Source of the DNA: Spirochaetota bacterium
GTDB taxonomy: Bacteria; Spirochaetota; Spirochaetia; Sphaerochaetales; Sphaerochaetaceae
Reading direction: 5' to 3'
DNA length: 40,542 nucleotides
NCBI GenBank assembly: GCA_918298275.1
Contig: CAKJZO010000062.1
Coordinates: forward strand, 1-40,542
The notes below the pieces were generated by a model that had not been told where the DNA came from, ran no database searches, and saw only the letters and a list, made by a program, of their open reading frames with translations. The position numbers and the translations under genes were made by a program. This document shows, in pieces, positions 1 to 40,542 of the stretch (the stretch's first letter is position 1; each line of letters opens with the position of its first letter).

Positions 1-1
1 T

Positions 2-370
2 CCGCGCACAATTCCTCAGGCCGATGCCCTTGCCGAGATGACGGACCTCGATGCAGTCGTCGATTTCCAGCTCTCAAGGGAAGAGGTCATCAAGCGCCTT
101 TCCGGCCGCAGACTCTGCCCGTCGACCGGACGCTCATACCATATCATCTTCAACCCGCCCAAGGTGGCAGGCAAGGATGATGAGACAGGCGAGGATCTCA
201 TCCAGCGCCCGGATGACAAGGAAGATGCAATCATGCATCGTCTGGATGTCTACGCAGAGCAGACCGAGCCGTTGATCGACTATTACAAGAAAAAGGGCCT
301 GATCAAGGAAGTCGATTCCTCTCCCAAACCGACAGAGGTGTTCGAGCTTCTCAAGAAGGCTCTTGCCTGA
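2..370 (+). CDS. adk: Adenylate kinase, C-terminal part (5' end outside window)
   Basis: The reading frame is open from the first bases of the window, so the gene is cut by the window edge. Adenylate kinase interconverts ATP + AMP and 2 ADP in the cytoplasm. The visible part begins with [10 protein letters not shown], the segment after the AMP-binding region. It continues through the LID ([16 protein letters not shown], then [17 protein letters not shown]) and ends with the helix-rich C-terminus ([15 protein letters not shown]). The LID has the KDD-TGE form of non-zinc enzymes, with a single Cys where zinc-type enzymes have four metal ligands. An internal ATG at 38 is not the true start, because conserved sequence continues upstream. 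It converges on thpR with 13 bp between them. Confidence 0.93.
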
Positions 371-383
371 GATTATCTCTGAA

Positions 384-965
384 TCAGAATGAAATGTGCT
401 CCAGGGCCTCATAAATGGGCCCTGAGGGGCGCAGTGTGCTCTTGTAGAGCGTAATTCCCTTTACCGGAAATGAAACATGCTCTACTTCCAGTGAATTTAG
501 CCTTATGCTGCTCAGATCGACTCTGCGGCCCAATGTTATGTGGGCCCTGAATGGCTTGTCATCGAACGGGATGCGTACATCCCAGGCCGCACGATAGACA
601 TCCTGGGCCAGGGAGAGCAGGGTATTGTCCCTTTCAGTGCTGCAGAACACCGTTGCGGCGTTGGGCATGGCAAAGTATCCCAGACGGCAGAGCCTGAGAT
701 CGAATGGGGAGTACTTTTCGGCAACCCCTTCAAGGACACGGCAGAGGGCCTCGGCCTGAGTCTCGGTGATATCCCCGAGGAAGGCAAGGGTCATGTGGTA
801 CATGTCGGATGTGGGGAACGAGCCGTGGCACTGGCTTTTCAGCTGGGCGGCCAGGCGGCTGAGTTCAGCCTTTGCTTCTTCGTTTATGTCCAGGGCCAGA
901 AAGGCGCGGAAAGTTGCTTCGCGGCCGAAGTTCCTTGGGCGGTGTTCGTGGTGACGGTCAGACAT
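384..965 (-). CDS. thpR: RNA 2',3'-cyclic phosphodiesterase (2H family)
   Basis: 193 aa, the usual length of the ThpR/LigT family, which hydrolyses 2',3'-cyclic phosphate ends on RNA. Both 2H signature motifs are visible: YHMTLAFLG in the N-terminal half and RAHITLGRRV in the C-terminal half. The order is as expected for the pseudo-symmetric fold. The start at 965 lies inside the end of thiI (8-bp overlap), so it is probably translated by coupling as the last gene of a leftward series with nifS and thiI. The physiological substrate in bacteria is not settled. Its place behind tRNA-modification genes is consistent with RNA processing, but that is inference. Confidence 0.9.
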   Translation of the reverse strand: MSDRHHEHRPRNFGREATFRAFLALDINEEAKAELSRLAAQLKSQCHGSFPTSDMYHMTLAFLGDITETQAEALCRVLEGVAEKYSPFDLRLCRLGYFAMPNAATVFCSTERDNTLLSLAQDVYRAAWDVRIPFDDKPFRAHITLGRRVDLSSIRLNSLEVEHVSFPVKGITLYKSTLRPSGPIYEALEHISF

Positions 966-2175
966 GGTAGGTGATTTCGAACTCCTGTGCTTCGTCCACG
1001 GCCTTCTGCAGAAGGTCTTCTATCTTCATTTCCGAATAGGAGTTACGCTCGATATCGACTTCAGGTCTCACAAGCGGGTGCTTGGGGCTGAAGATCACAC
1101 AGCAGTCATCATAGGGAAGGATGCTGGTCTCGTAGGTTCCGATCTCGCGTGCTGTTGAGATGATTTCTTCCTTGTCCATGGCGACCAGGGGTCTGAGGAC
1201 CGGGATTTCTGACATGCTGTTTGTAAAGCACATGCTTTCCAGGGTCTGGGATGCAACCTGACCGAGGGCTTCGCCTGTGACCAGAACCTTGCATTCACGC
1301 TTCTTTGCAACCATGTTTGCAACCTTCATCATGCAGGCGCGCATCATAAGCGTGTGTTCCTCTTCCTTGGAGTGTTCCTTGATCCAGAGCTCGCACTCGG
1401 TGAAATTGATTACGACGAGGTTTGTGCCCTGGTTGTACGGGGCTATGATACGTGCAAGATCTTTGACCTTCTGAAGTGCCATGTCCGAGGTGTAGGGATA
1501 GGCATGGAAGTACAGGCAATCCTGTTTGAGGCCGCGCTTGGCCATTCTCCAGCCTGCAACAGGGGAATCTATTCCGCCCGAGAGGAGCAGAAGGCCTTTT
1601 CCGGCAGTTCCTACGGGCAATCCGCCGGGACCCGGGATGGGGGAGGTGTACATGTAGACCTGCTCGCGGACTTCTACGCGGAGTTCCTTCTCAGGATTCT
1701 TTACCTTGACCTTCATATTAGGATATCTGTCCAGCACTACACCACCGAGCTGGGATTCGATCTGATAGCTGTTCATGAAGAAGCTCTTGTCTCCGCGACG
1801 GCATTCGACCTTGAAGGTGCCGGTTCCGTCGGCAAAGGGCTCGTTCTCAATGAGGGCCTTTGCATTTTGGACAATCATATCCCAATCCTTCTCGCAGACG
1901 ATGGCCTTTGAGAATCCAACGACTCCGAATGTGGTCTTGAGGGTCTTGATTACGGTTTCCTCGGGGCATTCCCCGGAGACATAGAGGTAGAAGCGGCCTT
2001 TTTCGCGGGTGAGGGTGCTGCGATACGGATGGATCTTGAGCTTGATGTTGTTCTTGAGCTTCTTTTCGAAGAAGTTGCGGTTGAGCCCCTTAAGCGATAT
2101 CTCGCCGAGGCGGATAAGGTAGAGGTTCATGCTCTTAAGCTCGTTCATATCCTGTTTGTATTCTCTTCTGGGCAT
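958..2175 (-). CDS. thiI: tRNA 4-thiouridine synthetase ThiI
   Basis: 405 aa. ThiI adenylates U8 of tRNA and transfers sulfur to make 4-thiouridine; in some bacteria it also feeds thiamine synthesis. The N-terminal ferredoxin-like/THUMP part (LIRLGEISLKGLNRNFFEKKL) is followed by a PP-loop ATPase motif, LLLLSGGIDSPVAGW. No C-terminal rhodanese domain is present, so it is the short form in which a dedicated NifS-like desulfurase is thought to pass on the sulfur. That partner lies directly upstream (nifS, 8 bp away). The ATG at 2175 is preceded by AGGAAAC, a modest ribosome binding site. Confidence 0.95.
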   Translation of the reverse strand: MPRREYKQDMNELKSMNLYLIRLGEISLKGLNRNFFEKKLKNNIKLKIHPYRSTLTREKGRFYLYVSGECPEETVIKTLKTTFGVVGFSKAIVCEKDWDMIVQNAKALIENEPFADGTGTFKVECRRGDKSFFMNSYQIESQLGGVVLDRYPNMKVKVKNPEKELRVEVREQVYMYTSPIPGPGGLPVGTAGKGLLLLSGGIDSPVAGWRMAKRGLKQDCLYFHAYPYTSDMALQKVKDLARIIAPYNQGTNLVVINFTECELWIKEHSKEEEHTLMMRACMMKVANMVAKKRECKVLVTGEALGQVASQTLESMCFTNSMSEIPVLRPLVAMDKEEIISTAREIGTYETSILPYDDCCVIFSPKHPLVRPEVDIERNSYSEMKIEDLLQKAVDEAQEFEITYHV

Positions 2176-2183
2176 ATCGTTTC

Positions 2184-3344
2184 CTATTTCCTGATTCCCA
2201 TCTGTGCGGAGGCTTCCCCAAGTGCCTTGCAGAGAAGCTCGACTTCCTCTTCTGTATTAAGGTAGCTGAGGGAAATCCTGATGCTGGACATCCTGTCAGA
2301 ACTTGGGATGTTCATTGCAGCAAGCACGCTCTCGGCCTTGCCCCTCGAATTGGAGGAGCAGGCACTTCCCGATGAGAGGCAGAAGCCTTTGTCTGCCATT
2401 ACACGCAGAAAGACTTCCGAGGGAATCGGTTTTGCACAAATGTTTATGATATAAGGAGAAAACTCCTTTTCTGACTTATCTTGAGGTGAAATCAGCGTAT
2501 AACCTGACTCCAGAACTGTGTCTTGAATTTTGCGTCTGAAGGCCAAAACTTTGTCATAATTAGGCTTCAGGTTTTCCAGCGCGGGTTTCAGTTCTGCAGC
2601 CATTGCGCAGATGCCTGCAAGGTTCTCCGTTCCCGGTCTGAGGCCTTTTTCCTGACCGCCTCCGCGTGAGAGAGCGGCAATGGCCTTGTTTCGGCAGTAA
2701 AGGATTCCCACGCCCCTGGGACCGCAGAACTTGTGGGCGCTGAATGCAGCGCTGTCGAAGTCCTCTTCCTCTGCTTGGAAGGGAATCTTTCCCAAAGCCT
2801 GCACTGCATCGCAGTGGATATGGATTTTCCTGCCTGACTGCTTCTCGTAAGTTCGTACGACTTTCACCAGAGCCTTGGTATCAAGAATTGTTCCCGTTAC
2901 GTTGTTGACCTTCATGAAGGCGACCATGCGGACCTTGTCATTAAGAGCTTCCTTCAGCGCCATCGGATCAAGATAGCCGCCGGGGCAGCGAAGGGCAGTG
3001 AACTTCCAGCCATGGCTTTCCAGGGCCTTTTTCCACTCAAGGATTGCAGCATGCTCGATTCCGGTGGTTATTATCTCTCCGGGAGACGGGGAGCTGAGAA
3101 GCGATGAGAGCACTATAGAATCGGCCTCCGTACCGCCGCTTGTGAAGTATATGTACTCGGGCTTAGTCCCCAGCATCGATGCCACATCGCGACGCCGGCT
3201 TTCAAGACATTCCTTTGCCTGGATTCCAAGCGGATGCGTAGAGGAGGGGTTTCCGATATATCTCGTGGCTATGTCTGAATATACTTCCAGAGCCTTCTGC
3301 CCCATCGGGCTTGTGGCAGTCCAGTCGAAATAGTGCATGTCCAT
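2184..3344 (-). CDS. nifS: Cysteine desulfurase (NifS/IscS family)
   Basis: 386 aa, a PLP-dependent class V aminotransferase-fold enzyme that removes sulfur from cysteine as an enzyme-bound persulfide. The PLP lysine is in SAHKFCGPRGVG and the catalytic cysteine loop is SSGSACSS. The N-terminal YFDWTATSP and NPSSTHPLG segments are family hallmarks. It lies 8 bp from thiI and probably supplies its sulfur, like the NifZ-ThiI pair of Firmicutes (inference from context). No iscU-like scaffold gene is adjacent, which argues against a primary Fe-S role here. No clear Shine-Dalgarno is seen before the ATG at 3344; a second in-frame ATG follows two codons later. Confidence 0.93.
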   Translation of the reverse strand: MDMHYFDWTATSPMGQKALEVYSDIATRYIGNPSSTHPLGIQAKECLESRRRDVASMLGTKPEYIYFTSGGTEADSIVLSSLLSSPSPGEIITTGIEHAAILEWKKALESHGWKFTALRCPGGYLDPMALKEALNDKVRMVAFMKVNNVTGTILDTKALVKVVRTYEKQSGRKIHIHCDAVQALGKIPFQAEEEDFDSAAFSAHKFCGPRGVGILYCRNKAIAALSRGGGQEKGLRPGTENLAGICAMAAELKPALENLKPNYDKVLAFRRKIQDTVLESGYTLISPQDKSEKEFSPYIINICAKPIPSEVFLRVMADKGFCLSSGSACSSNSRGKAESVLAAMNIPSSDRMSSIRISLSYLNTEEEVELLCKALGEASAQMGIRK

Positions 3345-3376
3345 ATATTAGCAGATTGAAGTTAGTTGGTGAACAA

Positions 3377-4288
3377 TCAGATGTAGTACTCGTTCAGATA
3401 GATGTTGCACATCTGCTCCATCGAAAGTCCGCTCTTGTATTTCTTTTCCAGAACAGTCATTGCACGTCTGGGAAGAGTAAGCTCGCCGCCCTTGTCTCTA
3501 GGTCTGTTTTCCTGTGCCAAAGCTCTGATTGCTGATTCGATATCCGGATAATCGTAGGAATCCGAAGTCTTGTAGAATTCCTCGAAGCCGGCTTTCCTGT
3601 CCTTGTGGATGAGGTTGTGGAAGAACCTCAGGATCGTTGCCAGAATGAAGCAGATGACGAAGAATATCAAAGCGGCTACCGGAATCGAAACATAATCCAG
3701 AACCGTGCTGACCGAATAATGATCTCTCCATCCGCCGGCGTCCTGGCCGATGATGAACACCATGATGATGTAGACCAGTGCATAGGCTGTAGCCGGAGCC
3801 ATGGCAAGGAAGGTCTTCCAGAAACCGATCTTATGGTCGGAGTTGATGAAGAAGAACAGGGCAATCGACAAAACCGGGCAGATTGTATGCAGATGCAGGT
3901 TGTTTGACCAGAGCATGATCCTGTAGAAGCTCATAGCCGGAGAAAGGACCGTGAGTGCAACCATGAAGGTAACGGTTACACCTGTGGTTCCGATATACAT
4001 CAGGTCTACATACCAGCGGGGCAGATGGTAGTTGTGATTGCGCATGCCGTCCACGGCATAGGGGATGCACATTGCCGCCGAAACAGCCATCAGCATATTG
4101 GAGAGAATCGTAAACAGGTGGTAGGACTTCCAGCCTACCTCAGGGAAACCGTCATCCGTCGGTATAACAACCAGCTGCTGACAGACTCCTATGAAAACGA
4201 AAACGCAGATAAGACTGCAGACTATTATCGAAAGCACGCAACGGACTTTATTGACCTGAAGCGCATCGAGTTTCCTATCTTTTGACAT
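3377..4288 (-). CDS. Polytopic membrane protein, possibly Pr6Pr-like
   Basis: 303 aa with about six or seven hydrophobic segments. The first follows a basic N-terminus (MSKDRKLDALQ) and the last ends near residue 220. A cytoplasmic-looking tail then contains RDKGGELTLPRRAMTVLEKKYKSGLSMEQMCNIYL. The FTILSN segment, spaced His/Trp residues and overall pattern recall the Pr6Pr/FAR-17a-like membrane family, but I do not recognise the tail and assign no function. AGGAG precedes the ATG at the proper distance. It lies 26 bp downstream of the aroB-like gene and 32 bp upstream of nifS, so it is probably co-transcribed. A damaged paralogue in inverted orientation lies at 5448-6211. Confidence 0.8.
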   Translation of the reverse strand: MSKDRKLDALQVNKVRCVLSIIVCSLICVFVFIGVCQQLVVIPTDDGFPEVGWKSYHLFTILSNMLMAVSAAMCIPYAVDGMRNHNYHLPRWYVDLMYIGTTGVTVTFMVALTVLSPAMSFYRIMLWSNNLHLHTICPVLSIALFFFINSDHKIGFWKTFLAMAPATAYALVYIIMVFIIGQDAGGWRDHYSVSTVLDYVSIPVAALIFFVICFILATILRFFHNLIHKDRKAGFEEFYKTSDSYDYPDIESAIRALAQENRPRDKGGELTLPRRAMTVLEKKYKSGLSMEQMCNIYLNEYYI

Positions 4289-4314
4289 TTGCTGCTCCTG
4301 TTTATGAATCTTTG

Positions 4315-5358
4315 TCAGACGGAAGGAACCATCACGACGCTCTTGATGATTTCCTCGTCAATCGGGCGTATCTCATACTCGCCCTGATCCTTGAGAAGAA
4401 CGAAGCTGACAACTCCGTTCACTGTTTTCTTGTTCTTTGCAAGCTGGTTCCTGTAATCCATCCAGTCCCCGCGCTGAATGCGGTAATTGACATCAAAACC
4501 GTAGAATGCGAAGAGCTTTATGACTCCTGCGGCGAACTCCTTGGTGCAGATGCCCATTTCCCGGCTGGCTTCCATGGCCTTGCAGACTCCCCATGCAACG
4601 GCCTGGCCCGAGGACCACTGAAGGCGCGACATGCCTTCAAGCGCATAGGCGAAGGTGCTTCCAAGATTCAGGGCTACCCTGAGTCCGAGTCTTTCGTACG
4701 GGTCATTGTCGATATAGGATTTCTTTATCTGCAGAGAAATTGAAATAATCTGCTTCAGAGTTTCGGAATCCCTATCCAGGATTTTCTGCTTCTGGGTGGC
4801 TACTATGTTGAAAAGCTCATCATCCTTGGTCAGAAGACTGTGCTTGAGGACCTCGGCAAAGCCGTTCATATAGTCCTTCTGAGACAGGCTCCTCAGACAA
4901 TCCGTGCAGATGAGCACCTCATTGGCGGGGAAGAAGGTCCCGACTATATCCTTTGCGAAGCGGAAATTGATCGAGGTCTTGCCGCCCAGGGTGGAACTTG
5001 CCATGCTCACGAGGGTGGTGGGTATGAGGATGACCTTGCAGCCGCGCATGTAGATCGATGCCGCAAAGGCCGTGATGTCGCAGATCATCCCTCCGCCGAG
5101 GGCTATGAACGTGCAGTCACGTCCGAGGTTGTTGTCCATCGCCACGCTTATGATTCTCTCAAGGCATGCAAAGCTCTTTGAGCTCTCACCGGCTTCAAGG
5201 ATCACATTCGGTGAGGGAAGAGGTCTGACCATCTTGGCGGTGTTGGAATCGCATACCCAGAGTGTCTTGTTGCCGTATGTACCGACATGATAGGACAGGT
5301 CGGTAAAATCATCGGCCATGAACACCTTTGTTCCAAGACAGTTCAGAAACTCGCGCAT
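4315..5358 (-). CDS. 3-dehydroquinate synthase-like protein lacking zinc-ligand histidines
   Basis: 347 aa, homologous along its length to AroB, the NAD- and metal-dependent sugar-phosphate cyclase of the shikimate pathway. The NAD-binding loop GGGMICD (about residues 88-94) and the GGKTSIN motif (125-131) are retained. Metal ligand Glu169 (GFAEVLKH) is also present. The two zinc histidines are not: NLGHTFGHA is NLGSTFAYA (Ser234), and LHGEAVAIG is SSGQAVAWG (Ser250, Gln252). The usual VDSSVGGKT Asp is Ser121. A normal dehydroquinate synthase reaction is therefore unlikely. It may bind NAD and another ligand or carry out another reaction. First gene of a leftward series. Confidence 0.8.
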   Translation of the reverse strand: MREFLNCLGTKVFMADDFTDLSYHVGTYGNKTLWVCDSNTAKMVRPLPSPNVILEAGESSKSFACLERIISVAMDNNLGRDCTFIALGGGMICDITAFAASIYMRGCKVILIPTTLVSMASSTLGGKTSINFRFAKDIVGTFFPANEVLICTDCLRSLSQKDYMNGFAEVLKHSLLTKDDELFNIVATQKQKILDRDSETLKQIISISLQIKKSYIDNDPYERLGLRVALNLGSTFAYALEGMSRLQWSSGQAVAWGVCKAMEASREMGICTKEFAAGVIKLFAFYGFDVNYRIQRGDWMDYRNQLAKNKKTVNGVVSFVLLKDQGEYEIRPIDEEIIKSVVMVPSV

Positions 5359-5364
5359 AACTGA

Positions 5365-5393
5365 ATTCTACAACTCAAATAAATACTTTACAA
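5365..5393 (-). promoter_or_regulatory. Predicted sigma-70-type promoter of the aroB-like gene, leaderless geometry
   Basis: On the minus strand TTGTAA (5393-5388) and TAGAAT (5370-5365) are separated by exactly 17 bp. The -10 element ends 6 nt before the ATG at 5358, so transcription starting 7 nt downstream would begin at the A of the start codon. No Shine-Dalgarno is present, so a leaderless transcript is predicted. Confidence 0.55.
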
Positions 5394-5447
5394 CAGTCAT
5401 TCAAGCTGTTTTCCTTTTTCAAACGACAACAGGACAAGGAGCAGCAG

Positions 5448-6211
5448 ATGGCAAGGAAAAGGAAACTCGATGCATTGCAGTTCAACAGATTGCGCTGCCT
5501 TCTGGCGATAATCTCATGCACGCTTCTCTGTATCGTCGTTTTCCTCGGAGTCTGCGAGCAGCTGGTCTTCAATCCGGAATCGTATTTCCCTGAGCAGGGA
5601 TGGAAGTCCTACCACCTGTTCACCATTCTTTCCAACATGCTGATGGCTGTTTCCGCAGCCATGTGCATCCCGTATGCGGTGGACGGAATGCGCAATCATA
5701 ACCGTTGCTGGCAGTGCTGATATTCTTTCTGATCAATTCCGATCACCGCATCAGCTTCAGGAAAACCTTCCTGGCCATGGGGACTGTAACTGCATATGGT
5801 CTGGTCTACATCATCATGGTATTCCTCATCGGAGAGGAAGCAGGCGGGTGGAGAGACCATTATGAAGTCAGCACGGTGACGGATTATGTCCCGATTCCCG
5901 TGGCATTCCTTGTTCTGCTTCTGCTGGCTTTCGGTCTGGCGACAGCCCTGCGAGTTATCCATAACGCCATTCACAAGAAGAACAAGGCCGGACTTGAGGA
6001 ATACTATAGGACCACGGACGCTTTCTCATATCCTGACATCGAATCAGCCATCAGGGTGCTCGCAGACTTCAGCAGGCCCCTGGACAAGGGAGGCGAGCTG
6101 ACGCTTCCGCGACGTGCGATGACGATTCTGGAGAAGAAGTACAAGAGCGGACTCTCGATGGAAGAGATGTGCAATATTTATCTCAGGGAGTATTACTCGG
6201 AGACAACATAA
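5448..6211 (+). pseudogene. Frameshifted, internally deleted paralogue of the 3377-4288 membrane protein
   Basis: The 5' part from ATG 5448 (AAGGAG ribosome binding site) encodes MARKRKLDALQFN and runs parallel to the neighbour protein up to GMRNHN at about 5702. The reading frame then changes. The 3' part (continuous with the homologue from about 5704 to the stop at 6211) resumes at PLLAVLIFFLINSDH and ends with the same conserved tail. By comparison with the intact copy about 51 codons plus one base (about 154 bp) are missing at the junction, removing roughly two membrane segments and shifting the frame. The first part stops at 5718-5720. A fragment starting at the ATG at 5705 could still be translated. 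Inverted orientation relative to the intact copy. Confidence 0.82.
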
Positions 6212-6220
6212 TTAATAAGC

Positions 6221-7324
6221 TTAGTTGAGATTCGGATTCAGGATGTAATGAGTTCCTTTGCCGCCATCACCAAGTCTGATAAGAATGCCGTTTTCTGTTA
6301 ATGATGTAAGATCTCTGGTAGCAGTAGCGCTTTGGCATTTTGTCATTTTCATCCATTTCTCAGCTGTCAGTTTGCCGTAGAATGAGCCATCAGCAATTTT
6401 ATAGAGCATAAACAGTTGTCTTGAGTTATATTTGTTAGGATCAAGAGAACTCATGATAGAAGAAACCCTGAGTTTCTTATGGCATTGTTCGACTGCTTCT
6501 GCAAGACTAGTACAAACGGAATTGATATACCATGTAATCCATGGAGTGATATCAAGCGATGGTGATTTCTGGGAAATCTGAAGACTGTCGTAGTAGGGCT
6601 TGCGGTCTTTGATAATGGTTCCCGAAACGCTGTATGGCCTGAATCCTGTTCCCGCCTCGATTGAGAGAATATAGTCTGCAATTGCTCTTGATATTCTGCC
6701 GTTACCATCATCGAAAGGATGGATTGATACAAACCAGAAAGAGGCTAAGGCACTTTTGATCAGAAGATTTGTTTCCTCATCGGAATTAATGAATTCAATA
6801 AGTGATTCGACTTCTTTTCCAATTCTATCTGCGGGAATACCTTCATAAATAATTTCGGTATCACGGGGGGTATTATGGACGACATAAACCGGGCCTGTAC
6901 GGAAAGCCCCGACATGTTTTGGTGCAAAACCTTTCGCAACGCCATCAAAGAGTAAGCGATGCCAGTCAAAGAGACGATCCAAAGTAAGGGGAGTGTGGTT
7001 TCTGTTCGCATCCATTATCAGTTTTGAAACGCTTTCCGCATTTCTGTCATATTTTGCCTTGATTGACATATCAACATCCAGTTGCTTGATTATGGATGAA
7101 TAAACACTGTCATATTGAAGGTCAACACCTTCGATTGCAGAACTTGAAACTGTTTCTGTGGAGAGGCTTTCTGCTATCATCATCTGTCTGGCACGTTCAG
7201 AAAGCATGGCAAATGCCCCATCAGCGATACCTTTCTGGTACATGTATCTGTTGTAGGCCGATTCCACTTGGGTTCTGTCATAATTGAAATGAGGCCAGTT
7301 CTCATTCTGCCAAATATATGCCAT
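6221..7324 (-). CDS. Fic-domain protein with N-terminal inhibitory motif and C-terminal winged-helix
   Basis: About 367 aa from the ATG at 7324, chosen over the upstream ATG at 7351 because GAGGGG stands 7 nt before it. The Fic core HPFDDGNGRISRA (from about His202) is the complete active-site motif of AMP-transferring Fic enzymes. An inhibitory-helix motif, SSSAIEG, lies near residue 65, marking the class in which the inhibitor helix is N-terminal to the Fic fold. The N-terminus (AYIWQNENWPHFNYD) resembles the DUF4172 subfamily. The C-terminus (LTAEKWMKMTKCQSATATRDLTSLTENGILIRLG) reads as a winged helix-turn-helix, so it may bind DNA. The target is unknown. Own promoter with operator-like repeats upstream. 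Confidence 0.88.
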   Translation of the reverse strand: MAYIWQNENWPHFNYDRTQVESAYNRYMYQKGIADGAFAMLSERARQMMIAESLSTETVSSSAIEGVDLQYDSVYSSIIKQLDVDMSIKAKYDRNAESVSKLIMDANRNHTPLTLDRLFDWHRLLFDGVAKGFAPKHVGAFRTGPVYVVHNTPRDTEIIYEGIPADRIGKEVESLIEFINSDEETNLLIKSALASFWFVSIHPFDDGNGRISRAIADYILSIEAGTGFRPYSVSGTIIKDRKPYYDSLQISQKSPSLDITPWITWYINSVCTSLAEAVEQCHKKLRVSSIMSSLDPNKYNSRQLFMLYKIADGSFYGKLTAEKWMKMTKCQSATATRDLTSLTENGILIRLGDGGKGTHYILNPNLN

Positions 7325-7334
7325 TGTTATTCCC

Positions 7335-7437
7335 CTCAAATATGATTCCATTAGGTGTTCTATGCTAAATATAAATCAAATTTGATTTGAATGACAAGCT
7401 TTTTCTGTGATTCCAATCAAAAATGATTGATTAATCA
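7335..7437. repeat. Three ATCA-N4-TGAT palindromes upstream of fic
   Basis: Copies at 7335-7346 (one mismatch in the outer base), 7375-7386 (within the 16-bp perfect palindrome AAATCAAATTTGATTT, 7373-7388) and 7416-7427 (arms extended to CAATCA/TGATTG). Their centres are 40 and 41 bp apart, close to four helical turns. A further palindrome TGATTAATCA lies at 7428-7437. The middle copy fits inside the spacer of the predicted fic promoter. This looks like an operator array; the Fic protein's own winged helix is a candidate ligand (inference). Confidence 0.6.
7368..7397 (-). promoter_or_regulatory. Predicted fic promoter
   Basis: On the minus strand TTGTCA (7397-7392) and TATATT (7373-7368) are separated by 18 bp. 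The spacer holds the perfect palindrome centred at 7380/7381, so a protein bound there would block RNA polymerase. The transcript would start about 7361 and carry the GAGGGG ribosome binding site. Confidence 0.55.
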
Positions 7438-7566
7438 GAGGTAATCTTGATTGAGTTTTAGTGTAGCTCATCCGGACAGATATCTTGGCCATCAGGCCAT
7501 GTAACGGGTTTCTTAGAAGAAAAGAATTGAAAAGTGTTCCAGAAATCCGAACGATGATATGTAATT

Positions 7567-8799
7567 ATGCCTCTTGTTAATGCAAAACTGGAGGACAAAT
7601 CCTTGAAAGATAAATTGATGATAAAGTTATCTAAGGAAGACATTAATTCAGATTTTCTGGAAGAGGAGAAGAGGCTTGATTATGAACTGGCCTTAATCAG
7701 AAAAGCAGGTTTGGAGCAATACATTCTTGCCTTTGAAAATGTCTTATCCATGGCAAAGAGAAACAGTATTCCTATGTTCGTTGATTCCTTGGATGGAGAA
7801 GGTTCTCTTGTCTTATATAGTCTTGGAATCACACATAGGAATCCCCTTCTGTACAATCTGGGATTTGCCTCTTTTCTCAGCATCGAACGCTTAAGAATAC
7901 CATGGTTCAGTATCATCTGTCGTAAAGAAGGTACCCATTCCATCTATAGCGAGATGGTGAAACAATTCGGAGAAGACAAAGTCGGGTTGATTCCTAATGG
8001 TGTAGGTCTTCTCCTGAACAAGACGGGTCTTAGAGAACCTGTTCCGTCTGTGATTGATGATTATACCTTGGAACGGCATTTCCTCGTCCAGCCTAAGGCA
8101 TTGGAACAGAACGGGATAATTCCAGTCACTTTGGATTATGAACAAACTCTTGAGTATTTGGTTAGTCTTGAGAATCTGATAAAGCAAAGCACACCGAGTT
8201 TCAGTCTCGATTCAATTCCGGATGATGATTCTGAGACATTCGAAATGCTGTCAAAAGGGGAGTCCGAAGGGATTCCGCTCCTCAATGACAATTGGATTCG
8301 GAAGTGTCTGAGAATCTTAGGACCAAGTAATATCGATGAACTTGATGCGCTGATGTCTCTCTATCACAATGGTCCGACTGATCTGATACCGATGTACATG
8401 GATGCAAAGAGGGGAATGCTGCCGGAAAACTATCAGGATCTACAGGAAAATGAGCAGCTTAAAAGGACTTATGGGGTAATCGTATACAAAGAGCAGATTA
8501 TTGATGTCCTAACCCAGATAGCCGCGCTATCCGAAGCAGAAGCGCTCTATTACTGCCGTGCTTTATTCAGAGGTGATAGAGATACGATTGATCGGTACGA
8601 AAAGGAGTTCAAAGACAGAATGGCCAGATTCAACAAGAACAGTCAGTATGCAGAAAAGCTTATCGATATGATCAGTCAGTTCTCTTCTGAGTTTTATAAG
8701 AGAAAAATCGGGTTCTGGCACACGGTTCTTACATACAGGCTGGCCTTCATCAAATGCCATTATCCTGTTGAGTTTAGCAATGTGATGAATCACATGTAA
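7567..8799 (+). CDS. DNA polymerase III alpha (DnaE)-like protein, catalytically inactive and reduced
   Basis: 410 aa against about 1,150 for DnaE. Residues about 35-118 follow the DnaE palm (RLDYELALIRKAGLEQYILAFENVL, GEGSLVLYSLGIT, NPLLYNLGFASFLSIERL), but the catalytic PDIDIDF strand reads PWFSIIC (112-118). The third catalytic Asp region (VKFDFLGL) is also not conserved. Finger-domain landmarks remain: PDDDSETFEMLSKGESEGIPLL, NGPTDLIPMYMDAKRG, YGVIVYKEQ and IKCHYPVEFSNVM. The PHP domain, most of the thumb and everything after the fingers are absent. It cannot be a polymerase by the known mechanism. The ATG at 7567 lacks a ribosome binding site; TTG at 7609 has GGAGG about 8 nt upstream and may be the real start. 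Its stop overlaps the next ATG by 1 nt. Confidence 0.78.
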   Translation: MPLVNAKLEDKSLKDKLMIKLSKEDINSDFLEEEKRLDYELALIRKAGLEQYILAFENVLSMAKRNSIPMFVDSLDGEGSLVLYSLGITHRNPLLYNLGFASFLSIERLRIPWFSIICRKEGTHSIYSEMVKQFGEDKVGLIPNGVGLLLNKTGLREPVPSVIDDYTLERHFLVQPKALEQNGIIPVTLDYEQTLEYLVSLENLIKQSTPSFSLDSIPDDDSETFEMLSKGESEGIPLLNDNWIRKCLRILGPSNIDELDALMSLYHNGPTDLIPMYMDAKRGMLPENYQDLQENEQLKRTYGVIVYKEQIIDVLTQIAALSEAEALYYCRALFRGDRDTIDRYEKEFKDRMARFNKNSQYAEKLIDMISQFSSEFYKRKIGFWHTVLTYRLAFIKCHYPVEFSNVMNHM

Positions 8800-9503
8800 T
8801 GGGAGGATTAGGAATAAACAGCATGAAAGACATTATTGATGCAGAGAAGATCAGAGAGTTCCTGGCTGAGTTTTCATATCCTTTATACTTTTTGGATTTC
8901 GAGACCATATATCCTGCGGTTCCGTTGTTTGAAGGTGTCAGGCCATACCAGCAGATTCCGTTCATGTACTCGCTGCATTGGATAGAAGAAGAGGGTGGTG
9001 AGCTGCACCATGCAGTATTCTTCTCTTATCCCGGACGTGATCCGAGGAGATACATAGCGGAAGAGCTGTGCGCTGATATCCCAAAAGGTGTCTGTACTGT
9101 TGCCTACAACATGTGCTTTGAGAAAGCAAGAATCAGAGAGCTTGCGGAACTGTTTCCGGACCTTGCTGATCATCTGATGGATATTCATGACAACATGAAG
9201 GATCTCATGGTGCCGTTCCGAAGGAAATGGTATTACACCGATGCCATGGAGGGTTCATATTCCCTGAAAGTCGTCCTTCCGGCCCTCTATCCCGATGACC
9301 CAGAGCTTGATTACTCCCGGCTTGACGGAATCCACAATGGTGGTGATGCCTCGGCGACCTATCTAGCAATGTGGCAGGATCCTGATGACCAGACACCGGA
9401 GAAATGCAGACAATTGAGCGAATACTGCGGGCTCGATACCTTTGCGCTGGTCAAGCTGTGGCAGAAGTTGAAAGTAAAGTCTTTGGTTAATAAGAAGCTA
9501 TGA
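8799..9503 (+). CDS. DUF2779-type DEDD exonuclease-like protein
   Basis: 234 aa matching the C-terminal DUF2779 domain, an RNase H-fold 3'-5' exonuclease-like module. Putative DEDD residues are visible: D33/E35 in LYFLDFETI, the exo II segment AYNMCFEKARI (about 103-112), D135 near HDNMKDL, and D213 in EYCGLDTFALV. GSYSLKVVLPAL is a further family signature. Many family members carry an N-terminal Cas4-like nuclease domain; here only the exonuclease part exists. ATG 8799 overlaps the stop codon of the DnaE-like gene by 1 nt. ATG 8823 is an alternative start. The coupling suggests the two proteins work together, mirroring the polymerase alpha/epsilon partnership (inference). Confidence 0.78.
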   Translation: MGGLGINSMKDIIDAEKIREFLAEFSYPLYFLDFETIYPAVPLFEGVRPYQQIPFMYSLHWIEEEGGELHHAVFFSYPGRDPRRYIAEELCADIPKGVCTVAYNMCFEKARIRELAELFPDLADHLMDIHDNMKDLMVPFRRKWYYTDAMEGSYSLKVVLPALYPDDPELDYSRLDGIHNGGDASATYLAMWQDPDDQTPEKCRQLSEYCGLDTFALVKLWQKLKVKSLVNKKL

Positions 9504-9526
9504 TAAAATGAATACGGAGGAGAAAA

Positions 9527-10399
9527 ATGAAGTATAGGATTCACGATGAGGTATGTAGCAGATGTGGCTCTGAAAATATCATACTTGATATGCTTTCTTA
9601 TAAATGCATGAACTGTGGATACAGATGGTTTGAATCCGGGTATCAACCTACTGCATATGATATGGCAGAAGTTAATACAGATGCAAGAAATGACAGGGAT
9701 AAAAAACTATTCAAGAATCATATCCGCAGAAAGGATGTCATGGGCATATTCAGCCCTTCTGAACGCTTCTTCAAGAATTTGGAATTCGAATTCCTTGACC
9801 GCACTCCGTTGACCGACTATCGTTATGAACTCGGGAACCTTCTGTTAGATGGAGCTGGATTCAACGAGCTCAAGAAGTACAAGAGACCCGACGAATGCAG
9901 GGAATCTGATTTCAATTCTTTTATCAGAGATTATCTCAGCAGTAGGGATGAACTGTCGTTTGTATCTACAGTTGAAGACTGGAGCAGGTATCTTAATGTT
10001 TCCAGCAACGAGATGGCAGATTTCTTTGACCCTGGATCACATGTGGATATTTCCAGTTATCTTAACCCTGACACAGAATTATTTTTTGCGTTTCAGATAG
10101 TGTTTTCAGGAAAGGTTCAATCATTCTTGGAGGAACTGGATGAAGGGCATCTGGATATGTTCATTGAAGAAGTTGATCCGGACTTATGCTTTCTCGAATA
10201 CTTTGATGGAAATGATGCTGCCGTCTCTTATCTCAACTATTATTTCCCTGCAGAAATAAACGTAATCAAAAGATTCATTCACGCCGTAGAGGACAAGCAG
10301 CAAGAATTATTCGAGAGAGCGATAAGCGAGCATCTGTCCATCATCGATACCATGATGCTGTTTTTGGATTATGCATTTGAGGGGTATAATGGATACTAA
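9527..10399 (+). CDS. Orphan protein with N-terminal zinc ribbon
   Basis: 290 aa. Residues 9-31 form a zinc ribbon (CSRCG ... CMNCG), followed by RWFESGYQP. The rest is acidic and helix-rich, with many Asp/Glu/Phe/Tyr residues, no membrane segment and no catalytic motif I recognise. A strong ribosome binding site (GGAGG) stands in front of the ATG. It follows the DUF2779 gene by 23 bp and its stop meets the next reading frame, so it probably belongs to the same transcript. A nucleic-acid or protein-binding adaptor would fit a zinc ribbon, but that is a guess. Confidence 0.72.
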   Translation: MKYRIHDEVCSRCGSENIILDMLSYKCMNCGYRWFESGYQPTAYDMAEVNTDARNDRDKKLFKNHIRRKDVMGIFSPSERFFKNLEFEFLDRTPLTDYRYELGNLLLDGAGFNELKKYKRPDECRESDFNSFIRDYLSSRDELSFVSTVEDWSRYLNVSSNEMADFFDPGSHVDISSYLNPDTELFFAFQIVFSGKVQSFLEELDEGHLDMFIEEVDPDLCFLEYFDGNDAAVSYLNYYFPAEINVIKRFIHAVEDKQQELFERAISEHLSIIDTMMLFLDYAFEGYNGY

Positions 10400-10428
10400 T
10401 GAAAGTGTTGAGAAGGAGGTTTCTGGTT

Positions 10429-11073
10429 GTGAATCTGGAAAAAATCAAAAAAGAGTTTATGGATCAAGGATGGAGTTATGAAATTAACCATGATGAGTGT
10501 GGGCGTATTCATTGCTTCAGAAAGGGAGAGTTCGGGGTGATGTTTGTATCGAATTCAATAGATGGGCTAGTTTTTTCTGGTGCAAACCCCAGTGAAGCTG
10601 AGAAGGGAAGGTATATTCCGGATGATAATATGCCGGTACCAATTGGTGATCTGATGGCATTTGATTTTTCAAGGGAAAAACTACTGGAAGTCAGATTATA
10701 TGATGGCACGTTGCTTAGATATCACTTTTTTGACAATGAATCTTTTATCATGGATGATATCCAACACAGAGTTTTGCCTCCCGTAGAAAAACCATTGGAA
10801 GAATACTATGCTGATGATAGGCCTCATAAAATGATAGTTGAGGTTTCAATGGTTATGAAAACATATGTCTCTGTTTTCGCTCATGATGAAAAAGAAGCGA
10901 TTAGCCTTGTAGATAATCTGGATGGTATAGGAGAAGAAACTTACGACAGAGAGATAAGAGGGAAAATGGAAACAGATGATTGGGATCATTTTCGAGTTGT
11001 AAAAGAGTATAAAAATGTCAAGTATGATGAACCAGTTATTTCAGAGTACAATGTAGGCTCTAGATATTTATGA
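10429..11073 (+). CDS. Unrecognised cytoplasmic protein
   Basis: About 214 aa from the GTG at 10429, chosen because AAGGAGG at 10413-10419 lies 9 nt before it. An in-frame ATG at 10399 overlapping the previous stop would add ten basic residues. The N-terminal half (IHCFRKGEFGVMFVSNSIDGLVFSG) looks beta-rich. The C-terminal part contains MIVEVSMVMKTYVSVFAHDEKEAISLVDNL and ends in hydrophilic sequence. No signal peptide or membrane helix is seen and no family is recognised. It is the last gene of a rightward group that starts with the DnaE-like gene. Confidence 0.65.
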   Translation: MNLEKIKKEFMDQGWSYEINHDECGRIHCFRKGEFGVMFVSNSIDGLVFSGANPSEAEKGRYIPDDNMPVPIGDLMAFDFSREKLLEVRLYDGTLLRYHFFDNESFIMDDIQHRVLPPVEKPLEEYYADDRPHKMIVEVSMVMKTYVSVFAHDEKEAISLVDNLDGIGEETYDREIRGKMETDDWDHFRVVKEYKNVKYDEPVISEYNVGSRYL

Positions 11074-11152
11074 CTACTTTGATTTAGTACAGTTTATAAT
11101 CGTGGATGAATAGATGATAGTTATAACGAAACAATAATGAAAAGGAAAATGT

Positions 11153-12268
11153 ATGGATATAGAAAAAAGCATTTTTAATCGTATGACTAATGAGAATGAG
11201 GATTCCACTACAGAACTCTTGGCTAATACTCTGAAAAGCTATTTGTTTATAAGATCAGATATTATTAAATATTTATGTGGTGATTATCAAAGATTAATTG
11301 GATATGACTTTACAGATGCTGAGATTATAACACAGAGAGTAGTAGAAGGAATTGGAAAACCGGATTTAAAAATCAAGACTAAAGACGTTTACGTAATAGT
11401 GGAGAACAAAATACGGATAGGAACTGCTCCTACCGAGCATGAACTAGAGGATTATATTCAAGAAATAAAAGCATTCTGTTCGCTTTCTTTACGAAGAGAA
11501 GAGCATTCAGAAGGTAGATTGTATGGAAAGCTTGTATTCCTTATCCCTCAAGAATATGGGTTTGCCGACTTGCTTAAAAGAGTTCAAGACGTTTATACCT
11601 CTCTTGTGTCAATAGTTTACTGGGAGAATTTTATTAGTTGGATAAAAAAGCGGGAATACAGTTCTGCATCTCCTGTTTTGGCTGAGGTGATTTCTTATTT
11701 TGAATCGGTTGTCGACATTAATCATAAAAATGAAGACACTCGTGAATTACGAGCATATGAGGTGCTTATGCTGAACAACGTAGAAAAGGTTTTTGATGCA
11801 ATATCTCTTTGTAATCAACTGTTAAAAAGAATAGCAGCAATAGAAACTAGGCTAATTGAAAATCTAAACGGTGAATTCAAATCAAAAGGGACTCCTATAG
11901 AGTTATCTGCATCCAATTATTATTTTAGCTACTCCGATAATAACAAAGTGCCTCAAATCAATGATGGCGGCATAGGAAAAGCATTGAACATAACACACAG
12001 AGGAAAAAGATACGATATGGTATGTTATTGTGGTTTTTCTGATCTTAATGATAGGAAAAAAACTAAAGACTATGGATTTAGTGTTGCATTTAAAAAAACC
12101 ATATCATCTGGATTAGAAGCATACGCTACTGAAACTTTTGATAACTGGACGTTTGTTCCATTGAATCCAGAAATACTTATCGATCCAGATACTTCATTAT
12201 TTGAGAAAGAAGTGACAGAAATAGTGAGAAACGTGCTAGAGGCCCCAGATTTTGTCATCAACAAATAA
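11153..12268 (+). CDS. PD-(D/E)XK nuclease superfamily protein
   Basis: 371 aa. The N-terminal third carries a PD-(D/E)XK core: GKPDLKI with Asp71, then VYVIVENKI with Glu84 and Lys86. An acidic helix (NENEDSTTELLANTL) precedes it, as in the PDDEXK_4-like group found in defence and restriction loci. The remainder (YSDNNKVPQINDGGIGKALNITHRGKRYDMVCYCGF) has no motif I recognise and may be a sensor or target-recognition part. The gene is visibly richer in A/T than the flanking core genes, which suggests horizontal acquisition. AAGGA precedes the ATG. It stands alone, with 79 bp before it and a terminator-like hairpin after it. A TATAAT at 11095-11100 may be its -10 element. Confidence 0.7.
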   Translation: MDIEKSIFNRMTNENEDSTTELLANTLKSYLFIRSDIIKYLCGDYQRLIGYDFTDAEIITQRVVEGIGKPDLKIKTKDVYVIVENKIRIGTAPTEHELEDYIQEIKAFCSLSLRREEHSEGRLYGKLVFLIPQEYGFADLLKRVQDVYTSLVSIVYWENFISWIKKREYSSASPVLAEVISYFESVVDINHKNEDTRELRAYEVLMLNNVEKVFDAISLCNQLLKRIAAIETRLIENLNGEFKSKGTPIELSASNYYFSYSDNNKVPQINDGGIGKALNITHRGKRYDMVCYCGFSDLNDRKKTKDYGFSVAFKKTISSGLEAYATETFDNWTFVPLNPEILIDPDTSLFEKEVTEIVRNVLEAPDFVINK

Positions 12269-12330
12269 ATGACTGCTTTGTTTCTTTAGATCCAGCAGGC
12301 AAGACTTGTTTCATAAAACGAGAGTTAGCA

Positions 12331-12367
12331 AACTGGGTTGCTTGTTGACTCTAGTCAACCAGTTTTT
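12331..12367 (+). terminator. Hairpin with T-tract after the PD-(D/E)XK gene
   Basis: AACTGGGTTG (12331-12340) can pair with CAACCAGTT (12356-12364) with one bulged G, followed by TTTTT. A competing perfect palindrome, GTTGACT-CT-AGTCAAC, occupies 12344-12359, so the two structures share the 3' CAAC. Likely the terminator of the upstream gene. The rest of 12269-12434 holds nothing else I can support. Confidence 0.5.
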
Positions 12368-12434
12368 CGGTATTCTCATAATCAATCCCGAAGTGCCTCA
12401 TGAGGAAGGGAATGGGGAGTTCGGGATTGTTTGC

Positions 12435-13508
12435 TTATTCCAACGCATGCCTGGCTTCTCCCTTTGTAATCTTCTCTGTATTGCGCTTACTGTGCTCCTG
12501 TTCGTACTGAGCCACTAAGGCGGACAGCTCGCTTCGTATCTCCTCGATCAAATCCTCCGGCCAAAGGCATTTGGCCTGGCATCCTAAGCTGAGTATCCAC
12601 TTCTTACAGGCATAGCGGCTGCGAGTCTGAACGGTCATGACAATGGAACCATCTTCATTCTCTGTGATTTGGGCATTCTTGGAACGAGCAGCTTCTTTCT
12701 CAAAGATGGCCTGATCCGGGTCAATCCATACCTTGACTGTTATGGGCTCGTCATCAGTGACTATGCCGAATGGATCGATAATCTGGGAGAGGTCTTTGAA
12801 TTCATCCGGTGTGACTGCATCTTCAAAGATTTCTATGTTCCTGATTCGTGAGAAGGCATGGACCACTGTGTGATTGAAGTAGGGATTATAGGAGAAGAGG
12901 TAGAGGATATCATTCTGAGAGAAGATGCCTATTGGATTGATTGTGTACTTTTTCTCCTCTGACCATGGACTTTTATATGTGATCCAGACGGATTTGCTTT
13001 GATCTATAGCTTTCAGGATGTCAGGAATGAATTGCCGTCCTTCTCCGCTGGTCTGCATGTCCGGGCTGTAGCTGACCATGGGAATTATACCCTTCGAGGC
13101 AAATCGGCTTAAGGAAAGGTGTTCCTTGAGATTGTCTATCATGCCGCCATAAAGACCTGTTGATTCAGCCATGTCCATTAGTATGGTCAGAATCATGCGG
13201 TCATCGTTTGAAAGGGAACTGATCCGGGAGAGCTCGCGCTCGGCTTTTCTTATGTTATATGTGCTTAGTCTTAGTTTGAGAGGACTGTTGTCCGCTGGGC
13301 GGTCAAACTCGTTGCTTTCAAGGCACGCAACACTGGCAAGCGCCTGGAATAGGCGACAAGCTTGGGTTTTCCCGATTCCCAAGGCATCCTGAACCTCTTT
13401 TCTGCTGAACCATCTGTCAGGATGGTTAACGAAAAAACTGATTGCCTGCTGATACAGTTTGCCGGATACGCTGTTTTTCAGATCATCTGACACATCATTG
13501 TTTCTCAT
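12435..13508 (-). CDS. WYL-domain transcriptional regulator
   Basis: 357 aa from the ATG at 13508, chosen because GGAGAG lies 6-7 nt upstream; a longer frame from 13583 would run through the operator-like repeat. An N-terminal helix-turn-helix (WFSRKEVQDALGIGKTQACRLFQALASV) is followed by a WYL-type beta domain (SVWITYKSPWSEEKKYTINPIGIFSQNDILYLFSYN, then HAFSRIRNIEI) and a WCX-like C-terminus. WYL proteins bind nucleic acid or nucleotide ligands and often repress phage-defence operons (BrxR/CapW type). The gene is divergent from a three-gene cassette. A 23-bp inverted repeat lies between them and again inside the cassette, so it is a good candidate for their regulator. Confidence 0.82.
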   Translation of the reverse strand: MRNNDVSDDLKNSVSGKLYQQAISFFVNHPDRWFSRKEVQDALGIGKTQACRLFQALASVACLESNEFDRPADNSPLKLRLSTYNIRKAERELSRISSLSNDDRMILTILMDMAESTGLYGGMIDNLKEHLSLSRFASKGIIPMVSYSPDMQTSGEGRQFIPDILKAIDQSKSVWITYKSPWSEEKKYTINPIGIFSQNDILYLFSYNPYFNHTVVHAFSRIRNIEIFEDAVTPDEFKDLSQIIDPFGIVTDDEPITVKVWIDPDQAIFEKEAARSKNAQITENEDGSIVMTVQTRSRYACKKWILSLGCQAKCLWPEDLIEEIRSELSALVAQYEQEHSKRNTEKITKGEARHALE

Positions 13509-13572
13509 TTTTATCTCTCCAAGTATCAAGTTTACCAGTGAATCTCTGCTGATAAAAGTACAATAATGCAAA

Positions 13573-13595
13573 AGCGTTCTCATTTTGCGGACGCT
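13573..13595. promoter_or_regulatory. Operator-like inverted repeat, copy A
   Basis: Arms AGCGTTCTC (13573-13581) and GCGGACGCT (13587-13595) are separated by 5 bp and extended outward by AA/TT. It lies 64 bp upstream of the WYL start codon and 68 bp upstream of the divergent gene at 13664. The same 23-bp layout recurs at 14344-14366. Confidence 0.6.
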
Positions 13596-13625
13596 TTGTT
13601 GCTAATCTTCAGTAGTTCATAACTA

Positions 13626-13650
13626 TTTCCTTTACATTTTTCCTTTACAT
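13626..13650 (+). repeat. Tandem direct repeat TTTCCTTTACAT
   Basis: Two identical 12-mers at 13626-13637 and 13639-13650 (period 13 bp) lie immediately upstream of the CGGAGG ribosome binding site of the 13664 gene. They fall in the expected leader or promoter-downstream region. Confidence 0.55.
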
Positions 13651-13663
13651 CGGAGGATGCGGC

Positions 13664-14299
13664 ATGGAAGAACTGATGAGAGACATTATTAAGAGAATTA
13701 GGTCAAATGTGTTCAGAGACTATTATCTTGAACACTTGCCTGAATGGAATCTCTGGCAGATCACAGATGTGATCCTGAGTCAGGTCAGTTCTCGTCATGC
13801 CGCATCCTCTTTCTTTAAGAGACTTGTTGAGTACCTGCCGAATCCTGATGAAAAGGCTGTAAGTCGTATGCTCTCGGTTGATCTTAGGAGATATGATGAT
13901 ATACGTCCCAGCACTGAAGCATTTGTTAAGAACACATTTCCAAATCTCAAATGGCATAGGTATTTTTCTCATTCGTATTTGGGCGAACCAAAGTTGTTCA
14001 AAGAATTCGAGGTTGTGAAGTATTGGATTCCATGGGAATATGGAAATGGATATCAGATAGGTTTTCTCGCTAGCCCTGGATATGATTGGGATACCGAGTC
14101 TGCTACTCTCTATGATATTTACAATCTCAGGAGAATGGACTTGCCTAGTGAGGATATTACCTGGGTTTACAAGGCAGACATAGTCAAGCCGTTCTTTGTC
14201 GACAAATACAACATCCGGTGTCTCGATTCCAAGTGTGCTCGAAATCTCAGGATAATCAAGGAAAGAATAGCTGAAGCAGGGAAGTGGCCTATATATTGA
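13664..14299 (+). CDS. Unrecognised protein, first gene of the WYL-associated cassette
   Basis: 211 aa, soluble, rich in aromatic residues (FRDYYLEHLPEWNLWQITDVIL; HRYFSHSYLGEPKLFKEFEVVKYWIPWEYGNGYQIGFLASPGYDWDTES). It has a basic C-terminal part (CLDSKCARNLRIIKERIAEAGKWPIY). No family, catalytic motif, signal peptide or membrane helix is recognised. CGGAGG lies 7 nt before the ATG. It is divergent from the WYL regulator across 155 bp and followed 104 bp later by the Cys-rich gene, with a second copy of the operator-like repeat in between. A job shared with the FtsK-type motor is inferred from position only. Confidence 0.7.
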   Translation: MEELMRDIIKRIRSNVFRDYYLEHLPEWNLWQITDVILSQVSSRHAASSFFKRLVEYLPNPDEKAVSRMLSVDLRRYDDIRPSTEAFVKNTFPNLKWHRYFSHSYLGEPKLFKEFEVVKYWIPWEYGNGYQIGFLASPGYDWDTESATLYDIYNLRRMDLPSEDITWVYKADIVKPFFVDKYNIRCLDSKCARNLRIIKERIAEAGKWPIY

Positions 14300-14343
14300 A
14301 CAGTTACCTTTGAGTTCCGAGAAAAATGTGCAGAAGTGTTTCA

Positions 14344-14366
14344 AGTGTTCGCTGAATGCGGACGCT
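14344..14366. promoter_or_regulatory. Operator-like inverted repeat, copy B, in front of the Cys-rich gene
   Basis: Arms AGTGTTCGC (14344-14352) and GCGGACGCT (14358-14366) are separated by 5 bp. They match copy A at 13573-13595 in 16 of 18 arm positions and in spacing. A TATAAT at 14368-14373 starts two bases after the repeat, so the repeat covers the -35 region and spacer of a likely promoter. A bound repressor would block it. Confidence 0.6.
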
Positions 14367-14403
14367 CTATAATTATCCTGAAATAAACTACAGGAGGCTT
14401 TAA

Positions 14404-14646
14404 ATGGCAAACTATTGTAAAGGATGCAGATTCTTTAATGATGAAGGCAGATGTGAGGCAAGAAATTTCCAGCCAAGCGCACAATCTACTGCATGCTATT
14501 CGTATGCCGCATACAGTACCAGGAATCCGGATGACTTGAAATACTGCAAGGATTGCAGATTCTATACTGGTTCGAGATGTAGTTTGCGCAAGTTCTCACC
14601 AACCTCTGAAACATACAAATGCTATGACGGTTCAATTTGTAAATGA
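14404..14646 (+). CDS. Small protein with two tandem CxxC motifs
   Basis: 80 aa made of two homologous units: YCKGCRFFNDEGRC...AC at residues 4-32 and YCKDCRFYTGSRC...C from about residue 47. Each unit has four cysteines in a C-x2-C-x7/8-C-x13/14-C pattern, as in small zinc-binding modules. AGGAGG stands before the ATG. The last codons overlap the start of the FtsK-like gene (ATGA, 14643-14646), so the two are translationally coupled and probably form a functional pair. Metal binding is inferred from the cysteines. No specific function is known to me. Confidence 0.78.
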   Translation: MANYCKGCRFFNDEGRCEARNFQPSAQSTACYSYAAYSTRNPDDLKYCKDCRFYTGSRCSLRKFSPTSETYKCYDGSICK

Positions 14647-15704
14647 AGCATCATGATTCTAGCATCAGTAAGATAATTGTAGATACTTTCAATAATTATG
14701 GAATTAAGTCAGAAATTATTGGTTGCACAAATGGTGTAGCATATACGCTGTATGAGGTTAAGGTTGCTCCTGGAACAAGAATGCTTTCGGTTGCATCTCG
14801 CGAGTATGATTTGGCCGTAGCTTTATCAGAAGAGAGAGTCCGGATTATTGCTCCGATTCCGGGGAAAACCACCATCGGAGTAGAAGTTCGTGCACCAATC
14901 AGAATACGCATCCCATTTGATCCATTTCCCCCAGTTCTTGAAAACAGCTTCGGAGTGATTCCGTTTGCGCTCGGAATGGATGTATACGGCAACAGGCATG
15001 TTACAGATCTTACAATGTGTCCTCATCTTCTGATTGCAGGAAACCGGGGTACAGGGAAGACAACTTTCATCAATTGTCTGATTCACTCCATTGTCCTGAC
15101 TAGAACCCCATCTGAGGTGAAATTGTCTCTGATAGATACAAAGGACATCTTGTACTCGGAAAGAATGGAAATACCAAATCTGCTGGTTCCGATAATAACA
15201 GAACCAAAAAACGCACTTGACTTCTTTGATTATCTGTTCGAGGAAATGGAGCGGAGATTGGTATTTCTTAAGGAGAGAGGCGTCCGAAATATATCTGAGT
15301 ATAACGAAGGCATTTCAGAGGATGATCGTTCAAATCAGAAAATGCCATACATTGTTGTAATTGTTGATGAGTATTCGGATTTGATGCTTGAAGATGGCAG
15401 ATGGTTTGAGTCGATGATAATGCAGATTGCTCCTAAAGGTAAGACTGTCGGAATTCATCTTGTAATGTCCACAAACAGGTGCACATCTGATGTCATAACA
15501 GGAGTAATAAAAACTCATTTCCCGTCGCAGATTGCATTCTCTGTATCCAGTGGTTTAAACAGCAGAATAATAATCGATCAGCTTGGAGCAGAAAGATTGC
15601 TTGGATGGGGAGACTTTCTGTATTGTGCAAATGATTCTCAGGTTCCTCTTAGGCTTCAGGGGATAGACATGATATATAAAGGCCATTGTTTCTCATACAA
15701 ATGA
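14643..15704 (+). CDS. Stand-alone FtsK/SpoIIIE-type DNA translocase motor
   Basis: 353 aa. Residues 1-85 match the alpha part of the FtsK motor (FNNYGIKSEIIGCTNGVAYTLYEVKVAPGTRM, APIPGKTTIGVEV). Residues 110-340 are the RecA-like beta part with Walker A GNRGTGKT (133-140), LIDTKDILYS, MERRLVFLKERGVRNISEYN and Walker B IVVIVDEYSDLM (Asp242, Glu243). Membrane helices, linker and the DNA-reading gamma domain of chromosomal FtsK are missing. It is therefore a soluble hexameric-motor paralogue, likely an accessory or defence-type ATPase rather than the divisome protein. It starts inside the end of the Cys-rich gene without its own ribosome binding site and converges on hrpA. Confidence 0.85.
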   Translation: MKHHDSSISKIIVDTFNNYGIKSEIIGCTNGVAYTLYEVKVAPGTRMLSVASREYDLAVALSEERVRIIAPIPGKTTIGVEVRAPIRIRIPFDPFPPVLENSFGVIPFALGMDVYGNRHVTDLTMCPHLLIAGNRGTGKTTFINCLIHSIVLTRTPSEVKLSLIDTKDILYSERMEIPNLLVPIITEPKNALDFFDYLFEEMERRLVFLKERGVRNISEYNEGISEDDRSNQKMPYIVVIVDEYSDLMLEDGRWFESMIMQIAPKGKTVGIHLVMSTNRCTSDVITGVIKTHFPSQIAFSVSSGLNSRIIIDQLGAERLLGWGDFLYCANDSQVPLRLQGIDMIYKGHCFSYK

Positions 15705-15732
15705 GATTCAATGAGTTTTATTTCTCAGTTGT
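15697..15732. terminator. Possible hairpin between convergent FtsK-like and hrpA genes
   Basis: ACAAATGAGA (15697-15706) and TCTCAGTTGT (15723-15732) pair with one mismatch around a 16-nt loop, straddling the end of the FtsK-like gene. There is no strong T-tract, so termination is only suggested by its place between converging genes. Confidence 0.3.
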
Positions 15733-15738
15733 AATTGA

Positions 15739-18309
15739 TTAATCCAGAAGTTTCAGGATGCGGTTGTAGGCCTTGCGTAGTTCAGGGAGATTCACGTTGT
15801 CCAGGATTGAGAGCAGGGTGTAGGCGCTGTTGTTCAGTGCATCGGTGAAGCTTCTGCTTACATGGAAGAACACGCTGCTGCGACCCGAGATCAGAAGCTC
15901 TATGTATCCCAGCTTGCCCTTGTCCTTCAGAGGTGCGATCTTCATGAGGTCTCCGAGGTAAGGAATCAGGTCGTTCAGGCTGTCGAGGTCAAACACCCGG
16001 GTGCAGGGCTTTGCAACGTAGCCTTCAGGTGAAAGGTCCACGCGGCCGTTGAGGCTGATTATGTCGTAGAGACTCTCGCCGTAGGCAAGGTAACTGCCGT
16101 TTACCAATAGAGTTGCCACAGTGCCCTTGGGATGTCTCGAAGAGCGCTTGTAGGCCTTTGCAAGAGCCGGAAGGTCCTTTGCCGGAATGACGACGATGTT
16201 GCGCGTACGCTTCTTGCCGATGTCCTTGATGACGGGGAATTCGAAGCTGAAGATGCGTGAGACTTTGCTCTCCGCCTCCCTGGATGCCTTTGAATTGACG
16301 TTTGCACCCCTTGAAGTGGAGCGGCCTTCCTGCCTGGAGCCCGAGCGCGAGCGATCGCGCAGTTCGGATTCCTTTGCCATTCTGCGGAGTTTCTCGGCAA
16401 GGCCCTTCGAGATTTCGGGAACCCAGTCGGGATAGAGCGGGGAGACTGTGCGTGCATACATCTTGGTGGTCATCACGATTTCGCCTGCAAGCAGGTATGG
16501 AGGCGGGTTGCGGAACCAGGCTGAGCCGGGATGGATATAGATCTCATCGGTCAGCAGCGTCCTGTAGATCGAAGCCTTCTTCTTGATGCAGACGTACTGA
16601 AGCAGCCCCGAGCCCAGGCAGACCAGAAGATCGTGGGCGAACTGCTCGGGATCCGTGACATCGCATTCGGGAACGGGAACTCCCATCTCCGTGGTGATGT
16701 CGCACAGTTGTGCGCTGATGTGCAGGATTTCATCCATGCTCTGGATGTCAAGGTAGTTGCTCTTGCAGAACTCCTCGCGCTTTTTCTGTGTATTCAGATC
16801 CTTGTATTTGCGGTAGATGCTCTGATAGCTGACGAAGTCCCCGTATGGGCTGGAGAAGCGTCTGTGGGCGCTTCTGGCCATGTCTTCCTCTCCCGGCGGA
16901 AGCACGAAAGGTGTTCTTGCGGAGAGGAATGCCAGGCAGATGACCACCGGTCTTATCATGTGCGGATAGCGCTTGAGAGCTTCCACAAGTGCCCTGGAGT
17001 GCCTCGGAAGCAGGGGATAGCGGACCATTATCTCTCCTACGGATGTCAGATGGCGCATCTCGTCAATGGCATCGAGGAGCCTCAATGTACGCTCTCCGCT
17101 CTGAATGGCCTTGGGATCCGGACGGGTGATGTAGGGGAAGGTCTCGAAATCGTAGATTCCCAGATCCACCATGCGCAGTACTACCTCGGAGAGGTCGGTT
17201 CTCAGTATTTCCTCCGTTGTCCAAAGCGGACGCGAATCGTAGTCTTCGCGTGAGAAGAGCCTGTAACAGACTCCCGGAGCCGTTCTGCCGGCTCGACCTT
17301 TTCTCTGCTCTGCCGAGGATCGGCTTATAGGCCTCATTATCAGAGACGATGTGAAATCAGTCTGGTTATAGTAGTTGATCTTGGCAAGGCCACTGTCTAT
17401 GACAACACGGATTCCGTCGATGGTTAGGCTGGTTTCCGCTATGTTGGTGGCAAGGACGACCTTCATCTTCTGTGGCTGGGTCTCCTCGAAGACCAGCTCC
17501 TGCTCCTCCTTGTTGAGCCTTCCGTAAAGCGGATAGATCTGAAGATGCTCGTGGTCGCATTCGTAGTAGATCTGCTGCAGGCAGGTCTTGATCTCGAACT
17601 CGCCGGGCAGGAAGACAAGCGTGTCCTCGTTGTCCTTGTATCCGTTTGTCTTGAAGCGCTTGAGAAGCTGGTTCAGCACTACGCAGATGCTGTGGCTGAG
17701 CTCGGCGGTATCGGCCTGGTTGCGGAGGGGAAAGTACTTGACTGCAACATCATAGACCCTGGCGTTGATTGAAATTATCGGAGCTCCATTGAAGAAGCGG
17801 GAGAAGACCTTCGTGTTGAGCGTGGCCGAGGAGATGATGATCTTGAGCTCGGGACGGCGCTGTGCAATCTGCCTCAGAAGACCCAGGATGAAGTCGATGT
17901 TCAGGCTGCGTTCGTGGGCCTCGTCGACCATGATAACGCTGTAGCGGCTAAGGTCCCCGTCGGCCTTGAGCTCCTGAAGAAGCATGCCGTCGGTGAGGAT
18001 CTTGATTCGGGTGTTGAAATCCGTGGTGTCGTAGAAGCGCATCTTATAGGCGCAGTAGTTCTCGGCAAGGCCCTCGGCGGCTATCTGGCTCTTGATGTAG
18101 GAGCAGACTCCCAGCGTGGCTATGCGCCTTGGCTGGGTTATTCCGATTATGCCGCGCTCGGCGTATCCGGCTTCCTTGAGGATTATGGGAATCTGCGTGG
18201 TCTTGCCGCTGCCCGTGGGGCTTTCGACTATGATGACCTGATTCAGTTCAAGGGCATCGAGAATCTGCTGCCTGTGCTGATAGACGGGAAGGGACCTGAA
18301 GTCTGTCAT
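15739..18309 (-). CDS. hrpA: ATP-dependent DEAH-box RNA helicase, HrpA/HrpB type
   Basis: 856 aa. Helicase motifs appear in order: Walker A SPTGSGKTT (about 30-38), TQPRR, DEAH at 129-132 (VDEAHERS), SAT, and motif VI QRKGRAGRTAPG. Helicase-associated and OB-like sequences follow. Near residue 630-670 there is a low-complexity Arg/Ser linker (RDRSRSGSRQEGRSTSRG), then a C-terminal extension of about 190 residues. Such enzymes remodel RNA or ribosomal complexes; the precise target here is unknown. It lies 10 bp downstream of hisS and is probably co-transcribed with it. The HrpA rather than HrpB label is tentative. Confidence 0.88.
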   Translation of the reverse strand: MTDFRSLPVYQHRQQILDALELNQVIIVESPTGSGKTTQIPIILKEAGYAERGIIGITQPRRIATLGVCSYIKSQIAAEGLAENYCAYKMRFYDTTDFNTRIKILTDGMLLQELKADGDLSRYSVIMVDEAHERSLNIDFILGLLRQIAQRRPELKIIISSATLNTKVFSRFFNGAPIISINARVYDVAVKYFPLRNQADTAELSHSICVVLNQLLKRFKTNGYKDNEDTLVFLPGEFEIKTCLQQIYYECDHEHLQIYPLYGRLNKEEQELVFEETQPQKMKVVLATNIAETSLTIDGIRVVIDSGLAKINYYNQTDFTSSLIMRPISRSSAEQRKGRAGRTAPGVCYRLFSREDYDSRPLWTTEEILRTDLSEVVLRMVDLGIYDFETFPYITRPDPKAIQSGERTLRLLDAIDEMRHLTSVGEIMVRYPLLPRHSRALVEALKRYPHMIRPVVICLAFLSARTPFVLPPGEEDMARSAHRRFSSPYGDFVSYQSIYRKYKDLNTQKKREEFCKSNYLDIQSMDEILHISAQLCDITTEMGVPVPECDVTDPEQFAHDLLVCLGSGLLQYVCIKKKASIYRTLLTDEIYIHPGSAWFRNPPPYLLAGEIVMTTKMYARTVSPLYPDWVPEISKGLAEKLRRMAKESELRDRSRSGSRQEGRSTSRGANVNSKASREAESKVSRIFSFEFPVIKDIGKKRTRNIVVIPAKDLPALAKAYKRSSRHPKGTVATLLVNGSYLAYGESLYDIISLNGRVDLSPEGYVAKPCTRVFDLDSLNDLIPYLGDLMKIAPLKDKGKLGYIELLISGRSSVFFHVSRSFTDALNNSAYTLLSILDNVNLPELRKAYNRILKLLD

Positions 18310-18319
18310 CTACCTTCTG

Positions 18320-19609
18320 TCAGCCTCTGACAAGGGAGGCAATCTGCTCCAACGTGAGGTTCTCAAGCATTTTTCTGGTTGCTATCTCCTTGACGGAGAA
18401 GAGGTTGGGATTGTCCGGATTCTGTGCGGTGACAACATAGGGAATTCCGTTCTTCTCCGCATAGGCGAACTGCTGGCCCGTGCCTTTCTCTCCGACATAG
18501 GAGTCCGTGCGAATACCCAGCTCCCTGAGCTTCATTGCAATGCTCTCCGACCATGCCGGCTCTTCCTTCTTTCCGATGACCATCACGTCGGCATAGCTTG
18601 CGTCGGTAACAATCGGGCTCTTGAGCTCCTCGAGGGCAGCGATCAGGCGGTCAAGTCCGATGCAGGATCCTACGCCCGGCAGGTTCTCCTTGGTGTAGAG
18701 GCCTGCGAGGTTGTTGTATCTACCGCCAGAGCAGATCGATCCGATGGAAGGCATGTCAAGGAGCAGTGTCTCGTAGACAATGCCGGTGTAATAGTCGAGT
18801 CCTCTTGTAATCGATGTGTCGAGAATGAAATCGTCCTGGATGCCGCATGCCTTCATCATCTCAAGGATGGAGGAGAGGCGGACGATCTCGTCGCACTGTC
18901 CGAACATCTCGGTAAGCTTGTTGAGCGTGCTCTCGAAGCTGTTCTTCTCGATTGAGATGAATGAGATGACATTATCTGTCTGCTCCTGCGTAAGTCCATC
19001 TTCGACAAGGATTTCCTTCACGGCATCAGAGCCGATCTTGCCTAGCTTGTCGATGGCTCTGAGAACATCTGCGCTCTTTTCGGAGATGCCCATTGATCCG
19101 AGGAAGCGGTTGAGAAGTCCCCTGTGAGAGACCGATACCTTGAAAGGTCCGACCTGCATCTTGGTCAGGCAGGTGTGGATCAGAAGCAGGATCTCGAAGT
19201 CGCTCTGTGCATTGTCCACTCCGACCATGTCGAAGTCACACTGCAGGAACTCGCGGAAGCGGCCCTTCTGGGGCTTTTCTCCGCGCCAGACCTTGGCCAT
19301 GTGATAGCGCTTGAAAGGGAAGGAGAGCTGGCTGTAGTTTGCCGCGACATAGCGGGCAAGCGGGACTGTCAGGTCGAATCTGAGCGCGACATCGCGGCCT
19401 CCGTTGTCCTGGAAGCGGAACATCTGCTTGTCCGTCTCTCCGCCGCCCTTGCCCAGAAGGACCTCGGTATATTCGAGTGCAGGTGTGTCGATGGGCACGA
19501 ATCCGAATGAACGGAGGATCTCCTGGATCTTGCCCATCAGGGTCTGTCTGACGATCTCCTGCTGCGGGAGGCTGTCCCTGAATCCTTTCAAAACCTTGGG
19601 TTCTATCAT
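18320..19609 (-). CDS. hisS: Histidyl-tRNA synthetase
   Basis: 429 aa from the ATG at 19609, chosen because GAGGTG precedes it and MIEPKVLKGFRDSLPQQ is the usual HisRS N-terminus; the open frame to 19708 is untranslated leader. It is a class II synthetase charging tRNA-His. Motif 2 (HMAKVWRGEKPQKGRFREFLQCDFDMVG), the histidine A loop (TSITRGLDYYTGIVYE) and motif 3 (GSCIGLDRLIAAL) are all visible. The C-terminal anticodon-binding domain follows. First gene of a hisS-hrpA pair transcribed leftward, divergent from pcnB. No T-box structure is seen in its leader. Confidence 0.96.
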   Translation of the reverse strand: MIEPKVLKGFRDSLPQQEIVRQTLMGKIQEILRSFGFVPIDTPALEYTEVLLGKGGGETDKQMFRFQDNGGRDVALRFDLTVPLARYVAANYSQLSFPFKRYHMAKVWRGEKPQKGRFREFLQCDFDMVGVDNAQSDFEILLLIHTCLTKMQVGPFKVSVSHRGLLNRFLGSMGISEKSADVLRAIDKLGKIGSDAVKEILVEDGLTQEQTDNVISFISIEKNSFESTLNKLTEMFGQCDEIVRLSSILEMMKACGIQDDFILDTSITRGLDYYTGIVYETLLLDMPSIGSICSGGRYNNLAGLYTKENLPGVGSCIGLDRLIAALEELKSPIVTDASYADVMVIGKKEEPAWSESIAMKLRELGIRTDSYVGEKGTGQQFAYAEKNGIPYVVTAQNPDNPNLFSVKEIATRKMLENLTLEQIASLVRG

Positions 19610-19680
19610 ATTCACCTCATCCAACCCGGCACTAAGGGGCCCGGTTGTGTTGTCTTTTTCATGGAAATTTGTTGTAATAC

Positions 19681-19708
19681 ATTCTATACAAATAAGAGAT
19701 TTGTTCAA
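19681..19708 (-). promoter_or_regulatory. Predicted hisS promoter
   Basis: On the minus strand TTGAAC (19708-19703) and TAGAAT (19686-19681) are separated by 16 bp. The transcript would start near 19674 and carry a leader of about 65 nt. An imperfect hairpin in that leader (AACC.GGC/GCC.GGTT arms near 19623-19645) precedes the ribosome binding site. Confidence 0.5.
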
Positions 19709-19719
19709 CGGTAACAGAC

Positions 19720-20934
19720 ATGTTGGTTAGATATAAGAAGGGGAAAGACGGGCTTGATGCTGTTGCGCGCGTCTATTCCAGAGCAGAAAACAATATAGAC
19801 AACACCCTTGTGGACCGCAACGCCATAACGGTAATCAAGCGTCTTACGGAAGCGGGTTATGAAAGCTACCTTGTCGGAGGAGCCGTACGCGACATGCTCC
19901 TGGGCAGGATTCCCAAGGATTTCGACATAGCCACGGCAGCCTCTCCCAGGCAGGTCCACAAGCTTTTCTACAACTCCAGGATCATCGGACGGCGCTTCCG
20001 CATAGTCCACATCACATTCGGAAAGCAGATAATCGAGGTCTCCACGTTCAGGAGCAACAAGGAGCATGAGGGCCCGACCGACAACGAATTCGGTACCATC
20101 GAGGAGGATTCCTCGCGCCGTGATTTCACGATCAACAGCCTCTATTACGATCCCATCAAGGAGAATCTGATAGATTTCAACAATGCCCTGAAGGACTTCA
20201 GCGACCGCAGGATCGTATCGCTTATCCCTCTTAACAAGACATTCGTCGAAGACCCCGTGAGAATGGTCAGGGCGGTCAAGTACTCCGTCACCACGGGTTT
20301 CAAGATTCCGTTCCAGCTCTCAATGGCCATTCGCCATTATGCTCCTCTGATTGCAGATGTCAGCACTTCCAGGATGACCGAGGAGGTCAACAAGATCCTT
20401 GCCTGCGGGTGCAGCGCCCAGATCTTCGAGAGGCTTCATCACTACAAGCTTCTGGTCTACATGCTTCCTGCAATCTCCGTCTATGCATCCTTCCCGCAGA
20501 TGTTCGAGTCCCTGAAGGCTCTGGACAAGCAGATCCAGCAGTCCCGCCAGAGCGGCGCAAAGAGCGTCGAGAAGGCGCGCATGTACCTTGCGCTGGTCCA
20601 GTGTTTCATCACACGCAACACCGAGCTGGTCAACCCGATGGAGATATTCAACGATATACTCAGGCAAATCAAGGTGCTTCTGAGTCCCATCACTCCGCCC
20701 AATTACGAGCTTGAGTCCGCAGCCGCCCTCTACATGACCTCTGAGGGCCTCAAGGTCCCCAAAGGCGCAATCAGACACAAGAATCCGGACGCGCCCCAGA
20801 CAAGCCGCACTCCCAGAAAGCACAGCCCCAGAACCAAGGCCGATACCCCCGAGACTGCGCCCAAGAAGCGCAGAAGGCCGAGGAAAAAGCCGGAGACTGC
20901 AGTTGCAGAGCAGAATACGACTCAGGAAAGTTAG
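19720..20934 (+). CDS. pcnB: Polynucleotide adenylyltransferase (poly(A) polymerase I)
   Basis: 404 aa, a class II nucleotidyltransferase that adds 3' A tails to RNA and promotes its decay. The catalytic head is SYLVGGAVRDMLLGRIPKDFDIATAASP, followed by IIGRRFRIVHITFGKQIIEVSTF and the RRDFTINSLYYDP motif. The IIGRRFR segment and the long basic tail (RTPRKHSPRTK...PKKRRRPRKKP) resemble PcnB rather than the CCA-adding enzyme. As the two families are close, a CCA role cannot be wholly excluded by eye. The ATG at 19720 has only a weak ribosome binding site. Divergent from hisS. Confidence 0.85.
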   Translation: MLVRYKKGKDGLDAVARVYSRAENNIDNTLVDRNAITVIKRLTEAGYESYLVGGAVRDMLLGRIPKDFDIATAASPRQVHKLFYNSRIIGRRFRIVHITFGKQIIEVSTFRSNKEHEGPTDNEFGTIEEDSSRRDFTINSLYYDPIKENLIDFNNALKDFSDRRIVSLIPLNKTFVEDPVRMVRAVKYSVTTGFKIPFQLSMAIRHYAPLIADVSTSRMTEEVNKILACGCSAQIFERLHHYKLLVYMLPAISVYASFPQMFESLKALDKQIQQSRQSGAKSVEKARMYLALVQCFITRNTELVNPMEIFNDILRQIKVLLSPITPPNYELESAAALYMTSEGLKVPKGAIRHKNPDAPQTSRTPRKHSPRTKADTPETAPKKRRRPRKKPETAVAEQNTTQES

Positions 20935-20970
20935 TATAAATGAGGCCTTAGTTGCTTTCTGTACTAACTT
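20928..20970. terminator. Inverted repeat between convergent genes
   Basis: Perfect 9-bp arms AAGTTAGTA (20928-20936) and TACTAACTT (20962-20970) flank a 25-nt loop and include the stop codon of pcnB and part of that of the converging gene. There is no T-tract, so a role as terminator or mRNA 3'-end structure is only a suggestion. Confidence 0.35.
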
Positions 20971-21832
20971 ATGACCAGGCCTGAACTATCAGCCTGACCT
21001 TGTGGATCAGGATTCCGCCGTACTTCTCAAGTGAATCAGCGATGTACTCCTCGAATTCAGCCACCATGTGGCCAGAAATCGATTCAGGTGACCTGACGGT
21101 GATCTCAAGGTCGTAGCCCTCGTTGCCGTAGCTGTAGGTGACCTTGCTGACCTTCATGGTATCCTCATACTCGTTCAGACATCCGCGGACCATCTGGGTA
21201 ATGGCTGCTTCGCTTATGGCCGACTGCTCCTGCTTGCTGAATTCGGGGCAGACGAGGGTCTTCTCGACTGTCTGGGTGTTGCGGAAGAAGGGCAGGAACG
21301 CCAGGCGCTTTCTCAGTCCTACACGGATGGAATCGTAGACGATCGAGGGATAGTTGCGGGTTATCTGAAGCGGAGGGACCGGGATGACATGCTTGCCTTC
21401 CGAATAGCGGATGCGCATGGCGGTATCGATCTCATCCTTGGTGGCAATGTCCTCTATGTGGATGATCTGGCTTGGTTCCGGGAGGTTCAGGCGCAGGGCG
21501 ATCTTGGTTGCCATCTTCTCCGAGGTACCCAGGATCAGGATCTTGCGGAAGCGCTCGTTCTTGAGTGCGTTGAGAACCTCCTCGTGGTGGGAAATCTCCT
21601 GGAAGAGGGCTCTTTTGACTGCAGTGAGGAAGTTGGTTTCCTGTTTTGCGCTCTTGCCGGCAAGGATCTTGTCGTCCTTGATCAGAAGGCCGTCGTCCAC
21701 TATCAGGGGAATGTGGTATTTGTTTGCCACCAGCTGCGCCCTGAAGCTCTTGCCCGTGCCGCTGCGGCCTACGAGGGCGTAGACTTTTACGGGAGGATGC
21801 TTCAAATTGGCGAGAAACAATGAAAGTTTCAT
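20969..21832 (-). CDS. P-loop NTPase fused to an Asp23/Gls24-like domain
   Basis: 287 aa. The N-terminal half is a P-loop ATPase-like domain with Walker A VGRSGTGKS (about 21-29) and a strand KILILGTSE. The C-terminal part (QSAISEAAITQMVRGCLNEYEDTMKVSKVTYSYGNEGYDLEITVRSPE, ending GGILIHKVRLIVQAW) fits the Asp23/Gls24 alkaline-shock-type fold. The fusion suggests an ATP-dependent regulator or scaffold; the cellular role is unknown to me. No Shine-Dalgarno is seen. A -10 element 6 nt before the ATG points to a leaderless transcript. Divergent from the GH57-like gene. Confidence 0.72.
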   Translation of the reverse strand: MKLSLFLANLKHPPVKVYALVGRSGTGKSFRAQLVANKYHIPLIVDDGLLIKDDKILAGKSAKQETNFLTAVKRALFQEISHHEEVLNALKNERFRKILILGTSEKMATKIALRLNLPEPSQIIHIEDIATKDEIDTAMRIRYSEGKHVIPVPPLQITRNYPSIVYDSIRVGLRKRLAFLPFFRNTQTVEKTLVCPEFSKQEQSAISEAAITQMVRGCLNEYEDTMKVSKVTYSYGNEGYDLEITVRSPESISGHMVAEFEEYIADSLEKYGGILIHKVRLIVQAWS

Positions 21833-21838
21833 ATTCTA

Positions 21839-21867
21839 ATAATATGATAATTGGTATAAAATGCAAA
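21839..21867 (-). promoter_or_regulatory. Predicted leaderless promoter of the P-loop/Asp23 gene
   Basis: On the minus strand TTTGCA (21867-21862), 17 bp, then TATTAT (21844-21839). The -10 element ends 6 nt before the ATG at 21832, the same geometry as at 5365 and 34481. Confidence 0.45.
21852..21860 (+). promoter_or_regulatory. Predicted extended -10 promoter of the GH57-prfB-ftsY-lol series
   Basis: TGG followed by TATAAA (21855-21860) forms an extended -10 element; no good -35 is present. Transcription would start near 21867, about 26 nt before the first gene of the rightward series. Confidence 0.45.
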
Positions 21868-21892
21868 GACGCTAAACATAGCCGAGGGATAA

Positions 21893-23698
21893 ATGCAGTA
21901 CATTCTTGGTGCATACAGCCAGCTTCCCTTCGGTTCCCCCAAGGAGGAATTCGAAGCACTGGTTGCCGGACAGCTGAAGCCTCTTCTGACGATGGTCTAC
22001 AGAAACAGCGAGCTCAAGCTCCTGTTCAGGCTCAGCATAACCGAGTTCGATTACCTTGAGATGTACCATCCCGAGCTCAACATGCTCATAAACGACCTCT
22101 GCCGCAAGGGGCAGCTGGAGATTCTGACGTCAAGCTATTACGATGTTGTCCTCTCGCTGATTCCCACGCATGAGAGGTCGTCGCAGATAGAGAAGGCCAC
22201 CACCTATATCAGAAAGCACTTTTCGAAGAAGCCGAAGGGGCTGTGGTTCTACAACCAGGTGTTCAATCCCACGACTGTGCCTCTGATCTCGCTTTCAGCC
22301 TTGGATTACATGGTCATCTCCACATTCAACCAGGTCAACGGAGTGGAGGAGTCCACCAGGCCGTTCTATACCGAGGAGATGGGCAAGGCCGCGCTAGTGC
22401 TTCCGACGGATGACCGTTTCAGCCGTCTGACACAGGACCTCTACAGGGGAAACATCGCCCTGGACAAGTATCTCAGGGACTGCACCGAGGCTGCCAAAGC
22501 CACTACGAGCACACTGAGCACCATCATGCTCAATCTCGACCAGCTGATGGCGACCGAAGGTTCGGTCCAGGTGTTCGATGTCCTGTACAAGGCTTTGGGG
22601 AACAACTGTACGCTTCCGAGCATTTTCCTTCAGGACAACGAGATATCCCGCACTCACTATCTGCCAAACGGCATTTACGGACGCGATTATTCCATCGGTA
22701 AGGCTACATCCATAAACCAGCTTATCTATGATAACCCGGTGCTGTCCCGGAATTACGGCCTTGTGAATCTTCTCAGGGAAGTGCTGAGGGACAACAAGAA
22801 GCTGATCGAGGACCGAAAGAACCTGGACAACCTGCTGATGAAGGCAAGCTCTTCCTGCCTGTATTTTCCCAACGAATGCAGCAGCCCCTCGATCCGGCGC
22901 AGCATCAACCGTTTCGCATGTGAAATTGAAGGGATTCTTGCCAAGATGGATTCCAATCCCATACCGGAGGAGACGGATCTGGATTTCGATAGGAAAGAGG
23001 AGTATCCGATCATCGGAAAAACCAATATTGCCTATCTGAACAGACGAGGCGCGGTCCTGAGCCGTTTCGTGATGTCCCAGGACTATGCGGATCTGGCATT
23101 CCACAGCGCGGAAGGACTTTTCTGCGATTCGTTCATCAACGAACGCGGCAAGGAGACCAAGCTTTCGGAGAAGACCTATGAAGTTACTCCGCTTGAGAAG
23201 AAGCGCTCGGATTTCTTCGCTACCATACCGCTTACGCTGGGCAAGGTACAGATAAACCTGAACAAGCGCTTCAAGTTCAGACAGAACACGGTCATAGTCG
23301 AGATAGAGATCGAGAACCTCTCGTCCGAGAAACTGACCAACTACACATACGTCAATACCATCAACCTTGCTCTTCCCCAGAGTTTCATCGTCACATGTCC
23401 GGAGGGGGAGATCGCCGACACCCAAAGCGCCTTTACACAGAGCGTGATGGTATCCGACAAGGGCTTCCCGAACAGCATCTCTATCGTGCTGGGAGAGGAG
23501 GCGACTGTCCAAAGGACAGATTTCAGCCAAAAAGCCCGTACTTGGCTTGGAGACAAGACTTTTTATGAGTATACTCAATTGAAAATTCAGAAAAAGCTCT
23601 CATTGGAGCCGTTCGAGGACACACGTCTGACAATAGGCTTCAGAACAGAGAAGCGTAAGGAGAAACACAATGACACTACAGAACAGAGCACTTCTTGA
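21893..23698 (+). CDS. GH57-type 4-alpha-glucanotransferase-like protein lacking the nucleophile
   Basis: 601 aa, similar in layout to GH57 glucanotransferases and amylases with a C-terminal beta domain (DUF1926-like, about residues 400-590). The N-terminal half follows the family: QYILGAYSQLPFG, QLEILTSSYYDVVLSLIPTHERSSQIE, KKPKGLWFYNQVFNP. In active enzymes the last segment is GVWLTERVWQP with the nucleophile Glu; here Asn121 stands in its place (WFYNQ). The acid/base Asp motif further on (HDDGEKFG) is not recognisable either. The protein is therefore probably not an active GH57 hydrolase and may bind polysaccharide. GAGGGAT precedes the ATG. Its end overlaps the start of prfB by 29 nt. Confidence 0.75.
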   Translation: MQYILGAYSQLPFGSPKEEFEALVAGQLKPLLTMVYRNSELKLLFRLSITEFDYLEMYHPELNMLINDLCRKGQLEILTSSYYDVVLSLIPTHERSSQIEKATTYIRKHFSKKPKGLWFYNQVFNPTTVPLISLSALDYMVISTFNQVNGVEESTRPFYTEEMGKAALVLPTDDRFSRLTQDLYRGNIALDKYLRDCTEAAKATTSTLSTIMLNLDQLMATEGSVQVFDVLYKALGNNCTLPSIFLQDNEISRTHYLPNGIYGRDYSIGKATSINQLIYDNPVLSRNYGLVNLLREVLRDNKKLIEDRKNLDNLLMKASSSCLYFPNECSSPSIRRSINRFACEIEGILAKMDSNPIPEETDLDFDRKEEYPIIGKTNIAYLNRRGAVLSRFVMSQDYADLAFHSAEGLFCDSFINERGKETKLSEKTYEVTPLEKKRSDFFATIPLTLGKVQINLNKRFKFRQNTVIVEIEIENLSSEKLTNYTYVNTINLALPQSFIVTCPEGEIADTQSAFTQSVMVSDKGFPNSISIVLGEEATVQRTDFSQKARTWLGDKTFYEYTQLKIQKKLSLEPFEDTRLTIGFRTEKRKEKHNDTTEQSTS

Positions 23699-24774
23699 GC
23701 AGCTTAGAACCGAATCTCAGGCAATCTGGAGGGGACTTTGACCCGGAAGGGCAGAGAACTAGATTATCAGAACTTGAAAAACAGACAATGGAGCCTGATT
23801 TCTGGGGCGACAAGCAGAAGTCAGACGCAGTATTTGCTCAGATAAACGCAATCAAAGACACTCTTCTTCCGTTCGAGAAGCTTCTGAAGGACATAGACGA
23901 AACCTATGACCTCATCGAGCTATACGAGGAAGAGGACGATTCCAACGAGGAATATGCCAGGGAGGTCGACGAGAAGATCCTCCAGCTTGAGGCCGAGTAC
24001 AGGCCGCTGAAGCTCAAGACACTGCTCAACGGAAAGTACGACAAGGGCGACGTCTTCCTCACCATCCATGCCGGCGCCGGCGGAACAGAAGCCTGCGACT
24101 GGACAAGCATGCTCATGCGCATGTACCTCAGATGGTGCGAGCGTCACAACTTCAAGACTGAGATCCTCGATACCCTCGAGGACGAGGGCGGATACAAGAG
24201 CGTGACCATCCAGGTCACCGGTCCGTACGCGTTCGGCTACCTCAAGGGCGAGGCAGGCGTGCACCGTCTGGTCAGGATCTCGCCGTTCGATTCCAATGCC
24301 AGACGCCATACATCGTTCTCATCCGTCTATACTTCACCGGTCGTTGATGACAACATCGACATCGAGATCAAGCCCGAGGATATCAGAATCGATACCTACC
24401 GTGCAGGCGGAGCAGGCGGACAGCACGTCAACAAGACCGACAGCGCCGTGCGTATCACGCACTATCCGACCGGAATCGTTGTCCAGTGCCAGAACGAGAG
24501 ATCCCAGATCATGAACAAGGACAAGGCCTTCAAGATGCTCAGAAGCCGCCTGTACGAGTACTACAGCGCCAAGCTCGAGGAAGAGCATGCCGCTGAGGCA
24601 ATCGAGAAGAAGGACATAGCCTGGGGTTCCCAGATCAGAAGCTATGTCTTCCAGCCCTATACCATGGTCAAGGACGCCAGAACCGGCGAGCAGACCGGAA
24701 ACATCCAGGCCGTAATGGACGGAGACATCGACAACTTCATCGAGTCCTTCCTCCGTTGGAGCCAGGAGGCCTGA
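23670..24774 (+). CDS. prfB: Peptide chain release factor 2, programmed +1 frameshift
   Basis: The first 23 codons from ATG 23670 (MTLQNRALLEQLRTESQAI...) end at an in-frame TGA (23739-23741). Reading continues in the +1 frame from GAC at 23740 (DPEGQRTRLSELEKQTMEPDFWGD) to the stop at 24774, giving about 368 aa in total. The GGQ motif is in GGAGGQHVNKTDSAVR, and the stop-codon recognition part contains SPFDSNARRHTSF. RF2 releases peptides at UGA and UAA. The ATG lies inside the GH57-like gene, so translation is coupled. A start at 23695 in the downstream frame would ignore the canonical frameshift cassette. Confidence 0.95.
23728..23742 (+). promoter_or_regulatory. prfB programmed +1 frameshift site
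   Basis: GGAGG (23728-23732, internal Shine-Dalgarno), a 3-nt spacer, slippery CTT (23736-23738), stop TGA, then C (23742). This is the classical RF2 autoregulatory layout: slow reading of TGA when RF2 is scarce allows +1 slippage. Confidence 0.93.
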
Positions 24775-26004
24775 TTGAAGATCAGATGCGTCATTCTCAT
24801 GATGACCATCCTCCTTGCGTTCGGATTCTCTGCCTATGCAGAGAGTCTGAATGTGCTTGTCTATCCGCAGAATGCTGAGATAGAAAGCTATCTCACGGCC
24901 TTTCTCCCATCGGTGGCTGCCGATCCTGCCAAGCTGGATCTTGTGCACGGCAGAATGCAGTCCGAAGCTGACCGGCAGCTCGGCGAAGAGCTTGCAGCTG
25001 CCTATCTGACGGAAGACGAGGCCAAGATCTCCACCGCAATAGAGGCTTTCGAGAACCGAGCCATTCAGTTTGAAGAGCTCAACAAGCTTGACATAGTGCT
25101 TCAGCATACCGAGCTGGAGTTCGACCTTGAGCCCATGATAAAGGGCGACCGGGCTTTTCTGGACATGGTATGCCGCAAGACCCAGAGCGATGTGATAGTA
25201 ATGCCCGTTGTATCGGAAATCCAGAACTTCAGGCATCTGGGCATCTATGTCCATTTCCATGGTTCGGATACGGTAAGAATGGTCTTCGAGGAGGTTTCCA
25301 GGGATTCCCGGAGCTTCCCGCTCAGGAGCATCCTGCCTCTTGCCCAGGCAATCAGCTCCGAGAGCATGTCCCTGCTGTTTCTGGACGGCATAGTGGATGG
25401 CGCAGAGATTCTGGTTGACGGGAACCGGTACAACATCCTGGATTACTATGTGCTTGTTCCGGAAGGCGAGCACCTGATATCCCTGAGTGCAACGGGTTAT
25501 ATCACCAGAAACATAAAGCTGGACCTTGCAGGCGGGGTTGTATCAAGCATCGCATCCAGGCTCTCTCCGATTCTGCTTTCGGATCTTACTATTACATCGG
25601 ATCCGGAAGCTGAAGTGTTCATAGGGGGAGTGAGCATGGGAAGAACGCCTCTGACGGTGGAAAGCTATTCGCTTCCCGCTTCCGTAAGGCTGACAAGCGA
25701 AGGCTACAGCGACAGCGTCATCGGCCTGACGAACAAGGTTCCGGGCATTTCGGTATCGCTCAAGCCACAGTGGATGGCGGACAAGGCCATTCTCAAGGAA
25801 AACAAGGACGGCTTCTATGCCGCATTTGCAAGAAGCCTTCTGATATTCGGGGCCAAGATTGTCACACGGACATTGAACAGGGGGGACAACCGGTTTCTCA
25901 CGGGTCTGGACATCGCGGCAAGCGGAGCTCTCACCGTATCTCTTGTTGATATGGTGGGATGTCTGATCGATTACTACAGGCAGACTGAATACATAGCGCC
26001 ATAG
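24775..26004 (+). CDS. Secreted or periplasmic PEGA-repeat protein
   Basis: 409 aa from a TTG start at 24775, which directly follows the prfB stop; AGGAGG inside the end of prfB supports it. Residues 1-22 are a signal peptide (hydrophobic core, cleavage after AYA). The middle carries EILVDGNRYNILDYYVLVPEGEHLISLSATGY and TITSDPEAEVFIGGVSMGRTPLTV, which are PEGA-type beta repeats (about 225-330). Near the C-terminus FARSLLIFGAKIVTRTLN and LDIAASGALTVSLVDMVG are mildly hydrophobic. PEGA domains occur in surface or envelope proteins; a ligand is not known. It sits between prfB and ftsY in a tight series. Confidence 0.8.
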   Translation: MKIRCVILMMTILLAFGFSAYAESLNVLVYPQNAEIESYLTAFLPSVAADPAKLDLVHGRMQSEADRQLGEELAAAYLTEDEAKISTAIEAFENRAIQFEELNKLDIVLQHTELEFDLEPMIKGDRAFLDMVCRKTQSDVIVMPVVSEIQNFRHLGIYVHFHGSDTVRMVFEEVSRDSRSFPLRSILPLAQAISSESMSLLFLDGIVDGAEILVDGNRYNILDYYVLVPEGEHLISLSATGYITRNIKLDLAGGVVSSIASRLSPILLSDLTITSDPEAEVFIGGVSMGRTPLTVESYSLPASVRLTSEGYSDSVIGLTNKVPGISVSLKPQWMADKAILKENKDGFYAAFARSLLIFGAKIVTRTLNRGDNRFLTGLDIAASGALTVSLVDMVGCLIDYYRQTEYIAP

Positions 26005-26012
26005 GGGATAAT

Positions 26013-26873
26013 ATGCTTTTCAAGTTCGGTATCGGAGCCAAGCTCAAGGCTCTTTTCAGCGGTTTCAGGAAGACACTTGACCAGAGTTTCTTCGACAATC
26101 TCGAGGACCTCTTGATTGAGGGTGATTTCGGCGCGAAGAACGCCATGCTCATCAGCGATGAAGTCAATGCCAGAAAGCCCAAGACAGAAGAGGAATTCAT
26201 GGCTATCGTACGTGAGCTTCTCGAGGACAAGATCAGCTGCATAGACCTCAAACCATCCAAGGATGAACTTACCGTCTATCTGGTGCTGGGTGTAAACGGA
26301 GTAGGCAAGACTACATCGATTGCAAAGATGGCAACTTATTACAAGAACGAGGGTTACAAGGTCGTCATGGCCGCTGCCGACACTTTCCGCGCAGCTGCGA
26401 TCGACCAGCTTGAGCTTCATGCCCAGCGCACCGGAGTCAGAATCGTGCGTCAGGAGAATGGAAGCGATCCGGGTGCCGTCATCTACGACGCCATCTCAAG
26501 TGCACAGGCCCGTGGCGATAACCTGATTCTCTGTGATACCGCAGGAAGAATGCACAACAAGGAGAATCTTGTCCGCGAGCTGCAGAAGATAGACAAGGTC
26601 ATCAAAAACAGGATCAAACCTGAGAACTACAAGAAGATCCTTGTCATCGATGCAACCACAGGCCAGAATTCCATCAGCCAGGCACAGATCTTCAATGAAG
26701 CGGTCGGAATCGATGCCCTGATTCTCACAAAGTATGATTCTGCCGCAAAGGCAGGCGCCCTCGTGCAGATAGGTCTTCCCGTTGCGTTCGTCGGTACAGG
26801 CGAGCACTACGGGGATATGCATGTGTTCGACAAGGATGAGTTCCTCACATCCCTTGCAGGCCTCGGAGAATGA
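26013..26873 (+). CDS. ftsY: Signal recognition particle receptor FtsY
   Basis: 286 aa, essentially the NG GTPase part without a long acidic A domain. The G motifs are clear: GVNGVGKTT (G1), AADTFRAAAIDQL, LCDTAGRMHNKENLV (G3), TKYDSAAKAGA (G4) and a C-terminal GTGEHYGDMHVFD closing motif. It pairs with Ffh at the membrane to deliver nascent membrane proteins. The ATG is 8 nt after the PEGA gene and its stop overlaps the next start (ATGA, 26870-26873). Confidence 0.95.
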   Translation: MLFKFGIGAKLKALFSGFRKTLDQSFFDNLEDLLIEGDFGAKNAMLISDEVNARKPKTEEEFMAIVRELLEDKISCIDLKPSKDELTVYLVLGVNGVGKTTSIAKMATYYKNEGYKVVMAAADTFRAAAIDQLELHAQRTGVRIVRQENGSDPGAVIYDAISSAQARGDNLILCDTAGRMHNKENLVRELQKIDKVIKNRIKPENYKKILVIDATTGQNSISQAQIFNEAVGIDALILTKYDSAAKAGALVQIGLPVAFVGTGEHYGDMHVFDKDEFLTSLAGLGE

Positions 26874-27760
26874 GAAAGCTTTCCACTGTAATTCTTCTAC
26901 TTTTATTCTCCTCGCTTCTGTATGCACAGGTATACAGGTCCAACCAGCTTCTGCAGAGGCTTGAAAAGCTGGACTCCATTCCGGTTCAGGGTTATGCCCT
27001 TGATGTCAACGGGGATGAAAGCACCCTGTATCTTGACGGACGCGCAGTGATTGCCATTGCAGAAAGCAATCAGGGAAACGAGAGGATAATCGAGCAGAAG
27101 GAGCTTTCAAGCGGAAATACAAAGACTCTTGTTTACAGGGACGGGCTTCTGGTTCAGGAGTCCCTAACTTCGGACGGAATAACCGAGGAATCCATATACA
27201 CATATATCCGGGGCCATCTTGCTTTCTGTACCGTCAGGCGTGACGGCCAGACCATGGACGTCATCTTCTTTCTCAGAAGTGCGGACGGGAATGAGCCTGT
27301 GGCCGTGAAGGACAACGGCGGACTTCGTTTCATGTCCGGCTCCTATATGTTCCAGAGCGGTGAGCTCTATCAGATCCTTTCTTCCGACCTTGTGCTCACC
27401 GGTGATTACAAGATCCAGGAGAGCGGGGAGATAGTCGTAGAACTGGAAGACGGGACATATACCTATTCGGAGGACGGTTTGCTTCTCAAAATCGAGCAGG
27501 GCTCTTCCGTAACGACCAACACCTATGAGGGGCGCCAGCTGGTAAAGAGTGAGACCGTAACCGGTGAAAACAGGAAGGTCGTTCTGTATGAGAACGGCAA
27601 TGAGTGCGAGATCCTGGACTACGAGGGTTCGCAGCTTATAAGCCGGACGCTGTGCCGCAGGGAGGGAAACATCCAGACCCTATACAGAAACGGCAGGGAG
27701 ATTGCCGTTGTCTATTACAATGCCGACAACAGGACAGTCGAAAGGATAGAGTACAGATAG
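26870..27760 (+). CDS. Secreted protein with repeated beta strands, unknown function
   Basis: 296 aa. A signal peptide (MRKLSTVILLLLFSSLLYAQ) is followed by an entirely hydrophilic beta-rich sequence with loose repeats of the type LVYRDGLLVQES, TYTYSEDGLLLKIEQ, NTYEGRQLVKSET and TLYRNGREIAVVYYN, recalling YD/MORN-like repeat proteins. There is no lipobox cysteine. It overlaps the ftsY stop by 4 nt and ends directly at the start codon of the LolC-like permease, so it may be an envelope protein made with the lipoprotein export system. Function unknown. Confidence 0.75.
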   Translation: MRKLSTVILLLLFSSLLYAQVYRSNQLLQRLEKLDSIPVQGYALDVNGDESTLYLDGRAVIAIAESNQGNERIIEQKELSSGNTKTLVYRDGLLVQESLTSDGITEESIYTYIRGHLAFCTVRRDGQTMDVIFFLRSADGNEPVAVKDNGGLRFMSGSYMFQSGELYQILSSDLVLTGDYKIQESGEIVVELEDGTYTYSEDGLLLKIEQGSSVTTNTYEGRQLVKSETVTGENRKVVLYENGNECEILDYEGSQLISRTLCRREGNIQTLYRNGREIAVVYYNADNRTVERIEYR

Positions 27761-28960
27761 ATGTTCAGCCTTCGCACTTCCTTCAGATATGCATTCTCCA
27801 GGACAAGAGGCCAGCGGACCACGAGCATAATGATACTCGTGGGCATTGCCGTAGGTCTTGTTGCATTGCTTGTGATCTCATCAGTCATGAACGGTCTGCA
27901 GACCGCCCAGATGGATCAGCTGAGGAACCTCGAGTCCTTCGATCTGATGGTAAAGAGCGAAAAGCTGGATAAGGATGGTATTTCCGGAATCCCGGGCGTG
28001 GGAATGGCTTTCGGTTTCCTGGAAACCAATGTGCTTGTCGTGGACAAGACAAGCGGAATCAGCTCCAGCGCCCGTATGAGGGCTTATGACGGAGATGTGC
28101 TATCCAGTCCCAGGATGTCTGAGAGCCTGTATCTTCTCAACGGAGACTTCATGCCGACATACGGGATCTACATGTCCTACACGATGATGCGGAAGCTCAG
28201 TCTCAAGACATCCGATGACATGAAGATCACGTTCCTCAAGCCGGGAAAGACAGCCACGATAGTTCCTTATACCTCCGATTACCGCGTTGAGGGCTATTAC
28301 AGCTCCCGCATGAGCGAGTTCAGCTCCACGACCTTGTTCATGGATTTCGACAGCCTTGCAGGGATAATCGGAACCGAAGACCTGAAAATCGGCGTTTATG
28401 TCGACGGAAATCAGAACAAGGTCATCAGGCTGATACAGGAGAAGGACCCAGATGCGGTCATCATCACCTGGCAGGAGTACAACAAGGCCCTGTATTCGGC
28501 ACTCATGCTTGAAAAAACGCTCATGTACGTGTTTCTGGCCTTCATGTTCCTAATCATCTGCGTGAACCTCAAGAACTCCACCAGGAGACTTCTGGTCAAC
28601 AAACAGAAGGAAGGAGCCATGCTCAGGGCCCTCGGATGCAGCCGGTCTAAGGTCAACTTCATCTTCCTCACGCAGGGCATGATCGTTTGTCTTCTGGGAG
28701 AAATCCTGGGCATTGTGGTCGGCAAGATAGTAATTGCGAATCTTCAGGGAATACTCGGTCTTGTGGACAGGATTGTGACCTTGTTCACCGGCAGGGCAAC
28801 CGTGCTCACGCAGGTTCCTTTCAACGCAGCGGTGGGAAACGGGGAGATAGCCATAGTCTGTCTCTTCGTGTTCGCCCTGTCTCTTCTGTTCACCTCCATA
28901 GGGTGCAGAAGAATATATAGAAATGAGATTATGGAGGTGATTCTTCATGCATCCTATTGA
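27761..28960 (+). CDS. LolC/LolE-type ABC transporter permease
   Basis: 399 aa. N-terminal membrane helix (IMILVGIAVGLVALLVISSVMNGLQ), a large periplasmic domain, then three C-terminal helices (YVFLAFMFLIICVNL; FIFLTQGMIVCLLGEILGIVVGKIV; IAIVCLFVFALSLLFTS). This is the FtsX/MacB permease layout, and the NLKNSTRRLLVNKQKEGAMLRALGCS stretch is typical of lipoprotein-releasing permeases. With the next two genes it forms a full LolCDE-like transporter expected to move lipoproteins off the inner membrane. The ATG abuts the preceding stop. Confidence 0.87.
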   Translation: MFSLRTSFRYAFSRTRGQRTTSIMILVGIAVGLVALLVISSVMNGLQTAQMDQLRNLESFDLMVKSEKLDKDGISGIPGVGMAFGFLETNVLVVDKTSGISSSARMRAYDGDVLSSPRMSESLYLLNGDFMPTYGIYMSYTMMRKLSLKTSDDMKITFLKPGKTATIVPYTSDYRVEGYYSSRMSEFSSTTLFMDFDSLAGIIGTEDLKIGVYVDGNQNKVIRLIQEKDPDAVIITWQEYNKALYSALMLEKTLMYVFLAFMFLIICVNLKNSTRRLLVNKQKEGAMLRALGCSRSKVNFIFLTQGMIVCLLGEILGIVVGKIVIANLQGILGLVDRIVTLFTGRATVLTQVPFNAAVGNGEIAIVCLFVFALSLLFTSIGCRRIYRNEIMEVILHASY

Positions 28961-29642
28961 GCTTCAGTGCATAACAAAGCGCTTCAAGGCCGCAGAGAAA
29001 GGCGAGGAGGAGATAACTATCCTCCAGGACCTGAGCCTCAACGTGATACAGGGACAGTCGACTGCCATCATTGGAAGAAGCGGCAGCGGAAAGAGCACGC
29101 TGCTTCATATAGCAGGCGGTCTTGACAGCCCTTCCGAGGGCAAGGTCTTCTGCAGCGGCATAGATTTCGCTACTCTTGATGACAGAAAGAGGTCCGAACT
29201 TAGGAATCTGCATATCGGTTTCATCTTCCAGGCCAATCTGCTTCTCGAGGACTTCACTGCACTGGAGAATGTGATGGCTCCCGCTCTTATCAGCGGCAAG
29301 AAGGCAAAGGACTGCAGGGAAAGGGCTGTAAGCCTTCTCAGACGTCTGGGACTCGAAGACAGGATGAACCACGTACCCGGAAAACTCTCCGGAGGAGAGA
29401 AGCAGCGCGTGGCCATCTGCCGCGCCCTGATGAACGAGCCGGAGGTCATACTTGCCGATGAGCCGACCGGAGCCCTGGACGAGGAGAATGCAACCGATGT
29501 GGAGAACCTTCTCTTGGATCTGGTGAAAGAGGAGGGCAGAAGCCTTCTTCTGGTGACCCATAACCAGGAGTTCGCATTCAAGTGCGACAACGTATACCTT
29601 CTGAAGAACCGCACGCTGAACCTGGAGAAGAGCCTGTCATGA
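28947..29642 (+). CDS. lolD: LolD-type ABC transporter ATP-binding protein
   Basis: 231 aa. Walker A GRSGSGKST, Q-loop FIFQANLLLEDFTALENV, signature LSGGEKQRV, Walker B VILADEPTGALD and switch VTHN are all present and in order. The GLDSPSEGKV and DEPTGALDEEN segments are typical of the LolD/MacB group. GGAGGTGA precedes the ATG, which lies 14 nt inside the end of the first permease gene. The stop overlaps the second permease (ATGA). It is the cytoplasmic motor of the lipoprotein transporter. Confidence 0.92.
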   Translation: MHPIELQCITKRFKAAEKGEEEITILQDLSLNVIQGQSTAIIGRSGSGKSTLLHIAGGLDSPSEGKVFCSGIDFATLDDRKRSELRNLHIGFIFQANLLLEDFTALENVMAPALISGKKAKDCRERAVSLLRRLGLEDRMNHVPGKLSGGEKQRVAICRALMNEPEVILADEPTGALDEENATDVENLLLDLVKEEGRSLLLVTHNQEFAFKCDNVYLLKNRTLNLEKSLS

Positions 29643-30835
29643 ATTCATTCGTATTCCGGTGGAGTTCAAAGAGAATAAGAAAACGCGGCAGACTGACAAG
29701 CTGCCTCATTCTCATTGCCCTTGTCATGGCTCCTCTGGTGTGCGCACTCATCTTCTCCGACAGCATGATGGAAGGAATAACAAGCAAGTACATCTATCTG
29801 TCTGACGGGCATCTCCAGCTCAGCTACAATTACGGGAAGGAGTTGGAGGATTTCGATGTATCCCGATATCCCGACATGCTTTACAGCGCTGATGAGGTGA
29901 CCACGGGCTATGCGCTGATGTATTCCGCCACCGGCACAAGCAACGTCATGGTAAAGGGGACGGACAAGGATTATTTCAACGACAAGAGGCTTGACCAGAT
30001 AACCTTCATGGTGGCCTCGGAAAGCGATAATGCTTCTACGACTTCCAACCTCAAGGGCATAACTATCAGCCGCGCTACCGCAAAGAAACTTCAGGTCAGC
30101 ATCGGCGACCGTGTGGCTCTGATGATAGTTCCTGACAATCCCGACAAGGTACTTAGGCCGGTGCTCTGCCGCATAGACAGCATCTTCTACAGCGGCTATG
30201 ACCAGTTGGACAGTCTCCTGTGTTTCGTTGACATCGACTATGCGAAGACCCTGTATTCGGAGAAATCCTCGACAAGCATCGAGCTTCTGGTAAAGGGCGA
30301 TTATATGGAGAAGCTGGATGATGTGATCGCCGCCCTAGGGGACGGCTACGGCATCTCCAAGTGGAACGAGTACAATGTCGCCGTCTACGAGAACTTCGTG
30401 ACGAGCAGGCAGATGATCTTCATAATACTTCTTCTTGTTGTCGTGGTTGCCGCTTTCTATACGGCATCGGTAGCCCAGCAGATGGTTCAGGATGACATGA
30501 CGGATATCGCGATTGCCAAGCTGATAGGCAGTTCCGATACCCTCGTGAAGAAATCCGCCTTCCTGAGCGTCTATGCGGTAACAGTCATCGGCATGCTCAT
30601 CGGCATAGCCCTGGGGCTTCTGATAGGATGCAATCTCGGGCCTATTCTGACGGGATTGTCCGATCTGGGACTCCAGAGCCTGTCGTTCTATCTTCTGGAT
30701 TTCGATATCAATGTGCCGTGGCTGTCGATTCTGATAATCAGCCTGTGTCTTCTGGCCATTTCCTACGTTGCAATCTGGCTTTCGTTGGCGAAGACGCGAC
30801 GAATCAGTCCGATTCAACTTTTCACCTCACTGTAA
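29639..30835 (+). CDS. Second LolC/LolE-type ABC transporter permease
   Basis: 398 aa from the ATG at 29639, chosen because it overlaps the lolD stop as ATGA; an upstream frame from 29582 would overlap lolD more. N-terminal helix (SCLILIALVMAPLVCALIF), periplasmic domain, then three helices (FIILLLVVVVAAFYTASVA; VYAVTVIGMLIGIALGLLIG; LSILIISLCLLAISYVAIWLS). The DMTDIAIAKLIGSSDTLVKKSAF stretch is the coupling-helix region. It is the partner of the 27761 permease, giving a heterodimeric transporter rather than two copies of one subunit. Confidence 0.87.
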   Translation: MNSFVFRWSSKRIRKRGRLTSCLILIALVMAPLVCALIFSDSMMEGITSKYIYLSDGHLQLSYNYGKELEDFDVSRYPDMLYSADEVTTGYALMYSATGTSNVMVKGTDKDYFNDKRLDQITFMVASESDNASTTSNLKGITISRATAKKLQVSIGDRVALMIVPDNPDKVLRPVLCRIDSIFYSGYDQLDSLLCFVDIDYAKTLYSEKSSTSIELLVKGDYMEKLDDVIAALGDGYGISKWNEYNVAVYENFVTSRQMIFIILLLVVVVAAFYTASVAQQMVQDDMTDIAIAKLIGSSDTLVKKSAFLSVYAVTVIGMLIGIALGLLIGCNLGPILTGLSDLGLQSLSFYLLDFDINVPWLSILIISLCLLAISYVAIWLSLAKTRRISPIQLFTSL

Positions 30836-30853
30836 AAATGGTAATCTCTAGTC

Positions 30854-31774
30854 ATGAGTCTTGAAGTTTTCGTGCTCGGAACCAGCGGAATGCAGCCTCT
30901 TCCCGGAAGATTCCTCACCTCGGCAATGGTGAGGCACAACGGGGATCTCATGCTCTTCGACTGCGGAGAGGGCACTCAGGTAAGCCTCAAGATGCTCAAC
31001 CTGCACTGGAAACGCATAAAGCATATCTTCATCAGCCACATGCATGCGGACCATGTAACGGGCCTGCCCGGACTGCTGATGCTTTCCTCCCAGGTCGACC
31101 GCGATGAACCGTTGTACATCTACGGTCCGGAAAAGCTTCGCGATTACATCGATGCCAACCGGCGTCTTCTGGATATGTATATCAACTATGAGATACGTTT
31201 CGTGCAGACTCAGCCCGGCATCGTTCTGGAGACGGAAGACTTCACTGTGGAAGCAGTTCCTCTGCTTCATACAAAGCCCTGCATGGGATTTGTCCTGACG
31301 GAGAAGGACAGGGCGGGGGAGTTCAGCGTTGAAAATGCAAAAGCTCTCAATGTACCCTGTGGCCCGATGTGGGGGATGCTCCAGAAGGGTATGGATGTGA
31401 CTCTGGACGACGGGACCGTTGTGCATCCGGACCAGGTACTCGGACCGACGCGCAGGGGAGTCAGGTTCTCCTACATCACGGATACCGTCTACATGGGCCA
31501 CATAGCCAAGCATGTACAGGGCTCGGACCTCCTTCTCTGTGAGGGAATGTTCACCCGCGAGCTTTCGGAGGATGCGTTCGCGAAGAAGCACATGACAAGT
31601 TCACAGGCAGCCACAATAGCTCGTGATGCCGGCGTAAAGAGACTCGGGCTGATTCACTATAGTCCCAGATATACCGATCGGGAACTGAATCAACTCAAGG
31701 AAGAAGCCTGTGAGATATTCCCGGATACGATTCTCTGCCGTGACCGCAATAGCTATCTGCTGACTGCGGAATAA
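30854..31774 (+). CDS. rnz: Ribonuclease Z
   Basis: 306 aa, a metallo-beta-lactamase-fold endonuclease that trims the 3' end of tRNA precursors. The zinc motif is SHMHADH (His62, His64, Asp66, His67); the N-terminal VLGTSGMQPLPGRFLTS and FDCGEGTQ are RNase Z signatures, and LIHYSPRY supplies the late histidine. The length is that of the short form. It follows the Lol genes by 18 bp and is probably the last gene of the rightward series. The ribosome binding site is weak. Confidence 0.95.
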   Translation: MSLEVFVLGTSGMQPLPGRFLTSAMVRHNGDLMLFDCGEGTQVSLKMLNLHWKRIKHIFISHMHADHVTGLPGLLMLSSQVDRDEPLYIYGPEKLRDYIDANRRLLDMYINYEIRFVQTQPGIVLETEDFTVEAVPLLHTKPCMGFVLTEKDRAGEFSVENAKALNVPCGPMWGMLQKGMDVTLDDGTVVHPDQVLGPTRRGVRFSYITDTVYMGHIAKHVQGSDLLLCEGMFTRELSEDAFAKKHMTSSQAATIARDAGVKRLGLIHYSPRYTDRELNQLKEEACEIFPDTILCRDRNSYLLTAE

Positions 31775-31803
31775 AAAAACGCGTCATCCTAAGATAACGC
31801 GTT
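31773..31803 (-). terminator. Rho-independent terminator of the 31825-33066 gene
   Basis: Arms 31778-31788 and 31793-31803 (AACGCGT...ACGCGTT core, one mismatch, 4-nt loop). On the minus strand the stem is followed by seven Ts (31779-31773). The same stem may also stop transcripts from rnz, but without a good T-tract. Confidence 0.75.
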
Positions 31804-31824
31804 GAATTTCCAATCAATATCGAA

Positions 31825-33066
31825 TCAGGCAAGTCTCGGGGCAACCTCTGCATCGAAGTCTGCATCCATGATTGCATTTGCATCGATGGTCTGGATCTCA
31901 TACTCGACTCCGAGCTTATCCATCTCTTCCTGAGCCTCGGCTCCGGTAAGGAACGGAATGATTGCAACTGTCTTTCCGTTGATCTCGAATGCATCACCGG
32001 TTCCGCCGAGGGAAACCAGAACACTGTCGACATCTGCGTTAGTGTAAACGAATGAGATGTCATACTCGCCGTCCTTGGCACTGTCGAACTCGATTCTTGC
32101 TCTCTGAATCGGATCAGTTGCATCGATGTCGTTGATTTCCTTGTCGACTGGAACCTCTACAGTCTGGATGACTGTCTCTGCAGGTGCTGCAGGTGCCGGA
32201 GCTGCGGCAGGAGCGGGCTGTTCCTCAGCAGGAGCAGGAGCTTCTGTCTCAATGGGTTCTGCAACGGCAACAGGAGCTGCTACAGGTGCACCGGCCTGAG
32301 AACTGACTATTGTAGTAAGGTTTGCAATTGCATCACAAAGCTTATCGATCTTGTTCTCGAGAGGTGAATCATAGTGATGTCTCTGATACTGCTCCTTATA
32401 CTCCTCTGAGTCTTCGGGATAATCGTAGTACTCATAGTCATCGAGGTTATCTTCCTCGTCATCATCCTCTTCCTCATAGCTCATGAGGTCGGTCATGTCA
32501 TCAAGCTTGTTTACAAGGGCATAGATTGCATCGAGCAGCGGCTTCTGTGACGGATCTGCAGCTGCGGCTGCGGCAGCCTTTGCGACTTCTTTCTTTGTAT
32601 CTTCGGCAGGTTCTTCTGCTTCTTCTGCGGTCTTTCCCTCGGCTGCTTCTTCCTTTGTCTCCTCTGCAGGTGCATCGAAGATTGAATAGAACTCCTGAGT
32701 CTCTTCCGGAGCAACCTCGTCCTGCTTTGCATCTTCATGCTCTACGGGCTTTGCGGCTGCAGTAGGATCATCGGCGGGAGCTTCGAACAGCTGCTTGTCA
32801 TAGGAGTTAGGCGGAAGCTTGTCTTCTTCATCCTCTTCTTCCTCATGGCTTGTTGCGATCATCGAAGCAATGACGATGAGGACGACACCCACCAGAAGCG
32901 GGAATACCTTGACGGCGATTTCATAGATCTTGTACTGGGAAGTCTCCTGGCCGTTTGTGTACTGCGGAAGCAGGAACTTGATGCCGGCAAATGTGAGACC
33001 GCCCAAAACAATCAGTGTGATGATGATTGTGATGATTACAGACTTCGAATTCTTCTTCTTGCTCAT
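31825..33066 (-). CDS. Acidic Ala/Glu-rich membrane protein
   Basis: 413 aa. Two N-terminal membrane helices (VIITIIITLIVLGGLTFAGIKFLL and VFPLLVGVVLIVIASMIA) are followed by a long low-complexity acidic and Ala/Pro-rich region (EEEEDEEDK; AEEAEEPAEDTKKEVAKAAAAAAADP; APAPAEEQPAPAAAPAPAAPAE). A folded C-terminal domain of about 110 residues follows (RARIEFDSAKDGEYDISFVYTNADVDSVLVSLGGTGDAFEINGKTVAIIPF). The last part vaguely recalls a GGDEF-like N-terminal beta strand and helix but without any catalytic motif, so I leave it unnamed. It has its own strong promoter and terminator, hence is probably abundant and monocistronic. Confidence 0.75.
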   Translation of the reverse strand: MSKKKNSKSVIITIIITLIVLGGLTFAGIKFLLPQYTNGQETSQYKIYEIAVKVFPLLVGVVLIVIASMIATSHEEEEDEEDKLPPNSYDKQLFEAPADDPTAAAKPVEHEDAKQDEVAPEETQEFYSIFDAPAEETKEEAAEGKTAEEAEEPAEDTKKEVAKAAAAAAADPSQKPLLDAIYALVNKLDDMTDLMSYEEEDDDEEDNLDDYEYYDYPEDSEEYKEQYQRHHYDSPLENKIDKLCDAIANLTTIVSSQAGAPVAAPVAVAEPIETEAPAPAEEQPAPAAAPAPAAPAETVIQTVEVPVDKEINDIDATDPIQRARIEFDSAKDGEYDISFVYTNADVDSVLVSLGGTGDAFEINGKTVAIIPFLTGAEAQEEMDKLGVEYEIQTIDANAIMDADFDAEVAPRLA

Positions 33067-33121
33067 TGTAATCCCCCAAAAAGCTTGTAATAAACCCTTT
33101 ATCTAAAAGTTCGATATCGTT

Positions 33122-33150
33122 ATTATATACCAATGGAAGAAACATGACAA
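33122..33150 (-). promoter_or_regulatory. Strong promoter of the 31825-33066 gene
   Basis: On the minus strand TTGTCA (33150-33145), 17 bp, then consensus TATAAT (33127-33122). The -35 element overlaps the start codon of the divergent FtsB-like gene (33144), so the two genes may interfere. A GGGGGATT ribosome binding site follows in the transcript. Confidence 0.7.
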
Positions 33151-33635
33151 GAAAGATAATCATTCTATTTGCCGTTTTGACGCTCTGTTTTTACAGTTTG
33201 ATATCCTCGTTCCTGGGTGAAAGAGGATTTATCGCAAATAATCAGCTCAAGAGGCAATTGAAGGAGAATGAATACAAGCTCGACAAGAGTGATGTTGAAA
33301 TAGAGATGCTGACAAGGCAGGAAACGGAGACCCAGTCGGAGGACGGCAGGCGCTCCACTGCGATGAATCTTGGCTACAAGGTAGACGGCGATGAAGTCTA
33401 CGTGTTTGACACGAAGGATGAGGTCGAAGTGACAGAAACATCCCATAATGTTGATGAAGAGCAAAAAAATAACTCATTCAAGCCTCTCAGACCATCGTTC
33501 ATCCTGTTGATTTCCGTCGGCGCTTCCTTTATCATCTGTCTGTTGGCTTTGCTTCTGAGAAGGCATAAAGGAGAAGAGGATGATCCTCAACAAGAAGAAT
33601 CCGGAGACACTGGAAACTATCTCGGCGATAATTAG
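33144..33635 (+). CDS. FtsB/DivIC-like septum-formation protein with a second membrane helix
   Basis: 163 aa. An N-terminal helix (IIILFAVLTLCFYSLISSF) is followed by LGERGFIANNQLKRQLKENEYKLDKSDVEIEMLTRQ, the coiled coil of FtsB/DivIC proteins. Then comes AMNLGYKVDGDEVYVFD, matching the family's LG-x-x-x-GE-x-x-Y end motif. Unlike ordinary FtsB it continues with a linker and a second membrane helix (FILLISVGASFIICLLALLL) and an acidic tail. A divisome role is inferred from the family. GGAAGAAAC precedes the ATG. The last 56 nt overlap tsaC in another frame. Confidence 0.72.
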   Translation: MTRKIIILFAVLTLCFYSLISSFLGERGFIANNQLKRQLKENEYKLDKSDVEIEMLTRQETETQSEDGRRSTAMNLGYKVDGDEVYVFDTKDEVEVTETSHNVDEEQKNNSFKPLRPSFILLISVGASFIICLLALLLRRHKGEEDDPQQEESGDTGNYLGDN

Positions 33636-34146
33636 GGAAGGTGGAGTAGCCATCCTTCCGTGCGACACGATCTACGGTCTGTGCGCTGCCTACGGCATCG
33701 GCGAAAAGCCGCTCATGGAGATAAAGGGACGTGACAGGAACAAGGCGTTCCTTGTCCTTGCTACCGTCGAGCAGGCTGTCTCGATGTGCACCGAGATTCC
33801 GCAGGACATCCTTTCGGCCTGGCCTGCAGCCCTTACGGTCATACTCAACAGGAAGGAAGGCGGGACCATAGCAATAAGGGTTCCCAATGATCCTTTCCTG
33901 CAGAGGCTTCTGAACGAAGTCGGCTGTCCGATCTACTCGACCAGCGTGAACATGGCAGGGGAAAGCTCCCTTACGAATCTGACTGCAATCTGTAAACGCT
34001 TCGAGGCATTGGTTGATGTGGTAGTACGCGGAGACGAGACACAGGGAAAGGTTCCGTCCACTTTGATCGATGCCACGGTGAAACCCTACAGGCTTGTGCG
34101 TCAGGGGCTGTATGATGCCTCTGCGCTGATCAAAGGGTTACACTGA
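33580..34146 (+). CDS. tsaC: L-threonylcarbamoyladenylate synthase (TsaC/YrdC)
   Basis: 188 aa, the single-domain form. It makes threonylcarbamoyl-AMP from threonine, bicarbonate and ATP for t6A37 in tRNAs reading ANN codons. Signature segments: GGVAILPCDTIYGLCAA, KGRDRNKAFLVL, WPAALTVIL, TIAIRVPNDPFLQ and YSTSVNMAGES. AAGGAG lies 7 nt before the ATG at 33580, within the end of the FtsB-like gene. Its 3' end overlaps the converging small membrane protein by 17 nt. Confidence 0.92.
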   Translation: MILNKKNPETLETISAIIREGGVAILPCDTIYGLCAAYGIGEKPLMEIKGRDRNKAFLVLATVEQAVSMCTEIPQDILSAWPAALTVILNRKEGGTIAIRVPNDPFLQRLLNEVGCPIYSTSVNMAGESSLTNLTAICKRFEALVDVVVRGDETQGKVPSTLIDATVKPYRLVRQGLYDASALIKGLH

Positions 34147-34474
34147 CTCCCTCGGAAACAAGAATAGAGCCTGCATCTATAATTATAGATAAGGCAATGC
34201 ACACGGCCATCCTCACGATACACCAGAGAAGAGTCCATCCTTTCAGGTCCCGGTCCAGGACAGCTATAACAAGCGCCAGAACGACCAGAATCACCGAAAG
34301 GCCGCTGATCGTCCATGCGGCGACGTTGATGCAGGTGACAAGGGTCCGGAGGAATTCAGGCGTAAGCTCCACCCAGAACGAGACCATATAGATACCGCAG
34401 AGAAGAAGAAAAACCAGAAAGAGGTAGTTCATTATGGTATTGGTCAGGTCGAAGACCCTTCGTTTCTGAAGCAT
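34130..34474 (-). CDS. Small three-helix membrane protein
   Basis: 114 aa from the ATG at 34474 (MLQKRRVFDLTN). Three hydrophobic helices are visible: YLFLVFLLLCGIYMVSFWV, INVAAWTISGLSVILVVLALVIAVL and LLWCIVRMAVCIALSIIIDA. No family is recognised. There is no Shine-Dalgarno; a predicted -10 element ends 6 nt before this ATG, which supports this start over the longer frame to 34549. It converges on tsaC with a 17-nt overlap, so antisense effects are possible. Confidence 0.62.
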   Translation of the reverse strand: MLQKRRVFDLTNTIMNYLFLVFLLLCGIYMVSFWVELTPEFLRTLVTCINVAAWTISGLSVILVVLALVIAVLDRDLKGWTLLWCIVRMAVCIALSIIIDAGSILVSEGVSVTL

Positions 34475-34480
34475 GGTCAA

Positions 34481-34509
34481 ATGATAGCACAAGTGAAGTA
34501 TTTGGTGAA
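34481..34509 (-). promoter_or_regulatory. Predicted leaderless promoter of the small membrane protein gene
   Basis: On the minus strand TTCACC (34509-34504), 17 bp, then TATCAT (34486-34481) with an upstream TGC extension. The -10 element ends 6 nt before the ATG at 34474, as in the two other leaderless candidates. Confidence 0.48.
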
Positions 34510-34534
34510 GTTTGACTGTATTAGTACAAAAGAG

Positions 34535-34563
34535 TTGCGAATTCCGCAATTCAGGCTTATCAT
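34535..34563 (+). promoter_or_regulatory. Predicted promoter of the DUF1015 gene with inverted repeat over the -35
   Basis: TTGCGA (34535-34540), 17 bp, TATCAT (34558-34563). An inverted repeat GAGTTGCG/CGCAATTC (34532-34552, 5-nt centre) covers the -35 element and may be an operator. Confidence 0.42.
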
Positions 34564-34598
34564 AATTACATCAAGACAAATTCCGAGAGGTGAAAAAC

Positions 34599-35903
34599 GT
34601 GGAAAACATCAATTGCAAGCTTGAGAAAATGGGCCTGAGGGCATCGGACCTGATGATTCCGAAGAAGGGTACGGACCTTTCGAAGTGGGCAGTTGTTGCC
34701 TGCGACCAGTTCACGTCCGAGAAGGATTACTGGGAGGATGCGGACCGCCTGGTAGGAGATGCTCCCTCGACGCTGAGACTTATTTTCCCGGAGTGCTACC
34801 TTGAGGACGGAGACGGAGACAAGCGCATAGCCGATATCAACAGGACCATGGCACAATATGTCAAGGATGACCTGTTCGACACCTACAGGGATTGCTTCTT
34901 CCTGGTGAAGAGGACCTGCGGCAATGCCTCAAGATGGGGCCTGATGGCCTCGTTGGACCTGGACAGATACAGTTGGGAGAAGGATTCCACAAGCATCATC
35001 CGCGCCACGGAAGGCACCATCCTTTCCAGAATCCCGCCCAGAAAGAAGATCAGAAAGGATGCTCCGCTGGAGATACCTCATATCATGGTTCTCATAAGCG
35101 ATAAGGAAAAAAGCGTCATCGAGCCGCTGGCAGCAAAGACCGACAGGCTCCCAGAGGTCTACGATGTCGAGCTCATGAAGAACGGCGGCCATCTGCAGGC
35201 CTGGCTGGTCGATTCCGACGAGGACAAGACGGCCATCGCCTCAGCCTTCGGAAAGCTCTATGATGCCCTGGATCCGAAGAATCCGCTTCTTTTTGCAATG
35301 GGAGACGGAAACCACAGCTTCGCTACGGCCAAGAGCTGCTGGGAGGACATCAAGCAGACTCTTACCGAAGAGCAGCGGAAGACCCATCCGGCACGTTTCT
35401 GCCTGGTGGAGCTTGAGAACATCTTCGATCCAGGTCTTGTATTCGAGCCCATCCACCGCGTGCTGTTCAACGTCCCCGAAGACGTATTTTTGGCAGAGCT
35501 GGCCAAGAACGCAGACAAGGTCGATACCGAGAAGGTCGGCTGCAGGAACTGCATCGCAAAACACATCGCCGACCAGAGCCGCCAGAGATTCGGCTACTGC
35601 ACCTCGGACAAGCATGTGGTCGTGACTTTGGAGAACCCGTCCGCAAACATTGCTGCAGGCACTCTGCAGAAGGTCATAGACAGTCTCATTTCCAAGGGCT
35701 ATTCGGTGGACTATATCCACGGTGCGGATGTCACGGACAAGCTCGGAAGCGAGAAGGGGAACATCGGCCTGTTCCTGCCGGCGATCGACAAGGGTACTTT
35801 CTTCGATACCATCATCAAGGACGGAGCCCTTCCGAGAAAGACGTTCAGCATGGGCGAAGCCAACGAGAAACGCTACTACATGGAGGCAAGGGCCATCAAA
35901 TAG
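34599..35903 (+). CDS. DUF1015 family protein
   Basis: 434 aa from the GTG at 34599, chosen because GAGAGGTG lies 6 nt upstream; the GTG at 34590 sits within that ribosome binding site. It matches the DUF1015 family common in spirochaetes and clostridia: WAVVACDQFTSEKDYWEDAD, FAMGDGNHSFATAKSCWEDIK, LVELENIFDPGLVFEPIHRVLF. The conserved GDGNHSFATAK block suggests a metal- or phosphate-binding active site, but the biochemical function is not established to my knowledge. Soluble, single-gene transcript between its own promoter and the uraA leader. Confidence 0.88.
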   Translation: MENINCKLEKMGLRASDLMIPKKGTDLSKWAVVACDQFTSEKDYWEDADRLVGDAPSTLRLIFPECYLEDGDGDKRIADINRTMAQYVKDDLFDTYRDCFFLVKRTCGNASRWGLMASLDLDRYSWEKDSTSIIRATEGTILSRIPPRKKIRKDAPLEIPHIMVLISDKEKSVIEPLAAKTDRLPEVYDVELMKNGGHLQAWLVDSDEDKTAIASAFGKLYDALDPKNPLLFAMGDGNHSFATAKSCWEDIKQTLTEEQRKTHPARFCLVELENIFDPGLVFEPIHRVLFNVPEDVFLAELAKNADKVDTEKVGCRNCIAKHIADQSRQRFGYCTSDKHVVVTLENPSANIAAGTLQKVIDSLISKGYSVDYIHGADVTDKLGSEKGNIGLFLPAIDKGTFFDTIIKDGALPRKTFSMGEANEKRYYMEARAIK

Positions 35904-35954
35904 CGAATCGTTTGTTGCGCTTTGTTGTTTTTTCATAAATCATCTGAAAAACTC

Positions 35955-35983
35955 TTCTCATACTCTCCGATATCTGCTATTTT
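35955..35983 (+). promoter_or_regulatory. Candidate promoter for the uraA leader
   Basis: TTCTCA (35955-35960), 17 bp, TATTTT (35978-35983) preceded by TGC (extended -10). Transcription would begin near 35990 and include the leader reading frame and attenuator. Confidence 0.4.
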
Positions 35984-36010
35984 CAACCAAGGAAATTGAG
36001 AGGGGAAACG

Positions 36011-36091
36011 ATGATTGAGCTTAGTGTAAAAACGGCATTGCTTGGTTTCGGGGACAACCTTTCCATTTCTCCAGTTTCAGTGAACAGATAG
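36011..36091 (+). CDS. Leader peptide upstream of uraA (26 codons)
   Basis: ATG at 36011 is preceded by GAGAGGGG at good distance. The frame begins MIELSVKTALLGFGDN and ends at TAG 36089-36091, so the stop codon lies in the first bases of the terminator stem. A ribosome at or near the stop would cover the 5' arm and prevent termination. The layout resembles the pyrBI-type coupled attenuators of enteric bacteria. The peptide itself shows no run of one regulatory codon, so sensing would rely on polymerase/ribosome coupling (inference). Confidence 0.55.
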   Translation: MIELSVKTALLGFGDNLSISPVSVNR

Positions 36092-36119
36092 TCAACCTCT
36101 TTCGGGTTGACTTTTTTTT
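36090..36119 (+). terminator. Intrinsic terminator/attenuator in front of uraA
   Basis: Perfect 8-bp stem AGTCAACC (36090-36097) / GGTTGACT (36105-36112), 7-nt loop, then an eight-T run (36112-36119). It lies 26 nt before the uraA start codon, downstream of the leader reading frame. It may also stop read-through from the DUF1015 gene. Confidence 0.85.
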
Positions 36120-36144
36120 GAGCTTTATTTGAAGGAGAAGTCAA

Positions 36145-37461
36145 ATGGAACTTATTTACGACGTTCAGGATAAGCCGAAGTTCAGAGAGCTTATCGTATT
36201 CGCTTTCCAGCAGCTGCTTGCCATCATGGCTGCAACGATCGCTGTTCCGGCAATTATCGGAAACGGAATGACCGCATCTGCCGCTCTCTTCGGAGCCGGT
36301 GCTGGTACGATCGCCTATCTTTTGATCACCCAGTTCAAGAGCCCGGTCTTCCTGGGTTCCTCATTCGCCTTCATCGGCTCGATGTTCGCAGCCTTCGCAG
36401 GTGCCACCTCAATGCAGATGGGATTCCTCGGACTGATCATCGGTGCAGTCTCGGCCGGTCTGGTCTATGTAATCATCGCCCTGATCGTCAAGAAGGTCGG
36501 AGTAGAGTGGATTAACAAGATCATGCCTGCTGCAGTCATCGGACCGACAGTCGCAATCATCGGACTCTCTCTTGCAGGAAACGCAATCGGCGACCTCACT
36601 ACAGCTGATGCCGGCGGATCCACATATGCAGCCCTCGTCTGCGGACTGGTGACCCTTTTCACGGTCATCGGATGTTCCATCTACGGAAAGAAGATGGCCA
36701 AGCTCATCCCGTTCGTAATCGGAATCGGAGCAGGCTACATCGTATCGCTCATCTTCACGGTCTGCGGAGTCAAGATTATCGACTTCACACCGTTCCACAA
36801 CCTCTTGACAAACGGCAAGGTCACATTCGCAACCTTCTTCAACATCCCGCAGTTCACCTTCATCGAAGGTTTCAAGGGATTCAAGCAGATGAACCTTTCT
36901 TACCTCGGCACGATCATCGTGGCCTATGTTCCCGTAGCCTTCGTAGTTTTCGCAGAGCATATCGCTGACCACAAGAACCTCAGCTCAATCATCGGCAAGG
37001 ACCTTCTCAAGGAGCCCGGCCTCAACAGAACTCTCCTCGGTGACGGTGTCGGAAACATGGTCAGCGCATTCTTCGGCGGTTGTGTCGACACAACATACGG
37101 CGAGTCCGTCGGATGCGTCGCCATCACAAGGAACGCTTCGGTCTACACCATTCTTGTCGCTGCCTTCCTCGCAATCATCGTTTCCTTCATTTCACCCTTC
37201 GTCGCAGTTCTCGATTCGATTCCGGCCTGCGTCATGGGCGGTGTCTGCATGACTCTCTACGGATTCATCGCAGTCTCAGGTCTCAAGATGATCCAGAAGG
37301 TCGATCTCGAGGACAACAGGAACCTCTTCACGGTTTCCGTTATCCTGATCGCCGGAATCGGCGGACTTGCAGTCAGCTTCGGTTCGGTCACAATCACTTC
37401 AGTTGCATGTGCACTGATCCTCGGAATCATCGTGAATGCACTTCCGAAGAAGAAAGACTGA
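36145..37461 (+). CDS. uraA: Uracil/xanthine permease family transporter
   Basis: 438 aa, nucleobase-cation symporter-2 (NCS2) family, with about 12-14 membrane segments starting at FAFQQLLAIMAATIAVPAIIGNG. Family hallmarks include the motif PVAFVVFAEHIADHKNLSSIIG (the acidic substrate residue in AEHIGDH) and GNMVSAFFGGCVDTTYGESVGCVAITRNASVY. The QQLLAIMAATIAVP opening and AEHIADH favour uracil over purine substrates. It imports uracil with protons. GAAGGAG precedes the ATG. Expression is probably controlled by the leader-peptide/terminator unit upstream. Confidence 0.92.
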   Translation: MELIYDVQDKPKFRELIVFAFQQLLAIMAATIAVPAIIGNGMTASAALFGAGAGTIAYLLITQFKSPVFLGSSFAFIGSMFAAFAGATSMQMGFLGLIIGAVSAGLVYVIIALIVKKVGVEWINKIMPAAVIGPTVAIIGLSLAGNAIGDLTTADAGGSTYAALVCGLVTLFTVIGCSIYGKKMAKLIPFVIGIGAGYIVSLIFTVCGVKIIDFTPFHNLLTNGKVTFATFFNIPQFTFIEGFKGFKQMNLSYLGTIIVAYVPVAFVVFAEHIADHKNLSSIIGKDLLKEPGLNRTLLGDGVGNMVSAFFGGCVDTTYGESVGCVAITRNASVYTILVAAFLAIIVSFISPFVAVLDSIPACVMGGVCMTLYGFIAVSGLKMIQKVDLEDNRNLFTVSVILIAGIGGLAVSFGSVTITSVACALILGIIVNALPKKKD

Positions 37462-37482
37462 CGACTGTTAATTTTCCCGGAA

Positions 37483-37520
37483 AAGAGGGCCATCGTTATT
37501 TCGGTGGCCTTCTTCATTTT
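37483..37520 (+). terminator. Terminator of uraA
   Basis: A 13-bp stem (37483-37495 with 37502-37514, two G-T pairs), 6-nt loop, followed by CATTTT. It begins 21 nt after the uraA stop. Confidence 0.75.
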
Positions 37521-37533
37521 CTCCAAAAAACAC

Positions 37534-37562
37534 TTGCCAAAGATGCTAATCTTGTGTACAGT
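37534..37562 (+). promoter_or_regulatory. Promoter of the tRNA pair
   Basis: TTGCCA (37534-37539), 17 bp, TACAGT (37557-37562). The predicted start lies about 15 nt before tRNA-Thr. Confidence 0.65.
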
Positions 37563-37583
37563 ACATTCTGTCGCAAGACGATT

Positions 37584-37657
37584 GCCACCTTAGCTCAGCT
37601 GGCCAGAGCACGTGACTTGTAATCTCGGGGTCGTCAGTTCGAATCCGACAGGTGGCT
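37584..37657 (+). tRNA. tRNA-Thr (anticodon TGT)
   Basis: 74 nt without CCA. Acceptor GCCACCT/AGGTGGC, D-stem GCTC/GAGC, anticodon loop CTTGTAA with TGT at 37618-37620, T-loop TTCGAAT. Two positions are unpaired in the cloverleaf: T-T in the anticodon stem (37613/37625) and A-C in the T-stem (37636/37646). It reads ACA and probably other ACN codons. Confidence 0.93.
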
Positions 37658-37662
37658 AATAT

Positions 37663-37744
37663 GGAGAGGTTCCCGAGCGGTCAAAGGGGGCAGACTGTAA
37701 ATCTGTTGGCTCAGCCTTCGAAGGTCCGAATCCTTCTCTCTCCA
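37663..37744 (+). tRNA. tRNA-Tyr (anticodon GTA)
   Basis: 82 nt without CCA, with the long variable arm of class II bacterial tRNAs. Acceptor GGAGAGG/TCTCTCC (one G-T pair), anticodon stem CAGA/TCTG with loop CTGTAAA and GTA at 37697-37699, T-arm GAAGG/CCTTC. It lies 5 nt after tRNA-Thr, so both come from one transcript. Confidence 0.95.
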
Positions 37745-37750
37745 CTTCAT

Positions 37751-37780
37751 AGGACTTCCTCGAAAGGGGAAGTCCTCGTT
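37751..37780 (+). terminator. Hairpin after the tRNA pair
   Basis: Perfect 9-bp stem AGGACTTCC/GGAAGTCCT (37751-37776) with an 8-nt loop, followed by CGTTGTCT, a poor T-tract. A terminator or partial terminator, allowing some read-through into ykgJ-dnaG-rpoD. Confidence 0.6.
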
Positions 37781-37808
37781 GTCTATACAGGCATTTCAAG
37801 GGGTGAAG

Positions 37809-38249
37809 ATGGGTTCCTGCTTCTATGAAAAAGGTCTTCGATTCGAGTGCCAGGGCTGCGGCTACTGCTGCGGATGTGAACCGGGCTATGTGTTTCTGAG
37901 TGAAGAAGATATAGAGCGCATGGCATTGGGACTCGGTATGGAGAGACAGACTTTCATCGATACCTGGTGCCGGATTGTGGACATGGGTATGTTCAAGATG
38001 ATCAGCCTTCAGGAGAAGGAGAACTACGATTGCATTTTCCTTCAGGACGGCAAGTGCAAGGTCTATGACAATCGGCCGAAGCAGTGTTCCACATATCCTT
38101 TCTGGGCCCATGTTCTTGAAGACAGGCAGTGCTGGGATGAGGAAGCCCGTTCCTGCCCCGGCATGAATAAGGGTAAACTCTTCACCAAAGAAGAAATAGA
38201 AGCTATATTAAGAGTCAGGCTCGAGAACGAGCCCGTAGTGATCATGTAG
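37809..38249 (+). CDS. YkgJ-family cysteine-cluster protein
   Basis: 146 aa from the ATG at 37809, with AAGGGG about 6 nt upstream; a TTG at 37779 in the same frame falls in the tRNA terminator and is less likely. The N-terminal CQGCGYCCGCEPGYVFLSEEDI, then CIFLQDGKCKVYDNRPKQCSTYPFW and a late Cys (SCPGMNKG) form the UPF0153/YkgJ cysteine pattern, thought to bind zinc or an iron-sulfur cluster. Function unknown. It ends 7 nt before dnaG, so the two are co-transcribed. Confidence 0.87.
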   Translation: MGSCFYEKGLRFECQGCGYCCGCEPGYVFLSEEDIERMALGLGMERQTFIDTWCRIVDMGMFKMISLQEKENYDCIFLQDGKCKVYDNRPKQCSTYPFWAHVLEDRQCWDEEARSCPGMNKGKLFTKEEIEAILRVRLENEPVVIM

Positions 38250-38256
38250 GGGCAAG

Positions 38257-40074
38257 ATGGCACAGTACTCCGAATCCGTGATTGAAAGCATCAAGAGCCG
38301 CCTCACCATGAGTGAGGTGGTTTCCCCGTATGTGCGTCTTACTCGCCGCGGAGACCGCTATTGGGGGCTCTGTCCGTTCCATCAGGACAAGAATCCCTCA
38401 TTCACGGTCATGGACAACGGCGGTTCAAACGGCGGTTTCTACAAATGCTTTGCCTGCGGCAAGGGCGGAGGCCTTTTTCAGTTCATCCAGGAAATCGAGC
38501 ATGTCACTTTCCCTGAAGCAGTGGAGATTCTTGCCAAGCAGGCAGGAGTTGAGCTGAAAGAGGAGAGTGAAGAGGAAAAGAAGCTCCAGGACAGGAAAAA
38601 AGCCACCTCGGACATGTACAACAGACTCTGCAGCTATCTCCACCAGTATCTTCTCAAGAGCCCGAATGCCCAGAAGGCCCGCGAGTACATTGCAAAACGA
38701 GGTATCACGGACAAGACATGCGAGGATTTCCAACTTGGATATGTACCTGCCCAGGGTGAATTCCTGCGAGGACTTCTTTCAAAGCAGAACTACTCGGATG
38801 ATCTTCTGCTTGAAAGCGGACTGTTTCAGAAGGGTGATCTCAACAAGGGCTTCTTCCGAGACAGGATAATGTTTCCGATCCGTACCTGGCAGGGAAACTG
38901 CGTGGCTTTCAGCGGCCGCGACATGTCCGGATTCAGCGAGGCTCCCAAGTACAAGAACTCTCCCGAGACCATGCTGTACAGCAAGCGCAGCGTACTGTTC
39001 GGATTCTACGAAAGCCTTCCGGCTCTCAAGGAAAAGAAACAGATCATAATCTGCGAGGGAAATTTCGATGTAATTTCGCTCCATCAGGCAGGTCTGAACT
39101 ACAGCTGCGCTACTTGCGGAACTGCTCTGACACCCGAGCATCTGAAGATGATAAAGCGTTATTGCGACAAGATTTATCTCTTGTTTGATTCTGACACTGC
39201 AGGTCAGGATGCAACCCGCAAGGCCCTTATTCTCTGTCAGCAGCAGGACATACAGAATTTCGTCATGAAACTCGAGGGTGCCAAGGATGCTTCGGAGATG
39301 CTTGAGAAAAACGGTCCCCAGGCACTGGTGGAAAGTTGTGTAAATTCAATTCCCGGCTTTTCTTATCTTGTAACTTCGGCTTTAAAATTGTATGATATAC
39401 GGCAGCCCAAAGGCAAAACGTCAGTTTTGAAGGAGGTTAAACCCTATCTTGACGCCACGGCATCGAGCATCGAGCGTCAGGAATACATCAGATATCTTTC
39501 CGAAAGGCTTCGGGTATCAGAGGACCAGCTTTTAAGCGATTATCAGAGACAGGGCACGGATGAGCCGTTGCAGCAGGAAAAGGCGCCGGCAGCAGTTACA
39601 GTAAAGTACAACCCCCTTAAAGTCTCAACACAGCTCAATGCAATGCTGATCCTGTTAAGAAACCGGTCAAGGTTCGAGAAGTTCCGTAATGAAATCAAAC
39701 CAGGCGATCTCACCGACGATGCAGCACGCAAGCTGTATACCGTGCTTGAAGACGCGAGCAGACAGGAACTCAGGACGGATGACATGGTGCTTCAGATGAT
39801 AGACGAACCGGAGCTCAGGGATCTGGCCGCTGCGGCCTTCACCAGTAGGATGTATGAACGCATGGACGTAGACAAGACTCTCGAGGATGCGGTGTACCAG
39901 CTCAAGCTGGCCAAGCTGGAGGAACGGAGAAGTGCAGTGCAGAGGATGCTCTCAGGCGGGGAGATGGACATGATGGACGAGCAGGAGTTTGCCTACCTGC
40001 TTCAGACAAAGAGCTCCCTTGACAAGGAGATTCTTGAGCTGAAGGGCGAGATGGAACTTAAGGAACAGAAATGA
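38257..40074 (+). CDS. dnaG: DNA primase
   Basis: 605 aa. N-terminal CHC2 zinc finger with Cys39, His42, Cys64 and Cys67 (CPFHQDKNPSF ... CFACGKGGG). The RNA-polymerase core includes YKNSPETMLYSKRSVLFGF. The Toprim motifs are ICEGNFDVISLHQAG and LLFDSDTAGQDATRKA; the family norms are EGYMD and DGDxAG, so both vary while keeping the acidic residues. A C-terminal helicase-binding region follows. It primes leading- and lagging-strand synthesis. TAGGGGCAAG precedes the ATG, and the stop overlaps the rpoD start (ATGA), as in the macromolecular-synthesis operon. Confidence 0.96.
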   Translation: MAQYSESVIESIKSRLTMSEVVSPYVRLTRRGDRYWGLCPFHQDKNPSFTVMDNGGSNGGFYKCFACGKGGGLFQFIQEIEHVTFPEAVEILAKQAGVELKEESEEEKKLQDRKKATSDMYNRLCSYLHQYLLKSPNAQKAREYIAKRGITDKTCEDFQLGYVPAQGEFLRGLLSKQNYSDDLLLESGLFQKGDLNKGFFRDRIMFPIRTWQGNCVAFSGRDMSGFSEAPKYKNSPETMLYSKRSVLFGFYESLPALKEKKQIIICEGNFDVISLHQAGLNYSCATCGTALTPEHLKMIKRYCDKIYLLFDSDTAGQDATRKALILCQQQDIQNFVMKLEGAKDASEMLEKNGPQALVESCVNSIPGFSYLVTSALKLYDIRQPKGKTSVLKEVKPYLDATASSIERQEYIRYLSERLRVSEDQLLSDYQRQGTDEPLQQEKAPAAVTVKYNPLKVSTQLNAMLILLRNRSRFEKFRNEIKPGDLTDDAARKLYTVLEDASRQELRTDDMVLQMIDEPELRDLAAAAFTSRMYERMDVDKTLEDAVYQLKLAKLEERRSAVQRMLSGGEMDMMDEQEFAYLLQTKSSLDKEILELKGEMELKEQK

Positions 40075-40542
40075 CCGAAGAGAACAGAAGCGAAATACTG
40101 CAGAAACTGATCTATTCTGCACAGAACGAGAATTCTTTCACCATTGCTGATCTCAATGAATACCTTTTGTCGGAACACGTCGACGCCGAGGAGGATATTG
40201 CATTCTTCAGGGACGAGCTCCGCTCAAAGGGTCTTCTGATCGAAAACTCGGAGGAAGAGGAATCGGACTTCATCGATGAACCTACCAGCGACGAGATCGC
40301 CGACATGGAGGATGAGGGCGAGGAGGATGACCTTCTTGCTTCCGAGGATGACGAGGACCTTCTTGAGGATACTCCGATCGACCTCATGGACGAGCCTACC
40401 GATGAGGATCTTGAGAAGGTCGAGGAAGAGGAGTCCGAGGACGAGGATGAGGACGAGGACGATGAGGAAAACCTCGATGAGAGGGATTCCTACACCAAGA
40501 GCTTCATCCGCGAGAACTACTCGGAGAGCGCCGGTGCGGAAG
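40071..40542 (+). CDS. rpoD: RNA polymerase primary sigma factor, N-terminal part (3' end outside window)
   Basis: 157 codons are visible. Residues 8-55 (ILQKLIYSAQNENSFTIADLNEYLLSEHVDAEEDIAFFRDELRSKGLLIEN) fit sigma-70 region 1.1, the autoinhibitory domain. A very acidic stretch follows (EEEESEDEDEDEDDEENLDE), as is common between regions 1.1 and 1.2 of primary sigma factors. The conserved regions 2-4 lie beyond the window, so identity rests on region 1.1 and on the position right after dnaG with a 4-nt overlap. Confidence 0.82.
   Translation, partial: MTEENRSEILQKLIYSAQNENSFTIADLNEYLLSEHVDAEEDIAFFRDELRSKGLLIENSEEEESDFIDEPTSDEIADMEDEGEEDDLLASEDDEDLLEDTPIDLMDEPTDEDLEKVEEEESEDEDEDEDDEENLDERDSYTKSFIRENYSESAGAE

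Follow-up and report, generated by a model that had tools for sequence, protein, structure and literature searches.

A predicted inactive, truncated DnaE-like protein shares an operator with WYL regulator and FtsK motor genes in a spirochaete gene island

Results

Genes and features of the island

The window (the whole 40,542-nt stretch of DNA that was analysed, from a rumen-type spirochaete) carries a gene island with an open frame related to DnaE, the alpha subunit of DNA polymerase III. The protein is predicted to be catalytically inactive and is referred to below as dead DnaE. The features of the island are as follows, with the evidence in brackets.

7532–7555, + strand: operator AAGTGTTC-N9-GAACGAT before the dead DnaE gene, with an AT-rich -10-like stretch after it (PWM, genome pattern search)
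7590–7605, + strand: Shine-Dalgarno sequence GGAGG (7590–7594) and probable start codon TTG 7603 of dead DnaE (sequence)
7603–8799, + strand: dead DnaE-like protein, palm and fingers only (profile, alignment, selection, predicted fold)
7777–7794, + strand: residues 71–76, FVDSLD, replacing the conserved G(P/A)GRGS loop (alignment)
7909–7917, + strand: residues 115–117 (S-I-I) at the place of catalytic D401 and D403, E. coli numbering (alignment)
8128–8130, + strand: residue 188 (T) at the place of catalytic D555, E. coli numbering (alignment)
8149–8628, + strand: DnaE finger domain PF17657, the best conserved part of dead DnaE (Pfam)
8823–9503, + strand: standalone DUF2779 protein, predicted DEDD 3′-5′ exonuclease, without the usual Cas4-like N-terminal half (PF11074, motifs, ortholog starts)
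9527–10399, + strand: 290-aa protein whose N-terminal cysteines are zinc-ribbon-like, limited to this genome and G134 (Pfam scan, comparison)
10399–11073, + strand: 224-aa protein of the same gene run (frame list, Pfam scan)
11153–12268, + strand: 371-aa PD-(D/E)XK-like nuclease candidate (weak PF14281; PADLOC PDC-S26, E 3e-5)
12435–13583, - strand: WYL/WCX-domain transcription regulator (PF13280, PF25583; PADLOC WYL, E 1e-22)
13572–13595, no strand assigned: operator between the divergent WYL and 211-aa genes (PWM, genome pattern search)
13664–14299, + strand: 211-aa protein, 90% identical in G134 (comparison)
14343–14366, + strand: operator before the 80-aa and FtsK genes (PWM, genome pattern search)
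14643–15704, + strand: FtsK/SpoIIIE motor-only protein, last island gene in all three genomes (PF01580, E 4e-41)

The three genomes are that of the window and those of two sister organisms, G134 (the rumen MAG RUG12683, locus L033) and G133 (locus L066). The equivalent islands occupy different chromosomal sites, and in each the FtsK gene comes last and is followed by core genes. PADLOC detected no complete defence system, the only matches being to WYL, SoFic-like, FtsK-motor and, weakly, PDC-S26 proteins. Just to the left of the island, and without the operator, lies the gene of a Fic/DOC protein (DUF4172 plus Fic, SoFic-like; 6221–7351). Further left, a membrane-protein gene is present in two copies (5448–6211 and 3377–4288), of which the + strand copy appears to be split by a frameshift (5448–5720, 5705–6211).

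Dead DnaE is a C-family fold reduced to palm and fingers

The frame 7567–8799 is open throughout, as an earlier sequence-only reading of this DNA had stated, and encodes 410 aa from ATG 7567 or 398 aa from TTG 7603. That reading had taken the ATG as the start. However, ATG 7567 has no Shine-Dalgarno sequence; GGAGG sits eight bases upstream of TTG 7603, which also comes after a promoter block (7530–7594) conserved in L033. The position of these signals makes TTG 7603 the likely start.

The DnaE-like landmarks of palm and fingers, previously recognised by eye, are borne out by family profiles (PF17657, E 2e-28, and PF07733, E 1e-15, in Pfam; TIGR00594, E 8e-57) and by a match of Taq DnaE at E 1e-40. 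The host genome has a separate normal DnaE, to which dead DnaE is 34% identical. Structure prediction, proposed earlier as a way of deciding whether a DnaE fold exists at all, returned a C-family fold: the AlphaFold model, built from 52 sequences, reaches pLDDT 85.9 and pTM 0.86, compares with M. tuberculosis DnaE1 at VIA Z 37.5 (3.0 Å, 403 residues) and with the Taq alpha-DNA complex at a Foldseek TMq of 0.84. The Pol III alpha match spans the whole model, which consists of palm and fingers only. The earlier claim that PHP, thumb and all later domains are missing was likewise confirmed. There is no PF02811 (PHP) match in Pfam and PHP is absent from the alignment too; the thumb corresponds to a gap opposite residues 432–521 of host DnaE; the protein ends just past the fingers, at a point that aligns with residue ~790 of the 1160 in host DnaE; and neither (HhH)2 nor clamp-binding, OB or CTD regions are present in that alignment.

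The catalytic Asp triad is replaced by Ser115, Ile117 and Thr188 in the window protein and by Gly, Ile and Tyr in L033. Indeed, the strand reads PWFSIIC where PDFDIDF is expected and Thr188 stands for D555, so that both active-site losses reported by the sequence-only reading hold. The substitutions extend beyond the triad. At positions defined as conserved against 50 viral DnaE sequences, 20 of the 27 polar ones (conservation of at least 90%) are changed, versus 17 of 41 structural ones, and the window protein and L033 have the same new residue at 31 of 36 changed positions. Hydrophobic columns are largely kept (92/125). As for the conserved basic columns, 8 of 22 are still basic and 14 are lost. 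Model and alignment together indicate that the fold is kept while the catalytic and nucleotide-binding chemistry is lost. Since most of the conserved cleft residues are gone, it is doubtful that dead DnaE binds DNA through the usual cleft. Its calculated charge is -13 as compared to -1 for host DnaE, an acidity which is also found in non-dead forms.

The gene is under purifying selection

The ratio of synonymous to non-synonymous change, named earlier as a check for decay, is not that of a pseudogene. Comparison of the window gene with L033 gives dN/dS 0.235, with 91 non-synonymous changes observed versus 128 (sd 5.5) expected; none of 2000 neutral simulations yielded a number as low. Under the same neutral simulation 5.4 stops are expected, and 0 are observed. 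A pseudogene was rejected on this ratio, the lack of stops and the dedicated promoter, and the codon comparison indicates that dead DnaE is a working gene held by purifying selection. Synonymous divergence between the two copies is uneven, about 0.2 in codons 113–312 and 0.4–0.67 at the ends, a pattern which suggests recombination between islands.

An operator confined to the island

A palindromic operator, AAGYGTTC-N9-GRACGCT, followed by a -10-like stretch, occurs at three sites of the island (7532, 13572 and 14343). Using a leave-one-locus-out PWM, trained on other loci only, we obtained scores of 33, 38 and 33 for these sites; the second-strand reading of the 13572 palindrome was also found. 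Essentially nothing else was detected in the 40.5 kb, where the shuffled maximum was 14, and 174 kb of control loci contained no match. Genome-wide counts were made by pattern search. The whole 1.83 Mb genome has three sites, all in the island, and in G134 and G133 the pattern is limited to the equivalent islands, the reversed-pattern control giving 0 in each of the three genomes. Operator-like matches in two other genomes (G135 and G129) fall inside coding sequence and were discarded.

In G134, the operator precedes the dead DnaE-AAA unit, the unit formed by a 276-aa gene, DUF2779 and a Zn-ribbon gene, the WYL gene, the 211-aa gene and the FtsK gene; the G133 sites lie before the FtsK gene, an AAA gene and a second, intact DnaE. 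The island thus combines a WYL regulator gene with a shared inverted-repeat operator confined to it, and from this position the WYL protein is most probably the (putative) operator-binding protein. Regulators of the WYL type are sensors of ssDNA which govern damage and defence genes (PMC11804915, PMC9122588, PMC9122601).

The intact DnaE of G133 (contig C44, 8755–12276 of L066) is a second, full-length copy with intact motifs under the island operator. Its companions in that island encode ClpP, two AAA proteins, a metallo-beta-lactamase-fold protein, a CbxX-like AAA protein and DUF2779.

The DUF2779 exonuclease

DUF2779 proteins usually carry a Cas4-like DUF83 half. The PF11074 match directly downstream of dead DnaE (E 4e-45, Pfam) and the conserved acidic motifs DFET, YN..FE, DL and YC..DT (DxE, E, D, D) support the earlier assignment of a DUF2779 protein with visible DEDD residues. 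The AlphaFold model, derived from two sequences only, is of low confidence (pLDDT 41) and was set aside. PF11074 is clade F.17 of the RNase H-like superfamily, a presumed 3′-5′ exonuclease (PMC3985635).

The sequence-only reading had described a 1-nt overlap between the stop of dead DnaE and the ATG of this gene. This was not upheld. Close orthologs all start at the Met encoded at 8823 (MKDII, MPDII or MNDII), which leaves a 23-nt gap after dead DnaE. Because the ortholog starts map to 8823, this is most likely the true start, and the overlap would be an annotation artefact of taking the longest frame. On the same starts, translational coupling through the overlap was rejected.

Relatives and further inactive copies

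The only close relative of dead DnaE is L033 in G134 (77%). No further one was found among 139 family genomes or in a 393-genome phylum sample, and in the genome contig collection only RUG12683, the same locus as L033, matches; this particular protein is thus known from two genomes. A phage origin was also considered and rejected: viral contigs contained no relative of dead DnaE, of the L033 N-terminal extension or of DUF2779, and no operator match. Dead DnaE and the intact G133 DnaE are 30–31% identical and are not grouped by the tree, in which dead DnaE sits on a long branch and was left out of the argument on origin.

By blastn, window positions 7530–7594 align with the L033 promoter region and 7666–8815 with L033 coding sequence that runs through the start of the AAA gene. 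This pattern suggests that the window copy arose from the G134 form by deletion, with the loss of about 160 N-terminal aa of dead DnaE, the AAA ATPase and the 276-aa gene; part of what the locus does may have gone with them. The N-terminal extension of the G134 protein (about 170 aa, L033 9509–10080) has no PHROG relative and is absent from the window copy. The 276-aa protein of L033, which by eye resembles a uracil-glycosylase, gave no family or PDB match and that assignment was rejected.

Other inactive, truncated DnaE paralogs, whose sequence stops just past the fingers, occur in the family. They are L123 3021–5315 (764 aa, PYLEICC), L136 7260–9521 (753 aa), L099 (760+ aa, PGIDVAF and KMYF, cut by the contig end) and the finger-only L096 (229 aa). 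In the tree, L123a and L099 group with short DnaE copies that are active, and not with the window protein, which implies that DnaE inactivation occurred more than once. New here are the operator shared by the dead DnaE, WYL and FtsK genes and the recurrence of inactive DnaE paralogs.

L123 (G045:C46:14000-30000) has two short DnaE paralogs, 3021–5315 and 9798–12212, of which one is inactive while the other has intact motifs. Both have ankyrin-repeat and NUDIX genes nearby, and between them are a WYL gene and a gene for the C-terminal domain of DnaB only (further coordinates at this locus: 7571–8902, 12209–13507). The NUDIX/100-aa/ankyrin/DnaE array of L123 is repeated in L118, and L099 and L096 have part of it. 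The inactive DnaE of L136 (G039:C44:32000-48000) is intact as a gene, comprises PHP, palm and fingers, and stands by itself, with a transporter operon on one side and the gene of a 553-aa protein on the other. Finally, a plasmid- or phage-like region (L069, G126:C23) contains a second DnaE of 1038 aa (8201–11317), whose neighbours are, by eye, two sigma-factor-like genes, a RecD-like helicase and a TOPRIM primase-like gene.

Discussion

Proposed role of dead DnaE

The best explanation as a whole, which we regard as evenly poised between right and wrong, is that dead DnaE is a pseudo-polymerase effector of an operator-sharing, defence-like island, acting as a non-catalytic decoy or inhibitor. 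A Pol III alpha reduced to palm and fingers, and retained by purifying selection, would be one effector gene of a movable island whose shared operator is most probably bound by the WYL regulator. DNA damage or phage attack would switch the island on; the induced protein would bind one of the partners of the replicative polymerase, or else a factor by which a phage attacks that polymerase, and would thereby work as a replisome decoy or inhibitor. Meanwhile, the co-regulated nucleases, ATPase and FtsK motor would act on DNA.

Alternatively, dead DnaE could be part of an integrative element, a DnaE once borne by the element, as in G133, and reduced to a structural or dominant-negative blocker of host or rival replication. 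This agrees with the equivalent island of G133, where the same operator stands before a second, intact DnaE, and with other elements of the family that encode a DnaE, DnaB-C and sigma factors of their own. Nevertheless, we consider this reading unlikely, as integrase, relaxase, primase and virion genes are not seen in the window island and dead DnaE does not group with the G133 copy in the tree.

Rather improbable, in our view, is the model of the sequence-only reading, a two-protein nuclease in which the DUF2779 exonuclease relies on dead DnaE as its subunit for DNA binding or targeting. DnaE usually works with a DEDD proofreader, and the E. coli Pol III domain which binds that exonuclease is PHP. 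The two genes adjoin on one strand in the window, both belong to one co-regulated island in G134, and a DnaE-family gene lies upstream of a standalone DUF2779 in 3/3 islands of the genus (g1). However, PHP and most conserved basic residues are lost from dead DnaE, and the 1-nt overlap is probably an artefact. The adjacency is not kept in G134, the only other genome with both genes, where the AAA and 276-aa genes separate them and they belong to different transcription units; in G133, DUF2779 overlaps the AAA ATPase gene, dead DnaE is absent and the DnaE present is the intact one. Moreover, no DnaE was found near DUF2779 in 20 other Spirochaetota neighbourhoods. The neighbourhood search suggested earlier thus revealed no conserved pair or operon, and no pair elsewhere in the genomes searched. 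What survives of the original idea is a dead, selected polymerase in an island with nucleases; the dedicated pair is not supported. DUF2779 is co-regulated with dead DnaE and may pair with it, although such pairing is not favoured, and dead DnaE is probably a replisome decoy or inhibitor instead of a DNA-targeting subunit.

We think it very unlikely that dead DnaE is a translesion or repair accessory made upon DNA damage, which would correspond within the C family to ImuB, an inactive protein of the Y family. WYL regulators do answer DNA damage, and inactive polymerase homologs with a structural role are described (ImuB, iPolY) in a 2026 survey (PMC12926913); but the clamp-binding domain is lost with the C-terminal half, and no imuA, recA-like or polY gene was recognised among the island genes scanned. 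Least probable is a decaying, functionless fragment of a former DnaE gene: dead DnaE is inactive, truncated and rare, and a frankly broken DnaE exists in G069 (L118, PHP and finger pieces in separate frames), but the window gene is under purifying selection without stops, has a conserved dedicated operator and Shine-Dalgarno sequence, conserves the replacement residues themselves and has a complete fold predicted with confidence.

To return to the decoy or inhibitor reading, we tentatively extend it, at somewhat greater risk, to a class: gut and rumen spirochaetes may repeatedly have made dead, C-terminally truncated C-family polymerases into replisome decoys or inhibitors in inducible islands. 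The class would comprise the window/L033 protein and those of L123, L136, L099 and L096, and may have been overlooked because surveys discard sequences without an active site. A dead DnaE that is selected and separately regulated would mean that the fold of a replicative polymerase had been put to a new, non-catalytic use, perhaps as a bait or a brake in conflicts that involve phages or mobile elements. Simple genetics could test the idea, given the operator and the recurring inactive paralogs.

Comparison with known systems

The Y and X families are known to include inactive polymerase homologs; we found none of the C family in the open literature searched. The Asp triad has been called absolutely conserved in the C family, in a survey which removed fragments without an intact active site (PMC3919608), and the 2026 survey, as far as it was available to us, treats inactive Y-family members and, for the C family, PHP inactivation only (PMC12926913). 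Dead DnaE resembles DnaE1/Pol III alpha in the fold of palm and fingers (22–26% identity in structural alignment), but is devoid of the catalytic Asp residues, GRGS loop, PHP, thumb, little finger, clamp-binding, OB and CTD regions. Like ImuB and iPolY, it is a polymerase homolog retained without catalysis; those are Y-family proteins, whereas dead DnaE has the C-family fold. Furthermore, ImuB has retained its clamp and RecA-like contacts and is a partner of DnaE2, two features not seen here. The window DUF2779 shares the acidic motifs of its family, although the island copies are devoid of the Cas4-like DUF83 half. Finally, although the window island has no complete known defence effector and its operator and gene set are genus-specific, it is similar to the WYL-regulated defence islands of BrxR and CapW, and to the WYL damage regulators PafBC and DriD, in combining a WYL gene with inverted-repeat operators before island genes, the WYL gene itself among them.
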